A stretch of DNA of 64,000 bases. Origin: Rhodovulum sp. 12E13. GTDB lineage: Bacteria > Pseudomonadota > Alphaproteobacteria > Rhodobacterales > Rhodobacteraceae. Below are positions 1 to 64,000 of this stretch, piece after piece. Position numbers and translations under genes: made by a program. The DNA lies in assembly GCF_003340565.1 (NCBI RefSeq), contig NZ_QPLK01000004.1, positions 186,001-250,000 on the forward strand, in the 5' to 3' direction. Position 1 is the first letter of the stretch; each line of letters opens with the position of its first letter. The notes under the pieces were generated by a model that worked only from the letters and a program-made list of their open reading frames with translations, was not told the DNA's origin and did not search any database.

Positions 1-2
1 TC

Positions 3-512
3 CGCGGCCACCTCGCCGACGACATGAGCCTCTACCTCCACCGTCCGAGCGTGACCGACCCGAGCGTGGCACCCGAGGGGGGCGACACCTTCTACGCCCT
101 CTCGCCGGTGCCGCATCTGGGCCACGACGACCCGGTGGACTGGGCCGCGGAGGCCGACCGCTACAAGGAAAAGGTCGCCGCCAATCTCGAACGCGCGATC
201 CCCGGCTTCCGCGAGCGGATCTCGGCCGAGGTGACGTTCACGCCCGAGGATTTCCGCGACCGCTACCTGTCGCCCAACGGCTCGGGCTTCTCGCTCGAAC
301 CGCGCATCCTGCAATCGGCGTGGTTCCGCCCGCACAACGTGAGCGAAGAGGCGCAGGGCCTCTTCCTCGTGGGCGCGGGCACCCACCCCGGCGCGGGCGT
401 GCCGGGCGTCGTCTCGTCGGCCGACGTTCTGGCGCAGGTCGTGCCCGACCCCGAGCGCCTCTCGCCCCGCGCCGCCGCCCCTTCCACCCCGCAGAGGATG
501 GCCGCCGAATGA
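3..512 (+). CDS. crtI: Phytoene desaturase CrtI (3' part only)
   Basis: Open from the left edge, so only about the last 169 residues are present. It ends in the typical CrtI/CrtD-family C-terminus: a GAGTHPGAGVPG glycine-rich segment that contacts FAD, followed by a short tail. CrtI introduces double bonds into phytoene (to neurosporene in Rhodobacter) at the membrane. The stop codon overlaps the crtB start (ATGA, 509-512), so the two genes are translationally coupled, as in crtIB operons of purple bacteria. The preceding codons (RGHLADD) read into the window without an in-frame start, confirming that the gene begins outside. Confidence 0.95.
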   Translation, partial: RGHLADDMSLYLHRPSVTDPSVAPEGGDTFYALSPVPHLGHDDPVDWAAEADRYKEKVAANLERAIPGFRERISAEVTFTPEDFRDRYLSPNGSGFSLEPRILQSAWFRPHNVSEEAQGLFLVGAGTHPGAGVPGVVSSADVLAQVVPDPERLSPRAAAPSTPQRMAAE

Positions 513-1690
513 GCCCGACCGACGCCACCGCCGCCGACCTGCCCCGCGACCGGGCGCTCCCCGCCGACGTGACGCCGCTGCCCGCCCGAGGGCGACCGCG
601 GCCGATCCACGGCATCGACCCCGACGATCTGGCGGCCTGCGAGGCGTCGATCCGCACCGGCTCGTTCTCGTTCCATGCCGCCTCGCGGCTGATGCCGGCG
701 CGCTATCGGGCGCCGGCCATGGCCCTCTACGCCTTCTGCCGGCTGGCCGACGATTCGGTCGATCTGCAGGACGAGAAGACGGCCGCGGTGCTGCGCCTCG
801 GCGAGCGGCTCGACCGTGCCTATGCCGGCCGGCCCGAGAACGCCCCCGAGGATCGCGCCTTCACCGCGATGGTCGAGGCGACCGGCCTGCCGCGCGCCCT
901 GCCCGAGGCACTGCTCGAGGGGCTGGCGTGGGACGCGATGGAGCGCCGCTACGCCACCCTGTCGGAGCTGCGCGCCTATTCGGCCCGCGTCGCCTCGACC
1001 GTTGGCGCGATGATGGCCGTCATCATGGGCGTGCGCGACCGCCACGCGCTCGCCCGCGCCTGCGACCTGGGCGTGGCGATGCAGCTGACCAACATCGCCC
1101 GCGACGTGGGCGAAGACGCGCGCGCGCACCGCATCTACCTGCCGACCGAGTGGCTGGAAGATGCACGCATCGCCGAGGTCAACTTCCTGCGCGAGCCGAT
1201 GCCCTCCGACGCGGTGCGCGACATGGTCAAGCGCCTGCTCGCCGAGGCGCGGCGCCTCTACCTGCGGGGCGAGGCGGGCATTCCCCGCCTGCCCTTCGCC
1301 TGCCGCCCCGGCATCTTCGCCGCCCGGCACATCTACGACGGGATCGGCACGGAGGTCGCGCGCGCGGGCTACGACTCGGTCTCGACGCGGGCGCACACAA
1401 GCCCTGCGCAGAAGGTCGGCTGGCTGATGCTGTCGGGGGCGCGCGCGGTCACCAGCGCGGCGATGCCCTGCCCGGCGGTGCTCTACGCCGCGCCGCTCGA
1501 CGAGACGGCGTTCCTGGTAGAGGCGGCCGCGCGCGAGCCGAGCGGCGACGGGGCGTGGGGCGAGGGGCGCGCCGGCGAGCTCGTGGCTCTGTTCGCCGAG
1601 CTCAAGGCGCGCGATGCCGCCCGCCGCGGCGCGATGCGCCCCGGCCCGTCGCGGATGCGGGGCGGCGCGGTGCGCATCGCCGCCGAGTAG
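509..1690 (+). CDS. crtB: 15-cis-phytoene synthase CrtB
   Basis: 393-residue protein that condenses two GGPP molecules into phytoene, the first committed carotenoid step. Both aspartate-rich metal/diphosphate-binding motifs of squalene/phytoene synthases are visible: DDSVD about residue 79-83 and DVGED about residue 200. The sequence between them (YCR/AFCRLADD, QLTNIARDVGED, RIYLP) is the family signature. The start at 509 overlaps the crtI stop by ATGA. The C-terminal 60 residues are Gly/Ala/Arg-rich and weakly conserved. It forms the left arm of the photosynthesis cluster with crtI and tspO. Confidence 0.96.
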   Translation: MSPTDATAADLPRDRALPADVTPLPARGRPRPIHGIDPDDLAACEASIRTGSFSFHAASRLMPARYRAPAMALYAFCRLADDSVDLQDEKTAAVLRLGERLDRAYAGRPENAPEDRAFTAMVEATGLPRALPEALLEGLAWDAMERRYATLSELRAYSARVASTVGAMMAVIMGVRDRHALARACDLGVAMQLTNIARDVGEDARAHRIYLPTEWLEDARIAEVNFLREPMPSDAVRDMVKRLLAEARRLYLRGEAGIPRLPFACRPGIFAARHIYDGIGTEVARAGYDSVSTRAHTSPAQKVGWLMLSGARAVTSAAMPCPAVLYAAPLDETAFLVEAAAREPSGDGAWGEGRAGELVALFAELKARDAARRGAMRPGPSRMRGGAVRIAAE

Positions 1691-1756
1691 CGGGCCCGCG
1701 GCCACGAACCGCGCGAGATATTGGAACTTCACGCTCCGTCGGCTACTTTCCGATCC

Positions 1757-2233
1757 ATGGATTGGGCGTTGTTCGGCATCTTCCTTCTCGGCTGCATGGC
1801 GGCCGGCTCGACCGGGGCGATCTTCGCGCCCGACGACTGGTATCGCAAACAGCTGCTCAAGCCGAGCTGGACGCCGCCCGACTGGCTGTTCCCGCTGGCC
1901 TGGACGACGCTCTACATCCTGATCGCGCTGGCCGCGACGCGGGTGGCCCGGCTCCCCGGCGCGGAATACGCGATCGGCCTCTGGGCGGTGCAAATGACGC
2001 TCAACGCGCTGTGGTCGCCGATCTTCTTCGGCGTCCGCCGTATCCGCGCCGCACTGGTCGCCGTGGGGGCGCTGTGGCTCGCCGTGTTCGCCACGATGGT
2101 CGCCCTTTTCAGGCTCGACTGGCTCGCGGGGTTGATGTTCGTACCCTACATCGCGTGGGTATCGGTCGCCTTTTCGCTCAACTTCTGGATCTGGCGGAAC
2201 AACGAGGACACCTACGCCCAGCCCGCCGGATGA
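1757..2233 (+). CDS. tspO: TspO/MBR family tryptophan-rich sensory protein (CrtK)
   Basis: 158 residues with five predicted membrane spans and many tryptophans and aromatics (LKPSWTPPDWLF, WAVQMTLNALWSPIFF, LNFWIW), the TspO/peripheral benzodiazepine receptor signature. In Rhodobacter sphaeroides TspO is an outer-membrane protein that modulates photosynthesis gene expression, probably through porphyrin intermediates. It follows crtB by 66 nt, the usual crtI-crtB-tspO order. The start at 1757 gives the standard length; an upstream in-frame ATG at 1721 would add 12 residues not typical of the family. In Rhodobacter crtC or crtD follows directly; here unrelated genes do. Confidence 0.94.
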   Translation: MDWALFGIFLLGCMAAGSTGAIFAPDDWYRKQLLKPSWTPPDWLFPLAWTTLYILIALAATRVARLPGAEYAIGLWAVQMTLNALWSPIFFGVRRIRAALVAVGALWLAVFATMVALFRLDWLAGLMFVPYIAWVSVAFSLNFWIWRNNEDTYAQPAG

Positions 2234-2303
2234 CCGCCGGCGCGGGTGGGGGCGTGGCTCCGACCGGCTTTCCGCACCGACCGCTCGCTGTTAGACTTCC
2301 GTC

Positions 2304-2975
2304 ATGTCTCAGGCCCTGATCTCCCGCGCAGGCTACAGCCGCGCCGAGCACGTGTCGGACGTGGTCGTGCACCTTGTCGCGCTCGCGGCCGCGCTCGCGG
2401 GCGTGCCGGTGCTCATCGCGCTCGCGGTGATCTGGCACGGCAACGTGTCGGCGGTGACCGCGATCTCTGTCTACGGCGTGACGCTGATCGCCATGATCGG
2501 CTGCTCGGCGCTTTACAACGCGTTTCCGCGAGCGGGGCTTTCGTGGCTCTATCGGCGGCTCGACCATGCGGCGATCTACTTCAAGATCGCGGGCACCTAC
2601 ACGCCGTTCACCCTGCTGTCGGGTCAGGGCGGGTGGCTGCTGACCGGCCTGTGGGGCGCGGCGCTCGCGGGCTCGGGCCTGCGCGCCTTTGCCTCGGGCC
2701 GGTGGAAATGGGTGGCGTTCGGTCTCTACCTCGCCATGGGGTGGGCGGCGGTGCTGGTGGGCTGGCCGATGCTGGCGGCGCTCTCGGCCCCCGTACTGGG
2801 GCTGATGCTGACGGGCGGCATCCTCTACACCGTCGGCACCGTGTTCCTTCTGTGGGAGCGGCTGCCGTTCCACAACACGATCTGGCACGTCTTCGTCATG
2901 TCTGCGACGGCCGTGTTCTTCGTGGCGGTGACGCTGCACCTGTCGGACTCGGCGGTGCTGGCGGCCACGCCATAG
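2304..2975 (+). CDS. Hemolysin III / adiponectin-receptor family membrane protein
   Basis: 223 residues with about seven hydrophobic segments. The HlyIII/PAQR pattern is clear: an N-terminal Glu-His (AEHVSD), then SALYNAFP, RRLDHAAIYFKIAGTYTPF and a C-terminal NTIWHVFVM segment. The conserved Ser/Asp/His residues at these places bind zinc in the family. Bacterial members are hydrolase-like membrane proteins of poorly known role, and haemolysis is not generally shown. It is the first gene after tspO and marks the left edge of the accessory block. An IS3 remnant lies just downstream. Confidence 0.88.
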   Translation: MSQALISRAGYSRAEHVSDVVVHLVALAAALAGVPVLIALAVIWHGNVSAVTAISVYGVTLIAMIGCSALYNAFPRAGLSWLYRRLDHAAIYFKIAGTYTPFTLLSGQGGWLLTGLWGAALAGSGLRAFASGRWKWVAFGLYLAMGWAAVLVGWPMLAALSAPVLGLMLTGGILYTVGTVFLLWERLPFHNTIWHVFVMSATAVFFVAVTLHLSDSAVLAATP

Positions 2976-3026
2976 GGGGCTGCCCCAGCCGTTCTGGTTC
3001 GTGTGTTCTTGCCCGGTTGATCTTGC

Positions 3027-3168
3027 CAGCGCGGCCGCCTGCTCGAGCCGATCGGCAACATCCCGCCCGCCGAAGCGGAACCCCGCTTCCATGCCCGGTC
3101 CAACGAGCTCGCCATGGTGGCGTGACACAAACAAATCAGCCTCCGGTAAGCCCGGCGTGGTTCATGGT
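3027..3168 (+). mobile_element. IS3-family transposase C-terminal remnant
   Basis: In the frame ending at TGA 3123-3125 the sequence reads LLEPIGNIPPAEAEPRF..., the common C-terminus of IS3-family OrfB integrases. It is followed by an AMVA end and then by a stretch (about 3126-3168) that resembles the usual IS3 right end, CCTCCGGTAAGCCCGG...GTTCA. Upstream codons are degenerate, so only the extreme 3' end of the element survives. The 397-base gap from 2976 to 3372 otherwise holds nothing I recognise. Confidence 0.65.
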
Positions 3169-3372
3169 GGCAGACGGGAGAGCAGGTGGGCGGAACTCGG
3201 TCGGATCGAAGCGGCGCATTGCGGGTCTCCTCGGCGGGCTCGGGCCTCCGAGGTTACCCGACTGGCGCCCAAGAACAGAGCGCGAACCAACACGGTTTGC
3301 GGACACCGCCCGCACTTACGCTCAAACACCAGCTTGCGAAGGTTCAAACGGCATGGCACACCTACCCGCCAG

Positions 3373-3446
3373 GGCGAGTTGGCGGAGTGGTTACGCAGCG
3401 GATTGCAAATCCGTGTACACCGGTTCGATTCCGGTACTCGCCTCCA
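3373..3446 (+). tRNA. tRNA-Cys(GCA)
   Basis: Acceptor strands GGCGAGT (3373-3379) and ACTCGCC (3436-3442) pair fully. The anticodon loop reads ATTGCAAAT with anticodon GCA, and the T-arm GGTTCGATTCC is standard. The discriminator base is T (U73), the main cysteine identity element, and CCA is encoded at 3444-3446. Length is 74 nt. It lies between an IS3 remnant and a gene-poor, decayed stretch, a plausible integration target, although I found no second copy of its 3' end in the window. Confidence 0.95.
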
Positions 3447-4239
3447 CCTGATTTCACTGGGTTTTTCGGCATCGAGCGCCCTCGCGGGAGGCGCGAACGC
3501 CCGCGCTTTGAACCTCGGTTCGAACCCCGGTTTGAACCGCCTCCAGACCGACTCGGCCGCGCGTCGGGACAGGCATCCTGCCGATCCCACGAAGCTCGGG
3601 GGGCCATCAGATGGGCGCTTTCGTCCGGTCACCATAACGGTGGTAAGACCGCATGTCCTTCTGCGGCAGGCGCGTGACGGAGTGGTTCGCCCTACACTCG
3701 GCTTGCTGGTCTTGCCCAGCACGGCGGTGCCCTCCATGAAGCAGGGCGTTTCAGGGTGGTCACGTGGGGCTCTCCCCGGTGTGACGACGGCCCAGGGAGA
3801 GCGGAGTTCGGCGACAGGGGTATGACGCCCTGGGAAGCGGAGCGGTCAGATGGAGAGCGGCGGTGCCCCGCTGTCCGTCAGGGGGACCGCGGCGCTTGCC
3901 CCAGAAGCCGGTCGGCGACCGGTGGCGGCCTCAACAAATGGTGCGGCCGCGAACGCCCCGCCCCGACCGGCGCTGCACGATCTCGAGGGCGTCGGGCACA
4001 GAAAGCGCCAGGCAGTCACGCGCACGAAGCCATGCCACCACCGCGCCACGCTCGGCGCGCCATGCCCGCCGTCGACCGCCCGGTGACCTCCAGGGGGCGT
4101 CCGGATCGAAGTGGAGGTTTCGGCACCGGTCATGCCTCGCGCGCCTCGATGCTCGCCCTGCGGCCGGATGCGTCGAAGACCGCCCGGGTGTTCGTCCCCG
4201 GCATCGACACCGATCCGGGGCGGCCGCCGACCGGGCGCG
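3447..4239. other. Gene-poor decayed stretch after tRNA-Cys
   Basis: Nearly 800 bases with no protein I can support on either strand; long frames here are GC-driven and lack family motifs. It includes a 12-nt imperfect triplication (3504-3539). The right end grades into a metallophosphoesterase remnant. Confidence 0.5.
3504..3539. repeat. Three 12-nt imperfect tandem repeats
   Basis: Units CGCTTTGAACCT (3504-3515), CGGTTCGAACCC (3516-3527) and CGGTTTGAACCG (3528-3539). The middle unit resembles a tRNA T-arm, but no acceptor or anticodon arm can be fitted around it. Confidence 0.7.
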
Positions 4240-4405
4240 CGTCCATCCCGAGCGGGTCACCATGGAGCTGTCGGGCCACGTCGTCCTGGTGGTGCACGAC
4301 CGCGAGGCGCTGGGCGACGGCGGCGTGCCCGGCGGTGTCTCCGTCGCCGTCTCCGGCCACTCGCACAAGCCGTCGGCCGGGGCCGGCCTCCGGTCAGCCG
4401 GGTGA
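4240..4405 (+). pseudogene. Metallophosphoesterase (YfcE-like) C-terminal fragment
   Basis: The frame ending at TGA 4403-4405 reads VTMELSGHVVLVVHDREALG...VSVAVSGHSHKPS. This is the C-terminal half of YfcE/MJ0936-type phosphodiesterases: the VxLxG...VxLVHD strand and the metal-binding GHSHKP motif. The N-terminal half with its D-x-H and GNCD motifs is not recognisable upstream, so the gene is truncated. A broken serine hydrolase begins 4 nt later. Confidence 0.6.
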
Positions 4406-4409
4406 CGCG

Positions 4410-4817
4410 ATGCGCGCGGCCCGCCTCCTCGCCGCGGCGTGCCTCGTCCTCGCCGCCGCGGCGCCGGCGCGGGCGGAGGAGCCGATGGGGCTGACCGCCC
4501 GCCTCGGCGCGACGCTGGACGCGTTCCGCGCGGACTACGGCTTTCCCGGCGCGACGGCCGCCCTCGCCCTGCCGGACGGACGGCTCGTGACGGCCGCGAC
4601 GGGCTTCGCCGACGTCGAGGCGGGGCGCGAGATGACCCCCGGCACGCGGATGCTGGCCGCGAGCATCGGCAAGACGGTCGTCGCGGCCACCGTGGCGTGT
4701 GCGGGCGGCTATCGCACCACCCGAAACTTCATCAACAGGGCCTACCTCGTGGCGGGCAAGCTCAGGCACCTGCCGGAGTCCCCCTGCACAACAAAATCTC
4801 GGATGGTCCTCGCCTGA
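4410..4817 (+). pseudogene. Serine hydrolase (beta-lactamase-like) 5' fragment fused to a transposase tail
   Basis: Residues 1-22 form a clear signal peptide (MRAARLLAAACLVLAAAAPARA). Residues 23-95 match the N-terminus of class C beta-lactamase/penicillin-binding-like hydrolases (FPGATAALALPDGRLVTAATGFAD) and end at the catalytic S-x-x-K motif, SIGKT. Right after it, about 4696, the frame changes character to GGYRTTRNFINRAYLVAGKLRHLP, which resembles the C-terminal end of ISL3-family transposases. The Y-x-N and K-T-G motifs of the hydrolase are missing, so it cannot be functional. The chimera looks like the scar of a transposon end. Confidence 0.65.
4696..4805 (+). mobile_element. Transposase C-terminal scrap, ISL3-like
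   Basis: About 35 codons (GYRTTRNFINRAYLVAGKL...) resemble the tail of ISL3-family DDE transposases, which typically end with a GYR-x-x-x-NFI-x-x-x-YL-x-AGKL pattern. No terminal repeats were identified. The family assignment is tentative. Confidence 0.4.
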
Positions 4818-5206
4818 CGCAGTACAGAGACGCCCACACAACCCGGGAAGAAGCCAAGATTATAGCAGGCTCGCTCGGAGCGCCCTCATGTGCCCGTCCC
4901 TGGGCGCCGAGCGGTTGTCGCGGCAAAGTGCCCGGGTCTCGGCCTGTCGCGGCACTGGCTATCGGGCGTGGCAGGCGGCAGTCTCGGTCCATGCCGGGAT
5001 GGCCGTCTCGGGCCGGACCGCTCGTCCGGTCCCGGATCGCGCTATCGGAACACCGAAAAGCAGCCATGCCTTCCGGCGCGTGCGCATGACCGGCAGGGGA
5101 TGTGCCGGGCATCCGTCGTCTCTGCATGAAAACCTTGTTCCCCCGCGCCGCTTGGCCGACAAACGAGGGACGAGCCCAGCGCCGTCACGTCATCGGGCAG
5201 GTATGC
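4818..5206. other. Intergenic remnant region
   Basis: 389 bases with no supported gene on either strand. It separates the decayed hydrolase/transposase chimera from the SLC13 permease. I see no clear promoter or terminator. Confidence 0.4.
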
Positions 5207-7075
5207 ATGACCGCCGACCAGATGCTGATTTCCGCCATTCTGGTCGCCACGATGGCTCTGTTCCTGTGGGGCCGGTTCCGGCACGACGTCGTCGCCCTGG
5301 CGGCGCTGATGGCCTGTGTCGTCGCGGGGCTGGTGCCGGCAGACGAGGCCTTCGCCGGGTTCGGCCACCCGGCCGTGATCACGGTGGCCTGCGTGCTGAT
5401 CCTCAGCCGGGGGCTGCAGGACACGGGGGCCGTCGACTGGCTGGCGCGCAGCGTCCTGCCGCGCGAAGCGGGGCGGCTGACGAGCATGGCGGCGCTGATG
5501 GGGCTGGGCGCGGCCATGTCGGGGTTCATGAACAACGTGGGCGCGATGGCGCTGCTGATGCCGGTCGCGGTGCAGCTTGCGGACCGGCTGGAGCTGTCGC
5601 CCGGGCAGGTCCTGATGCCGCTGGCCTTCGGCACCATCCTCGGGGGCATGACGACGCTGATCGGCACGCCGCCCAACCTGATCGTCTCGGGCTTCCGGGC
5701 CGAGGCGGGGCTCGGCCAGTTCGCGATCTTCGACTTCGCGCCCGTCGGGGTCGCCGTGGCTACGGCCGGGGTGATCCTCGTCGCGTTGGTCGGCTGGCGG
5801 CTCGTCCCCGCGCGCAAATCGGCGACCGAGGCCGGCTTCGACACGGGCGCCTATTTCACGGAACTGCGCGTGCCGGAAGGCAGCAAGGCGGCCGGTCTCA
5901 CCTTGCGGGCCTTCGAGCGCGAGATCGAGGACAGCGACGTGCAGATCGTCGGCCTGATCCGCAACGACGTCTACCTGACCGCACCGCATGGCGGCAGGCA
6001 CATCCGCGCCGACGATGTCCTGGTGCTTCAGGCAGAGGTGGATGCGCTGGCAGAGGCGCTGTCGGTATTCGACATCGAGCTGGAACAGTCGATCGTGGGG
6101 CCGGACGAGACGGCCGGCGGCAACGGCGACGACGATGTGGCAGAGCGCGCAGGGGGCGCGGCGGCCCGTAGCGAGGCCGACACCCACAAGCACGACGGCG
6201 CAGACCGCGCGGCCAGCCGCGACATCGTGCTGCGCGAACTGGCGGTTCTTCCGGGGTCGAGCCTTGTGGGTCGCTCGGCGAGGCAGATGCACCTGCGCGC
6301 GCGCTACGGGCTCAACCTGCTCGCGGTGTCGCGCGAGGGGACTCCCCCGCGCTCCGGCCTTCGCAATGCAGAGCTGAAATCAGGCGACCTGCTCCTCGTC
6401 CAGGGCCCGGTCGAGGCCGTGGCCGAGTTCGTCAGCGACACGGGCTGCGTGCCGCTGGGGGCGCGCGACCTGCGCATTCCGGACAAGCGCATGGCCCTGA
6501 TCGCCGCCGCGATCATGCTGGGGGCGATCGCGCTGGTGACGCTGGGCGCGCTGCCGGCGGCGGCCGCCTTCGCGCTCGGCGTGCTGGCGTCGATGGTGGC
6601 GGGCACGGTGCCGCTTCGGCAGATCTACACCTCCGTCGACTGGCCGGTGATCGTGCTTCTGGCGGCGCTGATCCCGGTGGCCGGCGCGATGCAATCCACG
6701 GGCGCCGCGGAACTGCTGGCGCGGGTTCTCGTCGATACGGTGGCCCGGGGCGACGCGGTGGCCGCTCTGGTCGTGGTGCTGGTCACGACGATGTTCCTGT
6801 CGGACGTGATGAACAACGCCGCCACCGCCGCCGTGCTGTGCCCGATCGCGCTCGGCATCTCGGCGACGCTGGGCGTCAATCCCGACACGTTCCTGATGGC
6901 CGTCGCGATCGGTGCCTCCTGCGCGTTCCTCACCCCGATCGGCCACCAGAACAACACCCTGATCCTCGGGCCCGGCGGATTCCGCTTTGGCGATTACTGG
7001 AAGCTCGGCCTGCCGCTTGAGGTGCTCGTCGTCGCCGTGAGCGTGCCACTGCTGCTGCTCGTCTGGCCGCTGTGA
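5207..7075 (+). CDS. SLC13-family permease with TrkA-C (RCK_C) domains
   Basis: 622-residue inner-membrane transporter. Two hydrophobic blocks (about residues 1-210 and 425-622) each carry the family's repeated loops: MNNVGAMALLMPVA and GTPPNLIVSGF in the first, MNNAATAAVLCPIA and TPIGHQNNTLILGPGG in the second. A central soluble region (about 215-420) contains two TrkA-C-like modules (IVGLIRNDVYL...IRADDVLVLQ; LLAVSREGTPP...LKSGDLLLVQG) separated by an acidic Gly/Asp-rich linker. The family moves sulfate, dicarboxylates or related anions with Na+; substrate unknown here. The start ATG at 5207 begins the first hydrophobic helix; its ribosome site is weak. Confidence 0.88.
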   Translation: MTADQMLISAILVATMALFLWGRFRHDVVALAALMACVVAGLVPADEAFAGFGHPAVITVACVLILSRGLQDTGAVDWLARSVLPREAGRLTSMAALMGLGAAMSGFMNNVGAMALLMPVAVQLADRLELSPGQVLMPLAFGTILGGMTTLIGTPPNLIVSGFRAEAGLGQFAIFDFAPVGVAVATAGVILVALVGWRLVPARKSATEAGFDTGAYFTELRVPEGSKAAGLTLRAFEREIEDSDVQIVGLIRNDVYLTAPHGGRHIRADDVLVLQAEVDALAEALSVFDIELEQSIVGPDETAGGNGDDDVAERAGGAAARSEADTHKHDGADRAASRDIVLRELAVLPGSSLVGRSARQMHLRARYGLNLLAVSREGTPPRSGLRNAELKSGDLLLVQGPVEAVAEFVSDTGCVPLGARDLRIPDKRMALIAAAIMLGAIALVTLGALPAAAAFALGVLASMVAGTVPLRQIYTSVDWPVIVLLAALIPVAGAMQSTGAAELLARVLVDTVARGDAVAALVVVLVTTMFLSDVMNNAATAAVLCPIALGISATLGVNPDTFLMAVAIGASCAFLTPIGHQNNTLILGPGGFRFGDYWKLGLPLEVLVVAVSVPLLLLVWPL

Positions 7076-7620
7076 TCTCTCGACACCCGGGACGGGACAC
7101 CTACTACACCCACGACGAGGCCGACCTGTACTGGAGCGTTCCCGACCTGGCGGACGTTATCATCGAAACGGACCGGCGTTTCGGGGGCGGCGTCAATGTC
7201 ATCGGCCACAGTCTCGGAGCCCGCGGCGCGGTGCTCACCCTTTACGAGGTCGCCAACAGAATGCAGGGCATCCGTCTCGGCCAGATCGTCCTGCTGGCGC
7301 CGGGCATGGATTTCGAGGTCTTCCAGCGCATGCTGCCGCGGATACTGCCGATCTTGGAGGGCATCACCGTCTAGGTTGCAGCCAACGACCGCCCCCTTGC
7401 GCTATCGGTTCAACTGCATGGTTATCCCCGCCTGGGCGAGACGGGGAACGATGTCGCGAGCCTCGACGGCGTCGAGGTCATCGATCTCGGCAACCTCCCG
7501 GCGGGCAGCCCGACTGGTCACCTTTACCACATCCACAGCGAAGCTGTAGGCACCGACCTCAGCCAGCTTCTCAACGACGGGATCCGTGCGGCGGACCGGC
7601 CCGGCCTGCTTCAGGTGGGC
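7072..7620 (+). pseudogene. DUF900-type alpha/beta hydrolase, truncated and interrupted by an amber codon
   Basis: The frame from 7072 shows the nucleophile elbow VIGHSLGAR and LLAPGMDFEVF, hallmarks of DUF900 alpha/beta hydrolases. It stops at TAG 7372-7374, but the same frame continues immediately with family-like sequence (VAANDRPLALSVQLHGYPRLGE, then LDGVEVIDL and LYHIHSEAV) to about 7615. A TAC-to-TAG change in the usual V-Y-V strand would explain it. The N-terminal third of the family is missing, and the fragment abuts the end of the SLC13 gene. This is a nonsense-mutated, 5'-truncated copy; an intact, differently diverged DUF900 protein is encoded at 21507-22793. Confidence 0.75.
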
Positions 7621-7701
7621 ACCAACTGTCCGTCGTCTGCTCCTTGCGAACGGGTTTTCCCCACAGGCATCATCGGGGCGAGTCGGCAAGGGAGGTTCGC
7701 C

Positions 7702-9021
7702 ATGAAGACCGTTACTCGAGCGCATCCCAACGTGCCCGGCATCGATCAATCCGACCGGCTCGTACCCCGCAACCTGCGGCAGTCGGGGCCGACGCCGGTG
7801 CAGATGCTGATCTCGACCCGGGTGCGGAAGTCGCCGTTCTGGCACCTTTCGGTCGAGGCGGGATGCTGGCGAGCCACGGTCTACAACCGAATGTATCATC
7901 CGCGTGGCTACGTGAAACCCGAGGACGGCGGGGCGATGGCCGAGTACGACGCGCTGGTCAACCGCGTGACGCTCTGGAACGTAGCGGTGGAGCGCCAGAT
8001 CCGCGTTCGCGGCCCGGATGCTGAAGCCTTCGTAAATCGCGTCATCACGCGGGATGCCACCAAGATCGAGCCGATGCACGGCAAGTACTGCATTCTCTGC
8101 AACGAGAAGGGCGGCATCGTGAACGATCCGGTGCTGCTGCGGCTCTCGGAAGAGGAGTTCTGGTTCTCTGCGTCTGACAGCGACCTCCTGCTGTGGCTGC
8201 AGGGGGTCAATGTGGGCCTCCGTCACGATGTCGACATCGCGGAGCTGGACGTGGCGCCGCTCCAGGTTCAGGGGCCGTGGTCCGAGGAGTTCATGGCCGA
8301 TCTCTTCGGAGCGGCGATCCACGACATGCCCTATTACGGGCTGATGGAAACAGAGTTGGCGGGTTGCCCCGTACTCGTCAGCCAGACCGGGTTCTCCGGC
8401 GAGAAGGGCTACGAGGTGTTTGTCCGCGACTCCTCGCTCAATGCCGAAGCAGTCTGGTACGCGCTGCGCGGCCAGGGTGCCCGCTACGGGCTTCGGGTGA
8501 TCGCGCCAGCGCATCACCGCCGGATTGCCGCCGGGATACTCTCGTGGGGGCAGGACATGGACATCGAGACCTCGCCCTTCCAGGTGAACCTGGCCTACCA
8601 GGTTCCGCGCAGGAAGGAGGCCGACTATATCGGTCGCGATGCGCTCGAGGCGCAAAGGGCGGCGATCGACGAGGGGCGCGCGCCCTTCCGACTCAAGCTC
8701 GTCGGGCTGGCCATGGGCGGAAATCCGATCACCGATTACGCGCCCGACTTCTGGCTGATCGACACACCCGATGGCGAGCGGGTGGGCTACGTCACCTCGC
8801 CCTGGTGGTCGCCGGAGCTGGGGCATAACATCGCCTTGGGCTACGTCCCTTGGGAGATGTCGGTGCTTGGCACGGCGTTCCGGGTCGAGTTGCCCGAGGC
8901 CTACACCGAGACCTCGGGCGAGCCGGTGGACGCCGAAGTGGTCGCCGTGCCGTTCCGCCCCTCGGCGACCCCGAGTGCGCGGGAACGGGCGCGCGCCGCG
9001 GGTCGCGACTGGGCGCCCTGA
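7702..9021 (+). CDS. GcvT/DmdA-like tetrahydrofolate-dependent demethylase
   Basis: 439-residue soluble protein of the aminomethyltransferase (GcvT) fold. The order of motifs matches dimethylsulfoniopropionate demethylase-type proteins: SPFWHLSVEAGCW...VYNRMYHP at the N-terminus, LWNVAVERQIRVRGPDA, CNEKGGIVNDPVLLR, FSASDSDLLLWLQGV and LQVQGPWSEE, and the GFSGEKGYEVFV strand. Such enzymes move a methyl group from a donor to tetrahydrofolate. The substrate cannot be told from sequence; the true DmdA clade would need a phylogeny. Start 7702 has a good GGGAGG ribosome site 6 nt upstream. A MetF-like reductase gene follows after 3 nt, implying a shared operon that oxidises the 5-methyl-THF formed. 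Confidence 0.85.
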   Translation: MKTVTRAHPNVPGIDQSDRLVPRNLRQSGPTPVQMLISTRVRKSPFWHLSVEAGCWRATVYNRMYHPRGYVKPEDGGAMAEYDALVNRVTLWNVAVERQIRVRGPDAEAFVNRVITRDATKIEPMHGKYCILCNEKGGIVNDPVLLRLSEEEFWFSASDSDLLLWLQGVNVGLRHDVDIAELDVAPLQVQGPWSEEFMADLFGAAIHDMPYYGLMETELAGCPVLVSQTGFSGEKGYEVFVRDSSLNAEAVWYALRGQGARYGLRVIAPAHHRRIAAGILSWGQDMDIETSPFQVNLAYQVPRRKEADYIGRDALEAQRAAIDEGRAPFRLKLVGLAMGGNPITDYAPDFWLIDTPDGERVGYVTSPWWSPELGHNIALGYVPWEMSVLGTAFRVELPEAYTETSGEPVDAEVVAVPFRPSATPSARERARAAGRDWAP

Positions 9022-9024
9022 GCC

Positions 9025-9921
9025 ATGGATGTGGCCCGGCTCACCCAACCGACCGACGCGCTGTTGCAGCGTCTCTTCGAGTCGAACGGCGCCGTGCCGC
9101 TCAGTTTCGAGCTCTTTCCGCCACGGACGGAGGCGCGCCACGCGGCACTGCGAGAGACGGTGAAACGGCTTGCCCCAGTGGCCGAGGACGGGTTCTCGGT
9201 GACCATGGGCGCGGGCGGGACCACCCGCACCGGCACCCACGCGACTGCCGTCGAGGTGGCGCACCTCGGCGAGCGGCCAGTGACCGCCCATCTCACCGCA
9301 CTCGGCCTGACGGAGGCGGACGCGCTCGAGGCGGCCGAGGAACTGTGGGAGGCCGGGATCACGCGGATCCTCGCGCTGCGGGGAGATCGGCCACGTGCGA
9401 CGGCCGGGCCGCTGCCGCCGGGCTTCGTGCATTCGAGCGAGCTCGTGGCGGCACTCGCCGCGCGGCATCCCTTCGAGATCGCCGTGGCCGCCTATCCCGA
9501 GAAGCACCCCGAGGCGGAAACCCTGTCGGAGGACATCGACTACCTGAAGGAAAAGGTCGATGCCGGCGCCTCCCGTGCCTATTGCCAGTTCGTGCTGGAC
9601 CCGGCCGCCTATGGCCGGTTTCTCGAGGCCTGCGCACAGCACGGCATCGACGTGCCGATCATCCCCGGGCTGATGCCGCTCGAGGGCTGGACGCGGCTGC
9701 GCAGCTTCGCTCGCGCCAATGGCGCCCGCGTTCCAGACTGGCTGGAGCGTCTGTTCGTCCAGGGCGAGGACACGCCCGAGCTGATGCCCCATCTCGCAGC
9801 GGTAGCCACGCTCGAACAGGCGCGCCGGCTGATCGCATTTGGCGCGCCGGCCCTGCACGTCTATTGCATGAATCGCTGGCCACTGGCGCTGGCGCTGGCC
9901 CGGCTGCTCGGGCACCGATGA
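9025..9921 (+). CDS. Methylenetetrahydrofolate reductase (MetF family)
   Basis: 298-residue TIM-barrel flavoprotein. The catalytic glutamate lies in the N-terminal FELFPPRTE motif. Further family segments are TMGAGGTTRTGTHATA, ITRILALRGDRPR (FAD-binding) and the C-terminal LHVYCMNRW. MetF interconverts 5,10-methylene-THF and 5-methyl-THF with NAD(P)H. It lies 3 nt after the DmdA-like gene. In that setting it probably runs in the oxidative direction, returning the captured methyl group to central C1 metabolism, rather than serving methionine synthesis. Confidence 0.9.
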   Translation: MDVARLTQPTDALLQRLFESNGAVPLSFELFPPRTEARHAALRETVKRLAPVAEDGFSVTMGAGGTTRTGTHATAVEVAHLGERPVTAHLTALGLTEADALEAAEELWEAGITRILALRGDRPRATAGPLPPGFVHSSELVAALAARHPFEIAVAAYPEKHPEAETLSEDIDYLKEKVDAGASRAYCQFVLDPAAYGRFLEACAQHGIDVPIIPGLMPLEGWTRLRSFARANGARVPDWLERLFVQGEDTPELMPHLAAVATLEQARRLIAFGAPALHVYCMNRWPLALALARLLGHR

Positions 9922-9939
9922 AAGGGTGCAAGCGACGGG

Positions 9940-10566
9940 TCAGACGACGTCCTGCGGCAACGAGACGTTCCAAGCCCGGCAGAATACCCGTCCCCCGCCC
10001 TTGTAGACGTCGAGATCGCGGCAGACATGGAATGCCGGCGGCGTTGATGTCAGGATGGTGCGCGTATCGGTGCGCACCGCCCAGTCCCGCGCTGCAGGCG
10101 CCGGACCGCGCGCGTCTCGCCGCGCGAGCGAAAATCGTCGCCTTCCGAGGAATACCATTCGGTCGTCCGGTTCGCGACCTCGAGGGTGACCTCCTCCAGG
10201 CGACAGACGCCGTTGTCGTCGATCACTTCCAGCGTCGGCGATCCTCGGCAAGGTCGCGGTGGACCAGCCAGTTGTGGTGATCGGAGTCGATCGTCCGCCG
10301 CGGCATCGACACGGTTCCCTCGGTCGGGCCAAAGGCGCGCGGTGTCCGGTCGTCGGGGCGGGGCGCGCACCGGCAGGTCGATCGCGCCCGCGCGCGGGTA
10401 GACCGTCAGGCAGGCGGGCGCCGGCGAGGGCCATGCAAGCGGCCAGTACAGTGTCGAAAGCGACAGCCGCAGCCGGTGCCCTGTCGGAAACGCTTGGGCG
10501 ATGGGGATCCGGAAGGTCCCGTCTTACCGGGCCGCGTGGCAAGACTGTCCTGCACTACCTGCTCGT
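9940..10566 (-). pseudogene. CocE/NonD-family hydrolase C-terminal remnant, frameshifted
   Basis: Read right to left, the C-terminal jelly-roll domain of CocE/NonD (X-Pro dipeptidyl-peptidase, S15) hydrolases can be followed through several frames. FRIPIAQAFPTGHRLRLSLST...LYWPLAWPSP comes first, then LEVIDDNGVCRLEEVTLEV, then WAVRTDTRTILTSTPPAFHVCRDLDVYKG ending in FCRAWNVSLPQDVV at 9940. At least two frameshifts separate the pieces. The catalytic Ser/Asp/His domain is absent, so this is a decayed 3' end of a gene. Confidence 0.7.
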
Positions 10567-11880
10567 TCATTCTTCGGGCTCGTCCGGCAGCGCGGTGCGG
10601 ATATCCATCTCCTCCCAGAGGCGCCTGAAATCGGCGTGCAGCGCCGCCCGGCTTTGCGCGCCCATGAAGATCGCGCCCAACTCGTGGCTGTACTCGTCGT
10701 AATGGTGATCCTCGCCCAGCCGCATCCCCTGTTCCACATGGAGCTGTATCTCGGTGCCCGGATGGCGCGACTCCAGCGCGCGAAGCTCCGCCTCTGTCGG
10801 GGCGTGCGTGACGATCTCGTCGTCGGAATGGCCGTAGAGCCGCGGCATGTACTTGGCGGCATAACGGAAACGGCCGCGTCGCGCCGGGTAATCCGGCTTC
10901 CGCCCCAGAGCCACGTCGATCATCACCTCCTTGTGCGGCACCCCCGCGACCTTGTCGAAGAGCGGGCTGTGCGACTTCGAGATGCGCACGTTGATCTCCA
11001 GCAGTGACAGGCTGTCGTCGCCCGAATGGTAGAAGAACTCCATATTGAACGGCGTGTCGTCGAGCCCGATCTGCGCCAGAACCTTGGCGGCCGAGGCCGT
11101 CATGCGGGCCTTGACCGACGCGGGCAGTGCCGAGGGGTACTCGTAGCGTTCGAGGCTCGATCGATGCGGCCCCCGGATCGAGTCGACGATACCGTAGACC
11201 TCGGTCTTTCCCTCGAAGACGTAGCCCTCAAGCGTGCACTGGCGGCCCCGCGAAATGATCTCCTCGGCAATGCACTGTGCGGCCCCGGCCTCCGAGATCT
11301 CGTCGGGCAGGTCGGCATACCCCATCAGCACCTCGAGCGGCTCGGCGAAGCGGTGGATGCCATCCCGGATCGCGGTTAACGCACGGTCGTAATCGGCGCG
11401 TCCGTCGACCCGGAATCCCAGAAGCGAGGAATGTGCGGTCACCGGCTTGAGCCAGAAGGGATAGTCGAGCGGCGGCCGCGCGGGATCGGCCGCGAAGGGA
11501 TCGACCATCTCGAAGCGCGGGACCTCGTCCGGCAGAACCTTGGCTTGCTCGATACGGCTCCAGTACTTGTGCTGGCAGCGCAGCACGCTCTCGACGCTCG
11601 GCCCGCGAAGACCGAACTCGCGCCTCAGGATCGGGACCATCACGATAGATGGGAAATCCCAGTAACTGACGATGGCATCGATGGGTCCATCGAATTCCCT
11701 CAGGATCGCCCGCCCCTTGTCCAGCAATGCCGGCATGTCGAACCGCGGAGCGTAGCAAATCTCGCGGCGCTCGTAGAGCGGGTGAAACGCATACCGCTCG
11801 GCGTCCCGGACGCTCTGAAGGAGCCGCAGATTGAACGGCTCGAGCCCGGCAACGAAGATGTTCTTCCGACGCTCTTCCAC
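10567..11880 (-). CDS. ATP-grasp domain protein
   Basis: 437-residue soluble protein. It shows an ATP-grasp layout: an N-terminal Rossmann-like part (NIFVAGLEPFNL...DAIVSYWDFPS), a central nucleotide-binding part (YPFWLKPVTAHSSLLGF, CTLEGYVFEG), and the metal-binding end FNMEFFYHSGDDSLSLLEINVRIS with the E-x-N pair. These enzymes join a carboxylate to an amine or thiol using ATP; the substrate is unknown. I chose GTG at 11880 because an AGGAGG ribosome site ends 6 nt before it; a longer frame to 11928 begins with TTG and has no such site. It stands alone between remnants. Confidence 0.82.
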   Translation of the reverse strand: MEERRKNIFVAGLEPFNLRLLQSVRDAERYAFHPLYERREICYAPRFDMPALLDKGRAILREFDGPIDAIVSYWDFPSIVMVPILRREFGLRGPSVESVLRCQHKYWSRIEQAKVLPDEVPRFEMVDPFAADPARPPLDYPFWLKPVTAHSSLLGFRVDGRADYDRALTAIRDGIHRFAEPLEVLMGYADLPDEISEAGAAQCIAEEIISRGRQCTLEGYVFEGKTEVYGIVDSIRGPHRSSLERYEYPSALPASVKARMTASAAKVLAQIGLDDTPFNMEFFYHSGDDSLSLLEINVRISKSHSPLFDKVAGVPHKEVMIDVALGRKPDYPARRGRFRYAAKYMPRLYGHSDDEIVTHAPTEAELRALESRHPGTEIQLHVEQGMRLGEDHHYDEYSHELGAIFMGAQSRAALHADFRRLWEEMDIRTALPDEPEE

Positions 11881-12183
11881 GCGGATCCTCCTGCCCAAAA
11901 CCGTTCCATAGCGCACCTCGGAGGTCAAACCTTGTGCGGGATATCCGCGGCTTCAGAGTTGTCCGGCGACCAAGAGGAGGTCCAGCTACCACAAGAAGGA
12001 AAACGCTGGAGGCAATGCGACGAACTCCCGCTTCGGTGAAGGATTTCCGATGTTGATCCTGACGCTCACCGAAAACGACGACCACTTCACGCCGTGACGG
12101 CAGATCGAGGCGCTTCTGCGCGGCCACCGACTGACCGCGGACGCGGTCTTTGTGCCCACGTCCGGGCCGAGTAGGCTCGGTCG
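11881..12183. other. Intergenic region before the AraC remnant
   Basis: 303 bases carrying the 5' region of the ATP-grasp gene and sequence I could not assign. No convincing terminator or operator is seen. Confidence 0.4.
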
Positions 12184-12510
12184 ATGGGGTATGCCACCTC
12201 CCTCTTCGCGCGGAAGATGGTCGCCGCGGCCGGAGACGCAATCGACGGCGCCGCGGCCCTTTGGGCGGCCGGCGTCGATCCCGATGGCCCGTCGGACCCG
12301 AAGGCCATGATCCCGGCGAATACATATTACGAGATGCTGGAGCAGATCGCGGCCCGGATCGACGCGACCGATCTGCCGGTGCGGGTCGGCGCCTCGATGC
12401 GCTGCGACGAATACGGCGCGCTGGGTGTTGCCTGGAAGGCAGCCCCGAACCTGCTCGGCTCGCTCGGCCGCGTCGAACGCTATGACCGCCTCTGCACGAC
12501 GCTCGTGCCG
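12184..12510 (+). pseudogene. AraC-family regulator, N-terminal fragment
   Basis: The first about 105 codons (MGYATSLFARKMV..., DLPVRVGASMRCDEYGALGVAWKAAPNLLGSLGRVERY) match the arabinose-binding-like N-terminal domain found in OruR/ArgR-type AraC regulators (PF12625 style). The match stops near 12510. No helix-turn-helix domain follows, because the frame runs on into unrelated sequence and then across an oppositely oriented gene. I read it as a 3'-truncated gene. Confidence 0.65.
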
Positions 12511-12633
12511 CAGGATGGGGGCGATGTGCGCGGGCGCGGCGGCGCGATGGGCCGGCAAGGTCGCCGCCATGCGATCCGCTCGCGGCGACCGCCAGCGCGG
12601 TGGCAGGGCCGGCCGATGGCGAGGCAGGTTGCC

Positions 12634-13113
12634 CTATCTCGATGTGGCGCGTTCCGCGATCGCGGAAAACCGATCGTCAAGCTCTTCTGCCATCCGGGCC
12701 AGCGCATCGCCCCCCTCGGCGCTGTAGGGCGCGAAGACGAAGCTCGGCTCCTTCCAGCTGAGGGTGGCGGTTCCGTCGGCGTTCTCGGTCACGTAGAAGC
12801 GGATCGGAGCCTCGATCATCGCGGCCGTGCTCTGCTCGAGGATCCGGACTGCGAAATCGTTGTTGAAGACGCCGACCACGCGGTTTTCAGGGATCTCGAT
12901 GCCCCGCTGACGCGCCATTGCCGTCGGCCCGGCCTGCGTGACGACCCCCATCCGTTCCTCCGGCACGGCCTCGAGGAGCCGCTCGAGCAGCTCCGCGTGG
13001 GACATGTCGGTCTCGACGACCTGCCACCCGGGCCGGGGCTGCACCTCGGCGGCCGCCGCACCGCCGAGCGCAAGCGTCGTGACCAACAGCAAGAATGATC
13101 CTGTCTTCAGCAT
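12634..13113 (-). CDS. Secreted DUF302 domain protein
   Basis: 159 residues. Residues 1-22 form a signal peptide (MLKTGSFLLLVTTLALGGAAAA), so the mature protein is periplasmic. The rest is a DUF302 fold: GVVTQAGPTAMARQRGIEIPENRVVGVFNND, ARIxE-like AVRILEQS and RFYVTENADGTATLSW. The function of DUF302 is not established. A GGGAGAT ribosome site precedes the ATG at 13113. It is transcribed away from the DoxX/CMD genes with a long, partly AT-richer gap upstream. Confidence 0.82.
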   Translation of the reverse strand: MLKTGSFLLLVTTLALGGAAAAEVQPRPGWQVVETDMSHAELLERLLEAVPEERMGVVTQAGPTAMARQRGIEIPENRVVGVFNNDFAVRILEQSTAAMIEAPIRFYVTENADGTATLSWKEPSFVFAPYSAEGGDALARMAEELDDRFSAIAERATSR

Positions 13114-13789
13114 CTCGATCTCCCTCGATGGGGTGGTGGCAATCCATGGCGCCCTGTGCCGGCCGTCGTGCGACACAACAGCGGCGGCGGGCGCAGGCGT
13201 GATCGGCGTTGGGCGCAGGCCCTGCGTCGTACCCACATGAGGGCCCACATGAGGGCGGCACCCTCCCACGCCAACCCTCGGCGCCCCATTTCCGGCACCA
13301 GACAGGCCTCTTCGAATATCGTTGCGCCTTCCATTGCGGTCGTGTGGACGAATTTTGCACACGCCATTACCGGCGGCCAATTCGGGCGTGAGCCAAGTGC
13401 ACCCAATCATTTTAACTTCACCCTGCGGTTCGGGGGGGTCGAATGCAATTCACGCCGGATCACGATGACGCGCGGTGGCGCACCGCACGAGCGCGGCGGG
13501 GCGCAGGCCGACAAGCACGTCCACAAGGGTTTTGCGACTCCCAGCGGGAGCGGGCCCCTGCATTGTTTCATTTGCTGCGCCACGAATGTGCACTGGCTTC
13601 ATCATTCGCGGTGCGCCCGTTGATCGACGAATCTCGTTATCGCTCTGAGGCGAATGACATTTTACGACTCCCTTGCGCGCTCCAGGCCTCCGCAATTCTC
13701 ACACCCGGTCACGGAACGCGAATGGGGCCTCGTTGGCGAAGCCCCCGGGCGCGATGTCTGTCGGGCGAACGTCAGAAAGGAGTCCTGCC
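13114..13789. other. 676-base gap with lower GC
   Basis: No supported gene. It contains a perfect 12-nt tandem duplication (13232-13255) and an AT-richer segment around 13310-13430 that could hold promoters for the divergent DUF302 and DoxX genes. An AAAGGAG ribosome site for DoxX lies at its right end. Confidence 0.4.
13232..13255. repeat. Perfect tandem duplication of CCCACATGAGGG
   Basis: Two exact 12-nt copies, 13232-13243 and 13244-13255, in noncoding DNA upstream of the DUF302 gene. Confidence 0.9.
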
Positions 13790-14224
13790 ATGACCGACAA
13801 CGTCACTGCGACCGCTTCCGCCAACGAGTCCGGTGCAGTCCTCGCCGCGGCGGCCGACTGGGCGCTGCGCGCCGCTTTCGCCGGCGTCTTCGTCTTCCAC
13901 GGCGTATCGAAGTTCATGAACCTCGAGGGCGGTGCCCAGATGATGGGTCAGCCCGTCCTGATCTGGGCGCTCGTGGCTTTCGCCGAATTGGCCGGCGGCG
14001 TCGGTCTGCTGGCCGGCCGCGCGATCCCGGGCAGCATCGGCGATGCGGTGACGCGCCTTTCGGGTGCGGCCGTCGTGCCGGTGATGCTCGGCGCCATCGC
14101 CATGGTCCATTGGGGGCGGTGGAATTTCGCGCCGTCCGAGAGCCATCCGATGGGGGGCATGGAGTTCCAGGTGGTGCTGCTCGCGATCGGCCTGTTCTAC
14201 GCGCTGCGCGGCAACCGGGCTTGA
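13790..14224 (+). CDS. DoxX family membrane protein
   Basis: 144 residues with four predicted membrane helices. The DoxX signature is present: LRAAFAGVFVFHGVSKFMN in helix 1, ALVAFAELAGGVGLLAGR in helix 2, and GRWNFAPSESHPMGGMEFQVVLLAIGLFYALRG at the end. DoxX proteins are small quinone-linked or redox-associated membrane proteins of varied role. The start at 13790 is preceded by AAAGGAG. It converges with a carboxymuconolactone-decarboxylase-type gene across a hairpin at 14253-14276. Confidence 0.88.
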   Translation: MTDNVTATASANESGAVLAAAADWALRAAFAGVFVFHGVSKFMNLEGGAQMMGQPVLIWALVAFAELAGGVGLLAGRAIPGSIGDAVTRLSGAAVVPVMLGAIAMVHWGRWNFAPSESHPMGGMEFQVVLLAIGLFYALRGNRA

Positions 14225-14252
14225 CGGCGCCGATCGCGGCGCGGGAAGGGCT

Positions 14253-14276
14253 CCGCCCCGGTTCGAGCCGGGGCGG
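14253..14276. terminator. Bidirectional hairpin between convergent genes
   Basis: Perfect 9-bp stem CCGCCCCGG / CCGGGGCGG with a 6-nt loop, between the convergent DoxX and CMD genes. There is no long T-run, so it may be a weak or factor-assisted terminator. Confidence 0.6.
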
Positions 14277-14284
14277 GCCGCTCG

Positions 14285-14851
14285 TCAGGCCGGCTCGAAC
14301 GGGGCGAACATGTCGTCGACCGGGGTCGCGGCGAGATGGTTCACGTAGTTCGAGAAGGTCTTGCAGGCGATCGCGAGAACGACGCCGAGGACCTGCCTTT
14401 CGCCGTATCCCGCCGCGAGAAAGGCGTCGACTGCCGCCTTGCCCGGGTTGCCGCGCGAGACGACCATCGCCTCGGTGAAGGTGGCGACGGCCTGCAGGTC
14501 CGGGTCCGGCAACGGTCGGCCATCGCGCAGGGCGGCAAGCGAGCGGGCCGGCACGCCCGACGTCTTCTCGGCGATCATCGAGTGGGCGGCGGTGCAGTAG
14601 TGGCATCCGTTCACCCGGCTGATCGTCAGAAAGACCGTCTCCTGTTCGGCGGGGGAGAAGCCCGATTGCGTCCGGAAGTCGTCGTAGGTGCGCAGGTAGC
14701 CGTCGAGCACCGGGGGCAACTTGGCCATGTAGGTGTACATGTTGGGCAGGAAGCCGAGCTTTTGCCTGGCGCCGGCCATGAGCGCATGGGCCTCGCCGTC
14801 GGCATCGTCGGGGTCGGCGGGCGCGATGTGGAACAGGGGGGCACGTGCCAT
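14285..14851 (-). CDS. Carboxymuconolactone decarboxylase/AhpD-like peroxidase-fold protein
   Basis: 188-residue protein with the AhpD/CMD fold. The redox pair and general base are clear in NGCHYCTAAHS (C-x-x-C...H), followed by LAALRDG and FSNYVNHLA. Such proteins act as alkylhydroperoxidases or related small-molecule enzymes. It is transcribed divergently from a TetR regulator 96 nt away, with an inverted repeat between them, so the TetR protein very likely controls it. The start at 14851 follows GAGGAG. Confidence 0.88.
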   Translation of the reverse strand: MARAPLFHIAPADPDDADGEAHALMAGARQKLGFLPNMYTYMAKLPPVLDGYLRTYDDFRTQSGFSPAEQETVFLTISRVNGCHYCTAAHSMIAEKTSGVPARSLAALRDGRPLPDPDLQAVATFTEAMVVSRGNPGKAAVDAFLAAGYGERQVLGVVLAIACKTFSNYVNHLAATPVDDMFAPFEPA

Positions 14852-14871
14852 GAACGTCTCCTCTATTTCAG

Positions 14872-14930
14872 AACATTCGTTCCGTAAATTGCCGCGGTCG
14901 TGCGATCCACCTATTTTCGGAATGCTTGTT
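14872..14930. promoter_or_regulatory. Inverted-repeat operator for the TetR regulator
   Basis: Arms AACATTCGTTCCG (14872-14884) and CGGAATGCTTGTT (14918-14930) are imperfect reverse complements, 9 of 13 positions matching. They sit in the 96-nt divergent region and each contains a GAATG/CATTC-type half site. This is typical of autoregulated TetR divergons; binding is inferred. Confidence 0.6.
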
Positions 14931-14947
14931 TCAAAACGGGGTGATCC

Positions 14948-15574
14948 ATGGCGGAGGCACGGGCGCGCGGCCGGCCGAGAGGGTTCGACGAGGGCCGGGC
15001 CCTCGACGCGGCGGTGCGGCTGTTCCGGGCAGAGGGCTACGACGGCGCCCCGGTGGACCGGCTGTGCCGCGAGATGCGGGTGCCGCGTGCTACGCTCTAC
15101 GACCTGTTCGGTGGCAAGGAGGGGCTGTTTCTGGCGGCGGTCGCCCGCTACGCCGATACGCGGATCGCGCCGGTCCTCGCCGCGCTGGGGCCCTCCGGGA
15201 CGTTGCGCGACGATCTCGCGGCCTTCTACGATGCGGTGCTTGCGCTCGCCACCGCGGATCCAGAGGCGCCGGGCTGCCTCGTCTCCTGCGCCCTGGCTGA
15301 TGCGGCGGGCTCGAATACGGGCTTCCGGGCCGAGCTCGCGGCGCGCTACGCCGCGATGGAGGGTCGGATCGCGGCACGACTGATGGCCGCCGGATGGGAC
15401 GTGCAGGCCGCGACGCCGCCACAGGCGGCGGCCGCGCTCGCCGCATCGATCGCCCGCGGCCTCATGCTTGCCGCGCGCTCGGGCACGGAAGCGGCGCAGT
15501 TGCGCCCGACTGCCGAGGCGGCCGTCGGCGCGCTTCTCGCGCTCCATCCCGAGGGGGCGCCCGGCCACGGTTGA
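14948..15574 (+). CDS. TetR/AcrR family transcriptional regulator
   Basis: 208 residues. The N-terminal helix-turn-helix is canonical: GRPRGFDEGRALDAAVRLFRAEGYDG then VPRATLYDLFGGKEGLF. The C-terminal ligand domain is divergent and alanine-rich, with a GCLVSCALAD segment common in TetR subfamilies that control reductase or peroxidase genes. It faces the CMD-like gene across the shared operator at 14872-14930 and probably represses both. Confidence 0.9.
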   Translation: MAEARARGRPRGFDEGRALDAAVRLFRAEGYDGAPVDRLCREMRVPRATLYDLFGGKEGLFLAAVARYADTRIAPVLAALGPSGTLRDDLAAFYDAVLALATADPEAPGCLVSCALADAAGSNTGFRAELAARYAAMEGRIAARLMAAGWDVQAATPPQAAAALAASIARGLMLAARSGTEAAQLRPTAEAAVGALLALHPEGAPGHG

Positions 15575-15681
15575 GCGGGCCGCTCGCGCCCGGTCACGAT
15601 CCTGTTCGCGGCGTGGCGCGGGCACTATTTGGCTGCAAGGCTCTCCCCTGTGCCTGCATCAACGATCCATCGGAGACCGCC

Positions 15682-16062
15682 ATGCCCCTCGCCAGACGAG
15701 ACCTCCTCCTGCCCGCCGGTGTCGCTGCGGCCCTGATCGCGGCCACCCTCCTGGGCGTCACGGAAGCGCTCGGCGCGCACCCGTTCTGGGCGGTGCAGAC
15801 CGGCGCGATCGGCGCGGCCGGCGGCGCGGCGATCTTCATCGGCCTGCGCCGCGCAGGCGTGCGGCCAGCTCCTGTCATGTGGCTTGGCGGCGCGGCGCTG
15901 GTCGGCGCGGCGCTCGCCGCCCATTTCGGCAAGGCCGCCTTCGTCGCCTCCTTCGCCGAGAACGCGCTTGCGGGGCGCGCGTGGTATCTGGGCTGGTTCG
16001 CCGTCGCAGGCGCGGCCTGCCTTGCCCTTTCCGGCGCCCTCGCCCACGTCCTGCGGCGCTGA
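15682..16062 (+). CDS. Small integral membrane protein of unknown function
   Basis: 126 residues with four hydrophobic segments (about 9-28, 39-55, 64-82, 98-118), a short basic N-terminus and C-terminus, and no recognised motif. It lies 107 nt after the TetR gene on the same strand and converges with the YeeE/YedE gene. I do not recognise the family. Confidence 0.6.
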   Translation: MPLARRDLLLPAGVAAALIAATLLGVTEALGAHPFWAVQTGAIGAAGGAAIFIGLRRAGVRPAPVMWLGGAALVGAALAAHFGKAAFVASFAENALAGRAWYLGWFAVAGAACLALSGALAHVLRR

Positions 16063-16074
16063 GCGAAGCGGCGG

Positions 16075-17061
16075 TCAAGGAACGGCGCGGCAGACATCCG
16101 CCTCGCAGCTGACGCCCGGCAGACGCGCCCCGGCCCGGCGCATCGCCGCGAGCGTCAGGAGAATGCCGCCCACGATGGCGAGCCAGGCCGGCAGGGCATG
16201 GGGCGACAGCGACGGCAGGCCGAACAGGATCAGCCCGTCGTTGCCGCCGGGGATAAGGGCCGCGCCCGCCCCCATCGTCGCGCCGGCGGCGAGGTGCCGG
16301 AGGGCGGCGCGGGGCCTCGGGCGGCGCAGCCGGAAGCTGCCGCGCAAGGCGGCCGAGCCCGCCATGCCGGCGACGGCCGCACCGGAAAGCAGCCAGAGCA
16401 GCCCCGTCGCGCCGCAGGTTGTGCTCGCCCCGGCCTGCGCCGTGCACAGCGCCGTCGAGGTGAACGACCACGGCGCCCCCGCGAGCAGGAGCGCGGCGTA
16501 GGCGGCGGCCATCACCAGCACGGCGAGCGAGAGCGGCCAGGCCGCCGCCCCGCCGGGGCCGAGCCCGTCGCGCCGCAGGCGACGGGCGAGGCGGAGCCCC
16601 TCCGCGCCGATCCAGACGAGCGCCGGCAGCGCCAGCCAGCCCGGCAGGGCGGCCGCCTGGTCCGGCGGTTGCGCCGCGGGGGCGGCATGGGCGAGCGCGG
16701 CCATGCCGGCGAGCCAGCCCAGGGGCGCGAAGGCCATCGCCACGTGCCCCTCGGCGAGCCGCGCGAAGGTCGAGAGCGCGCAGGCCCCGTTCATCGCCGC
16801 GCCGATGCCGAAGAGCAGACCGCCCGCCACCGCGATCCAGTCGAACGAAAAGCGCGCGAGCGGCGCGGCGTGGCCGGCCGCCGCGGCGAGAGCGAGGAGA
16901 CTCGTCGTCCAGAACGACGCCTTGAGGAAGGACCACAGGATGTGACCGCGCCGCGTGGTGAGAACTTCGGCGACGGCGCGCACCGTGCACAACCCGCCCC
17001 GGTGCGCCGCCGCGCCGAGGAGGGCGGCGACGGCGAGCGCGAGCGCCAGTCCCGCCGTCAC
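16075..17061 (-). CDS. YeeE/YedE-family (DUF395) sulfur-compound transporter
   Basis: 328 residues, nine to ten predicted membrane helices, and internal duplication. The conserved cysteine motifs of thiosulfate-permease-like YeeE/YedE proteins appear: HRGGLCTVRAV near the N-terminus, GIGAAMNGACALSTFARLAEG in the first repeat and TMGAGAALIPGGNDGLILFGLPSLSPHAL in the second. The family imports thiosulfate or handles other sulfur species. The GTG start at 17061 overlaps the stop of a 24-codon upstream frame (GTGA), suggesting coupled translation or an indel that split one gene (see 17058-17132). Confidence 0.82.
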   Translation of the reverse strand: MTAGLALALAVAALLGAAAHRGGLCTVRAVAEVLTTRRGHILWSFLKASFWTTSLLALAAAAGHAAPLARFSFDWIAVAGGLLFGIGAAMNGACALSTFARLAEGHVAMAFAPLGWLAGMAALAHAAPAAQPPDQAAALPGWLALPALVWIGAEGLRLARRLRRDGLGPGGAAAWPLSLAVLVMAAAYAALLLAGAPWSFTSTALCTAQAGASTTCGATGLLWLLSGAAVAGMAGSAALRGSFRLRRPRPRAALRHLAAGATMGAGAALIPGGNDGLILFGLPSLSPHALPAWLAIVGGILLTLAAMRRAGARLPGVSCEADVCRAVP

Positions 17062-17132
17062 GCCGCGCCCCTTGCGGATCGTCCGCTCGGGCGATCCGGC
17101 TCGGCCGGTATGCGGGGCGGTGGGCTCTGCAT
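17058..17132 (-). CDS. 24-codon leader frame coupled to yeeE-like gene
   Basis: ATG at 17132 has the best ribosome site in this gap (AAAGGAG, 8 nt upstream). It opens a short frame, MQSPPPRIPAEPDRPSGRSARGAA, whose TGA overlaps the GTG start of the transporter (GTGA at 17061-17058). It may be a leader peptide for translational coupling, or the true N-terminus of the transporter displaced by one missing or extra base. Confidence 0.45.
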   Translation of the reverse strand: MQSPPPRIPAEPDRPSGRSARGAA

Positions 17133-17581
17133 GGCGATGGCTCCTTTCCTGCACGCAGTATGGGGGCTGCGGGGCACCGGGGCAGCGACGCTGAAACGCG
17201 CCGCCCGGGATCGTGAGCCGGGGTGATCCGCCGCGGCCGGGCGCGGCGACGGGCGGTGCGGTTGCCGCGACGGCCCGCAATATGCGCCGTTGCCGAAGGG
17301 GAAGATCGTGCCGACCGCCCGGGACACCTGTCGGGGACAGGGGGCAGCGGCGTCGCGGGGCGGCCGACGGCGCGAGCTTAGGCGGCGGGAGGGTGTTCGA
17401 GCCAATCATCTCGGGTCACGATCCCGCGGCGGCGGCGTGCGCTCGGCGTGATGTTTCAGGCCGTGGCGCGGGCGTGACGAGAGTTGTGTGGCCTGACCCG
17501 CCGACGGCGCGTTAGCGACACCCACGGCACGGAGCCTCGAGGCCGCCCGCCACGCCTCACCGAAAGCCACAGGGACCGGAC
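17133..17581. other. 449-base divergent intergenic region
   Basis: Lies between the leftward YeeE-like gene and rightward acetoacetate decarboxylase gene. It must carry both promoters, but I see no confident -35/-10 pair or palindrome and no gene. Confidence 0.4.
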
Positions 17582-18325
17582 ATGACCGAAGACGAGATCC
17601 TCGACCGCGCGAGCATGCCGCCGGGCAATCCGAGCTACCCCTTCGGGCCCTACCGCTTCGTGGACCGCCAATACTTCATGGTGATCTACGAAACCGACCC
17701 GGAGGCGATCCGTGCCTGGCTGCCCGCGCCGCTGGAGCCCGACGGTTCCGGCACCGTCGTCTACGAGTGGATCGACATGCCCGACAGTTCCGGCTTCGGC
17801 AGCTACCGCGAGTCGGGCCTCGTCATCCCCGCCATGCTGGAAGGGCGGCCGGTCAACTACACCGCGATGATGTTCCTGAACGACGAGCCGCCGATCACCG
17901 CGGGGCGCGAGATCTGGGGCTTTCCGAAGCGCTGGGGCGAGCCCACGCTCGACGTGCGCGCCGACACGCTGACCGGCACGCTCGCCTATTCCGGCGAGCG
18001 GGTGGCGATGGGCACGATGGCCTACAAGCCCGAGCGGCTGGAATGCGACCCCGAAGCCTGCGTGCGGCGACTGGCCAAGACCACCGTGAATCTCAAGCTG
18101 CTGCCCTGCGTCACGGGCCGGCCGCTGGCGGCGCAGCTCGTCGCCTTCGAGATGACCGACATCCGGCTGAAGGGCATCTGGCGTGGCCCGGCGCGGCTGC
18201 ACCTCGTGCCCCATGTCCACGCGCCCGTGGCCGACCTGCCGGTGCGCCGCGTGGTCGAAGGCCAGCACGTCATCGCCGACATGACGCTGCCCTACGGCCG
18301 TGTCGTGCACGATTACCTCGCCTGA
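17582..18325 (+). CDS. adc: Acetoacetate decarboxylase
   Basis: 247-residue cytosolic enzyme converting acetoacetate to acetone and CO2. The family signature surrounding the Schiff-base lysine is present in GREIWGFPKRWGEP (about residues 104-117). Further conserved parts are VNYTAMMFLND and LVPHVHAPVADLPVRRVV. It heads a tight set with an NDH-2-like flavoprotein (now frameshifted), 3-hydroxybutyrate dehydrogenase and a patatin. Together they fit ketone-body or polyhydroxybutyrate turnover. Confidence 0.92.
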   Translation: MTEDEILDRASMPPGNPSYPFGPYRFVDRQYFMVIYETDPEAIRAWLPAPLEPDGSGTVVYEWIDMPDSSGFGSYRESGLVIPAMLEGRPVNYTAMMFLNDEPPITAGREIWGFPKRWGEPTLDVRADTLTGTLAYSGERVAMGTMAYKPERLECDPEACVRRLAKTTVNLKLLPCVTGRPLAAQLVAFEMTDIRLKGIWRGPARLHLVPHVHAPVADLPVRRVVEGQHVIADMTLPYGRVVHDYLA

Positions 18326-18341
18326 CCGCAAGGAGCCCGCC

Positions 18342-19614
18342 ATGACCGACCGCCAGGCCGCCCTGCCGCCGCGCGATGCCGAAACCGCGGCCCGCCCCCG
18401 CGTCGTGATCGTCGGCGCAGGGTTCGCGGGCCTTTCGGCCGCCCGGGCGCTGGCCCGCGCGCCGGTCGATCTCACGATGGTCGACCGGCACAACTACCAT
18501 CTCTTCCAGCCGCTGCTCTACCAGGTGGCGACGGCCGCGCTGACGCCGGCCGAGATTGCCGAGCCGATCCGCGGCGTCCTTCGCGACCAGGACAACGCCC
18601 GCGTGTTCATGGACGAGGTGACGGGAATCGACACCGAGGACCGGTGCGTCCGGACCAAACGTCACGCGCGCATCCCTTACGACACGCTCGTCCTCGCCAC
18701 CGGCGCGCGGCACTCGTATTTCGGCAACGATCACTGGGCGGCCCACGCGCCCGGCCTCAAGACGATCGACGACGCCTTCCACCTGCGCCAGCGCATCCTG
18801 TCGGCCTTCGAGAAGGCCGAGATGGCCGAGCGCGCCGAGGACCGCGCGGCGCTGCTGGCCGACGGGGGTGGAACTGGCCGGCGCGATCGCCGAGCTCGCC
18901 CGTTCCGTCGCCCGCGACTTCCGCCACATCGACGCGACGAGTGCGCGGGTGGTGCTGGTGGAAGCCGGGCCGCGGGTGCTCTCGACCTTCCATCCCAAAC
19001 TGTCGGAGCGGGCCCGGCGCGACCTCGAAGAGCTGGGCGTCGAGGTGCGCACCGGGGGCCGGGTGACCGAGATCGCCCCCGGCGTGGCCAGGATCGGCGA
19101 GGAGCGCATCGCGGCGGGCACGATGATCTGGGCCGCCGGCGTGCAGGCCTCGCCGGCCGCGCGCTGGCTCGGCGTGGAGGCGGGCCGGGGCGGGCACGTC
19201 CCCGTCGGCCCCGACCTGACGGTGCCGGGCCATCCCGAGATCTACGCCATCGGAGACACCGCCGCGCATGTGCCGGACGGGGCGGAGCGGCCGCTGCCCG
19301 GGGTGGCGCCGGTGGCCAAGCAGATGGGCGCCCATGTCGGCCGGCGCATCGCCCGGGCCGCCAGGGGCAAGCCGGAGGGCGGGCCGTTCCGCTTTCGCGG
19401 CCGCGGCGCGATGGCCACGATCGGGCGCAATCGCGCCATCGCCCAGATGGGGCGGCTCCGGGTCCGCGGCTTTCCGGGCTGGATGCTCTGGGGCCTCGCC
19501 CATGTCTATTTCCTGATCGGCTTCCGCAACCGGCTCGCCGTGCTGATGAACTGGACCTGGGCCTACGCCACCTGGCAGCGCGGCGTGCGCCTGATCACCG
19601 GCGCGCAGATCTGA
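18342..19614 (+). pseudogene. NDH-2-like NAD(P)/FAD-dependent oxidoreductase, frameshifted
   Basis: The N-terminal part reads VVIVGAGFAGLSAARAL (FAD-binding) and YHLFQPLLYQVATAALTPAEIA. It then leaves the family at about 18862. Family sequence resumes in another frame at about 18868 with VELAGAIAELAR and runs through AIGDTAAHVPDG and WGLAHVYFLIGFRNRLAV to the stop at 19614. Between the two halves, 33 nt are expected for the second (NADH) glycine motif but only about 10 nt are present: an apparent 23-nt loss that removes GGGPTG and shifts the frame. It is a recent pseudogene or an assembly error. It follows adc by 16 nt and precedes bdhA by 24 nt. Confidence 0.8.
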
Positions 19615-19638
19615 CCTTTCACCGAAGGAGACAAGGGA

Positions 19639-20430
19639 ATGACCGATCGAGAAGGACGGGGCGCCGCCCTCGTCACCGGCTCGTCGAGCGGCATCGGCCT
19701 CGGCATCGCCGAGGCGCTCGCCGCCGCCGGCCACGACGTGATGCTCAACGGCCTCGACCCCGAGACGGAGGTGGCGCCGGAGCGCGACCGGCTGGCCGAG
19801 GCCCACGGCGTGCGCACCGCCTATGCCCGCGCCGACCTGACGGACCTGCGGGCGGTGGACGACCTCGTGGGCGAGGCGGAAGACCGGCTGGGGCCGCTCG
19901 CCGTTCTGGTCAACAATGCCGGCGTGCAGCACGTCGCCCCCATCGCGGAGTTCCAGGACGACAAGTGGGAGCTGATCCTCGCGCTCAACCTCTCCGCCGC
20001 CTTCCGGGCGATCCGCGCGGTGGTGCCGGGGATGACCGCGCGCGGCCACGGCCGGATCGTCAACGTCGCCTCGGCGCACGGCCTTGTCGCCTCGCCCGGC
20101 AAGGCGGCCTACGTCGCGGCCAAGCACGGTCTCCTCGGCCTGACCAAGACCGCGGCGCTGGAGACGGCCGAGCACGGGGTGACCGTCAACGCGATCTGCC
20201 CCGGCTACGTCTGGACGCCGCTGGTGGAGAGCCAGATCCCCGACACGGCGAAGGCGCGCGGCATGACCGAGGAGGAGGTGAAGCGCGACGTCCTGCTCGC
20301 CGCCCAGCCCACGCGCGACTTCGTCACCACGGCGCAGGTCGGCGCGCTCGCAGCCTTCCTGTGCTCCGGGGCGGCCGCCCAGATCACCGGCGCGGCGCTG
20401 CCCGTCGACGGCGGGTGGACGGCGCAATGA
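19639..20430 (+). CDS. bdhA: 3-hydroxybutyrate dehydrogenase (SDR family)
   Basis: 263-residue classical short-chain dehydrogenase. It has the cofactor motif TGSSSGIG, the NNAG motif (VLVNNAGVQHV), and the catalytic S-Y-K set (NVASAHG, YVAAK). The Q-H-V stretch after NNAG and the C-terminal GAALPVDGGWTAQ are typical of D-3-hydroxybutyrate dehydrogenases, which interconvert 3-hydroxybutyrate and acetoacetate with NAD. A GAAGGAGA ribosome site precedes the start. Its product is the substrate of the upstream acetoacetate decarboxylase. The stop overlaps the patatin start (ATGA). Confidence 0.92.
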   Translation: MTDREGRGAALVTGSSSGIGLGIAEALAAAGHDVMLNGLDPETEVAPERDRLAEAHGVRTAYARADLTDLRAVDDLVGEAEDRLGPLAVLVNNAGVQHVAPIAEFQDDKWELILALNLSAAFRAIRAVVPGMTARGHGRIVNVASAHGLVASPGKAAYVAAKHGLLGLTKTAALETAEHGVTVNAICPGYVWTPLVESQIPDTAKARGMTEEEVKRDVLLAAQPTRDFVTTAQVGALAAFLCSGAAAQITGAALPVDGGWTAQ

Positions 20431-21488
20431 CCACCCCCCGCAGGAAGAAGACCGAGCCGAAGCCCGTGAACCTCGCGCTGCAGGGGGGCGGCGCGCATGG
20501 CGCCTTCACCTGGGGCGTGCTCGACCGGCTGCTGGAGGACGGGCGGCTGCAGATCGCCGGCATCTCCGGCACCTCGGCCGGCGCCTTCAACGCCGTCGCG
20601 GTGGCCGCCGGGATGACGGAGGACGGACCGGACGGCGCGCGCGCCCGGCTGGAGGGGTTCTGGAGGTCGGTGTCGAAGGCGGCGCGCTTCAGCCCCGTCC
20701 AGCGCTCGCCGTGGGACGTGTGGCTGGGCAACTGGAGCCTCGATCACAACCCCGCCTACCTCGCCTTCGACGCGATCAGCCGCATGGCCTCGCCCTACCA
20801 GGTCAACCCGATGAACATGAACCCGCTGCGCGACATCCTCGAGGCGGCGGTGGATTTCGAGAGCGTGCGCGCCTGCGACGCCTTCGGGCTGTTCATCTCG
20901 GCCACCAACGTCGAGACCGGGCGGGTCACGGTGTTCCCGCGCGAGCATCTGACCGCCGACATGGTGATGGCCTCGGCCTGCCTGCCCTTCCTGCACCAAG
21001 CGGTGGTGATCGACGGCGTGCCCTACTGGGACGGCGGCTACATGGGCAATCCCGCGCTCTTCCCCTTCCACGGCGAGACCGGCACCGACGACGTGGTGGT
21101 GGTGCAGATCAATCCGATCGAGCGGCGCGGCGTGCCGCGCACCCCCCAGGAGATCCAGAACCGGCTCAACGAGATCGCCTTCAACGGCAGCCTGCTGAAG
21201 GAGTTGCGCGCGATCGACTTCGTCGACCGCCTGATCGACGAGGGCGTGCTCTCGACCGATCACTACAGCAAGGTGCTGGTGCATATCGTCGAGAACCAGG
21301 AGGCGCTGAAACCCCTCGGCGCGTCCTCGAAGATGAACGCGGAATGGGCGTTCCTCACGCATCTGCGCGATCTCGGCCGGCAGACCGCGGCCGACTGGCT
21401 CGACGCCACGTGGGACGCGATCGGCGCGCGCTCCAGCGTCGATCTGCGCGCCATGTTCCAGGGGATCGGCCCGCGCCACCGGGGCTGA
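20427..21488 (+). CDS. Patatin-like phospholipase
   Basis: 353 residues with the complete patatin catalytic set: an oxyanion loop GGGAHGAF, the nucleophile elbow GISGTSAG (G-x-S-x-G) and the catalytic Asp in the DGGY motif. C-terminal family segments include DVVVVQINPIERRG. Patatins hydrolyse acyl esters, and in some bacteria act on storage granules or membrane lipids. The ATGA overlap with bdhA ties it to the 3-hydroxybutyrate/acetoacetate set, a pairing often seen in Rhodobacteraceae. Confidence 0.9.
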   Translation: MTTPRRKKTEPKPVNLALQGGGAHGAFTWGVLDRLLEDGRLQIAGISGTSAGAFNAVAVAAGMTEDGPDGARARLEGFWRSVSKAARFSPVQRSPWDVWLGNWSLDHNPAYLAFDAISRMASPYQVNPMNMNPLRDILEAAVDFESVRACDAFGLFISATNVETGRVTVFPREHLTADMVMASACLPFLHQAVVIDGVPYWDGGYMGNPALFPFHGETGTDDVVVVQINPIERRGVPRTPQEIQNRLNEIAFNGSLLKELRAIDFVDRLIDEGVLSTDHYSKVLVHIVENQEALKPLGASSKMNAEWAFLTHLRDLGRQTAADWLDATWDAIGARSSVDLRAMFQGIGPRHRG

Positions 21489-21494
21489 GGGCCG

Positions 21495-21523
21495 CCGCGC
21501 CCGGCCTCAGTCGCCGGGCGCGG
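21495..21523. terminator. Hairpin between convergent patatin and lipoprotein genes
   Basis: Perfect 11-bp stem CCGCGCCCGGC / GCCGGGCGCGG with a 7-nt loop. It straddles the stop of the leftward lipoprotein gene and follows the patatin stop by a few bases. No T-run. Confidence 0.6.
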
Positions 21524-22793
21524 GGCCGCGCGGCTCGGGCGGGGCCGGGTAGTCGCGGTGGAGCGACCAGAAATTGACGTCGAGCCGGCGCATCGGGCGC
21601 AGCTCGCCGCCCGGCGGCGCGCGGTGGCGCAGGGCGAGAACGATATCCGAGACCACCGCCGGGTTGTCGCGGAAGTAGGTGTGCCCGAGCGCGGGCCGCG
21701 CCTCCTCCACGCCGATGAAATGGACATTGCCGATGCGCGAGAAGGTCTCGCGCAACGGCTCGGTCAGATCCTCCGGGCGGATCCGCCCGAAGCGTTGGCC
21801 CGAGAGCAGCGTCTGCGCCAGCCCCAGCGGCCCGTCGCCCGGATTGATGTAGACGTTGATCCGGTCCAGCGCCGGGCCGAACTGCTCGGCCACCAGCCGC
21901 TGCTGCATGATCCCGAAATCGAGATCGGGGGCCGACAGGATCAGCGTGCCGAGCTTGAGCGAGCGCCGCGGAACCCGGCCCGCGGCCCGCTCGGCGATGG
22001 CCAGCTCGCGCAGCGCGCTGGTGGCCACGTCGGTGCCGCGGCTGTGGGCGATCACGTTGATCCGGTCGAGCCCCGGCGTGGCGGCGCGCATGCGCAGCGT
22101 CTGCTTGAGGTGGAAGATGGTGAACTCGCCCGCCTCCCGGTCGCGGAAATAGCCGAAGAACCCGGTATTGCCCGAGGGCCAGGAATAGAGCAGCGGCAGG
22201 CCCGGTCGCCCGGCCCAGTGCCAGAGATTGGCCAGCGTGCCCTGCGCCTCCTCGAAGGTCGTGGCCACGCCGTGGACGTAGACCGTCACCTCCCGCCGCT
22301 CGGTGCGGGCGAGGGCGGCGGCGATCTCGGCGCGGAACGCGGCAGCCTGCGCCTCCCAGGCGGCTTGCGCCTCGGGCAGCGTGCGCACCCGGCCATCGAC
22401 CACGTCGAAGGGCAGGGGCGTGGGCGGGAAGCGCACCCTCTCCGTCACCGCGACCGGCCGGAGAGGGATCGCGCCCTGCTCGCCCCCGCCGCCGCTGCGC
22501 GCGACGAGGGCCAGCCAGTCGAGCCCCTCGCCGAACTGGACCGTCGCCTTGCCGAAGGTCATCTCGGCCGAGCGGCCAGAGCCGTAGGGGTGCGCCGGCG
22601 GCGCCCCGTCGAGGCGCGCGCGGTCTGTCACGAACCAGATTTCGGGCTGAACGGTGCGCGCCGACGGCGCCACCTCGGCGGCGGGATAGCCCGCCGGGCC
22701 AGCATGGACGTTGGGCTTGTCTGCCAGTTGCGGGCCGCTACAGGCAGCGAGCAGGAGGAGCCACGCAAGAGCAAGACGAAACAGGCGGATCAT
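21507..22793 (-). CDS. DUF900 alpha/beta-hydrolase lipoprotein
   Basis: 428 residues. The N-terminus is a lipoprotein signal with lipobox LLAACS (cleavage before Cys about residue 20). The body is a DUF900 hydrolase: EIWFVTDRARLDG (family start), VTVYVHGVATTFEEA, LLYSWPSGN, and the nucleophile elbow INVIAHSRGTDVA, with APDLDF and HTYFRDNPAVVSD towards the end (the HTYF histidine likely completes the triad). It is probably membrane-anchored in the periplasm; substrate unknown. A decayed relative lies at 7072-7620. Confidence 0.88.
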   Translation of the reverse strand: MIRLFRLALAWLLLLAACSGPQLADKPNVHAGPAGYPAAEVAPSARTVQPEIWFVTDRARLDGAPPAHPYGSGRSAEMTFGKATVQFGEGLDWLALVARSGGGGEQGAIPLRPVAVTERVRFPPTPLPFDVVDGRVRTLPEAQAAWEAQAAAFRAEIAAALARTERREVTVYVHGVATTFEEAQGTLANLWHWAGRPGLPLLYSWPSGNTGFFGYFRDREAGEFTIFHLKQTLRMRAATPGLDRINVIAHSRGTDVATSALRELAIAERAAGRVPRRSLKLGTLILSAPDLDFGIMQQRLVAEQFGPALDRINVYINPGDGPLGLAQTLLSGQRFGRIRPEDLTEPLRETFSRIGNVHFIGVEEARPALGHTYFRDNPAVVSDIVLALRHRAPPGGELRPMRRLDVNFWSLHRDYPAPPEPRGPAPGD

Positions 22794-22987
22794 GCGGCGC
22801 TCCTTGTCCGAAGGGTGGCGGGGGCGAAGGATGGCGGGAACAGCGTTTCGGATCGGGCAGCTCGGGGCCAGAAAGGCCACCGTCCCTCACGCAGCTTTGA
22901 GCACGGATGCCGTTCCGGACGCGACGGCGCGATCACGATGTGATACCCCGACCGCGATACGGCGTGAGCATCCCTTGGGGGCACGGC

Positions 22988-23452
22988 ATGGATCTCTCCG
23001 CGCCCGTCGGCCACCCGGCCGCCGAGCTTCTGGCCGAGAATTTCGACCCGGCGGTGCTGATCGACGCGGGCAGCGGGCGGTTCCTCGCCGCCAACGGCGC
23101 GGCGCGCGAACTGCTCGGCTTCTCCAGCGAGGAGCTGGCCGACATGACGCCGGCCGACATCCACCCCCACGAGATCGCCCGCCTCGAGGGCTTCATGGCC
23201 AATGTCCGTCGCGAAGGGCGCTGGAGCTCCGACGAGCTGTCCTGCCGCACGCGCGACGGGCGGACCGTGCCGGCGCTCCTGCGCGCGCGCATGATGGGCC
23301 GCGAGGATGGGGGCGACGCGGTGCTCATCGTCATCCGCGACCAGCGCGAGCGGCAACTGGCAGCGCTCGGCCTCGGTCAGCTCGCCGCCGGCGAGACACT
23401 CCTTCATCGCGACGAGCCCGGCGGGCATGGCTCCCTGGAGTTCGACAGCTGA
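22988..23452 (+). CDS. PAS-domain protein, probably 3'-truncated
   Basis: 154 residues; residues about 18-125 form a PAS domain (DPAVLIDAGSGRFLAANGAARELLGFSSEEL, then TPADIHPHE and VLIVIRDQRERQ). The PAS domain ends where a kinase, GGDEF or similar output domain would normally begin. Instead there are about 25 unrelated residues and a stop, 61 nt before an IS1634 remnant. The gene was probably cut by the insertion. No strong ribosome site precedes ATG 22988. Confidence 0.65.
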   Translation: MDLSAPVGHPAAELLAENFDPAVLIDAGSGRFLAANGAARELLGFSSEELADMTPADIHPHEIARLEGFMANVRREGRWSSDELSCRTRDGRTVPALLRARMMGREDGGDAVLIVIRDQRERQLAALGLGQLAAGETLLHRDEPGGHGSLEFDS

Positions 23453-23512
23453 GCCGATAAGCAATTGATACTGTTGACGCGGAGATCGCGTTTTTGGTGA
23501 CGACAGGATACG

Positions 23513-23935
23513 TCAGGCGGGTTTCGGCAGGTTCAAGGCTTCGAACAGGTCGAGTTGCTCCGGTGTTGTCTTGCTGGTGCCGTTGAAGGTGCGGTCGCCG
23601 ATGTGGGCAGTTTGCTTCTGGATGCGCGCGAGCAGATCGAGCGCCGTGCGCGGGCTGGCGGCGTGCCCTTTCGCCTTCAGTCGCATGCGCATCACGCGGT
23701 AGAGGACGAGAGCGAGGAAGCAGATCAGGGCGTGGGCCCGGATGCGATCGGGCAGACGGTGGTGGACGGGGGCGATCTCGATGTCGGATTTCAGCACGCG
23801 GAAGCCGCGCTCGGTAACGGCGAGGGCGCGGTAGCGGGAGACAGCCTCGGTGGCGGTCAGGTCGGGCGCGTTGGTGATCATCGCGAGCTTGCCGTCGTAA
23901 AGCTCGGCCGCGGCGAGGGCGGTCTCGGCCTGATC
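23513..23935 (-). mobile_element. IS1634-family transposase, C-terminal part
   Basis: Read leftwards from about 23935, the frame shows AELYDGKLAMITNAPDLTATEAVSRYRALAVTERGFRVLKSDIEIAPVHHRLPDRIRAHALICFLALVLYRVM. This is the DDE-type C-terminal core of IS1634/IS4-superfamily transposases, including the conserved glutamate in E-R-G-F-R-V-L-K. It ends at 23513 with a normal C-terminus. The N-terminal two thirds are missing; upstream of 23935 the DNA belongs to an IS21 element in the opposite orientation. Confidence 0.85.
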
Positions 23936-24403
23936 CGCGAGACCGTCGACGTCCGCGTCGCCGAGCGCACCGTCGAGGTCTTCCACTGCGGCGGGCGCGT
24001 CGCGAGCCACGCGCTCTCCCCCGGGCGCCGCGGCCACGTCACCATCTCCGAGCACATGCCGAGCGCGCATCGCCGCTTCGGGGAATGGACGCCCGCGCGC
24101 CTGATGGCCTCGGCCGAGAAGGTCGGGCCGTCCACGGCCTGCTCGTGCGCCGCGGTGATGGCGGCGCGCCCCCATCCCGAGCAGGGCTTCCGAACCTGCC
24201 TCGGCGTGCTGGCGTTGGTGAAGACCTACGGTGCCGCACGCGTCGACGCCGCCTGCCGCCGCGGCCTAGACATCCGCGCCCACTCCGTCGCCTCCATCCG
24301 CTCGATCCTCAGGAACGGCCTCGACCGCGCCCTCCTCGAGGATGCGCCGGAAGCCTCGCCCATCCGCCACGGCAACATCCGCGGCCAGCGCCATTACCAC
24401 TGA
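23936..24403 (+). mobile_element. IS21-family transposase IstA, C-terminal part
   Basis: From about 23936 the rightward frame reads ETVDVRVAERTVEVFHCGGRVASH, then EWTPARLMASAEKVGP, LGVLALVKTYGAARVDAACRRGLDI and IRGQRHYH before TGA at 24401-24403. This is the C-terminal half of IstA (the beta-barrel and terminal segments after the integrase core). The N-terminal HTH and DDE core are missing because the IS1634 fragment abuts the break. istB follows after 16 nt, as in intact IS21 elements. Confidence 0.85.
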
Positions 24404-24419
24404 GAAGGAGATCGCCCCC

Positions 24420-24498
24420 GTGCTCGCCCATCCCACCAGCGACAAGCTCATCGCCCTCGGCCTCGCCGGCATGGCCAAAGCCCTCGACGAGCAGCGAT
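24420..24498 (+). mobile_element. IS21-family IstB, first 26 codons
   Basis: GTG at 24420 with a GAAGGAG ribosome site begins LAHPTSDKLIALGLAGMAKALDEQR, the standard N-terminus of the IstB ATPase/helper. Similarity ends abruptly near 24498, and the frame continues with unrelated sequence to 24617. The Walker motifs are absent. With the istA piece it shows that an IS21 element was cut at both ends. Confidence 0.8.
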
Positions 24499-24675
24499 GC
24501 TCGGCCGTCGCCGACAGCCCTCTTGTGAAGAGAGATCAGCATGCTCGCCCCCCGTCCCGAACCTCACTCAAGGTCGAGCGTGCCACGAACAGCGCCCGCC
24601 GACGAGGGTCGATGTGATCATCCGGGATGGGACAACTAGCCTCACTCGCAGCCTCGGCGATTTTATTGGCTTCGA

Positions 24676-26106
24676 ATGGAGAACCCCCTCGTCAAATCGG
24701 TCGGTCTGACCTTCGCTGTCGTAATTGCGGCCTTTGCGGTGCGCGCCTTCTGGATCGGCCATCCGGTTTTGTGGAATGACGAACTGTTCACGATCGTCTA
24801 TGCTCGGGAGAGCTACGACTATCTGGTGTCGCTCACCCGCTCAAGCGACATTCATCCGCCGTTGTTCTACCTTGTCGTCAAGGGCGTCGCGGAACTCTTC
24901 GGAGAAGGAGACGGAACTGGTCTGCGCCTGATTTCGGCCTCTGCCGCTGCGCTTTCGGTTGGTCTCCTCTTTTTGTTTGTCCGGCCAAGGTTCGGCCTTG
25001 GTGTCGCGCTCCTTGCGGCCCTGTTCTTCGTTTTCTTGCCGGTCAGCGTCCATTACGGGCGCGAATTGCGAACTTATGCTTTTCTCGCGCTTTCCCTTCT
25101 CGCCGCGATCCTCTGTTTCATCCAAGCCCTTTCCGACGATCGCTCCAGACGGGAGCGGCGGATGTTCGCGGCAGGTTACATGGCCGCTCTCGCTGTCAGT
25201 TTTCACCTCCACTACTCCGCTGCCGTGTACTTCGTGCTTTTCGGGGCGGCTTCGCTCGCCGTGTGGGGGATCGACAGAGACGCTGGAAAGGTGCGGATGG
25301 CGATGGGCGCGACCGTGCTGGCAGGCATACTCTGCCTGCCGCAGGCCTTCCACTTCGTCTGGGCGCGCACGCAAGTGACCGGCGATTTCTGGATCGCGCC
25401 AACCACGCTGCGGACCTTTTACTCAGTCTCGCTGGGGGCCTATCCCTTTCCGGCATGGGCAAAGCCGGTGGTCTACCTGTTGTATCTCTTCGGCGCATGG
25501 CAGCTGTGGCAGCTCGATCGCAAGGTCGCCGCAGTCGCCTTCTGCTTTCTTGTCGGGGGGCCGCTTCTTGTCGCGCTGATCGGCGTGTTCACCCCCGCCT
25601 ACCTCGTGCGAACGATCCAAGCCTTCACGGTTCTTTCGCCGCTTCTGCTGGCGCTCGCCGTGTGCGCGCTTCCCAGGCTTGCGCGGGCGCCGGTTGTCGC
25701 GGCCCTCGCTGCGGTGCATGTCGTAGCGATCCTGCCGTCGTATCCGTCAGAAAAACAGCCACTCGCTGTCGACGAAATCACGGCGCTGTTCGGCGATACC
25801 CGGCCCGATGTCGTCTATTATCATGCTCCTCTCGCGCGGCAGTTCGACGTTCGCGGCGTGTCCACGGACGGCTGGCATACCGTCCGCCTCGAGGACCGCG
25901 GGGGCCTCGACGAGATCGAGACGCGGCTGTCCAGCTGCTCGGTGACTCTGCCATGCAGGTCAATCGCTGTCGTGATGGAGCGGGCCCCGCGCTTTCAGAA
26001 GGAGGACGGTCGCATATGGATGGAGCGGATGGACGCGCTGGCCGCCGAGCATGGCGCGGACCTCGACACCGATCGGTCCGGCATGCGCGTGCTGCTTTTC
26101 GAGTAG
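24676..26106 (+). CDS. ArnT/PMT-like integral membrane glycosyltransferase
   Basis: 476 residues with about ten membrane helices. It has the GT-C superfamily layout: an acidic motif WNDELFTI in the first periplasmic loop, SSDIHPPLFYLVVK shortly after, and RELRTYAFLAL, followed by alternating helices and a soluble C-terminal domain (about 365-476) with two cysteines (SSCSVTLPCRS). It probably transfers a sugar from a polyprenyl-phosphate donor on the periplasmic side; the acceptor is unknown. Base composition is visibly less GC-rich than its neighbours, and it sits directly after IS remnants, suggesting horizontal acquisition. Confidence 0.82.
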   Translation: MENPLVKSVGLTFAVVIAAFAVRAFWIGHPVLWNDELFTIVYARESYDYLVSLTRSSDIHPPLFYLVVKGVAELFGEGDGTGLRLISASAAALSVGLLFLFVRPRFGLGVALLAALFFVFLPVSVHYGRELRTYAFLALSLLAAILCFIQALSDDRSRRERRMFAAGYMAALAVSFHLHYSAAVYFVLFGAASLAVWGIDRDAGKVRMAMGATVLAGILCLPQAFHFVWARTQVTGDFWIAPTTLRTFYSVSLGAYPFPAWAKPVVYLLYLFGAWQLWQLDRKVAAVAFCFLVGGPLLVALIGVFTPAYLVRTIQAFTVLSPLLLALAVCALPRLARAPVVAALAAVHVVAILPSYPSEKQPLAVDEITALFGDTRPDVVYYHAPLARQFDVRGVSTDGWHTVRLEDRGGLDEIETRLSSCSVTLPCRSIAVVMERAPRFQKEDGRIWMERMDALAAEHGADLDTDRSGMRVLLFE

Positions 26107-26127
26107 TTCGCTTTGGACGCGCCGCAT

Positions 26128-27060
26128 TCAGCCGTGCGGCGTCCATCGGGGGCGACGGGGGACCTTGACGGCGAGCATGGGCTTGAGCAGCGGCGAGGCG
26201 AAGCGGTCGAGGTCGAGCGCCTCGTGCACGCCCACGGTGCGCTCGCCGTGCACGACCGTCTCGACCGCCGAGCGGCAGTAGAACGGCGCGTCGAGCATCG
26301 CCTTGACTTGTCTCGGCCTGGTGCCGGGGTCGGCGCGGGTCTCGCGTCGCACCGTCCAGAGCGAGCGGCGGAAGGGGGTGCGCGGCGGCGCCTCGACCAC
26401 CTGCGCGCCGTCTTTCTCGAAGGAGACGGCGACGCCCAGTTCGGTGCCGTCGCGCCTTGCGGCGTCGTAGAAGGTGAGCGCGCCGCGGCGCGTGGGATAG
26501 CGGCCCCATGTCCAGAAGCTGAAATCCTGCTCGAGCGCGCGGGTGCCGAAATTGGCGTCGAAATAGCCGTGGCCCGACCACGACCAGCCCGGGCGCTCCA
26601 GCGCCACCTCGATCCGCGCGTCGGGGGCGAAGGGGCGCCAGACATGGGTGCCCTCCTCGGTCAGCGGCAGCTCGACCGAGGTGACCGCCTCGGGGTGGAC
26701 CGTCACGCGGCCCTTCAGGCGGTGCAGGTGCGGCCAGCTCATCTCGTCGATGTCGACCACGAGCGCGTCGTCCTCCCATCGCATCGAGGAGGGGCCGATA
26801 TGGATGGCGTCCCGTTCCAGCCGCAGCGCCTGCTGGCCACGGTCGGTCATCGTCCAGCGGCCGCCACGCCCGTAGGTGGCGACGTTCAGGCAGCAGTGGT
26901 CGGCGGGGTTCTTCCGCCCCGACCAGCGGTACCAGGGCGAGAAGACGGAGCCGATGAAGGCGATGATCGAGATCGCGCGGCTGCCGTCGTCGGAGATGCC
27001 GTCGAGATACCACCAGGCGTAGCCGTTCGGGGGGACGTGGAGGTCGAAGTTCGGTCGCTC
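26128..27060 (-). CDS. crtC: Carotenoid 1,2-hydratase (hydroxyneurosporene synthase) CrtC
   Basis: Adds water across the terminal 1,2 double bond of neurosporene and related acyclic carotenoids. Family landmarks are PPNGYAWWYLDGISDDGS, IIAFIGSVFSPWYRWSGR and HGYFDANFGTRALEQDFSFWTWGRY. Roughly 310 residues are seen if conserved sequence from about 27060 is counted. The 5' end is uncertain: between 27327 and the first internal ATG (MTDRG, some 65 residues inside the conserved region) this frame has no ATG, GTG or TTG. The crtD frame meanwhile runs on over it to 26886. A non-standard start, frameshifting or an indel must be involved. Confidence 0.88.
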   Translation of the reverse strand, partial: ERPNFDLHVPPNGYAWWYLDGISDDGSRAISIIAFIGSVFSPWYRWSGRKNPADHCCLNVATYGRGGRWTMTDRGQQALRLERDAIHIGPSSMRWEDDALVVDIDEMSWPHLHRLKGRVTVHPEAVTSVELPLTEEGTHVWRPFAPDARIEVALERPGWSWSGHGYFDANFGTRALEQDFSFWTWGRYPTRRGALTFYDAARRDGTELGVAVSFEKDGAQVVEAPPRTPFRRSLWTVRRETRADPGTRPRQVKAMLDAPFYCRSAVETVVHGERTVGVHEALDLDRFASPLLKPMLAVKVPRRPRWTPHG

Positions 27061-28520
27061 AGAATCGCCGCGGCCGCGTGCCGGCCGGAGAGGGTGGCCA
27101 TCGGGATGCCCGCCCCCGGATGCGCCCCGCCCCCCGCGAGGATCAGCCCCGGCACCGATGTCTGCGCCGTCGGGCGCGAGAAGGCCGCCAGCATCCCGTG
27201 CGGGCTCCGCCCGTAGAGGGAGCCGTCCGATCCGGGGAAGAGGCGATGAAAGCCCGCCTGGGTCGTCAGCGCGTCGCGCGTCGGGATCGGTGAGAAGGTC
27301 AGCCCGGAGCGGGCGAGGCGCCCCCATGTGCGTGTCAGACAAGTCTCGATCTCCTCGTCGCTCTGGTCGCGGGCGCCGGTGGGCGGCGCGTTCATGATGG
27401 TCTCGAAGCGCTCGAGCGTCCCGGGCGGGGGCGGGCCGCCGCCCCGATCCTCGGCGCAGACGTAGATCGTCGGGTCCAGGGGCATCGCCCCCTTCTCGAC
27501 GGGGCCGAATTCCGCTCGCGGGTCGTCGCCGAAGAAGACGTTGTGATAGGCGAGTTCCGGCCCGTGCGGCACGGCCGCGAAGGCGAGGACGTGGGCCGAG
27601 AGCGAGCGCGGCGCGACCGCCTTTTTCGGCACGGCCCGTTCGGGAGCGGGGCCGAGCAGGCCCGCGTGGAGGGCCTTGGGGTCGCCCGCGTGCACGACGT
27701 GGGCGCAGGCGATGCGCTCGCCCGAGCCCGTCACCACGGCGGCGGTGCGCCCGCCCTGAACCTCGATATGCGCGGCCGGGGTGCCGTAGGCGATCTCTGC
27801 GCCGAGCCTCTCGGCCAGCGCGGCCATCGCCTCTGCCAGCTTGTGCATTCCGCCCGACACGCGCCAGACGCCCGAGGCCTCGGCATGCCAGATCAGGCCG
27901 AGCACGGCGGGCGAGCGGTAGGGCGAGCCGCCGACATAGGTGGCGTAACGCCCGAAGAGCTGCCGCAGGCGCGGCTCGCGGAACTGTCCGCGCAGGGCGG
28001 TTGCGAGCGAGCCGAACCCCATGTCGGCGATCAGGCGGGGACGGCGCAGCACATGGGCGGCCAGCGTGCCGAGAGAGGGGGCGGCCGCCTGCATCATCGG
28101 CACGTCGAACGCCTCGAACAGCCGCTGCGCGCGCGCCGAGAAGGCCCGGAAATCGGCCTCGGCCCGCGCGCCGCCCCAGGCGCGGACGGCCTCGGCCGAT
28201 CGCTCGGCGTCGTCCCAGAGATCGAGCACCGAGCCGTCGGTCCAGAAGTGGCGGGCGAGCAGGCGCTCGCGCTCCAGCGTCACATGGTCGTCGAGGCGGG
28301 TGCCGGCGGCGGCGAAGAGCTCGTCGAAGACATGGCGCATCGTCAGCACCGTGGGGCCGGCATCGACCGGGCCGGCGCGGGAGGGCAGGGTGCGCATCTT
28401 GCCGCCGGGATGGTCGTGCGCCTCGATCACGCGCACCGCGCGCCCCGCGGCCGCGAGGCGGATGGCGGTGGCGAGCCCGCCCATGCCCGCCCCGATCACG
28501 ACGATCCGATCCTGCGCCAC
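26886..28520 (-). CDS. crtD: Methoxyneurosporene (3,4-) desaturase CrtD
   Basis: FAD-dependent carotenoid desaturase. The N-terminus has the dinucleotide motif VVIGAGMGGLATAIRLAAAGRAVRVIEAHDHPGGK; the C-terminus has GLILAGGGAHPGAGIPMATLSGRHAAAAIL. The usual family end lies near 27050 (about 490 residues), but no stop occurs there. The frame continues about 55 low-complexity Ser/Thr/Pro codons over crtC to TGA at 26886-26888. I chose GTG at 28520 because GGGGAGG lies just upstream. The divergent crtE gene is 157 nt away, and PpsR sites lie between. Confidence 0.93.
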   Translation of the reverse strand: MAQDRIVVIGAGMGGLATAIRLAAAGRAVRVIEAHDHPGGKMRTLPSRAGPVDAGPTVLTMRHVFDELFAAAGTRLDDHVTLERERLLARHFWTDGSVLDLWDDAERSAEAVRAWGGARAEADFRAFSARAQRLFEAFDVPMMQAAAPSLGTLAAHVLRRPRLIADMGFGSLATALRGQFREPRLRQLFGRYATYVGGSPYRSPAVLGLIWHAEASGVWRVSGGMHKLAEAMAALAERLGAEIAYGTPAAHIEVQGGRTAAVVTGSGERIACAHVVHAGDPKALHAGLLGPAPERAVPKKAVAPRSLSAHVLAFAAVPHGPELAYHNVFFGDDPRAEFGPVEKGAMPLDPTIYVCAEDRGGGPPPPGTLERFETIMNAPPTGARDQSDEEIETCLTRTWGRLARSGLTFSPIPTRDALTTQAGFHRLFPGSDGSLYGRSPHGMLAAFSRPTAQTSVPGLILAGGGAHPGAGIPMATLSGRHAAAAILSDRTSTSTSPRTATPGGISTASPTTAAARSRSSPSSAPSSRPGTAGRGGRTPPTTAA

Positions 28521-28538
28521 AAGACCTCCCCGAAAAAG

Positions 28539-28556
28539 TGTCAACTTAGATTGACT
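28539..28556. promoter_or_regulatory. Near-match PpsR site (TGT-N12-ACT)
   Basis: TGTCAACTTAGATTGACT differs from the TGT-N12-ACA consensus at the last base. It lies 14 nt from the first perfect site and closest to crtD, where it would overlap the crtD 5' region. Confidence 0.45.
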
Positions 28557-28570
28557 CGATTCAGCCAGTA

Positions 28571-28588
28571 TGTCCATTCTTATGGACA
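28571..28588. promoter_or_regulatory. PpsR/CrtJ binding site, crtD-crtE divergent region
   Basis: TGTCCATTCTTATGGACA, a perfect TGT-N12-ACA palindrome with TGTCC/GGACA arms. PpsR represses carotenoid and bacteriochlorophyll genes under oxygen. It is 8 nt from the next site, the spacing seen for cooperative binding. Confidence 0.85.
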
Positions 28589-28596
28589 ATTGCAGG

Positions 28597-28614
28597 TGTC
28601 TAGTCTAGTTGACA
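28597..28614. promoter_or_regulatory. Second PpsR/CrtJ binding site, crtD-crtE divergent region
   Basis: TGTCTAGTCTAGTTGACA matches TGT-N12-ACA exactly. It sits 64 nt before the crtE start and 8 nt from the site at 28571-28588. Confidence 0.85.
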
Positions 28615-28677
28615 ACCTGTCCCGCCCCGGGCCTCTGCATCGTCCTCGGGCCGCCGCATCGAGAAGGAGCCGCCGCC

Positions 28678-29556
28678 ATGACGCTGACCCCCCGCATCGA
28701 GGCCGCCATGGCGCGGGCCATCACCATCGGGCAGGCCCGGGTCGCCGGCGCCCCGCCAGGGCTCGCCTCCGCGCTCGACTACGCCGTGACGCCCGGTGGT
28801 GCGCGTATCCGCCCGACGATCTGCCTGTCGGTGGCGATGGCCTGCGGCGACGACATCCCCGAGATGTCCGATGCCGCCGCCTCGGCGCTCGAGCTGATTC
28901 ACTGCGCCAGCCTCGTGCACGACGACATGCCCTGCTTCGACGATGCCGACCTGCGCCGCGGCAAGCCCGCCGTGCACAAGGCCTATGGCGAGCCGCTGGC
29001 GTTGCTGACGGGCGACTCGCTGATCGTGCTCGCCTTCGAGGTGCTGGCCCGCGAGGCGCATCGCGACCCGCGGCGCTCGGCCGACCTCGTGGTGCACCTC
29101 GCGCAGCGCACCGGCATGCCGGGTGGCATCTGCGCGGGGCAGGGCTGGGAGAGCGAGGAAAAGATCGACCTGCGCGCCTACCACATGGCCAAGACGGGCG
29201 CGCTGTTCATGGCCGCCACGCAGATGGGCGCCATCGCCGCGGGGCAGGATCCCGAGCCGTGGGAGGAGCTGGGCGCCCGCATCGGCGAGGCGTTCCAGGT
29301 GGCCGACGACCTGCGCGACGCGCTGCTGGACACCGAGGCGCTGGGCAAGCCCGCCGCGCAGGACGTGGCGCATGGTCGCCCCTCGGCGGTGACCGAGCTG
29401 GGCGTCGACGGCGCGATCAGGCGGCTGAAGGACATCCTGTCGGGCGCGATCGCCTCGATCCCCTCGTGCCCGGGCGAGGCGGCGCTGGCGCAGATGGTCA
29501 ACAAGACGGCCGAGCGGCTGGTGCCGACCCAGGCCGCGGCCCGCGCGGCCCGCTGA
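28678..29556 (+). CDS. crtE: Geranylgeranyl diphosphate synthase CrtE
   Basis: 292-residue trans-prenyltransferase making C20-PP for carotenoids and for the bacteriochlorophyll tail. The first aspartate-rich motif is DDMPCFDD (with the two-residue insertion typical of bacterial type GGPP synthases) followed by [13 protein letters not shown]. The second is DDLRD near residue 210. The start at 28678 has GAGAAGGAG upstream. It begins the crtE-crtF unit under the paired PpsR sites; crtF starts 10 nt after its stop. Confidence 0.95.
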
Positions 29557-29566
29557 GGGGGCAGGC

Positions 29567-30793
29567 GTGAGCGCGACCGACACCGACACCGACACCGACA
29601 CGCGCCAGCCAGGCGAGGTCCGGCCGATGGCGCAGGACGATCCCGAACAAGGCCCGGAGCGCGCTCCCGCGCGGCGGCCGCTGTCGCTCGGCGCGCGCTG
29701 GCGGCGCTGGCGCAATGCGCGCGTGGCCTCGCCCGGTTTCCAGAGCTGGGCCTCGGCCAACCCGTTGACCCGCCGCACAGCAAGGGTCGACGGGGAGCGC
29801 CTGTTCGATCTCGTGGCGGGCTTCGTGCATTCGCAGGTTCTGTTCACGCTGGTCGAGCTCGATCTTCTGAGCGAGCTCTCCGACGCGCCGCGATCGGCCG
29901 CCGATCTCGCCCGCCGCCACCGGATCGACCCGCAGCGGATGGAGGCGCTGCTGAGGGCGGGCACCGCGCTGGGCCTGCTCGAGCGCGCGTGGGATGGCTA
30001 CCAGACCGCGCGGCTGGGCGCGGCGGCCATCGGCGTGCCGGGACTGGCCGACATGATCCGCCACCATTCCGTCTTCTACCGAGACATGGCCGACCCGCTC
30101 GCGCTTTTGCGCGACGAGGCCGAGACCGAGCTGTCTCATTTCTGGCCCTACGTCTTCGGGGGCGGCATGCCCTCCGACGTCGCGGCCCGCTATTCCGAGC
30201 TGATGGCCGAGAGCCAGGGGCTGGTGGCGGAGGAGACGCTGCGCGCCGTCGACTTCCGCGGCATCCGCCGGCTGATGGACGTAGGCGGCGGCACCGGCGC
30301 GTTTCTCACCGCGCTCGGCCGAGCGGTGCCGGAACCGGACCTCGTGTTGTTCGATCTGCCCGAGGTCGCCCCCGGGGCGCGCGCGCGGTTTGACGCGGCG
30401 GGGCTGTCGGGCCGCGTGACCATCGTGCCCGGCTCGTTCCGCACGGACGCTCTGCCGCAGGGGGCCGACGCGATCAGCCTCGTGCGGGTGCTCTACGATC
30501 ACGCCGACGAGACGGTGGCCGCCCTGCTTGCCGCCGTGCGCGAGGCGCTGCCCCCCGGCGGCCGCCTGATCGTGTCGGAGCCGATGACAGGCGCGGCCAG
30601 GCCAGAGCGGGCCGGTGACGTCTACTTCGCCTTCTACTGCATGGCGATGCGCACCGGCCGAGCCCGCTCGCCCCGCGAGATCGCCCGCCTGATGGCCGCC
30701 GCCGGCTTCGAGGGCGTGGCCCGGCGCCCCACCGCGCGCCCCTTTGTCACCTCGGTCGTCGAGGGGCGAAAGCCGGTGCGACACGAGGCCTGA
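29567..30793 (+). CDS. crtF: Hydroxyneurosporene O-methyltransferase CrtF
   Basis: 408 residues. The C-terminal half is a SAM-dependent methyltransferase domain with the glycine motif [15 protein letters not shown] (about residue 240), then LFDLPEVAP and [10 protein letters not shown]. The N-terminal half is the winged-helix dimerisation domain of plant-type O-methyltransferases. CrtF methylates the 1-hydroxy group of demethylspheroidene and similar carotenoids. The GTG at 29567 follows GAGGGGGCAGGC. The first codons include a 6-nt repeat (Thr-Asp)n at 29576-29599; an ATG at 29627 is the alternative start and would remove it. Confidence 0.94.
29576..29599 (+). repeat. Four tandem ACCGAC hexamers in the 5' end of crtF
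   Basis: Four exact ACCGAC units encode alternating Thr-Asp in the weakly conserved CrtF N-terminus. Changes in unit number would keep the frame. Confidence 0.9.
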
Positions 30794-30812
30794 ATGTCTA
30801 GTGGCGGAAGTC

Positions 30813-30830
30813 TGTCCATTTCTGTTGACA
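30813..30830. promoter_or_regulatory. PpsR/CrtJ binding site upstream of bchC
   Basis: TGTCCATTTCTGTTGACA, a perfect TGT-N12-ACA site. Its right arm includes the TTGACA that looks like the -35 of the bchC promoter, so binding would block RNA polymerase. Confidence 0.88.
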
Positions 30831-30852
30831 CAGATAGGTGTCAGTCTAAACT
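30825..30852 (+). promoter_or_regulatory. Sigma-70-type promoter of the bchCXYZ-puf superoperon
   Basis: -35 TTGACA (30825-30830) and -10 TAAACT (30847-30852) with a 16-nt spacer. They overlap both PpsR sites. The bchC start codon lies 65 nt downstream. Confidence 0.65.
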
Positions 30853-30856
30853 TACA
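30839..30856. promoter_or_regulatory. Second PpsR/CrtJ binding site upstream of bchC
   Basis: TGTCAGTCTAAACTTACA matches TGT-N12-ACA exactly and covers the -10 region. The gap to the first site is 8 nt, identical to that of the crtD-crtE pair. Confidence 0.88.
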
Positions 30857-30917
30857 CCAACGCTGCCCAACGCCGTGACTCAGTGGGTCTGAGTCGCCCG
30901 CCAAGGAGGAGACAGTC

Positions 30918-31856
30918 GTGCAGACCAAGGCCGTGATCCTCGAACGCGCTGAAACGCTCGACCTCGGAGAGGTGGAGCTGTCCGAGCCGGGCAAGGGCGA
31001 CCTGCTGATCCGGATCGACCATTCCGGCATCTCCACCGGGACGGAAAAGCTCTTCTATACCGGGCAGATGCCGCCGTTTCCGGGCATGGGCTATCCGCTG
31101 ATCCCCGGCTACGAGGCGGCCGGCGAGGTGATCGAGGCCGACCGCGACACCGGGTTCAAGCCCGGCGACTATGTGTTCGTGCCCGGCGCCAACTGCTACG
31201 GCGAGGTGCGGGGCCTGTTTGGCGGCGCCGCGCGGATGCTCGTGAGCCAGGCCGACCGCGTCACCCGGATCGACCGCGGGTGGGGCGCCGAGGGGGCGCT
31301 GCTCGCGCTCGCCGCCACCGCGCGTCACGCCATGGCGGGCCTCAACAAGGAGATGCCCGACCTCGTGGTGGGCCACGGCGTGCTCGGCCGCCTGCTCGCG
31401 CGGCTGGCCATCGCCGCCGGGTCGGAGCCGCCCGTGGTGTGGGAGATCGACGCCGACCGCGCCACGGGCGCGATGGGCTACGATGTCGTTCACCCCGACG
31501 ACGATACCCGCCGCGACTATCGCTCGATCTACGACGCCAGCGGCAACGGCGCCCTGCTCGACACGCTGATCGGGCGGATCGCCAGGGGAGGCGAAGTGGT
31601 GCTCGCCGGCTTCTACACCGCGCCGCTCAGCTTCGCCTTTCCACCTGCGTTCATGAAGGAGGCCCGGCTGCGGATCGCGGCCGAGTGGACGCATGACGAC
31701 CTCGCCGCCACCCGCGCGCTGGTCGAAGCCGGGGCCCTCTCCCTGGGTGGCCTCATCACCCACAGGGCAAAGGCGGAACAGGCGCCCCAGGCCTATGCCA
31801 CGGCGTTCAACGATCCCGCCTGCCTGAAAATGATTCTGGACTGGAGCGCGACATGA
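30918..31856 (+). CDS. bchC: 3-hydroxyethyl bacteriochlorophyllide a dehydrogenase BchC
   Basis: 312-residue medium-chain dehydrogenase that oxidises the C3 hydroxyethyl group to acetyl, a late step of bacteriochlorophyll a synthesis. It shows the family N-terminus ([36 protein letters not shown]) and a degenerate nucleotide-binding segment [15 protein letters not shown]. The GTG start at 30918 has AAGGAGGA 7 nt upstream. Its stop overlaps the bchX start (ATGA). It heads the bchC-X-Y-Z-puf superoperon. Confidence 0.96.
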
Positions 31857-32854
31857 AGGACATCCCGAATCTCAAGGATTTCGACAAGCGCCTGCGTGAC
31901 GAGGCGGCCGAAGAGCCCTCGCTCGAGGTGCCCTCGGAGGAGCCGACCAAACACACGCAGATCATCGCGATCTACGGCAAGGGCGGCATCGGCAAGTCGT
32001 TCACGCTGGCCAATCTCAGCCACATGATGGCCGAGCAGGGCAAGCGCGTGCTGCTGATCGGCTGCGACCCCAAGTCGGACACGACCTCGCTGCTGTTCGG
32101 CGGCAAGGCCTGCCCGACGATCATCGAGACCTCGACGGCCAAGAAGCTGGCCGGCGAGGAGGTGAAGATTGGCGATGTCTGCTTCAAGCGCGGCGGCGTC
32201 TTCGCGATGGAGCTCGGCGGGCCCGAAGTGGGCCGCGGCTGCGGCGGGCGCGGCATCATCCACGGCTTCGAACTGCTGGAGAAGCTTGGCTTCCACGACT
32301 GGGATTTCGACTACGTGCTGCTCGACTTCCTGGGCGACGTGGTCTGCGGCGGCTTCGGCCTGCCGATCGCCCGCGACATGGCGCAGAAGGTGATCGTGGT
32401 GGGCTCGAACGACCTGCAGAGCCTCTATGTCGCCAACAACGTCTGCTCGGCGGTGCAGTATTTCCGCAAGCTCGGCGGCAACGTGGGCGTGGCCGGCATG
32501 GTCATCAACAAGGACGACGGCACGGGCCAGGCCCAGGCCTTCGCCGAGCGGGTCGACATCCCGGTGCTGGCCTCGATCCCCGCCGACGACGACCTGCGCC
32601 GCAAGTCGGCCTCCTACGAGATCGTGGGCACCGACGCGACCCAGTGGGGCGCGCTCTTCGCCGAACTGGCCGAGAACGTGGCCGGCGCCCCTCCGACCCA
32701 CCCCACGCCGCTCAGCCAGGACGACCTGATCGGACTGTTCGACGGCAAGGACACCGGTGCCGACTTCGTGCTGGAGCCGGCCACCGACGAGGACATGCGC
32801 GGCAAGAACGCCAAGCCGAAGGAGAGCTTGGAGGTCGTCTATGACGATGCGTGA
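31853..32854 (+). CDS. bchX: Chlorophyllide a reductase iron protein BchX
   Basis: 333-residue NifH/BchL-like ATPase that passes electrons to BchYZ for reduction of ring B. The P-loop is YGKGGIGKS (about residues 40-48). The two cysteines ligating the inter-subunit 4Fe-4S cluster are in GRGCGGRG and DVVCGGFG, and the CDPKSD switch motif is present. The start overlaps bchC by ATGA. A REP-like hairpin lies between it and bchY. Confidence 0.97.
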
Positions 32855-32870
32855 GGCGCTTGCGGTCGAT

Positions 32871-32928
32871 GGCGGGAGCGAGGGGCCAGCCCCTCGCGCT
32901 CCCCGGAGTATTTCCACCAAGATGATGG
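32871..32928. repeat. REP-like palindromic element, copy 1 (bchX-bchY)
   Basis: GGGAGCGAGGGGC / GCCCCTCGCGCTCCC forms a long GC hairpin (32874-32904), followed by GGAGTATTTCCACCAAGATGATG. The same unit occurs in reverse complement between bchY and bchZ. The tail runs into the bchY ribosome site. It is likely an interspersed palindromic repeat tolerated inside the operon. Confidence 0.8.
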
Positions 32929-32937
32929 GGAGGGGTC

Positions 32938-34518
32938 ATGTCGGGTGAGGTGACCTACGACGATGCCGCGGAGGCCCGGGTCGATATCGGGCAGGAGCGG
33001 CAGGCGCATGGCGCCGAGACCGGCGAGGCGCCGGTTCTGCAGGACGGCATGGGGTGCCACGCCGGCGCAGAGGAAATGGAGAAGGCGGCCCGGATGGCGG
33101 GCAAGTCGGAGATCCTCGACCAGTATGCGAAGGACTATCCGCAGGGGCCGCACGACAAGCCGCAATCGATGTGCCCGGCCTTCGGATCGCTCCGGGTGGG
33201 CCTGCGGATGCGGCGCGTGGCCACCGTGCTGTCGGGCTCGGCGTGCTGCGTCTACGGCCTGACCTTCGTCAGCCACTTCTACGGGGCGCGGCGCTCGGTC
33301 GGCTACGTGCCGTTCAGCTCCGAGACGCTGGTGACCGGAAAGCTCTACGAGGATATCCGCGACGCCGTCCACCAGATGGCCGACCCCGACAAGTACGACG
33401 CGATCGTGGTGACGAACCTCTGCGTGCCCACCGCGTCGGGCGTGCCGCTCAGGCTCCTGCCCGACGAGATCGACGGGGTGCGGGTCGTTGGCATCGACGT
33501 GCCGGGCTTCGGAATTCCGACGCACGCCGAGGCGAAGGACGTGCTGGCCGGCGCGATGCTGAACTACGCCCGGAAGGAGATCGAGGCCGGGCCCGTGCCC
33601 GCCCCCGAGGCCGGCGTGTCGGACCGGCCCACCGTCTCGATGCTGGGCGAGATGTTCCCGGCAGACCCGATGATCATCGGCCAGCTTCTCGCGCCCTTGG
33701 GCCTCGCTGCCGGCCCGACCGTGCCGTGCCGCGAGTGGCGCGAGCTCTACGCCGCGCTCGATTGCGGGGCGGTGGCGGCGATCCACCCGTTCTACACCGC
33801 CGCGATGCGCGAGTTCGAGGCGGCCGGCCGGCCCATCGTGCCTTCGGCGCCCGTCGGTCACGACGGCACGGCCGACTGGCTGGCGCGCATCGGCGACGCC
33901 TTCGGCCTGGCCGCCGACAAGGTGGCGGCGGCGCAGAACCAGTTCCTGCCCGCGATCAGGGCGGCCCTCGGGGGCACGCGGATCGACGGGACGATCACGC
34001 TGTCGGGCTACGAGGGCTCGGAGCTCCTCGTGGCGCGCCTGCTCGTCGAAAGCGGGGCGGAGGTGCCCTATGTCGGCACCGCCTGCCCCCGCACGGCCAT
34101 GTCCGACCCCGACCGCGAGTGGCTCGAGGCGAGGGGCACCAAGGTCGTCTACCGCGCCTCGCTCGAGGACGATTGCGCGGCGATGGAGGCGATCAGGCCC
34201 GACCTCGCCATCGGCACGACGCCCGTGGTGCAAAAGGCCAAGGAGCTTGCCGTTCCCGGCCTCTACTTCACCAACCTCATCTCGGCGCGCCCCCTCATGG
34301 GGCCGGCGGGCGCGGGCAGCCTTGCCCAGGTGGTCAACGCCGCCATCGCCAACAAGGACCGGATGGACGGGATGAAGGAGTTCTTCGAGGGCGTGGGCCA
34401 CGGCGACACCGCGGGGGTGTGGGAAGGCGATCCGAACCTGCGCCCCGATTTCCGCGCCGCCTACCAGAAGAAGCTCGAGAAGAAGGCGCGCGCCGAGAAG
34501 GCGCAGGAGATGATCTGA
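32938..34518 (+). CDS. bchY: Chlorophyllide a reductase subunit BchY
   Basis: 526 residues; with BchZ forms the catalytic NifDK-like component that reduces the C7=C8 bond of chlorophyllide. Cysteines expected to hold the 4Fe-4S cluster lie in [17 protein letters not shown] and [10 protein letters not shown]. Further family parts are [19 protein letters not shown] and [18 protein letters not shown]. The ATG at 32938 follows GGGGAGG. The gene is bracketed by two inverted copies of a REP-like hairpin. Confidence 0.97.
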
Positions 34519-34532
34519 TGCATCGCACCCTG

Positions 34533-34590
34533 CTTCTTCTTGCTCGAAATATCCCGGGGAGCGCGAGGGGCTGGCCCCTCGCTCCCGCCC
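34533..34590. repeat. REP-like palindromic element, copy 2 (bchY-bchZ), inverted
   Basis: CCGGGGAGCGCGAGGGGC / GCCCCTCGCTCCC preceded by CTTGCTCGAAATATCC. It is the reverse complement of the element at 32871-32928 with only a few mismatches. Confidence 0.8.
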
Positions 34591-34609
34591 TCACGAGGGG
34601 AGCGATCGG

Positions 34610-36124
34610 ATGCTAGTTCAGGACCATGACCGCGCGGGCGGCTACTGGGGGGCGGTCTACGCCTTCACCGCCGTCAAGGGGATGCAGGTGGTGATCGACG
34701 GGCCCGTGGGGTGCGAGAACCTGCCGGTGACGTCGGTCCTCCACTACACCGACGGCCTGCCGCCGCACGAATTGCCCATCGTCACCACCGGCCTCGGCGA
34801 GGAGGAGCTGGGCCGCGAGGGCACGGAAGGTGCCATGAAGCGGGCCTGGGGCACGCTCGACCCGGCCCTGCCGGCCGTCGTCGTGACCGGCTCCATCGCC
34901 GAGATGATCGGCGGGGGCGTGACGCCGCAGGGCACCAACATCCAGCGTTTCCTGCCCCGCACCATCGACGAGGACCAGTGGGAAGCCGCCGACCGGGCCA
35001 TGACCTGGCTCTTCACCGAGTACGGCATGACCAAGGGCCGGATGCCGCCCGAGAAGAAGCGCGAGGAGGGCGCCGCGCCCCGCGTCAACATCCTCGGGCC
35101 GATGTACGGCACCTTCAACATGCCCTCCGACCTCGCCGAGATCCGCCGTCTGATCGAGGGGATCGGCGCCGAGGTGAACATGGTGATGCCGCTGGGCGCC
35201 CACCTTGCCGAGATGCGCAACCTCGTGAACGCCGACGTGAACGTGGTGATGTACCGCGAGTTCGGCCGCGGCCTCGCCGAGGTGCTTGGCAAGCCGTACC
35301 TTCAGGCGCCGATCGGGATCGACTCCACCACCCGCTTCCTGCGCAAGCTCGGCGAGCTCACCGGGCTCGATCCCGAGCCCTTCATCGAGCGCGAGAAGCA
35401 TTCGACGATCAAGCCCGTCTGGGATCTCTGGCGCTCGGTGACGCAGGACTTCTTCGCCACCGCCTCCTTCGGGATCGTGGCCAACGAGACCTATGCGCGC
35501 GGCGTGCGCCACTACCTGGAGCACGATCTCGGCTTCCCCTGCGACTTCGCCCATGCGCGCGTCGCGGGGCGCAAGCCCAACAACGACCAGGTGCGCGCGG
35601 ATATCCACCGCAAGCGGCCGCTGATCGTGATGGGCTCGATCAACGAGAAGATGTATCTCGCCGAGACCAAGGGCGGGCACGGGCCGCAGCCCGCATTCAT
35701 CCCCGCGTCGTTCCCCGGCGCGGCGATCCGGCGGGCCACCGGCACGCCCTTCATGGGGTATGCCGGCGCGACCTACCTGCTGCAGGAGGTCTGCAACGGC
35801 CTCTTCGACGCGCTGTTCCACATCCTGCCGCTGGGCAGCGAGATGGACGAGGCCAGCGCCACGCCCACCCGCCTGCGCCGCGACTTCCCCTGGGATGACG
35901 ACGCGCAGGCGCTGCTCGACCGGATCGTGGAAGAGCACCCCGTTCTCACCCGCATCTCCGCCGCCAAGACGCTGCGCGACGCCGCCGAGGCGGCGGCGCT
36001 CGAAGCGGGCGCGGAGCGCGTCCAGATCGACACCGTCCGCAAGCTCGCGCCCGCGGGCTTCGCCACCGACCAGGCGACGCCGGACGGGGCCGATGAGCCC
36101 ACCCTCAAGGGAGAAACCGCATGA
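34610..36124 (+). CDS. bchZ: Chlorophyllide a reductase subunit BchZ
   Basis: 504-residue NifK/BchB-like partner of BchY. Landmarks are [19 protein letters not shown] near the N-terminus (cluster-ligand cysteine), [46 protein letters not shown] and [30 protein letters not shown]. The start ATG is 34610, 19 nt after the REP-like element. The stop overlaps pufQ by ATGA, joining the bch and puf parts of the superoperon. Confidence 0.97.
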
Positions 36125-36384
36125 CGGATCACACGACGGACCTGCCGCTCGAGCCGCGCCGGCCCGAGCCGTCCCGCTACGCCACCCGGGCGCGCGGAAT
36201 GCCGGCCGCGCCGCGGCGGGAATTCTACGCCTATTTCGCCCTGATCTTCCTGGCGACGCTGCCGCTGGCCTTCGTGACGTGGACCCTCTCCGCGCTGCGC
36301 CAGTTCAAGCTGCCCGAGAAGGGGCCGATCGCCAAGGCGTGGAGCCAGGCGCGGATCATCACGCCGATGATCTTCTCCGCGTGA
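36121..36384 (+). CDS. pufQ: PufQ, bacteriochlorophyll synthesis/assembly protein
   Basis: 87 residues: a charged proline/arginine-rich N-terminus, then one transmembrane helix (about 36-60: [25 protein letters not shown]). This is the usual PufQ form. PufQ is thought to carry or regulate a bacteriochlorophyll intermediate. It overlaps bchZ by ATGA and is followed by a strong stem-loop before pufB. Confidence 0.92.
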
Positions 36385-36398
36385 GGGCACGAGATACG

Positions 36399-36434
36399 CG
36401 CCCCGGACCCGCCGCATCGCGCGGGTCCGGGGCG
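36399..36434 (+). promoter_or_regulatory. Stem-loop between pufQ and pufB
   Basis: Perfect 14-bp stem CGCCCCGGACCCGC / GCGGGTCCGGGGCG with an 8-nt loop. Its place fits an mRNA-processing or 5'-stabilising structure for the pufBA message; it lacks a T-run for simple termination. Confidence 0.7.
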
Positions 36435-36544
36435 TGCACGCAATTCGCCTCGGCCAAGCGCCTGGGTGGATACCAAGCGGGGGCCGAGCCCCCGCAACCC
36501 GGCCGCGGGGTGCGCGGCGCAGTCTGAGTTTTCGGAGGAAACAC

Positions 36545-36694
36545 ATGGCTGACAATAGCGACCTGTCCTTTACGGGTCTTACCGACGACCAGGCGCAGGA
36601 ACTGCACAGCGTCTACATGCAGGGCCTCTGGCTCTTCTCGGCCGTCGCCGTCGTCGCCCACCTGGCGACCTTCATCTGGCGCCCCTGGTTCTGA
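36545..36694 (+). CDS. pufB: Light-harvesting 1 beta polypeptide PufB
   Basis: 49-residue single-span membrane protein of the LH1 ring. The bacteriochlorophyll-ligating histidine lies in [14 protein letters not shown], and the second beta histidine in [15 protein letters not shown] precedes the ATG at 36545. pufA follows after 13 nt. Confidence 0.97.
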
Positions 36695-36707
36695 GGAGGG
36701 ATCGATC

Positions 36708-36890
36708 ATGGCACAATTCTACAAGATCTGGCTCGTTTTCGATCCGCGCCGCGTGTTCGTGGCCCAGGGCGTGTTCCTGTTCCTGCTCGCGGCGATGATC
36801 CACCTCGTGCTGCTGTCCACCGACCGGTACAACTGGTTCGAGGTGGCGGCCGCGAAGTACGGCGCACCCGCCGCAGCGGCGTCCGAGTAA
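36708..36890 (+). CDS. pufA: Light-harvesting 1 alpha polypeptide PufA
   Basis: 60-residue LH1 alpha chain with one membrane span (about 18-40). The ligating histidine is in [17 protein letters not shown], and the N-terminus [18 protein letters not shown] is typical. A strong hairpin follows the gene and probably protects pufBA mRNA, giving excess of LH1 over reaction-centre subunits. Confidence 0.97.
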
Positions 36891-36905
36891 TCGGCTCCGC
36901 CCGTT

Positions 36906-36933
36906 CCGGGCGGCCGGCGCACGGGCCGCCCGG
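36906..36933 (+). promoter_or_regulatory. pufA-pufL intercistronic stem-loop
   Basis: Perfect 10-bp stem CCGGGCGGCC / GGCCGCCCGG with an 8-nt loop. In Rhodobacter capsulatus hairpins at this position stabilise the pufBA segment and limit readthrough into pufLMX; the same role is inferred here. Confidence 0.8.
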
Positions 36934-37019
36934 AGCACTCTTTCACCGACGGCAGGCCAGGCCCGCGCGCGCCCTTGCGCGCGGGGGGTCGGGGTCCGCC
37001 GCCAAACCGGAGTAAGAAG

Positions 37020-37868
37020 ATGGCTTTGCTCACCTTCGAACGAAAATATCGCGTGCCAGGGGGCACGCTCATCGGCGGCGACCTGTTCGATTTCTGGGTC
37101 GGGCCGTTCTATGTCGGGTTCTTCGGCGTCACGACGATCTTCTTCTCGGCGCTCGGCACGATCCTGATCTTCTGGAGCACGGCGGTCGACGGGGTCTGGA
37201 ACCCCTGGCTGATCTCGATCGAGCCGCCCGATCTGTCGTATGGCCTCGGCTTCGCGCCGCTGCAGGAGGGGGGCTTCTGGCAGATCATAACGATCTGCGC
37301 GACCGGCGCCTTCCTGAGCTGGATGCTGCGCGAGGTGGAGATCTGCCGCAAGCTGGGCATCGGCTATCACGTGCCCTTCGCCTTCGGCGTCGCGATCTTC
37401 GCCTACGTCACCCTCGTCATCATCCGCCCCGTGCTGATGGGCGCGTGGGGCCACGGCTTCCCCTACGGGATCTGGACCCACCTCGATTGGGTCTCGAACG
37501 TCGGCTACCAGTACGGCAACTTCCACTACAATCCGGCGCACATGATCGCGATCACGTTCTTCTTCGCGACCACTCTCGCCCTCGCCCTGCACGGCGGCCT
37601 GATCCTCTCGGCGGTCAACCCCAAGAAGGGCACCGAGATGAAGACGCCCGACCACGAAGACACCTACTTCCGCGATTTCATCGGCTACTCGGTGGGGACG
37701 CTGGGGATCCACCGTCTCGGCCTGCTTCTGGCGCTCAATGCCGGCTTCTGGTCGGCCGTCTGTATCGTGATCTCCGGCACCGTCTGGTTCGACCAGTGGA
37801 TCGCCTGGTGGGATTGGTACGTGTTCCTCCCCTGGTGGGGCGACATTCCTGGAGGCGTCAATGGCTGA
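37020..37868 (+). CDS. pufL: Reaction centre L subunit PufL
   Basis: 282 residues, five membrane helices. Pigment and iron ligands are seen: [10 protein letters not shown] (H about 153), TWTHLDWV (special-pair histidine about 173), NPAHMIAI (H about 190, iron) and [11 protein letters not shown] (H about 230, iron). It binds the special pair, accessory pigments and QB. The start at 37020 follows GGAGTAAGA. Its end overlaps pufM by 8 nt. Confidence 0.98.
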
Positions 37869-38793
37869 GTATCAGAACATCTTCACCCAGGTTCAGGTGC
37901 GTGGCGAACCCGAGTTCGGCATGGCCGGGTCGGGCGACGACTTCGACATCGACGAACGGGTAGGCCGACCGGGCTTCTCCAACCTTCTGGGGTGGTTCGG
38001 CAACGCCCAGCTGGGTCCGATCTACCTGGGCTCGTTCGGGGTGGTCTCGCTGGTGACGGGCACGCTGGCCTTCGTGCTGATCGGCCTGAGCTACTGGGAC
38101 CAGGCGGGCTACAACCCGGCCGTGTTCCTGCGGGATCTCTTCTACTTCTCGCTGGAGCCGCCCGCGCCGGAATACGGCCTGTCGATCCCGCCGCTCGGCG
38201 AGGGCCTCGGCTTCCTCGTGGTGGGCTTCCTGCTGCTGGTCAGCGTGATGTCGTGGTGGATCCGCTCCTACCTGCTCGCCGAGCAACTGGGGATGGGCAA
38301 GCACATCGCCTGGGCGTTCCTGTCGGCGATCTGGCTGTTCCTCGTGCTCGGCCTGATCCGGCCGATCCTGATGGGCAGCTGGTCGGAGGCGGTGCCCTAC
38401 GGCATCTTCACCCACCTCGACTGGACGAACAACTTCTCGCTCCGCTACGGGAACCTGTTCTACAACCCGTTCCACGCCCTCTCGATCGTGTTCCTCTACG
38501 GCTCGACCCTGCTGTTCGCCATGCACGGCGCCACGATCCTTGCCGTCTCCCGCTTCGGCGGCGACCGCGAGATCGAGCAGATCGTCGACCGCGGGACGGC
38601 GGCCGAGCGTGCGGCGCTGTTCTGGCGCTGGACCATGGGCTTCAACGCCACGATGGAGGGCATCCACCGCTGGGCGTGGTGGTTCGCGGTGCTGACGACG
38701 CTCACGGGCGGCATCGGCATCCTGATCACCGGCACGGTCGTGGACGACTGGTACGCCTGGGCGCAGGTCCACGGCTACGCCCCGATGAACTGA
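37861..38793 (+). CDS. pufM: Reaction centre M subunit PufM
   Basis: 310 residues, five membrane helices. The N-terminus [12 protein letters not shown] is the family signature. The ligands THLDW (special pair), NPFHALSI and GIHRWAWW (iron histidines) are present. It pairs with PufL and holds QA. It ends with QVHGYAPMN and is followed directly by pufX rather than by pufC, so no tetrahaem cytochrome subunit is encoded here. Confidence 0.98.
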
Positions 38794-38803
38794 GGAGAGC
38801 GTG

Positions 38804-39040
38804 ATGTCCGACAAACCGACCCGTCCGATCTTCGGCGAGCGCCGCGAGCCGTCCCTGTTCCAGGAAGGCGCCATGCTCATGGCAAAGGGTGCCGGCTACG
38901 GCGCGGCGGTCTTCTTCGGGGCGATGGCGATCATCTTCATCCTCATCGCCATCGGTGCGACCCTGCCTCCCGAGAGCAAGGAGGCGCCCGACCCGTCCTT
39001 CGGGGCGATCGAGGCGCCGGCCGAGACGCGGGCCGCCTGA
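38804..39040 (+). CDS. pufX: PufX, LH1-ring gap polypeptide
   Basis: 78 residues with a single central membrane span. The core, MAKGAGYGAAVFFGAMA, aligns with the GA/GG-rich helix of Rhodobacter PufX (MMKGAGWAGGVFFG) and is followed by a similar LP-x-E segment. PufX opens the LH1 ring so that quinone can exchange with the cytochrome bc1 complex. Its N- and C-terminal parts are unlike those of model species. ATG 38804 was preferred to the GTG at 38801; GAGGAGAG lies upstream of both. Confidence 0.88.
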   Translation: MSDKPTRPIFGERREPSLFQEGAMLMAKGAGYGAAVFFGAMAIIFILIAIGATLPPESKEAPDPSFGAIEAPAETRAA

Positions 39041-39084
39041 CGCCCCGCGGAACGAGATCCGGGCCGCAACGTCGGCCCGGGCAT

Positions 39085-39115
39085 CGGCCGCCCCTCCCCC
39101 CCGGTGGGGCGGCCG
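39085..39115 (+). terminator. Hairpin after pufX
   Basis: Stem CGGCCGCCCC / GGGGCGGCCG (10 bp) with an 11-nt loop, 45 nt after pufX. It is the likely 3' end of the puf message. No T-run, as is common in GC-rich purple bacteria. Confidence 0.65.
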
Positions 39116-39321
39116 GTCCAGAGACCCGGCGCGCGGCGCCACCGCAGACGCTCCGCCGCCGACAGCCCGTTCGGGCCGCCCACATGGCCCGGGCACGGGG
39201 GTCCCACCCCCGGTTCCCTTCCTGTTGGCTACAGGACACTGGCGCCGCGCGGGCCGCGGCCAGCAGGTCAGAGCCTGTGCGGCGCCCTTTCGGATTCGCA
39301 TCGTGACCGGAGGAGAGAGCG

Positions 39322-41235
39322 ATGTCTGACCGCCCCCATACCCCCACGCTCGACCGTGTCGCCGGGCCCGCCGACCTCAAGGCGCTGACCGATCGGGACC
39401 TCGGGCGATTGGCCGACGAACTGCGCGCCGAGACGATCTCGGCGGTGTCGGAGACGGGCGGCCATCTCGGCTCCTCGCTCGGCGTCGTCGAGCTGACGGT
39501 CGCGATCCACGCCGTGTTCGACACGCCCAAGGACAAGCTGGTCTGGGATGTCGGCCACCAGTGCTACCCTCACAAGATCCTCACCGGCCGCCGCGGGCGC
39601 ATCCGTACCCTGCGGCAGGAGGGCGGGCTGTCGGGATTCACCAAGCGATCGGAATCGGTCTACGACCCGTTCGGCGCGGCGCATTCCTCGACCTCGATCT
39701 CGGCGGCGCTCGGTTTCACCGTGGCGCGCGACATGGGCCAGCCGACCGGCGACGCGGTGGCGGTGATCGGAGACGGCTCGATCAGCGCGGGCATGGCCTA
39801 CGAGGCGCTCAACAATGCCGGCCACGAGGGCCGGCGGATGTTCGTCATCCTCAACGACAACGAGATGTCGATCGCGCCCCCAGTCGGTGCGATGTCGCGA
39901 TACCTCTCTGGCCTCTACGGCACGCCCTTCGCGAAGATGGCCGAGGGCTTCGAATCGGCGCTTCCCGGGCCCTTCCGCGACGGTGCCCGTCGCGCGCGCC
40001 AGCTTGTCAGCGGCTCGGCCCACACGGGCGGCACGCTCTTCGAGGAGCTGGGCTTCACCTATATCGGCCCGGTCGACGGGCACGACATGGACGGCTTGCT
40101 GATGGTGCTGCGCGCGGCCAGGGCGCGGGCAACGGGGCCGGTGCTCATCCACGCGCTGACGAAGAAGGGCAAGGGCTATGCCCCGGCCGAGACCTCGGCC
40201 GACAAGTATCACGGCGTGGCGAAGTTCGACGTGGCGACCGGCACGCAGAAGAAGTCGAAGAGCAACGCGCCGGCCTATACCAAGGTGTTCGGCCAGACCC
40301 TGACTCAGCTTGCCGCCGAGGACCCGTCGATCGTGGCGGTGACCGCGGCGATGCCCTCAGGCACCGGCGTCAACATCATGGCCGACCGCTTTCCTGCGCG
40401 AGTCTTCGACGTGGGCATCGCCGAGCAGCACGGCGTGACCTTCGCCGCGGGGATGGCCGCGGGCGGTCTCAAGCCCTTCTGCGCCATCTACTCGACCTTC
40501 CTGCAGCGCGGCTACGACCAGGTGGTGCACGACGTGGCCCTTCAGGGCTTGCCGGTGCGCTTCGCCATCGACCGGGCGGGGCTGGTGGGCGCCGACGGGG
40601 CGACCCACGCGGGCGCCTTCGACGTGGCCTACCTGTCGAACCTGCCGGGGATGGTCGTCATGGCCGCGGCCGACGAGGCGGAGCTCGTGCACATGACCAC
40701 CACCGCCGCGGCCTGGGACGAGGGCCCCATCGCCTTCCGCTACCCCCGCGGCGACGGTGTGGGCGTCGAGATGCCCGAGCGCGGAACCGTGCTCGAGATC
40801 GGGCGGGGCCGCATCGTGCGCGAGGGCGAGGGCGTGGCGATCCTGTCGTTCGGCGCGCATCTCGACGAGGCGCTGCGCGCGGCCGAGGGGCTCGCCGCGC
40901 GGGGCGTGACCTGCACCGTGGCCGATGCCCGTTTCGCCAGGCCGCTGGATACCGACCTGATCGGCCAGCTCGCCCGCCACCATGGTGCCCTGATCACTGT
41001 CGAGCAGGGCGCCCAGGGCGGCTTCGGCGCGCAGGTGCTGCACCACCTCGCCGGGGCGGGGCTGCTCGACGCGGGCCTGAGGGTGCGCACGATGACGCTG
41101 CCCGACCGGTTCATCGACCAGGCGAGCCCCGCCGCGATGTATGCCGAGGCGGGCCTGACCGCCGACGACATCGCCGCGACGGCGCTGCGCGCGCTCGGGA
41201 TCGAGGCCCCCGCCTTCGGCGCCGCGCGCGCGTGA
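39322..41235 (+). CDS. dxs: 1-deoxy-D-xylulose-5-phosphate synthase
   Basis: 637-residue thiamine-diphosphate enzyme that joins pyruvate and glyceraldehyde 3-phosphate, the first step of the MEP isoprenoid route. The ThDP motif [18 protein letters not shown] is near residue 153. The catalytic glutamate lies in [16 protein letters not shown], and the C-terminal transketolase domain is complete. GGAGAGAG precedes the ATG. Its place beside the photosynthesis genes (as in Rhodobacter) suits the high isoprenoid demand of carotenoid and bacteriochlorophyll synthesis. Confidence 0.97.
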
Positions 41236-41242
41236 GCCGCGC

Positions 41243-41292
41243 GCAAGAGCCTTGAGCAAGGCTCTTGCAAATTCCTTCCTCAAGGAATTTGC
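41243..41292. terminator. Two abutting perfect hairpins between dxs and ldh
   Basis: Stem 1: GCAAGAGCCTTG / CAAGGCTCTTGC (41243-41268). Stem 2: GCAAATTCCTT / AAGGAATTTGC (41267-41292), sharing the GC at the junction. They lie between convergent genes and would work on both strands. Confidence 0.75.
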
Positions 41293-41316
41293 CCGCGGCG
41301 GCCGGCGGCGTCGCGT

Positions 41317-42243
41317 TCAGAGGGCGTCGGCGGTCTGCTTGAGAAGGTCGGCCGAGGCGCGCAACGCCGCCGCCTCGTTCGCATCTAGGCTGGGGCTCAA
41401 TTCGGCCACCAGGCCCTCGGCGCCGATCAGCCGCGGCAGCGAGAAGGCCACGCGGGGGTAGTCGGTGAGGGTTTCGCTCTCTGCCGAGAGCGAGAGCACC
41501 GCCCGCTCGTCCTGCGCGATGGCCGAGACGATGCGCGCGAGACCCCCGCCGATACCGTAATTCGTGGCGCCCTTGCCAGAGATGATGCGGTAGGCTGCGC
41601 GGCGCACGCCCTCGTCGACCGTTTCCCTGACCGACCGGGTGATGGGCGCGCGAACCTGCGCGGCAAAGGCCTCGAGCGGCATGGTGCCGACGCGCGCGCC
41701 TGACCAGCCGAGCACCTCGCTGTCGCCGTGCTCGCCCAGGACATAGGCGTGGATCGACCGGGACGAGACGCCGAGATGCCCGGCGAGCAGGGAGCGGAAG
41801 CGGGCCGTGTCGAGGATCGTGCCGGAGCCTATGACGCGCGATGCCTTCAGCCCCGACAGGCGCAGGGCGACGGTCGTCATGATGTCGACCGGGTTGGTGG
41901 CGATCACGAGGATCGGGTCGGGCACCACGCTCAGCACCTGCCCGATCACGTCTTCGAACACCGCCGCGTTGCGCGACAGCAAGGCGAGGCGGCTCTCGCC
42001 AGGCTGCTGGTTGACCCCGGCAGCGAGGATCACGATGCCCGCATCCGCCAGCGCCTCGTAGCCGCCGGCCGAGACGCGCGCCGGCGAAGTGAAGGGCATG
42101 GCGTGAAGGATGTCGGCCGCCTGCGCCTCGGCCAGCGCCGCGCTGCGATCGACCAGCACCACCTCCTGGGCCGCACGCATCAGCCCGATCGCGTAGGCGG
42201 CGGTCGCCCCCACCGCTCCGGCGCCCACGATTCCGACTTTCAT
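41317..42243 (-). CDS. ldh: L-lactate dehydrogenase
   Basis: 308 residues of the LDH/MDH superfamily. It has the NAD motif VGIVGAGAVGATAAYA, an active loop with AAGVNQQPGESRL, the NPVD motif, GTILDTARFR typical of lactate rather than malate dehydrogenases, and the catalytic histidine in GEHGDSE. The glutamine in the loop (NQQPGE) supports lactate specificity. It reads leftwards together with idi, bchP, pucC-like and bchG; a lactate dehydrogenase in this place is not part of the pigment pathway. Confidence 0.88.
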   Translation of the reverse strand: MKVGIVGAGAVGATAAYAIGLMRAAQEVVLVDRSAALAEAQAADILHAMPFTSPARVSAGGYEALADAGIVILAAGVNQQPGESRLALLSRNAAVFEDVIGQVLSVVPDPILVIATNPVDIMTTVALRLSGLKASRVIGSGTILDTARFRSLLAGHLGVSSRSIHAYVLGEHGDSEVLGWSGARVGTMPLEAFAAQVRAPITRSVRETVDEGVRRAAYRIISGKGATNYGIGGGLARIVSAIAQDERAVLSLSAESETLTDYPRVAFSLPRLIGAEGLVAELSPSLDANEAAALRASADLLKQTADAL

Positions 42244-42332
42244 GGGGGTCTCCAATCTGCCTGTTCGCCGCGCCTTTCTGCGGGTGCGAACGGCATGGCG
42301 AAAGGGCGCACCCTGACGCGGGGGCGCGGCGC

Positions 42333-42866
42333 TCAGACGCGGACGAGGCTGCCGAAGATGCTGTCGCGATGCTCGCGCAGGTAGATCTGCAGCCACGGCG
42401 TGAAGCGGTGCGGCCGGCGCGAGACCTCGGCGGTCAGGTCGTAGAACCCGACCCACTCGACCTGAGACACTTCGTCGGGGTTCGGCTCGACCTTCATCTT
42501 GCGCTCGGAGATCGCGGTGAAGATGTCGACCACCTCGTGCTCGATCAGCCCGCCGCCCACCTCTGCGCGGTATTCCACCGTGTCGCGGTGGGCGGGGTAG
42601 AGACCCTCGATGCCGAGTTCCTCCTTCAGCCGCCGCACCGCGCATTCGGCCGGTCCCTCGCGCCAGTGGGGATGGGTGCAGCAGGTGTTCGTCCACAGGC
42701 CGGGCGTGTGGTACTTCGACAGCGCGCGCCGCTGCAGCAGGACATTCTCGCCGTCGAGGACGAAGACGGACACGGCCTTGTGCTTCAGCCCCTTGCGGTG
42801 GACCTCGAGCTTCTCCACGGGAGCGAGCTCTCCGTCCACCCAGGCCGGGATCATCGTGTCCGTCAT
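42333..42866 (-). CDS. idi: Isopentenyl-diphosphate delta-isomerase, type I
   Basis: 177-residue Nudix-fold enzyme that interconverts IPP and DMAPP. The catalytic cysteine region is TNTCCTHPHWRE, and the Nudix-like helix is REGPAECAVRRLKEELGIEG; the glutamates of EVSQVEWV complete the metal site. It starts 20 nt after the bchP stop, in the bchG to idi leftward unit, matching the Rhodobacter arrangement. Confidence 0.95.
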   Translation of the reverse strand: MTDTMIPAWVDGELAPVEKLEVHRKGLKHKAVSVFVLDGENVLLQRRALSKYHTPGLWTNTCCTHPHWREGPAECAVRRLKEELGIEGLYPAHRDTVEYRAEVGGGLIEHEVVDIFTAISERKMKVEPNPDEVSQVEWVGFYDLTAEVSRRPHRFTPWLQIYLREHRDSIFGSLVRV

Positions 42867-42885
42867 TCGGGCCTTCTGTTCGGTC

Positions 42886-44082
42886 TCAGGTGGAGACCGC
42901 CGGAACGATCCCCAAAAGGTGCGCAACGTTCTTGAACCCGATCTTGATGTGCGCCAGCGGTCGCGCCTTCACGAGCTCCTTGTTCATGTAAGCCTCGAAC
43001 GTGAGCCTTTGCACGTCGACATCATGACACAGCGACACGAAGCGCTCCCGCCGCTCGTCGGACCGGTAGTAGGCGTCCTGCATCGCGCCGAGGATCTTGA
43101 ACACGTTCTTGTGCTCTTTCATGAACAGGGAGCGCGCGAGCTGCAGGTCCTTCACGCGCCCCGTCTTGAGCGCGGCCTGCGCCGCGGTGGCGGCGGCGCG
43201 GCCTCCGGCCATCGCGTAGTAGATGCCCTCGCCCGAGGACGGGGCAACGACGCCCGCGGCGTCGCCCGCGAGCACGACATCCTTGCCGTTGTCCCAGCGG
43301 TCGAGCGGTTTCAGCGGGATCGGCGCGCCCTCGCGGCGGATCGTGTCGCACTCCTCGAGGCCCGCGGCGAGGCGAAGGGCGGCGGTGGCCTCCTTCAGGT
43401 CGACGTCCTTGACCATCGAGCCCATGCCGACCGAGGCCGACTTCCCGTGCGGGAACACCCAGCCGTAGAAATCGGGCGAGATGCGGCCGTCGTAGATCAC
43501 GTCGCAGCGATGCGCCTCGTAGGCGCCATTGATGCACTCGGCCTTGGCCCCGGTGGGGTCGATGATCTCGTGGTAGGCGATGACGTAGGGGATCTTGTCG
43601 CCCCCCTTCACCTCCTGCCGGGCCACGTTCGAGCGGGCGCCGTCGGCCCCGATCACGTATTTCGTGGGCAGGCGCACCTCGTCTCCGCTCGCCTTGTCGC
43701 GGTAGACGACGATGGTCCTGCCGTCCTCGCGCACGATTTCCTTGAACGTGCCGGTGTGTCGGTCGGCCCCGGCCTTGGCTGCGCGATCGCGCAGGAACTC
43801 GTCGAAATGCTCGCGGTCGACCATGCCGACGAAGCCGTTCTCGATCGGGATGTCGACGTGGCGGTGGGTGGGCGAGATCATCCGCGCGGTGTCGATCTTG
43901 GCGACGAGCTGGCTGTCGGGGATGGCGAAATCCGCGATCAGGCGGGGCGGGATGGCGCCCCCGCAGGGCTTGATGCGCCCCGCTCGGTCAATCATGGCCA
44001 CGCGCTTGCCGGCGCGGGCGAGGTCTTCGGCGGCGGTGGCGCCGGAGGGGCCGCCCCCCACGACGACGACGTCGTAGTCCAT
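42886..44082 (-). CDS. bchP: Geranylgeranyl diphosphate/bacteriochlorophyll reductase BchP
   Basis: 398-residue flavoprotein that reduces the geranylgeranyl tail of bacteriochlorophyll (or GGPP) to phytyl. The FAD motif VVVVGGGPSGATAAEDLARAG opens the protein. The family segments RIKPCGGAIPPRLI, YVIGADGARSNVA and VVLAGDAAGVVAPSSGEGIYYAM follow. The start at 44082 is preceded by GGGAGTGAGAG. It is 5 nt after the pucC-like gene. Confidence 0.96.
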   Translation of the reverse strand: MDYDVVVVGGGPSGATAAEDLARAGKRVAMIDRAGRIKPCGGAIPPRLIADFAIPDSQLVAKIDTARMISPTHRHVDIPIENGFVGMVDREHFDEFLRDRAAKAGADRHTGTFKEIVREDGRTIVVYRDKASGDEVRLPTKYVIGADGARSNVARQEVKGGDKIPYVIAYHEIIDPTGAKAECINGAYEAHRCDVIYDGRISPDFYGWVFPHGKSASVGMGSMVKDVDLKEATAALRLAAGLEECDTIRREGAPIPLKPLDRWDNGKDVVLAGDAAGVVAPSSGEGIYYAMAGGRAAATAAQAALKTGRVKDLQLARSLFMKEHKNVFKILGAMQDAYYRSDERRERFVSLCHDVDVQRLTFEAYMNKELVKARPLAHIKIGFKNVAHLLGIVPAVST

Positions 44083-44087
44083 CTCTC

Positions 44088-45371
44088 TCACTCCCCTGGG
44101 ACGAGCGCCGGATCGGGTGCGCTCGGTTTCGACATCATGCGGAAGGCCATGCTGGCCGCGGCGACGAACAGGGCCGCCTCGACAAGAAAAACGGCGCCGA
44201 AGGCCGGCGCGTCGGCGGTGACGGTGCGCAGCGTGTCGACGGCAGCGGCGCCGACGAGCCCGCCGAAGCCCGCGGCGATCGCCTGCGCGGCGCCCCAGAG
44301 CCCCATGCGCGTGCCCTCGCGCTTTTCTCGGCCCTGGCCGGCGAGCGCCATCATTGAGCCTATGGCGGCGACGGCGAACATGCCGTTGAAAAAGCCCATG
44401 GCGATCACCACCGGCACCAGCGGCGCACCGGGGCCGAGGGGGCCCAGCGCGGCGAGGCCCACCTGGGTCGCGGCCGAGCCGAGGCACCCGGCGATGACCC
44501 AGGTGCGCAGGCTCCCGATGCGCAGCGCCGTGCCGGCGATCCCGACGGTGACCATGCCGAGGAACACGCCGCCGTTCTGCGCGCCCGAGAGCGAGGTCGA
44601 CTGCCCCGGCGTGAAGCCGAAGACGAGGCCGGCGTAGGGCTCGAGGATCAGTTCCTGCATGAAGTAGGCGGTCATCGACAGGAAGACGAAGATCGTGAAG
44701 CGGCGCGCGTCGCGCTCGGCCCAGACCTCTTTCAGCCCCTGCAGGAAGGGCTGCTCCTCCGGCGCGCGTTCGGCCTGCACGCCGCGCTCGACGCCCCAGA
44801 CGGCGAGGCAGGTGACGGTGAAGGCGGCGGTGGCGACGATGGCGACGATCGTCAGCATGCGTTCGGGCGAGTAGGGCTCGAGCACCGCGCCGACGATTCC
44901 TGCCGTGGCGGCGATGCCTAGGATCATCATCAGCCAGGTGATCGTGGCCGCGGCCGGCCGACGCTCGGGCGCGGTGGCGGTGGCGAGCAGGGCGAGCAGC
45001 GACGTGCCCGATGCGCCCACGCCGATGCCGATCAGGATGTAGGCGAGGATCGACAGGGCGAGGCCCGTGACGAAGGACTCCTCCATCGCCCAGACGCCGG
45101 TCGCGGCGAGCATCCCGCCGGCGGCGAGCACGGCCATGCCGACGACGATCCAGAAGGTGCGGCGACCGCTCGTGTCGGAAAGGAACCCCCAGTTGGGCCG
45201 TGTGATCTGGATGCCGTAGTGCAGCGCCACAAGCAGGCCCGGCAGCACGGCGGGCAGGGCCAGCTCCACCACCATCAGGCGGTTGAGCGTTGAGGTCATC
45301 AGCACGACGATGGCGCCGAGCGCCATCTGCACCGCCCCGAGGCGGAAGATCGACAGCCACGAGAGCGTCAT
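44088..45371 (-). CDS. PucC-like (BCH) MFS transporter
   Basis: 427 residues with twelve predicted helices, the length of the Rhodobacter capsulatus ORF428 protein found between bchG and bchP. Conserved parts are FRLGAVQMALGAIVVLMTSTLNRLMVVELALPAVLPG, GIQITRPNWGFLSDTSGRRTFWI and GASGTSLLALLAT. Members help assemble light-harvesting complexes, probably by delivering bacteriochlorophyll. Its ATG at 45371 overlaps the bchG stop (ATGA on the minus strand). Confidence 0.92.
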   Translation of the reverse strand: MTLSWLSIFRLGAVQMALGAIVVLMTSTLNRLMVVELALPAVLPGLLVALHYGIQITRPNWGFLSDTSGRRTFWIVVGMAVLAAGGMLAATGVWAMEESFVTGLALSILAYILIGIGVGASGTSLLALLATATAPERRPAAATITWLMMILGIAATAGIVGAVLEPYSPERMLTIVAIVATAAFTVTCLAVWGVERGVQAERAPEEQPFLQGLKEVWAERDARRFTIFVFLSMTAYFMQELILEPYAGLVFGFTPGQSTSLSGAQNGGVFLGMVTVGIAGTALRIGSLRTWVIAGCLGSAATQVGLAALGPLGPGAPLVPVVIAMGFFNGMFAVAAIGSMMALAGQGREKREGTRMGLWGAAQAIAAGFGGLVGAAAVDTLRTVTADAPAFGAVFLVEAALFVAAASMAFRMMSKPSAPDPALVPGE

Positions 45372-46285
45372 CCCATCCCCCTGAGTGCGAAGGCGGCGAC
45401 CATCATGCCCGAAACGTAGAGGCCCACGCCCGGCCCGTTGTACCAGGGCGCCCGGCCCTTGGGATCGCGCAAGAGCACCTGCATGGCCCAGACCTGCCCG
45501 AAGAGGCCGGCGGCGATGGCGGCGGCGAACGGCTCGCGCCCCCAGTGGAACAGCAGCGCGATGACGGCGACCTGCGGGATCGCCATGATCCAGCAGGCGA
45601 GCCGCGCGGCGCGCTCGGGCCCGAGCGTCACGGGCAGCGAGTTGACGCCCATCTGCCGGTCGCCCTCGAGCGCCTTGAAGTCGTTCAGCGTCATGATCCC
45701 GTGGGCGCCGATGCCGTAGAGCAGCGCGACGATCACGATCTCGATTCGAGGGGCACCGGCCGAGAGAACGGCGGCGCCGGTGAACCACGGGAGCGATTCG
45801 TAGGACAGGCCCACGAGGCCCGGCCCCCACCAGCCCGACCGCTTCAGGCGCACGGGCTCGGCCGAATAGGCCCAGGCGGCCAGCACGCCGACCACGGTCG
45901 CGGCGAAGCCCCACGGCCCGAGAAACCAGCCCACGAAGAGCGACAGCGCCGACATGGCCAGCGCGATCCAGAGGCCCCAGCGGCCGGGGATGCGGCCCGA
46001 GGGAATCGGGCGATCAGGCTCGTTGATCGCGTCGACGTGGCGGTCGCACCAGTCGTTCGCGGCCTGGCTCATGCCGCAGACGATGGGGCCGGCCAGGACG
46101 ATGCCGAGCAGCACCAGCCCCCAGCCCTGCACGAAGCTGCCGCCGGCCGAGACCGCACCACAGAGAAACGCCCACATGGGCGGGAACCACGTGATCGGCT
46201 TGATCAGCGTGAGCGCGGCGCGCGGCTGGGGCAGGCGGCGAACCGCCGGCACGGGAGCGGGGTGTAAACCTGAGCTTACAGTCAT
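45368..46285 (-). CDS. bchG: Bacteriochlorophyll synthase BchG
   Basis: UbiA-type prenyltransferase, about 305 residues and eight to nine helices, that esterifies bacteriochlorophyllide with geranylgeranyl-PP. Motifs: IKPITWFPPMWAFLCGAVSAG, the Asp-rich ANDWCDRHVDAINEPDRPIPSG (substrate/Mg binding) and the second motif LNDFKALEGDRQMGVNSLPV. I took ATG 46285 as the start, which puts a perfect PpsR site (46263-46280) within codons 2-8; a GTG at 46303 is an alternative. It heads the leftward bchG-pucC-bchP-idi unit. Confidence 0.95.
   Translation of the reverse strand: MTVSSGLHPAPVPAVRRLPQPRAALTLIKPITWFPPMWAFLCGAVSAGGSFVQGWGLVLLGIVLAGPIVCGMSQAANDWCDRHVDAINEPDRPIPSGRIPGRWGLWIALAMSALSLFVGWFLGPWGFAATVVGVLAAWAYSAEPVRLKRSGWWGPGLVGLSYESLPWFTGAAVLSAGAPRIEIVIVALLYGIGAHGIMTLNDFKALEGDRQMGVNSLPVTLGPERAARLACWIMAIPQVAVIALLFHWGREPFAAAIAAGLFGQVWAMQVLLRDPKGRAPWYNGPGVGLYVSGMMVAAFALRGMG
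46263..46280. promoter_or_regulatory. PpsR/CrtJ binding site at the 5' end of bchG
   Basis: TGTAAACCTGAGCTTACA is a perfect TGT-N12-ACA palindrome lying inside the first codons of bchG as annotated. Binding here would act as a roadblock or pair with the site at 46351. Confidence 0.8.
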
Positions 46286-46350
46286 GGCGCCAGAGAATAG
46301 CACGGAAACGCCCCGATCAAGAAGAAAGATCAGCGAGCACTGCGGCGAAA

Positions 46351-46368
46351 GTGTCCACTTTGCCTGAC
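46351..46368. promoter_or_regulatory. Distal PpsR/CrtJ binding site upstream of bchG
   Basis: TGTCCACTTTGCCTGACA matches TGT-N12-ACA. It is 70 nt from the proximal site and 111 nt before the divergent unknown gene at 46479, so it could affect both directions. Confidence 0.82.
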
Positions 46369-46478
46369 AGTCTGGCGACGCCCTGTCCGCGGAAATGTTA
46401 ACCCTTTGGCAAGATTTGTGTGACTCCGCGCCGGTATTCGGCCCAATTTACATCGGATTCTTCGCGTAGTGAGTATCC

Positions 46479-47207
46479 ATGGCTCTGTCGCCGCCTCATC
46501 AGCCCCGGTTCGCGCGGGCCCAATGCCTCTCCGATCTTCGCGCCCTCGCGGGCATGTCGGCGGCGGGAGCGGGCGCCGTGGCCGAACGGATCGCCGCGTG
46601 CCTTCCCGGCGCGGAGGCGGGCGATGTGGCCGTGGCGTTGAGCGCGGGGCGCCTGCCGGCCGGCGCCGGGCCGCTGCGCGAGGCGGTCGAGTTGGCCGCG
46701 GCGCTTCCCGGTCGCGACGCGCCTGCCTTCCACGCGGCCACCGCATTGCTCCTGGCCGAGGCGCTCGAAGGGGAGAGCCCTCTCGCCCCGCCCGATCTTG
46801 CCGCCTATCACGACGCCCATTCAGACGCCTACCGCGCCGCCCCCGCCGCGGTGCGGGCCGCGCTGATGAACGGGTTTCGCCTGTTGCACGACACCGGCGC
46901 CGCCCCGCTCCAGCCTCCGCCGACGCTGGCCGAGAGGGCGACCCGCGCTCGGGTCGTGGTGGAGGCCGGCCTTGCGGGGGCGCCGCTGCATCTGCGCCTG
47001 CCGCTGCAGGCCGCGCTTGCGGGCGGCCCGCCGGGCGAGACCGAGGCCCTGTGGCGCGACCGCGGGCGCGATCTGGTCGCCGCGCCGCCGGTGGCCGACG
47101 CCATGCGCCACCTCTACGAGACCCGCGACGACTGGGATCCGTGGCGCGACTGGCCCGACGACCGGATCGCGCAAGAGGGCGTTGCCATCCCCTTCGAGGC
47201 GCCCTAG
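46479..47207 (+). CDS. Conserved-looking protein of unknown function, divergent from bchG
   Basis: 242 residues, soluble, alanine-rich and helical. I do not recognise the family. Notable segments are PRFARAQCLSDLRALAGM at the start, AYHDAHSDAYRAAPAAVRAALMNGFRLLHDTG, and a C-terminal HLYETRDDWDPWRDWPDDRIAQEG. It shares the 193-nt PpsR-containing region with bchG. A second small unknown gene follows after 9 nt, and they look co-transcribed. Confidence 0.65.
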   Translation: MALSPPHQPRFARAQCLSDLRALAGMSAAGAGAVAERIAACLPGAEAGDVAVALSAGRLPAGAGPLREAVELAAALPGRDAPAFHAATALLLAEALEGESPLAPPDLAAYHDAHSDAYRAAPAAVRAALMNGFRLLHDTGAAPLQPPPTLAERATRARVVVEAGLAGAPLHLRLPLQAALAGGPPGETEALWRDRGRDLVAAPPVADAMRHLYETRDDWDPWRDWPDDRIAQEGVAIPFEAP

Positions 47208-47216
47208 GCCCGGGCC

Positions 47217-47564
47217 ATGGCCAAGCGCACCTCTGCCCCCAAGGTCTATACCCTGCTCGTGGAGGTCGGCCGCGCGGCCGGGGACGGCCTGCCCGAGGGG
47301 TCCACCGGGGCGGGACTGCTCTGTTACGCCTCCGGGCACGACGAGGAAGAGGCGGTGCGCGAGACGGTGCAGGTGCTGCGTCAGGCCGGGCTCGCGCCGC
47401 TCGACGTGACCGGCTACGGCACGCTGGCCGAGCGCCTCGCCGAGGGGCACGAGATCGCGCCAGAGGAAAAGGGCCTGATGGACCGCGCGGCGGAGGAGAA
47501 CGCCGTCGTCGTGGCGCAGGTCACGCCCGTCTTCGGCGACGACGACACCGCCTCGACCGACTGA
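47217..47564 (+). CDS. Small acidic protein of unknown function
   Basis: 115 residues: a central beta-alpha pattern (KVYTLLVEVGRAAGDGLPEGSTGAGLLCYASGHDEEEAVRETVQVLRQAGLAPLDVTGYGTL) and a charged C-terminus. The start follows the stop of the 46479 gene by 9 nt, so both probably form one operon. No known motif. Confidence 0.65.
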   Translation: MAKRTSAPKVYTLLVEVGRAAGDGLPEGSTGAGLLCYASGHDEEEAVRETVQVLRQAGLAPLDVTGYGTLAERLAEGHEIAPEEKGLMDRAAEENAVVVAQVTPVFGDDDTASTD

Positions 47565-47643
47565 CCGGCCCGGCTCGCCGATGCCGCGCTTGCCGCGGCG
47601 GCGGCTGCGGTGCTTGATGCGCCTCACGGGCAGGGGAGCGGAG

Positions 47644-49011
47644 ATGGACGCGGCGCGCAAGAGGATCTGGGGCTGGTTCTTCTTCGACTGGGCTAGTCAG
47701 CCCTACAACACCCTCCTTCTCACCTTCATCTTCGGCCCCTACGTGGCCGAGGTGCTGGGCGACGGCAGCCGTGCGCAGGCCGCCTGGGGCTACGGCGTGG
47801 GCGCGGCGGGCGTGGTGATCGCGCTGCTCGCCCCCTTTCTCGGCGCGATGGCCGACAAGGGCGGCAGCCGGATGCCGTGGATCGTGCTCTTCTCGATCTT
47901 CTACGTGATCGGCGCGGCGAGCCTGTGGTTCGCCGCGCCGGACGATTTCGACCTCGTGCGCACCCTCGTCTTCTTCGCGCTCGGCCTGATCGGGATGGAA
48001 TTCGCCACGGTCTTCACCAACGCGATGCTGCCCACGCTGGGGCCGGCGCGCGAGGTGGGGCGCATCTCGGGCAGCGGCTGGGCCTTCGGCTATCTCGGCG
48101 GTCTGGTCGCGCTGGTGGTTATGCTGCTGTTCTTCGCCGAAAGCGCGGCGGGCACCACCCTGCTCGGGATCGCGCCGCTGTTCGGCCTCGACCCGGCCGA
48201 TCGCGAGGGTACCCGTTTCGTCGGCCCGTTCACGGCGCTCTGGTTCCTCGTCTTCATGGTGCCGTTCTTCCTGTGGGTGCGCGAGCCGCGCCGGCCCGGC
48301 GCGCTGCCTCCCGGCGCCGCGGCGCGCGCCGCGTGGCCGGAGCTGAGGGCGACGCTGCGGAGCCTGCCGCGAAGGCCGTCGCTGTTCTCGTTTCTCGGCG
48401 CGTCGATGCTCTACCGCGACGCGCTCAACGGCTTCTACTTCTTCGGCGGCATCTTCGCCGCCGGCGTGCTGGGCTGGTCGGTCGTCGATCTGGGCGTCTT
48501 CGGCATCCTCGCCGTCGTCACCGCCGCCGTCTTCGCCTGGATCGGCGGCCGGGCCGATTCGCGATTCGGCCCGAAGCCGGTGATCGTGGTCTGCCTGATG
48601 GTGCTGGCGGCGCTGGCGACGACCGTCGTCTTCCTGTCGCGCGAGACGGTCTTCGGCATGGCCGTGGCGCCCGGGTCGCGGCTGCCCGACGTCACCTTCT
48701 ACATCGTGGGCGCAGGCATCGGCGCGGCAGGCGGTGCGCTGCAATCCTCCTCGCGCTCGATGATGGTGCGGCAGGCGGCTCCGGAGCAGATGACGGAAGG
48801 CTTCGGCCTCTACGCGCTGGCCGGCAAGGCGACGGCGTTCCTCGCGCCGCTGCTCGTCGGTGTCGTCACCGATGCCACAGGCAGCCAGCAGGCAGGCATC
48901 GTCCCGCTCATCGCGTTGTTCCTCGCGGGCCTGTTTCTGCTAGTCTGGACCAAACCGGACGGAGCACGCGACGAATGGATCCTGGCGCCCGACTCGCAGC
49001 CCTCGCGCTGA
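47644..49011 (+). CDS. UMF1/Atg22-type MFS transporter
   Basis: 455 residues with about twelve helices. The family N-terminus is clear (RIWGWFFFDWASQPYNTLLLTFIFGPYV), followed by GAMADKGGSRMPWI and SGSGWAFGYLGGLVAL. Relatives in yeast (Atg22) export amino acids from vacuoles; bacterial substrates are unknown. Its last 37 nt overlap the start of mepA in another frame. Confidence 0.88.
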   Translation: MDAARKRIWGWFFFDWASQPYNTLLLTFIFGPYVAEVLGDGSRAQAAWGYGVGAAGVVIALLAPFLGAMADKGGSRMPWIVLFSIFYVIGAASLWFAAPDDFDLVRTLVFFALGLIGMEFATVFTNAMLPTLGPAREVGRISGSGWAFGYLGGLVALVVMLLFFAESAAGTTLLGIAPLFGLDPADREGTRFVGPFTALWFLVFMVPFFLWVREPRRPGALPPGAAARAAWPELRATLRSLPRRPSLFSFLGASMLYRDALNGFYFFGGIFAAGVLGWSVVDLGVFGILAVVTAAVFAWIGGRADSRFGPKPVIVVCLMVLAALATTVVFLSRETVFGMAVAPGSRLPDVTFYIVGAGIGAAGGALQSSSRSMMVRQAAPEQMTEGFGLYALAGKATAFLAPLLVGVVTDATGSQQAGIVPLIALFLAGLFLLVWTKPDGARDEWILAPDSQPSR

Positions 49012-49871
49012 CCCTGTGCCTCGCCGCGCCCGCGGCCCTGGCGCAGCAAAAGGCCAACGTGCTTTTCGGGCGCATGGATACGCCCTCGCGGCAGGGGGCC
49101 GAGGCCATCGGCTCCTACGCCAAGGGCTGCGCGGCCGGGCTCGTCCAGCTGCCCGAGACGGGGCCGACGTGGCAGGCGATGCGCCTGTCGCGCAATCGCA
49201 ACTGGGGCCACCCGGAGGCGATCGGCTTCATCGTCGATCTGTCGGAATTCGCCACGCGGGTCGGCTGGAAGGGCCTTTATGTCGGCGATATCTCGCAGCC
49301 CCGCGGCGGGCCGATGACGAGCGGCCACCAGAGCCACCAGATCGGCCTCGACATCGACATCTGGATGAAGCCCGCGACGCGGCTCAACCTGTCGCGGGCG
49401 CAGCGCGAGAGCCTGTCGTCGATCTCGGTGCGCTCGGCCGACCAGCGTTCGGTCAACGGAAACTGGACGCGCGCCCACCACGAGATCCTCAAGCGCGCCG
49501 CTCGGGACAGCCGGGTGGATCGCGTCTTCGTCACGCCGCCGGTCAAGATCGAGATGTGCAAGACCGCGAGCCGCGGCGACCGCGACTGGATGCAGAAGAT
49601 CCGCCCGATCTACGGCCATCACTACCACTTTCATGTCCGGCTCAAGTGCCCGCGCGGCAACCGTGCCTGCGAGACGCAGCGACCGACGGTGGCCGAGCTC
49701 TCGAAGGGGGGCGACGGCTGCGACGAGACGCTCATGTGGTGGGTGACCGACTACCTCGACCCGCCCAAGGTGCAGAAGCCGGCCGAGCCCGCACCGAAGC
49801 GCCGCGGCGCGCGCGACTACACCCTGGCCGACCTGCCCCGCCAGTGCCAGCAGGTCCTCGCCGCGCGCTGA
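48975..49871 (+). CDS. mepA: Penicillin-insensitive murein endopeptidase MepA
   Basis: 298 residues with a signal peptide (about 1-24, ending ALAQQ), exported to the periplasm. The LAS metallopeptidase zinc ligands are visible: GHQSHQIGLDIDIW (H-x-x-G-x-x-x-D) and YGHHYHFHVRLKCP (H-x-H). Cysteines expected to form disulfides are present (GCAAG, CKTAS, LKCP, RACE). It cleaves D-Ala-mDAP crosslinks. The start overlaps the MFS gene by 37 nt. Confidence 0.93.
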   Translation: MDPGARLAALALTLCLAAPAALAQQKANVLFGRMDTPSRQGAEAIGSYAKGCAAGLVQLPETGPTWQAMRLSRNRNWGHPEAIGFIVDLSEFATRVGWKGLYVGDISQPRGGPMTSGHQSHQIGLDIDIWMKPATRLNLSRAQRESLSSISVRSADQRSVNGNWTRAHHEILKRAARDSRVDRVFVTPPVKIEMCKTASRGDRDWMQKIRPIYGHHYHFHVRLKCPRGNRACETQRPTVAELSKGGDGCDETLMWWVTDYLDPPKVQKPAEPAPKRRGARDYTLADLPRQCQQVLAAR

Positions 49872-49888
49872 GGGCGGCGGCACGGCTG

Positions 49889-50782
49889 ATGCTCGCGGCG
49901 CTCGCTGCCGCCGGCATGGCCGTGGCCGCCGCCGACTCGGGTGACCCCGTCGCCCTGCCGCTGCCCTATGCCGGGCCGCTCGGCGGCTGGTCGGGAATCG
50001 ACGTGTCGCCCGACGGCCGCCGCTTCGTCGCGGTGACCGATGCCGGGCGGAGCACCTCGGGGCGGCTGCTGCGCGAGGGCGGCAGGCTCGCCGGCATCGA
50101 GGCGCCGCCGCCGCGCCGCCTTGGGGGCCTGCGCGGGCAGCCCACCGACAGGGAAGCCGACGATTCCGAGGGGATCGACGTCGATTGGGAGACGGGCGAC
50201 GTCTGGATCTCGTTCGAGGGCTTCGCCCGGCTGCGCCGCTACGCCCCGCCCGACATGGCGGCGCACTGGCTGCCCGACCTGCCGCGCGGGTTCCTGCCGG
50301 GCCACAATCGCGGGTTCGAGGCGCTGGCGCGCGATGCCGCGGGCAACGCCTACACGCTTCCCGAACAGCCCGCCTCGGGCTACGGGCCGATGACCGTCTA
50401 CCCGCTCTACCGGCTCGATGCCCGGTCAGGCGAATGGGAGGTCGCCACGCGACTCACGCACGACCGCGACTGGCTGGCCACCGGCGCCGATTTCGGCCCC
50501 GACGGCGCGTTCTACCTGCTCGAGCGTCGCTTTCTCGGCGTCGCCTTCGCCTCGCGCATCCGCCGGTTCGATCTGCGCGCAGGCGCCGGCCTGCTCGACG
50601 GCGAAGAGGTCTGGCGCTCGCCGCTGGGGCGCTACGGCAACCTCGAGGGCCTCGGCCTCTGGCGCGACGCCGAGGGGCACCTACGCGCCGTCATGGTGGC
50701 CGACGACAATCACCGGGCGTGGCAGCGCGGCCAGATCGTCGAGGTGACGCTGCCCCTTGCGCCCCTGCAGGCGCAGCGGTAG
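49889..50782 (+). CDS. Secreted phytase-like esterase (esterase-like activity of phytase family)
   Basis: 297 residues with an N-terminal hydrophobic export signal (MLAALAAAGMAVAAA). It is a beta-propeller-like protein of the PF13449 type: GGWSGIDVSPDGRRFVAVTDAGR, DSEGIDVDWETGDVWISFEG, NRGFEALARDAAGN, GADFGPDGAFYLLERRF and LEGLGLWRDAEG repeat the blade pattern. True substrate unknown. It starts 17 nt after mepA and is probably in the same operon. Confidence 0.82.
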   Translation: MLAALAAAGMAVAAADSGDPVALPLPYAGPLGGWSGIDVSPDGRRFVAVTDAGRSTSGRLLREGGRLAGIEAPPPRRLGGLRGQPTDREADDSEGIDVDWETGDVWISFEGFARLRRYAPPDMAAHWLPDLPRGFLPGHNRGFEALARDAAGNAYTLPEQPASGYGPMTVYPLYRLDARSGEWEVATRLTHDRDWLATGADFGPDGAFYLLERRFLGVAFASRIRRFDLRAGAGLLDGEEVWRSPLGRYGNLEGLGLWRDAEGHLRAVMVADDNHRAWQRGQIVEVTLPLAPLQAQR

Positions 50783-50845
50783 CTCCGGGGCTTTCCGGGT
50801 GCGCCCCGGACAAGTCTCCGCAACCTTGTAAAAACGGACTGATCT

Positions 50846-51463
50846 ATGACCCGCCAAGCCCTGCCCGGCATCCTCGCCATGGCCGCCATCGTGGTGGCCT
50901 CCAACATTCTCGTCCAGTACCTGCTCGGCGACTGGCTGACATGGGGGGCGCTGACCTACCCGCTCGCCTTCCTCGTCACCGACCTGATGAACCGTCTCTA
51001 CGGCCCGGCGCTCGCCCGGCAGGTGGTGTTCACCGGCTTCGTCGTTGGCGTGTTCTGCTCGCTCGTCGCCTCGCAGTTCGACGCCACGACATTCCGCATC
51101 GCGGTGGGGTCGGGCACGGCGTTCCTCGTCGCGCAGCTGCTCGACGTGGCCGTGTTCGACCGGATGCGCGGCCGTGCATGGTGGCAGGCGCCGCTCGCCT
51201 CGACGGTGATCGGCTCGACCGTCGACACGGCGCTGTTCTTTTCCATCGCCTTCGCTGCCGCGCTGAACGGGCTGGAGCCCGCCAATGCGCCCGTCTGGGC
51301 GCAGGAGGCGCTGCCGCTTCTGGGGGGCGGGCCGGTCGCGCCGCTCTGGGTGTCGCTCGCGGTGGCGGACTGGGGGGTAAAGCTGACGCTCGCGCTGATC
51401 GCGCTGATCCCCTTCCGCCTGATCGTCGCGCGGGCCGGCGGCGGAATGGAGGGAAGCCATTGA
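50846..51463 (+). CDS. Queuosine precursor transporter (YhhQ/DUF165)
   Basis: 205 residues with about six helices. It has the family run ASNILVQYLLGDWLTWGALTYPLAFLVTDLMNRLYGP and STVIGSTVDTALFFSIAF. YhhQ imports preQ0/preQ1 for tRNA queuosine. The 63-nt leader contains short GC hairpins, but I could not fit a preQ1 riboswitch. Confidence 0.88.
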   Translation: MTRQALPGILAMAAIVVASNILVQYLLGDWLTWGALTYPLAFLVTDLMNRLYGPALARQVVFTGFVVGVFCSLVASQFDATTFRIAVGSGTAFLVAQLLDVAVFDRMRGRAWWQAPLASTVIGSTVDTALFFSIAFAAALNGLEPANAPVWAQEALPLLGGGPVAPLWVSLAVADWGVKLTLALIALIPFRLIVARAGGGMEGSH

Positions 51464-51483
51464 CTTCTGCCGCTCACATGCCA

Positions 51484-51517
51484 ACCTCCTTCCCTGGTTC
51501 AACAACGGAAAGGAGGT
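51484..51517 (+). promoter_or_regulatory. Anti-SD hairpin masking an extended Shine-Dalgarno
   Basis: ACCTCCTTCC (51484-51493) pairs with GGAAAGGAGGT (51507-51517) with one bulged A and a 13-nt loop. It would hide the core of a 15-nt ribosome site (AAAGGAGGTGATCCA, 51509-51523) that is the exact complement of the 16S rRNA 3' end. A second anti-SD, CACCTCCT, lies at 51631-51638, so two alternative pairings are possible. Confidence 0.6.
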
Positions 51518-51523
51518 GATCCA

Positions 51524-51580
51524 GTGTCGAGAGTCATGCTGGAGAGAGGTGTCGGGACAGCGCGAGAGGCGCGCCTCTGA
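51524..51580 (+). CDS. 18-codon small ORF behind a perfect 15-nt Shine-Dalgarno
   Basis: GTG at 51524, 7 nt after AGGAGG, begins VSRVMLERGVGTAREARL and stops at TGA 51578-51580. It is too short to recognise. It lies in a 260-nt unit between the YhhQ-like gene and arfB, and a rho-independent terminator follows at 51649. Either the peptide is made at very high initiation rate or its translation is the regulated event. It could also be the SD bait of a noncoding RNA. Confidence 0.45.
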   Translation: MSRVMLERGVGTAREARL

Positions 51581-51648
51581 GGCAGCCCTCGGTGGTCGGC
51601 AGCCCGCGTTGGCGACAGCCTGACCGACCCCACCTCCTGAATGCTCGG

Positions 51649-51679
51649 AAGGGCCGCTCCACCAGGGGCGGCCCTTTTT
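51649..51679 (+). terminator. Rho-independent terminator before arfB
   Basis: Stem AAGGGCCGC / GCGGCCCTT, extendable by three more pairs, with loop ACCA, followed by a T-run (TTTTT, 51675-51679). The best intrinsic terminator in the window. Confidence 0.88.
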
Positions 51680-51725
51680 CCTTGCTGCGCTTAACACGCG
51701 GGCGCCAATCTGAGAGAGTGCCGTC

Positions 51726-52151
51726 ATGTTGCGCGTCACCGACGATATCGCCCTAGACGACTGGGAGATGACCGAGCAGTTCGTGCGGTCCTCGGGCCCC
51801 GGCGGGCAGAACGTCAACAAGGTGGCGACCGCGGTCGAGCTGCGCTTCGAGGCGGCGCGCAGCCCCAATCTGCCCGACCCGGTCAAGACGCGCCTCAGGC
51901 GGCTTGCCGGCCGGCGCTGGACCGACGAGGGCGCGATCGTGCTCAAGGTCGACGAGACGCGCAGCCAGGCCCGGAATCGCGAGATTGCGCGACAGCGGCT
52001 GGCCGAGCTTGTCGCCCGCGCCTCGGTCGCGCCCAAGCGGCGCAAGCCCACGCGGCCCACCCTCGCCTCGAAGCGCCGGCGGCTCGAGGGCAAGGCGAAG
52101 CGCGCCGAGGTGAAGGCCATGCGCGGCCGCGTCACCTCGGGCGACGAGTGA
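51726..52151 (+). CDS. arfB: Ribosome-rescue peptidyl-tRNA hydrolase ArfB (YaeJ)
   Basis: 141 residues. The class-I release-factor catalytic loop SSGPGGQNVNKVATAVELRF carries the GGQ motif near residues 26-28. The basic C-terminal tail (KRRKPTRPTLASKRRRLEGKAKR) is the part that enters the empty mRNA channel of stalled ribosomes. It hydrolyses peptidyl-tRNA on stalled ribosomes. The gene sits 46 nt after a strong terminator. Confidence 0.95.
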   Translation: MLRVTDDIALDDWEMTEQFVRSSGPGGQNVNKVATAVELRFEAARSPNLPDPVKTRLRRLAGRRWTDEGAIVLKVDETRSQARNREIARQRLAELVARASVAPKRRKPTRPTLASKRRRLEGKAKRAEVKAMRGRVTSGDE

Positions 52152-52164
52152 GGCGAGGCGCGCG

Positions 52165-53448
52165 ATGGAGAGCCTCGCCGCCCGCCGCACGCGCCTCATG
52201 GGGCCGAACGTGCCCACCTTCTACCGCCGCCCGCTCGAGATCGTGCGCGGCGAGGGGGTGTGGCTGTGGGATGCCGCAGGCCGCCGGTATCTCGACGCCT
52301 ACAACAACGTGCCCCATGTCGGCCATTGCCACCCCCGCGTGGTCGAGGCCGTCTCGCGGCAGCTCGCCACGCTCGACACCAATTCGCGCTACCTCCACCC
52401 GGGGATCCTCGACTACGCCGAGCGGCTGACCGCGAGTTTCGGAGACGGGCTGACGCAGGCGCTCTTCGCCTGCACGGGCTCGGAGGCGATGGATGTCGCC
52501 CTGCGCATGGCGCAGGCGGCGACCGGGCACACCGGGATCGTGGCGACCGACAACACCTATCATGGCAACACGACGGCGGTGGCGCAATTTTCTGCCCGTC
52601 GCCCGCCCCTGGGGGGCTACCCGCCCCATGTACGTCTCGTGCCGTCACCCGATGCGCGCGCGCCCCTCGGCGGCTCGGCGGCGGCGCAGCCCGCGGCTTT
52701 CGCCGCCGCCGTCGCGCGCGCGGCCGAGGATCTGGCCGAGGCGGGCCACGGCCTCGCCGCGCTGGTCGTCTGCCCGGTCTTCGCCAACGAGGGGCTGCCG
52801 GGCGTCGGCCCCGGTTGGCTCGATGCGTCGGCAGAGGCGGTGCGCAAGGCCGGCGGCGTGTTGATCGTCGACGAGGTGCAGCCGGGGCTGGGGCGCGTGG
52901 GCACGCATCTGTGGGGGCACGGCCTGCTGGGCGTCGCGCCCGACATCGTGGTGCTGGGCAAGGCGCTGGGCAACGGCCATCCGCTTGCGGCGCTGGTGAC
53001 GCGGCCGGATCACATGGCCGCCTTCCGCGAGAGGTTCGGCTACTTCAACACCACCGCGGCGACGCCGGTCGCCGCAGCCGCCGGCAGCGCCGTGCTCGAC
53101 GTGATGGCTGACGAGGGCCTGCGTGAGAATGCCGGCCGAACGGGCGCCCGGCTGGCCGAGGCGCTGGGCACTCTGGACGATCCGGGCATCGCCCGCGTGA
53201 CCGCGCATGGGCTGATGGCCGCGGTGGAGCTCGTCGACGGCACGGGCCGCCCCGACGCCGCCCGCGCCGAGGCGGTGGTGGAGCGGATGAAGGACGCCGG
53301 CGTGCTGATCGGGCGGATCGGGCGCCAGATGCACGTGCTCAAGATCCGCCCGCCCATGCCCTTCGCGCCCGAGCATGTCGACCGGCTGACCGAGGCGCTC
53401 GCTGCCGCTCTCGCCGCCGTGCCGCTAACGGAAGGCACGCCGGCATGA
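52165..53448 (+). CDS. Class III aminotransferase-fold PLP enzyme (phospho-lyase-like)
   Basis: 427 residues. The PLP lysine lies in VVLGKALGNGHPLAALV; VDEVQPGLGRVG is the cofactor Asp region, and CTGSEAMDVALRMA holds the phosphate-binding turn. Close relatives next to APH-type kinases include ethanolamine-phosphate and 5-phosphohydroxylysine phospho-lyases rather than true transaminases. Its stop overlaps the kinase start by 4 nt (ATGA), supporting a kinase plus phospho-lyase pair that phosphorylates and then eliminates phosphate from an amino alcohol. Confidence 0.85.
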   Translation: MESLAARRTRLMGPNVPTFYRRPLEIVRGEGVWLWDAAGRRYLDAYNNVPHVGHCHPRVVEAVSRQLATLDTNSRYLHPGILDYAERLTASFGDGLTQALFACTGSEAMDVALRMAQAATGHTGIVATDNTYHGNTTAVAQFSARRPPLGGYPPHVRLVPSPDARAPLGGSAAAQPAAFAAAVARAAEDLAEAGHGLAALVVCPVFANEGLPGVGPGWLDASAEAVRKAGGVLIVDEVQPGLGRVGTHLWGHGLLGVAPDIVVLGKALGNGHPLAALVTRPDHMAAFRERFGYFNTTAATPVAAAAGSAVLDVMADEGLRENAGRTGARLAEALGTLDDPGIARVTAHGLMAAVELVDGTGRPDAARAEAVVERMKDAGVLIGRIGRQMHVLKIRPPMPFAPEHVDRLTEALAAALAAVPLTEGTPA

Positions 53449-54377
53449 CGGCGGCGCTGGCCGAGGCGGCGCTCGGGCCGTGGGGCGGGGCCGCGGCCCC
53501 GCCCCGGCTGGTCGTCGACCGCGAGAACGCCGTCTACGAGGTGCGCCTGCACTCCGGCGAGCGGGCGGCGCTGCGCCTGCACCGGGCAGGCTATCGCAGC
53601 CCCGCCGCCATCGAGGCCGAGATGGCGTGGACCGTCGCGCTGGCCGAGGAGGGCTTTCCCTGCCCCCGTCCCGTCGCCGCCGAGGACGGCGCGCTGCTCG
53701 CCCGCGCGCCCGACGGGCGGGCGGCGTCGGTCGTGGGCTGGATCGATGCGCCGCCGCTCGCCGAGGGCGGGCCGACCGTCGATGCCTTTCGCCGTCTGGG
53801 CGGGCTGATCGCGCGGCTGCACGACGAGACCGACAGGCTCGCCCCCGAGACGCGCGCCCTGCCCTCGTGGACGGGCGAGTCTCTGCTCGGCGACTCTCCT
53901 GTCTGGGGCCGGTTCTGGGAGCACCCGCATCTCACGCCCGAGGAAGCGCGCCTCCTGCAGATCGTCCGCGAGGAGGCGCGGGCGCGGCTCGACGCGCTGC
54001 CCGCGCCCGATCTGGGGCCGATCCACGGCGACGTGCTACTCGACAACGTGCTCGACCAGGGCAGCCGGCTCTGGCTGATCGACTTCGACGATTGCGGGGT
54101 GGGGCACCGCGGCTACGACCTCGGCACCGCGCTGGTGGGTCATGCCGCGCGCCCCGACTACCCAGACCTCGCCGCCGCGCTGGTCGCGGGCTATGCCAGC
54201 CGCCGGGGCAACGGGGCGCGGGTAGCGGCGGAGCTGTCGCTGTTCGTGATGCTGCGCGCGCTGGCCTCGTGCGGCTGGGTGCTCAGCCGCACCGAGCCCG
54301 GCGACCCCCGCAGGCGGGCCTATGCCGACCGGGCGGTGCGGCTGGCCGAGCGATGGCTGGCGCGGGCGGGCGCCTGA
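53445..54377 (+). CDS. APH-family phosphotransferase (hydroxylysine-kinase-like)
   Basis: 310 residues of the choline/aminoglycoside-kinase fold. The catalytic loop is GPIHGDVLLDNVL (H-G-D-x-x-x-x-N), and the metal-binding LIDFDDCGVGHRGYDLGTAL follows. The N-terminal lobe has NAVYEVRLHSGERAALRLHR. It is coupled to the upstream PLP enzyme by an ATGA overlap. The pair resembles hydroxylysine kinase with 5-phosphohydroxylysine phospho-lyase; the exact substrate is inferred. Confidence 0.82.
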   Translation: MTAALAEAALGPWGGAAAPPRLVVDRENAVYEVRLHSGERAALRLHRAGYRSPAAIEAEMAWTVALAEEGFPCPRPVAAEDGALLARAPDGRAASVVGWIDAPPLAEGGPTVDAFRRLGGLIARLHDETDRLAPETRALPSWTGESLLGDSPVWGRFWEHPHLTPEEARLLQIVREEARARLDALPAPDLGPIHGDVLLDNVLDQGSRLWLIDFDDCGVGHRGYDLGTALVGHAARPDYPDLAAALVAGYASRRGNGARVAAELSLFVMLRALASCGWVLSRTEPGDPRRRAYADRAVRLAERWLARAGA

Positions 54378-54378
54378 G

Positions 54379-55671
54379 TCAGACCACGACCGCGCGGGCC
54401 GTCTGCTCGCCCACCTCGAAGACGCGCTTGTAGCGCGCGATTTCCTCCTTCGGGCCCATCGCCTTGTTGGGGTTGTCCGACAGCTTGACGGTCGGGCGCC
54501 CGTTCGCCGCCACCGCCTTGCAGACGAGAGAGAAGGGGGCGAGCGCGTCGCCCGGAGCCAGCCCCCGGAAATCGTTGGTCAGCAGAGTGCCCCAGCCGAA
54601 GCTGACGCGCACCCGGCCGTGAAACTGGCGGTGCAGCTCGACGATCTTGTCGGCGTCGAGCCCGTCGGAAAAGATCACGAGCTTCTGCGCCGGATCCTCG
54701 CCGCGCTCCTGCCACCAGCGGATGGCCGTCTCGGCGCCCTCGGCCGGGTCGCCCGAATCGACGCGGATGCCCGTCCAGCCGGCCAGCCAGTCGGGCGCGT
54801 GGGCGAGGAAGCCCTCCGTGCCGTAGGTGTCGGGAAGGATGATGCGCAGGTTGCCCTCGTGCTCTTCGTGCCAGTCGGCGAGCACGCGATACGGGGCGCG
54901 GGCCAGTTCCTCGTCGGTTTCGGCAAGGGCGGCGTAGACCATGGGCAGCTCGTGGGCGTTGGTGCCGATCGCCTCGAGGTCGCGGTTCTTGGCGATCAGG
55001 CAGTTGGACGTCCCGGTGAAGGCGGGGCCGAGCCCCTCCTGCATCGCCTGCACGCACCAGTCCTGCCAGAGGAAGGAATGGCGGCGGCGGGTGCCGAAAT
55101 CGGCGATCCTGAGGTCGTCGAGCGGGCGCAGCCGCTCGATCTTCTCCCAGGTTCGGGTCATGGCACGGGCGTAGAGCACCTGCAGCTCGAACTTGCCGAG
55201 CCGGTGGAGCACCGCCCGGCCGCGCAGCTCCATCAGGATGGCGAGCGCGGGGATCTCCCACAGCATCACCTCGGGCCACGGCCCTTCGAAGGTCAGCTCG
55301 TACTGGTCGCCCTTGCGCTCGAGCTCGTAGGGGGGCAGGCGCATGTTCTCGAACCACTCCATGAAGTCGGGGCGGAACATCTGGCGCTTGCCGTAGAAGG
55401 TGTTGCCGCGCAGCCACGTGCTTTCGCCGCGGCAGAGCGAGAGAGAGCGCACGTGGTCGAGCTGCTCGCGCAATTCGCCCTCGTCGATCAGCTCGGCCAG
55501 CGGCACGTGGGTGCTGCGGTTGATCAGCGAGAAGGTGACGGTGGTGTCGCGCCTGTTGCGAAAAACAGACTGGCACATCAACAGCTTGTAGAAGTCGGTA
55601 TCGATCAGCGAGCGCACGATCGGATCGATCTTCCACTTGTGGTTCCAGACGCGCGCGGCGATGTCGACCAT
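54379..55671 (-). CDS. pncB: Nicotinate phosphoribosyltransferase
   Basis: 430 residues. It converts nicotinate to nicotinate mononucleotide in NAD salvage. Family motifs are [17 protein letters not shown] at the start, FGTRRRHSF in the active site, GTSNCLIAK, and [12 protein letters not shown] near the C-terminus (phosphate binding). The start at 55671 has a GGAGAAAGCC site upstream. It converges with the kinase gene only 1 nt away. The nicotinamidase pncA, the previous salvage step, lies 2.7 kb upstream on the same strand. Confidence 0.95.
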
Positions 55672-55785
55672 GGCTTTCTCCCCCGGCGACCGGCCGGGGC
55701 CGCCGCGGCGCACGCTAGCCGAACCGAGGCGCGAAGGGAAAGGCCGCGGCGGCTGCCGGCACCCTGTCGTGCAGGTTCGGCCTGA

Positions 55786-58248
55786 TCAGGCCGAGGCGGA
55801 GCGGGGCGGCGCCGGCGGCAGAGCGGCGTCGTCTTGCTGCGGTGCGGCCTCTTGCGGCTCGCCCGCGCTGCCGCACGCGGGGCCGTCGGGTGCTGCCTGC
55901 ACGGTATGGATCGGGACCGTGACGGCGGCGTGCGGCTCCACCGGCTGGGATGCGTGCGGCGGCGCGTCGCCGGCGCGCGCGGCGAGGAGGGCGTCGAGCG
56001 CGCCGGCGAGATCGGCCTTGCGCACCGGCTTGGCGAGAAAGCCTGTCATGCCGGCCTCGCGGCACTGTTCGCGGCTTTCGGCCAGCGCGTTGGCGGTGAG
56101 CGCGATCACCGGCACCGGCGGCAGACCGCGTGCCGCCTCTTCGCGCCGGATCGCGCGGGCGGCGGCGGGTCCGTCGAGGCCCGGCATCCGCATGTCCATG
56201 AAGACGGCGTCGGGCGGCGCCGCGCCATAGCGGGCGACTGCGTCGGTGCCGTTCTGCGCGGTGTCGACCACGGCGCCGGTCCCGCGCAGCATGGCCTCGA
56301 TCAGGCGCAGGTTGGCGGGGTTGTCGTCGGCCACCAGCAGGCGCAGGCCGGCATAGGGCAGGGCGGCGGCCTCGGCCGTGCCTGCCTGCCCGGCGGCGGC
56401 AGCGGTAGGGGCAGATCCGGGTCGGGCGCCCGACGGCGTGTCGGGCTCCTCCGCCGGGGCGAGCGCGAGGTCGAGCGCCACGCGAAAGACCGATCCCGCC
56501 CCCGGAGCCGACTCGGCGGTGAGCGTGCCGCCCATCGCCTCGACCAGCTGGCGCGAGATGGCGAGGCCGAGCCCCGTTCCGCCATAGCGGCCGGCGATGT
56601 CGGGGCCGGCCTGGGTGAAGCTGTGGAATATCTCGTCGAGACGGTCCTCGGCGATGCCGATGCCGGTGTCGCGCACCTCGAGCGCGAGCGCAGCCCGGTC
56701 GCCCCCCTCGCGCACGCGCACCGAGAGCGCCACCTGCCCCGTCTCGGTGAACTTGATCGCGTTGCCGAGCAGGTTCGACAGCACCTGCCGAAGCCGCCCC
56801 GAATCGCCCACCAGACGGGGCAGCGCGCCCTCCGGCAGGTCGAGGGCGAAGCGCAGGCCCTTGCGCTCGGCCAACGGCCGCATCAGCCGCGCCACGCCCT
56901 CGAGGCAGGCGGCCAGGTCGAAGGGCGCCGCGCCCACGCGCAGCCGACCGGCCTCGAGCGCCGAGAGGTCGAGCACGTCGTTGACGATGTCGAGCAGTGC
57001 CTCGGCCGATTCGCCGATCGTGCGCACCATGCCGCGCTGGTCGCCCGACAACTCGGTGTCGAGCAGCATCTCGGCGTTGCCGATGATGCCGTTCATCGGC
57101 GTGCGCAGCTCGTGGCTGATCGTTGCGAGGAAGGCCTGCTTGGCGCGGCTCGCCTCGGCGGCGGCGCGACTCGCTTCGGCGAGCGCCGCCTCGCGCGCCT
57201 TGATGTGACCGATGTCGCGCTCGACCGAGACGGTGCTCGACAGCCTGCCCTCCGGGTCGAGCACGGGGGTCAGCCGCGTCTCAACCCAGACCGGCGTGCC
57301 GTCCTTGCGGCGGTTCATGATCTGGGTGCGCGCGGGCCGCCGCTCGCGTCGGGCGGTCATCAGGATGTCGATCGCCTCGGGGCTCGTTTCGGGGCCGTTG
57401 AGCAGGCGGATGTGCTGGCCCAGCGCCTCGCGCGCCGAATAGCCGGTCATCTCGGTGAAGCCCGCGTTGACCCAGGTGACGATGCCGTCCCCGTCGGTGA
57501 TGATGATGCTGTCGGCCACCTGCTCGGCCACGGTGGAGAGGCGCCGCGTGGTCGCCTGGCTCTCGCGCAGGGCGGCGTTGGAGACGGCGAGGTCGAGAGC
57601 CGTCTTCAGCGTCAGTTCCTGCTTTTCATCGCTGCGCTTCCGGCTGCGCTGCACCTGCCGCACGAAGGCGACGAAGATATGGCCCATCAGCAGCGCGGCC
57701 ATCAGGTCGTAGAAAATCCCGTCCTCGCCCGGCCCGGCCGGCAGGGGCCCCAGCGCGAAGATCATCGCGATGGTCGAGCCGTAGACCGCGAAGCGCGCGA
57801 GCGCGGCCCAGCGGTGCAGCCCCCAGAGCAGGGCGGCATCGAGCAGCGCCGCCATGCAGACGGCAACCGCGAACACCCGCGCGTCAGCGCCGCCGAGTTC
57901 CATCAGCTTCCACAGGAAGAAATCGATCGAGAGCGCCTGCACCGCGCCCATCCCGGCCGTGAGTGCGAGCAGCGTGGGCAGACGCCGCGCGATGCCGACC
58001 GTGCGCGAGAGCCGTCGGAGCAGCAGGCTTTCGCCGCCATCGGCAAGGGCGACCAGTGCGGCCGCGGCGAGCGCCGTCACCGGGTCGGCGACCCGCAGGA
58101 ACACCGCAAGGCAGAAGATGGTGAAGAGTTGGCGCGCGAGGAAGTGGCGCGCCCGGCCGCGGCAATAGCTGACGAAGCGCCCCTCGGGGCTGCGCCGGCT
58201 GCGAAAGGCGGCGAGTTCTCGGCCGGCGGCCTCTGCGTCGGCGATCAT
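55786..58248 (-). CDS. Hybrid sensor histidine kinase/response regulator
   Basis: 820 residues. About 1-200: membrane region with five to seven helices. 240-350: PAS domain ([33 protein letters not shown]). About 365-430: HisKA with the phospho-acceptor in [13 protein letters not shown] (His near 379). 480-600: HATPase with N-box [10 protein letters not shown] and the [20 protein letters not shown] boxes. About 640-760: receiver domain with the Asp in [13 protein letters not shown] and the KPV lysine. The signal is unknown. It lies between the NAD-salvage genes pncA and pncB on the same strand; no cognate regulator is adjacent. Confidence 0.93.
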
Positions 58249-58341
58249 GCTCCAGCGCTCCCGATGGGCGGCCCGGGTGGCCGCCGCGCACAGAGCACCA
58301 CGCCTCGGTTGAGGCCGGGTTAAGGCGCCAGAGCGGAGCGT

Positions 58342-58363
58342 TCGGCCGGCACCGACCGGCCGA
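58342..58363. terminator. Hairpin after pncA
   Basis: Perfect 8-bp stem TCGGCCGG / CCGGCCGA with a 6-nt loop, between the pncA stop and the histidine kinase start. No T-run on the transcribed strand; weak evidence. Confidence 0.35.
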
Positions 58364-58418
58364 TGGAAACCGGATCGGCGGCCCGCTGGCCGGCCCCGGC
58401 GGCGCGTGCCGCGCCCTC

Positions 58419-59018
58419 CTAGCTCTGCAGGGCGACGCCGGCCTGCCGCATCGCGTCGAGCGCGGCGGCGAGTGAGCCGTCGGCGTCGATGCCGCGGCAG
58501 GCATCCAGCGCGACCGCGACATCGAAGCCGAGCCTCGCGGCGTCGATGGCCGACCAGCGTACGCAGAAATCGGTGGCGAGGCCGGCACAGACGAGGCTGG
58601 TCACGCCGCGGGTGCGCAGGTAGCCCTCGAGCCCGGTCGGCGTGGCGTGGTCGTTCTCGAAGAAGGCCGAGTAGCTGTCGATCTCGCGGCGGAAGCCCTT
58701 GCGGAGGATGAGATCGGCCGGGTCGGTCCGGAGATCGGGGTGGAAGGCGGCCCCGTGCGTGCCCTGCACGCAGTGGTCGGGCCAGAGCACCTGGGGGCCG
58801 TAGCCCATCTCGATCACCTCGAGCGGCTGACGGCCAGGATGCTCGGAGGCGAAGGAGGAGTGGCGCTCGGGGTGCCAATCCTGGGTGAAGACCCGCACCG
58901 GGTAGTCGGCCAGCATGGCGTTGATCCGGGGCACCACGGCGTCGCCGTCGGGCACCTCTAGCGCGCCGCCGCGGCAGAAGTCGTTCTGGACGTCGATCAC
59001 GAGGAGGACGGTCGTCAT
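58419..59018 (-). CDS. pncA: Nicotinamidase PncA
   Basis: 199 residues. It deamidates nicotinamide to nicotinate, the substrate of PncB. The catalytic triad is visible: Asp in LLVIDVQNDFC, Lys in ILRKGFRREIDSYSAF and Cys in CAGLATDFCVRWSA. The metal-binding D-W-H pattern is in TQDWHPERHSSF. The start at 59018 follows AAGGAGAAG. Confidence 0.95.
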   Translation of the reverse strand: MTTVLLVIDVQNDFCRGGALEVPDGDAVVPRINAMLADYPVRVFTQDWHPERHSSFASEHPGRQPLEVIEMGYGPQVLWPDHCVQGTHGAAFHPDLRTDPADLILRKGFRREIDSYSAFFENDHATPTGLEGYLRTRGVTSLVCAGLATDFCVRWSAIDAARLGFDVAVALDACRGIDADGSLAAALDAMRQAGVALQS

Positions 59019-59423
59019 GGGCTTCTCCTTTCCTTGCGAAAGGTGGGCCGGGTCTCTTCTCGCGTCAACGGAGAGGCCCGGGGCAGGCCCACCGGGGGTT
59101 CTTGCGCCTCTGCTCGGCGCCTGGCGGCGCCTCGCTCGGCCGGGCCGGAGGCCACGCCTTGCGGCGCAGCGCGGTGCGCCCGCGGGGGCGAGGGCGGAGC
59201 GCACCGCGGGCAGAGCCAGCAGGGCGGCCGGCAAGCGGGAGTGGAGCGGCAGACCCGGTGCCGCGCCGAAGAGACAGGCGCAGGCGGCGGCGGCTGACCT
59301 GATCGAGGTCCGATCCGTGCGCTTCGGGCTGGCGACCGGGCGGAGCACGGGCGCTTGCGGCGCCCCTGCGCGACCGGACGGCGGGGCTTGCCCTCGCTGC
59401 GGCGCCGAGCCTATGCCCGGCGC
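59019..59423. other. 405-base divergent intergenic region
   Basis: Very GC-rich sequence between pncA and trhO. No gene, repeat or clear promoter could be supported. Confidence 0.4.
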
Positions 59424-60323
59424 ATGGTCACCCTCGCCGCCTTCTACCGGTTCGCCGACCTGCCGGACCCCGCCGGCCTGCGCGATGCGCTCGCCGCGCT
59501 CGGCAGGGACGCGGGCGTGCGGGGCACCGTGTTGCTCGCGGCCGAAGGGGTGAACGGCACGATCGCGGGGCCGGAGGCCGGCGTGGCGCGGCTGCTCGAC
59601 CGGCTGAGCGCGGAGCCCGGCCTCGCCCCGTTGCGCCAGACGCGGGCCGAGGCGGAGGAGATGCCCTTTTCCCGGCTCAAGGTGCGCGTGAAACCCGAGA
59701 TCGTCACGATGGGCCGACCCGAGCTGCGCCCGGCCGAGGGCGCCGGCACCTACGTGCCGCCGGAGGAATGGAACGCCCTCGTCTCGGCCCCCGACGTCGT
59801 GCTGATCGACACGCGCAACGCCTACGAGGTGGCGCTGGGCACGTTTGTCGGGGCGGTCGACCCCGGGATCGACCGCTTCGCCGACTTCCCGGCCTGGTGG
59901 GCGGCCAATGCGCACCGCTTCGCCGGGCGACGTGTGGCCATGTTCTGCACCGGGGGCATTCGCTGCGAGAAGTCGACCGCGCTGTTGCGGGCCGAGGGGG
60001 TGAACGAAGTCTTGCACCTCGAGGGGGGCATCCTCGACTACCTCGCGCGCGTGCCCGAGGCGGACAGCCGGTGGCGGGGGGAGTGCTTCGTCTTCGACGG
60101 GCGCGTGTCGGTCGGGCACGGGCTGCGGCCGGGGGTGGCCGGGATATGCCACGCCTGCGGACGGCCTGTGACGCCGGCGCAGATGGCCGCGCCGGGGTGG
60201 GAGGAGGGGGTGAGCTGCCCGCTCTGCATCAGCGCCTATACCGACGCCGACCGGGCGCGCTTCCGCGAGCGACAGAGGCAGGTGCGCCTCGCCGCGGCGC
60301 GGGGCCAGCGGCATCTCGCCTGA
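59424..60323 (+). CDS. trhO: tRNA uridine(34) hydroxylase TrhO (YceA family, rhodanese domain)
   Basis: 299 residues. An N-terminal acylphosphatase-like part (AAEGVNGTIAG) is followed by a rhodanese domain with the active-site loop MFCTGGIRCEKS and the phrase VLHLEGGILDYL. The C-terminal region has a cysteine set (CHACGRPV, CPLC) seen in this subfamily. TrhO makes 5-hydroxyuridine at tRNA position 34. ATG 59424 starts the conserved VTLAAFYRFADL segment. Confidence 0.93.
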   Translation: MVTLAAFYRFADLPDPAGLRDALAALGRDAGVRGTVLLAAEGVNGTIAGPEAGVARLLDRLSAEPGLAPLRQTRAEAEEMPFSRLKVRVKPEIVTMGRPELRPAEGAGTYVPPEEWNALVSAPDVVLIDTRNAYEVALGTFVGAVDPGIDRFADFPAWWAANAHRFAGRRVAMFCTGGIRCEKSTALLRAEGVNEVLHLEGGILDYLARVPEADSRWRGECFVFDGRVSVGHGLRPGVAGICHACGRPVTPAQMAAPGWEEGVSCPLCISAYTDADRARFRERQRQVRLAAARGQRHLA

Positions 60324-60584
60324 GCCACGGCCGGTCCATGCCATTGCCAGACCGGCAGGCGGGCAATCCGGTGCCACTGCGGGGCGCACTCCGGCCGCGC
60401 CCGTGGTCGCCGCGATCGGCATGGCGGGGCCGGGCGCCGCGGGCCTCGGCTGCGCGGGCTGCCCGCCGCCGGGCCCGGCGCGGCGCCCCACCCGCCCACC
60501 CGCGCGCGCCCGGCCCGGCGGCGGGCAGCCGCTTGACGGAGAAGAGGGCGGCGACCCGTCGACCGGCAGGCGCCGTCGGAGGTG

Positions 60585-60890
60585 TCAGGAGCGTGCGCCG
60601 CGGCGGCCGCGGCGGCCCGGCACCCGCGAGGTGAACCCCGGCGGGCGGCGCGCGATCCAGGCGGCGAAGCGGGCGAGACGGGGGTGGCTTCGGAGTGCCT
60701 CGGGGGTGGCGTAGTCCCGCGCGAGTTCGGCCTCGGTGAGGGCCGCGTGCACCTCCTTGTGGCAGATGTGGTGCATGAGCACGGTTGGCCCGCCCTTTCC
60801 GCCCTTCAGCTTGGGAACGAGGTGGTGCAGGCTTTGCGGCACGTCCGCCGGGATCGGGCGCAGGCAGAGAGGGCAGATGGGGTCGGTCAC
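60585..60890 (-). CDS. Small HNH endonuclease-like protein
   Basis: 101 residues. It has an HNH fold with a CxxC pair (ICPLCLRPI), the metal/active histidines in SLHHLVPKLKGGKGG and the final LMHHICHKEVHAAL. This is a widespread small type (often annotated HNH endonuclease or restriction-like) of unknown target. The C-terminal tail is arginine-rich. It diverges from the flavoprotein gene at 61131. Confidence 0.85.
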   Translation of the reverse strand: MTDPICPLCLRPIPADVPQSLHHLVPKLKGGKGGPTVLMHHICHKEVHAALTEAELARDYATPEALRSHPRLARFAAWIARRPPGFTSRVPGRRGRRGARS

Positions 60891-61130
60891 GTCGGAGATG
60901 GAGCGGCTCGCAGGTCACCGCACAGAATGGGCCCGCGCGATGCGGCGACAAGGGCGCGCCGCCCCGTGCGCTGCGTCGAGTGCCGCGTGCGGCCGCCGGC
61001 AGGCCGCGCGGGCCGTCGCCGTGCCCCCGGAGGGGCGGCGGGGCCGGCGCCTGCGGCACGGCCCGCCCGCAGGACGCGAGACCGGTATCGGTGCGCCCCG
61101 GCCTCCCGCCCCCTTGGGGCCCGGCCGGCG

Positions 61131-62324
61131 GTGAGGGGGCCGACCGCGCTTGTCGTGGGGGCAGGGCCGGCGGGGCTGGCGGCGGCCGAGGAGTTGGCGC
61201 GCGCCGGCGTCTCGGTGACCGTGGCCGAGGCGAAGCCGTCGATCGCCCGCAAGCTGCTGATGGCGGGCAAGAGCGGCCTGAACCTGACCAAGGACGAGCC
61301 GCCGGCCGCCTTCGCCGCAGCCTACGGAGATTCCGCCCGGTCGCTGGCGCCGATGCTGGGTGCCTTCGGGCCGGCCGAGGCCTGCGCCTGGGCCGAGGTG
61401 CTGGGTCAGCCGGTCTTCACTGGGTCGTCGGGCCGGGTCTTTCCGTTGGCGATGAAGGCGTCACCGCTGCTGCGGGCCTGGGCCGCGCGCCTTGACGGCC
61501 TCGGCGTGGAGACGCGGACGCGCTGGCGCTGGGCAGGGTGGCACGGGACAGGCGCACACCTGTTCGACACGCCGGAGGGGCAGGTCCTGCGCACGCCGGA
61601 CGTGGCGGTGCTGGCACTCGGCGGGGCGAGCTGGGCGCGGCTCGGCTCGGACGGGGCGTGGGCCGCGATCCTCGGCGCGGCGGGTGTGCCCCTCGCCCCG
61701 TTCCTCCCGGCCAATGTGGGCCTGTGCGTGCGGTGGTCGGCGCCGATGGCCGCCCATGCCGGCGCGCCGCTCAAGTCCTGCGCCTTCTCCGCCGGGGGGC
61801 TGACGGTGCGGGGCGAGGCCGTGGTGACGGCGGAGGGGCTGGAAGGCAGTGCGATCTACGCGCTCTCGCCTGCGTTGCGCGAGGGCGCGCCGCTGGTCGT
61901 CGACCTCGCGCCGGACCGGACGGCAGGGGCGCTGGCCGCCCGGCTTTCCAGGTCGCGGCGGCGCGAGAGCCTGTCGAACCGGTTGCGCAAGGCGGTGGGA
62001 CTGCCGGCGGTCAAGCGCGCGCTTCTGCTCGAGGCGGGTCCGCTGCCGGCCGATCCCGAGGCGCTTGCCGGGCGGATCAAGGCGGTGCCGGTAGCGCATC
62101 TGGGGCCGCGGCCGCTCGACGAGGCGATCTCGGTCGCCGGCGGCGTGCGGTGGGAGGGCGTGGACGAGCATCTGATGTTGCGCGCCAGGCCCGGCACCTT
62201 CGTCGCCGGCGAAATGCTCGATTGGGAGGCGCCCACGGGCGGCTACCTGATCACCGCCTGCCTTGCCACCGGCCGCCATGCCGGCCGCGCGGCGGCGGCG
62301 TGGGCATTGTCGAGGCCCCCCTGA
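61131..62324 (+). CDS. BaiN/HI0933-like flavoprotein (TIGR03862-type)
   Basis: 397 residues. The N-terminal FAD motif is ALVVGAGPAGLAAAEELARAGVSVTVAEAKPSIARKLLMAGKSGLNLTKDE, the characteristic start of this group, and the C-terminus has GTFVAGEMLDWEAPTGGYLITACLATGRHAG. The reaction is unknown; HI0933 relatives are FAD-dependent oxidoreductases. The start is GTG at 61131, directly before the first beta strand; no ATG lies near. Confidence 0.88.
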   Translation: MRGPTALVVGAGPAGLAAAEELARAGVSVTVAEAKPSIARKLLMAGKSGLNLTKDEPPAAFAAAYGDSARSLAPMLGAFGPAEACAWAEVLGQPVFTGSSGRVFPLAMKASPLLRAWAARLDGLGVETRTRWRWAGWHGTGAHLFDTPEGQVLRTPDVAVLALGGASWARLGSDGAWAAILGAAGVPLAPFLPANVGLCVRWSAPMAAHAGAPLKSCAFSAGGLTVRGEAVVTAEGLEGSAIYALSPALREGAPLVVDLAPDRTAGALAARLSRSRRRESLSNRLRKAVGLPAVKRALLLEAGPLPADPEALAGRIKAVPVAHLGPRPLDEAISVAGGVRWEGVDEHLMLRARPGTFVAGEMLDWEAPTGGYLITACLATGRHAGRAAAAWALSRPP

Positions 62325-62628
62325 GACGCGGCGTGCGACCGCCCGGCGAGCCGAGAGACGCGGCGTCGTGCCGTGGGTGCATGGAACGGAAAGCGGGATC
62401 ATCGGTCGGAGCGTACGCCCGCACGGCTCCCCGAAGGCCGTCGGACGGCCCATTCCGGGCCGGTCCGCCGGCGTGCCTCGGCAGACCGGGCCAGCGGTAA
62501 GGGTACGCGCGGCCACGGCCGCGTGCAGCCACAGGGCGGGCGTTTCGGGGCGCGCGTTTCGGGCGCGCGTCTAGCGGAGGGCGCAGACGGCAGGCACGCG
62601 CGGCACCCCAGGCACCGTCAGAGGCCGG
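62325..62628. other. 304-base convergent intergenic region
   Basis: GC-rich sequence between the flavoprotein and GST genes with short GCGCGCGTTTCGGG-like direct repeats near 62540-62575. Nothing else supported. Confidence 0.4.
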
Positions 62629-63234
62629 TCAGGCGTTTGCCGCGGCGCCCTGGGCCATGGCGCGGCGCAGGGCCGGACGGGCCTGCATCCGCTCGAGATA
62701 CGCGGCGAGACGGGGCTCGGTCACGGGAAACCTCGCGGATTTCGCCCAGATGCCGCAGTGGGTGAGAATGATGTCGGGCACGGTCATCTCGGGGCCCATC
62801 AGGAACGGCCCGTCGGCCATGCGCGCCGCCAGCGTCTTCTGGCTGCGCTCGAACTCCCACTTGAGGCTGTCCTTGATGGCGGAGAAGCGCAACTCTTCCG
62901 GCAGGACGAAGGAATGGCGCGCGGCCATCCACAGCGCGGCGTCGAACTCGTCGAGCAGGAACTGGGTCAGGCTGTCCTGCCGGGCGCGGTCGAGCGTGCC
63001 GGCGGGGTGGGTCAGCCGGCCGTGCTTGTCGGCGAGGTACTGCAGGATCGCCGTCGAATCCGTGATCGGCGTGTCGTCCTCGATCAGCACGGGTACCTTG
63101 CCCGCCGGGTTGACCGCCACCACGTCGTCGGAGCGGGGCTGCGCGGCGACGTGGTCGTAGGGCTCGCCCAGTTCCTCGAGCATCCACAGGACACGGAGGG
63201 CGCGGCTGCGGGCGCTTCCGATCACGGTGTACAT
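62629..63234 (-). CDS. Glutathione S-transferase family protein
   Basis: 201 residues. The N-terminal thioredoxin-like domain reads YTVIGSARSRALRVLWMLEELGEPYDHV...NPAGKVPVLIEDDTPITDSTAILQYLA, with the cis-Pro (KVPVL) and D-S (TDSTAI) glutathione-binding residues. The C-terminal helical domain has FLMGPEMTVPDIILTHCG. The SRALR motif at the helix 1 start resembles the Ser-type GSTs of bacteria. Substrate unknown. Confidence 0.92.
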   Translation of the reverse strand: MYTVIGSARSRALRVLWMLEELGEPYDHVAAQPRSDDVVAVNPAGKVPVLIEDDTPITDSTAILQYLADKHGRLTHPAGTLDRARQDSLTQFLLDEFDAALWMAARHSFVLPEELRFSAIKDSLKWEFERSQKTLAARMADGPFLMGPEMTVPDIILTHCGIWAKSARFPVTEPRLAAYLERMQARPALRRAMAQGAAANA

Positions 63235-63424
63235 GGGCGGCCTCCGGTCAGGTCACGATGGCAGAGGCTGTCATGCCGCGCAGCGACCGTCCAGACCCCG
63301 GGGCGTGGCGTCGGTAAGGGCGAGCGTGCGGGCAGGGTGGGCCCGCACGGGCCGGAGCAGCCCCGCGCGCCGGGCGTTGGGGCGAAGGGCCCGCGCGAGA
63401 GGGGGCCGTCGGCGGTCGCGGCGT

Positions 63425-64000
63425 CTAGATGGAGAGGTCGAGCACGCGCCCGTGCGGGGGCCGCCGCGCCGGCGGGGCCGGGACGGCCCAGATGACGGGC
63501 AGGTCGCGCACCTTGCGGGGCACCGGCGCGTCGAGATCGGTCAGCACGATCAGAACGGCGGGGTCGAGGGCGGCCGCGCGCGCGAACAGGTCGTCGAAGC
63601 TGGTGCCGCCGCCGCGGGCCAGCGGCTGACGGCGCAGCCACGACTCCGCGCCGCCCGGCGGCACCTTCGCCACGCTGCGCACTTCGTCGTCGAAGACCAT
63701 CAGGTGCAGCTCGGCAGCGGCGCGGCGGGCGATCCCCGCCACCTGCCCCATGAACATCGACAGGCGCGCGTCATCGACGCTCGAGGAGGCGTCGATCCCG
63801 ACCACCACGCGGGGGATGGGCCGCCCGCGCGTGCGCCCCGGCTCGTAGACGGGCACGGGGCGCCGGGCGGCGCGCGCCTCGGCCTCCATCCCCGTCCAGC
63901 GGCGCGAGGGGCGGGCCCAGGCGGCGCGCGGCTCGTCCTGCAGGGCGCGGGCGGCCAGCGCGCGCAGGTGCCTCTCCCACGGCACGTCGGACCGGGGCAG
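63425..64000 (-). CDS. VWA-like domain (DUF2201) protein, 3' part
   Basis: The frame is open through the right edge, so the N-terminus is outside. About 190 residues show a von Willebrand A-like fold: VVVGIDASSSVDDARLSMFMGQVAGIA (metal-site D-x-S-x-S), then LMVFDDEV, GGGTSFDDLFARA and LIVLTDLDAPVP. Proteins of this type are usually encoded beside a MoxR-like AAA ATPase that would lie beyond the window. Function unknown. Confidence 0.85.
   Translation of the reverse strand: MPRSDVPWERHLRALAARALQDEPRAAWARPSRRWTGMEAEARAARRPVPVYEPGRTRGRPIPRVVVGIDASSSVDDARLSMFMGQVAGIARRAAAELHLMVFDDEVRSVAKVPPGGAESWLRRQPLARGGGTSFDDLFARAAALDPAVLIVLTDLDAPVPRKVRDLPVIWAVPAPPARRPPHGRVLDLSI

Follow-up and report, generated by a model that had tools for sequence, protein, structure and literature searches.

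A terminator-ended small RNA gene with a full-length Shine-Dalgarno sequence and a fixed 18-codon frame in Rhodobacteraceae, a candidate ribosome-gated RNA

The window analysed here is a 64,000-nucleotide stretch of the Rhodovulum sp. 12E13 genome in which a compact block of features, all on the forward strand, lies between a QueT/YhhQ-like gene (50846–51463) and the ribosome-rescue gene arfB (51726–52151). A predicted −35 element (TTGACT, 51460–51465) overlaps the stop codon of the upstream gene and is followed, after a 16-nt spacer, by a −10 element (CAACCT, 51482–51487). Column frequencies place TTGAC(A) 48–50 nt upstream of the Shine-Dalgarno sequence (SD) in most homologs where it was found, and the family promoter consensus consists of TTGACA, a spacer ending in TGTG and then CANNCT, from which we predict that the RNA starts at about 51494–51497. 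An unstructured 5’ leader (CAACAACGG, 51500–51508) then leads into an extended SD (AAAGGAGGTGATCCA, 51509–51523), with AAC lying 2–7 nt before the SD in 94 of 101 homologs. Downstream come an 18-codon mini-ORF running from GTG to TGA (MSRVMLERGVGTAREARL, 51524–51580), a hairpin around a conserved GGCAGCC motif that overlaps the stop codon (51577–51592), and a conserved 3’ strand (CCTGACCGACCCCACCTCCT, 51619–51638; CCUAACCGGCCC[A/G]CCUCC in the family RNA) that holds the downstream anti-SD CACCTCC (51631–51637). As the preliminary description had stated, the block closes with an intrinsic terminator, a long G+C stem of 13 bp followed by a T5 tract (51648–51679), of which a simple terminator scanner reports only part of the stem; aligned homologs also show a G+C stem and then a T run. 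The RNA thus ends before arfB, which lies outside it as its downstream neighbour. Leader, SD, start codon, 18-codon frame, post-stop hairpin, 3’ strand and terminator are conserved in this order among the Rhodobacteraceae homologs. Judged from its sequence, the segment from about 51495 to 51679 is a stand-alone, terminator-ended small RNA gene of approximately 185 nt.

Nearly all details of the preliminary description were borne out, far above what chance would give, the exceptions including an anti-SD upstream of the SD and a function tied to arfB. The former, ACCTCCTTCC (51484–51493), overlaps the conserved −10 element and carries CCTCC in just 5 of 101 homologs, and it is therefore almost certainly located upstream of the RNA start and no partner of the SD. 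Its hairpin with the SD forms only when upstream DNA is included in the fold; without that DNA, the SD pairs with the downstream CACCTCC. We consequently rejected the upstream hairpin as non-conserved promoter DNA.

An RNA model (R1) was built from 64 Rhodobacteraceae sequences. Exactly one copy was found in 131 of 149 Rhodobacteraceae genera, and elsewhere in the alphaproteobacteria the model gave weak matches only. This distribution, together with the fold and the covariation described below, lends good support to the earlier reading of the block as a discrete RNA.

The extended SD is, as first noted, the exact complement of the 3’ tail of the 16S rRNA of the same genome, and the match reaches 16 nt when the G of the GTG start codon is counted. 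AAAGGAGGTGATCCA occurs once in the window (the next best site has 2 mismatches), and the one further copy in the genome lies at the 16S end (L014). All exact copies examined in 61 genomes are either a 16S 3’ end or this element. An origin by chance or as a 16S fragment was rejected, since the remaining exact copies examined are genuine 16S ends and this element sits in a context of its own. In the family, the SD contains AAAGGAGGTG; most members carry a longer version that complements all 15 nt of the 16S tail, with A or G at position 11. Among the 54 homologs that the RNA model found without an exact SD, the site is mostly AAAGGAGGTGGTCCA, which forms a G-U wobble with the 16S rRNA, or is shortened to AAAGGAGGTG.

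The 18-codon frame was likewise described correctly, with 7 nt separating GGAGG from GTG, and across homologs the start codon lies 5–7 nt behind the SD core. Our set of 98 unique exact-SD Rhodobacteraceae sequences with an 18-codon frame had been filtered on length, so the decisive test is provided by the 54 genomes found by the RNA model, in whose choice neither the ORF nor the exact SD was used: 48–49 of these 54 homologs have exactly 18 codons, at SD-start spacings of 7, 6 or 5 nt. Divergent members keep the length although their peptides and flanks have changed: the spacing shrank to 5–6 nt, the start shifted along and the frame still counts 18 codons. Codon 19 is TGA, TAG or TAA, and never TGG among the homologs, although its second and third positions are each often G. 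In a broader search of 385 alphaproteobacterial genomes, the exact 14-mer followed by NTG occurred in 41, once in each, with GTG, ATG or TTG as the start codon and CTG in none of the 41 matches.

The encoded peptide behaves differently. Codons 13–18 vary freely among homologs while the P4 pairing in which part of them takes part is kept, and divergent members such as MSFEMVEQVVGFFGKDVT and MSIGIQEQLVRITCEVRI have almost nothing in common with the window peptide, sharing little beyond M-S. The constant length, the divergent peptides and the missing TGG together indicate that the length of the frame is selected and the peptide is not. The conserved start, stop and frame length suggest that the frame is translated. 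A small mRNA whose product is the 18-residue peptide would account for the conserved start, stop and frame length, for a codon 2 (TCN) that varies at its third base and for the best possible SD; the unconstrained amino acids 13–18, the change of nearly the whole peptide in divergent members and the fact that RNA pairing explains the conserved codons nevertheless make this reading very unlikely.

Folding from the predicted start places the SD core, AGGAGGUG in the RNA (AGGAGGTG in the DNA, 51511–51518), in helix P1 with CACCUCCU (51631–51638), where the downstream anti-SD reported earlier, CACCTCCT, is indeed present. The start codon lies inside the stem of the P2 hairpin (51520–51543, TCCAGTGT paired with CTGGA). 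P3 joins GUCGG of codons 10–11 (51551–51555) to CCGAC (51624–51628), P4 joins codons 12–14 (51559–51564) to 51605–51610, and the GGCAGCC hairpin covers the stop codon. Self-pairing between SD and anti-SD had been proposed as a choice between two rival anti-SDs; the pairing with the downstream CACCUCC stood, and the second anti-SD did not, the real competitor being the 16S tail. In line with the conserved pairing anticipated for relatives, 89 of 99 folded homologs join the SD to the downstream anti-SD; among the 54 model-found homologs, just 36 do so.

Comparative evidence bears on the individual helices to different degrees. The consensus fold from RNAalifold contains P1, P2 and the hairpin at the stop codon. 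Pairing is intact in 98.9% of cells for P1 and in 96.5% for the whole structure, versus 47–57% when partners are slid. Exchanging P4 strands among homologs weakened the pairing from −18.5 kcal/mol with own partners to −15.1 kcal/mol with swapped ones (z −11.7; z −12.2 in the model-found set) and the P2 test was weaker (z −3.3), values to be read in the knowledge that the sequences are related and non-independent, so that significance in the shuffle and swap tests is somewhat inflated. L346 offers a clear compensatory change in P2, and the P3 helix is changed to GGTTT/GAAACC in L032. Changes in P1 are almost all wobble-compatible, which taken alone is modest evidence, and its covariation can be one-sided only because the SD must also match the 16S rRNA; swapping anti-SD tails among homologs changes nothing and is uninformative for this helix. 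A competing helix between CACCUCC and the GGAG in codon 7 becomes the minimum free energy state once upstream DNA outside the transcript is folded along, and it is also predicted for an RNA whose SD is kept open; it was disfavoured as the main state, occurring in 2 of 99 homologs versus 89 for the SD. Folding and covariation thus support a predicted closed state, with the SD bound to the downstream CACCUCC and the start codon held in a stem.

The position next to arfB had suggested a link to ribosome rescue. Synteny upholds the neighbourhood: QueT is nearly always upstream, arfB is downstream in 86 of 95 Rhodobacteraceae loci and it typically starts shortly past the terminator. The functional link, in contrast, did not hold. 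In a congeneric genome (L013) and several others, an inserted stretch separates arfB from the RNA or arfB was not found nearby; in L013, L031, L052, L060, L126 and L219 the shift amounts to several hundred bases, and the RNA is kept. In other alphaproteobacteria the neighbours of the RNA are unrelated. Across the family the RNA is therefore not, as a cis leader would be, always upstream of and co-oriented with arfB. Since a promoter and a terminator of its own flank the RNA and it stays where arfB is displaced, a cis role for arfB is unlikely, and an arfB-tied function was rejected as the core role on the displaced arfB and the unrelated neighbours. A leader or attenuator that senses translation stress and lets transcription pass the terminator into arfB would fit the conserved QueT-RNA-arfB order, but the folds show no anti-terminator pairing either, and we regard it as the least probable of the readings weighed here. 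In two Hyphomonadaceae genomes (L076, L144), arfB is found near the RNA, upstream and divergent, which hints at an older neighbourhood.

A ribosome-gated RNA switch or small RNA is, in our judgement, the most likely reading of these data. We tentatively favour, at somewhat less than an even chance, a specific version in which a closed fold is opened by translation of the 18 codons and an exposed C-rich strand acts in trans; its steps are inferred from energies, geometry and conservation. In the absence of a 30S subunit the RNA would be closed, with the SD held by CACCUCC in P1, the start codon in P2, and P3 and P4 fastening the frame along the 3’ half of the RNA. Binding of a 30S subunit to the 5’ end would take place while the RNA is being transcribed, or by later invasion: the predicted 15–16-bp duplex between SD and 16S tail (−25.6 to −28.4 kcal/mol) outweighs the predicted cost of opening the closed fold (~9.2 kcal/mol), so that a free 30S subunit could do either. 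Translation of the 18 codons would open P1–P4, and a ribosome terminating at codon 19, having already passed P1–P3, would be parked over P4 and the post-stop hairpin, leaving the C-rich CCUAACCGGCCC[A/G]CCUCC strand exposed. The simplest guess, and the least certain step, is that this strand would then act in trans on SD-like sites, in which case the RNA would signal how much initiation capacity is free. The 3’ strand (51619–51637) also resembles the end of the 16S rRNA (CCUGCGGCUGGAUCACCUCC), and a protein such as Era or KsgA might be offered a mimic of it.

The main rival holds that ribosome capture is itself the function, because all lineages share the 5’ end. The SD and mini-ORF of such a titrating RNA would capture 30S subunits or idle ribosomes, with occupancy as the function and the fold limiting or timing it. 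This proposal would explain why leader, extended SD and start codon are common to all lineages while all 3’ parts differ, why the peptide is not conserved and why the predicted energy of the 16S duplex is so extreme. A decoy, however, needs neither a fixed 18-codon frame nor a conserved 3’ strand, the Rhodobacteraceae fold hides the SD, and a gene present once would have to be expressed very strongly to titrate ribosomes; we consider it unlikely. Less likely again is an ordinary trans-acting antisense sRNA whose CCUCC seed (CUAACCGGCCCACCUCC) blocks the SDs of mRNAs, the mini-ORF being secondary or stabilising. Conservation of the 3’ strand is strong, beyond the needs of pairing, the promoter and terminator are sRNA-like and Rfam files the relatives as sRNAs, all as this reading would have it, but the predicted fold buries the seed, conservation of the seed ends with the family, and the exact 18-codon frame with a start kept through spacing changes is left unexplained. 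Direct, testable predictions follow from the proposed closed fold, from the fixed length of the frame and from the 3’ strand that would be exposed. A single-copy RNA gene retained in nearly all genera sampled, with the longest possible ribosome-binding site and a frame whose length is conserved and whose peptide is not, points to the monitoring or tuning of translation, and its hosts, the Rhodobacteraceae, are an ecologically dominant group.

Full-length SDs of this kind also occur more widely. A scan for AAGGAGGTGATCCADTG in one genome per species returned at least 116 loci. Among the matches listed, nearly all lead into frames of 9–33 codons, hairpins and terminators come next in the loci that were read through completely, and the sources outside the alphaproteobacteria are Phycisphaerae, Gemmatimonadota, Krumholzibacteria, Acidobacteriota, Myxococcota, a spirochaete, a Nitrospinota bin and Prochlorococcus. 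This pattern suggests that the full-length SD is almost never used in ordinary genes and is used by short-ORF RNAs in several phyla. Sequestration by an anti-SD shows no enrichment in most other alphaproteobacteria or in other phyla, Bradyrhizobium excepted, and is thus a feature of the lineage and not the ancestral function; an internal anti-SD as a universal property of such RNAs found no support outside Rhodobacteraceae and Bradyrhizobium. A more ambitious proposal is that the RNA is a free-ribosome sensor, in which the ribosome and the internal anti-SD would compete for the 16S-tail complement and a fixed, peptide-independent frame would set where the ribosome parks, and that such perfect-SD mini-ORF RNAs form an unrecognised class in several phyla; as a whole we hold this to be doubtful.

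Several recurrent forms could be distinguished among these loci. In Planctomycetota, mostly Phycisphaerae (L039, L045, L047, L049, L054, L057, L102, L118, L128), a full SD precedes a frame of usually 9–12 codons (16 in L057), often of the form M..C...GLR., with strong stems before the terminator; four of them scanned against Rfam at E 0.5 gave no match at the element. Seven loci from Krumholzibacteria, Acidobacteriota, Myxococcota, a spirochaete and a deltaproteobacterium (L056, L069, L071, L082, L100, L123, L146) have a full SD, a 14–15-codon frame and an internal GAGGTGG motif in common. The Bradyrhizobium form (L070, L078, L085, L086, L106, L119, L121) carries a 14-codon frame ending in KRCHLAGIAR*; codons TGTCACCTC within this frame are able to pair with the SD and thus offer another means of closure. 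The full SD of Azospirillum and a Geminicoccaceae bin (L096, L139, L068) leads into a 57–59-codon frame that resembles a small exported protein, possibly a mini-ORF grown into a gene, and in two lactobacilli (L101, L105) it precedes a 204-residue protein, a rare ordinary gene with such a site.

Known RNAs resemble the element in single respects. The actinobacterial sRNA Ms_IGR-5 (RF02471) begins with an extended SD-like GGAAGGAGGUGGUCC; its consensus, however, has no start codon at SD spacing and carries the downstream motif GUGAGGUGG, and the window does not match it. Two loci from other phyla with a perfect SD and a start codon (L146, L123) do match RF02471, one at 41 bits and one at 29, below the cut-off of 45. 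A link to Ms1 was rejected, as RF02471 is Ms_IGR-5, another RNA. The CcnA ncRNA is an alphaproteobacterial sRNA proposed to act on ribosome-binding sites, but it is a separate gene at the replication origin for which no full-SD mini-ORF is described (PMC8959179), and identity with it was rejected on its different gene and properties. Pos19 (RSs0019) of R. sphaeroides is, like our candidate, a Rhodobacteraceae sRNA with a small ORF, but a stress sRNA dependent on RpoE (PMC5036791). The Sinorhizobium rnTrpL with its peptide peTrpL places a short frame, there translated, on a terminator-ended alphaproteobacterial sRNA (PMC7298713, PMC10117765); it differs in its leaderless AUG, its role as a trp attenuator and its functional peptide, and has neither a full SD nor an SD/anti-SD closure. 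A Caulobacter ribosome-profiling paper reports two earlier ncRNAs as translated, naming them in its dataset only, and a correspondence to sRNAs reported in Paracoccus, Ruegeria or Bradyrhizobium was not established.

The closest relative is CC2171, a Caulobacter sRNA (RF01867). The preliminary description knew of no described family with this layout, which proved wrong in part: at gathering thresholds Rfam gives no match in the block, and a sensitive scan aligns RF01867 over its full model length (1–159) to 51500–51675, with 43.5 bits (E 7.6e-8) against a gathering score of 75 bits. Of twelve relatives scanned, eleven match the family below this cut-off and one above it; class-wide, 112 of 289 genomes match at E≤1 and nine exceed the cut-off. 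Rfam lists this distant relative as an sRNA, and we found neither a paper on the function of CC2171 nor an assigned function; its homolog in Mesorhizobium huakuii is a 215-nt transcript by RNA-seq (PMC5596092). The two RNAs share the order of the 5’ block, a similar length, a terminator hairpin and a stand-alone gene. Posterior support is high for the 5’ block CAACAA-GAAAGGAGGUGAUCCAGUGUC (51500 to ~51526), the window leader being common to the consensus cAAcaAucG, and for the 3’ terminator hairpin (51648–51677), whereas the middle aligns with low confidence: the internal stems of RF01867 meet low posteriors, gaps and non-standard pairs, and covariation supports another structure. The CACCUCC strand, P1–P4 and the 18-codon frame mark the Rhodobacteraceae form; elsewhere in the alphaproteobacteria the frame counts 14 to 31 codons and the RNA folds differently. 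With the 5’ block and terminator shared and the middle different, the window RNA is, by sequence comparison, the divergent, sub-threshold Rhodobacteraceae form of a class-wide CC2171-type alphaproteobacterial RNA.
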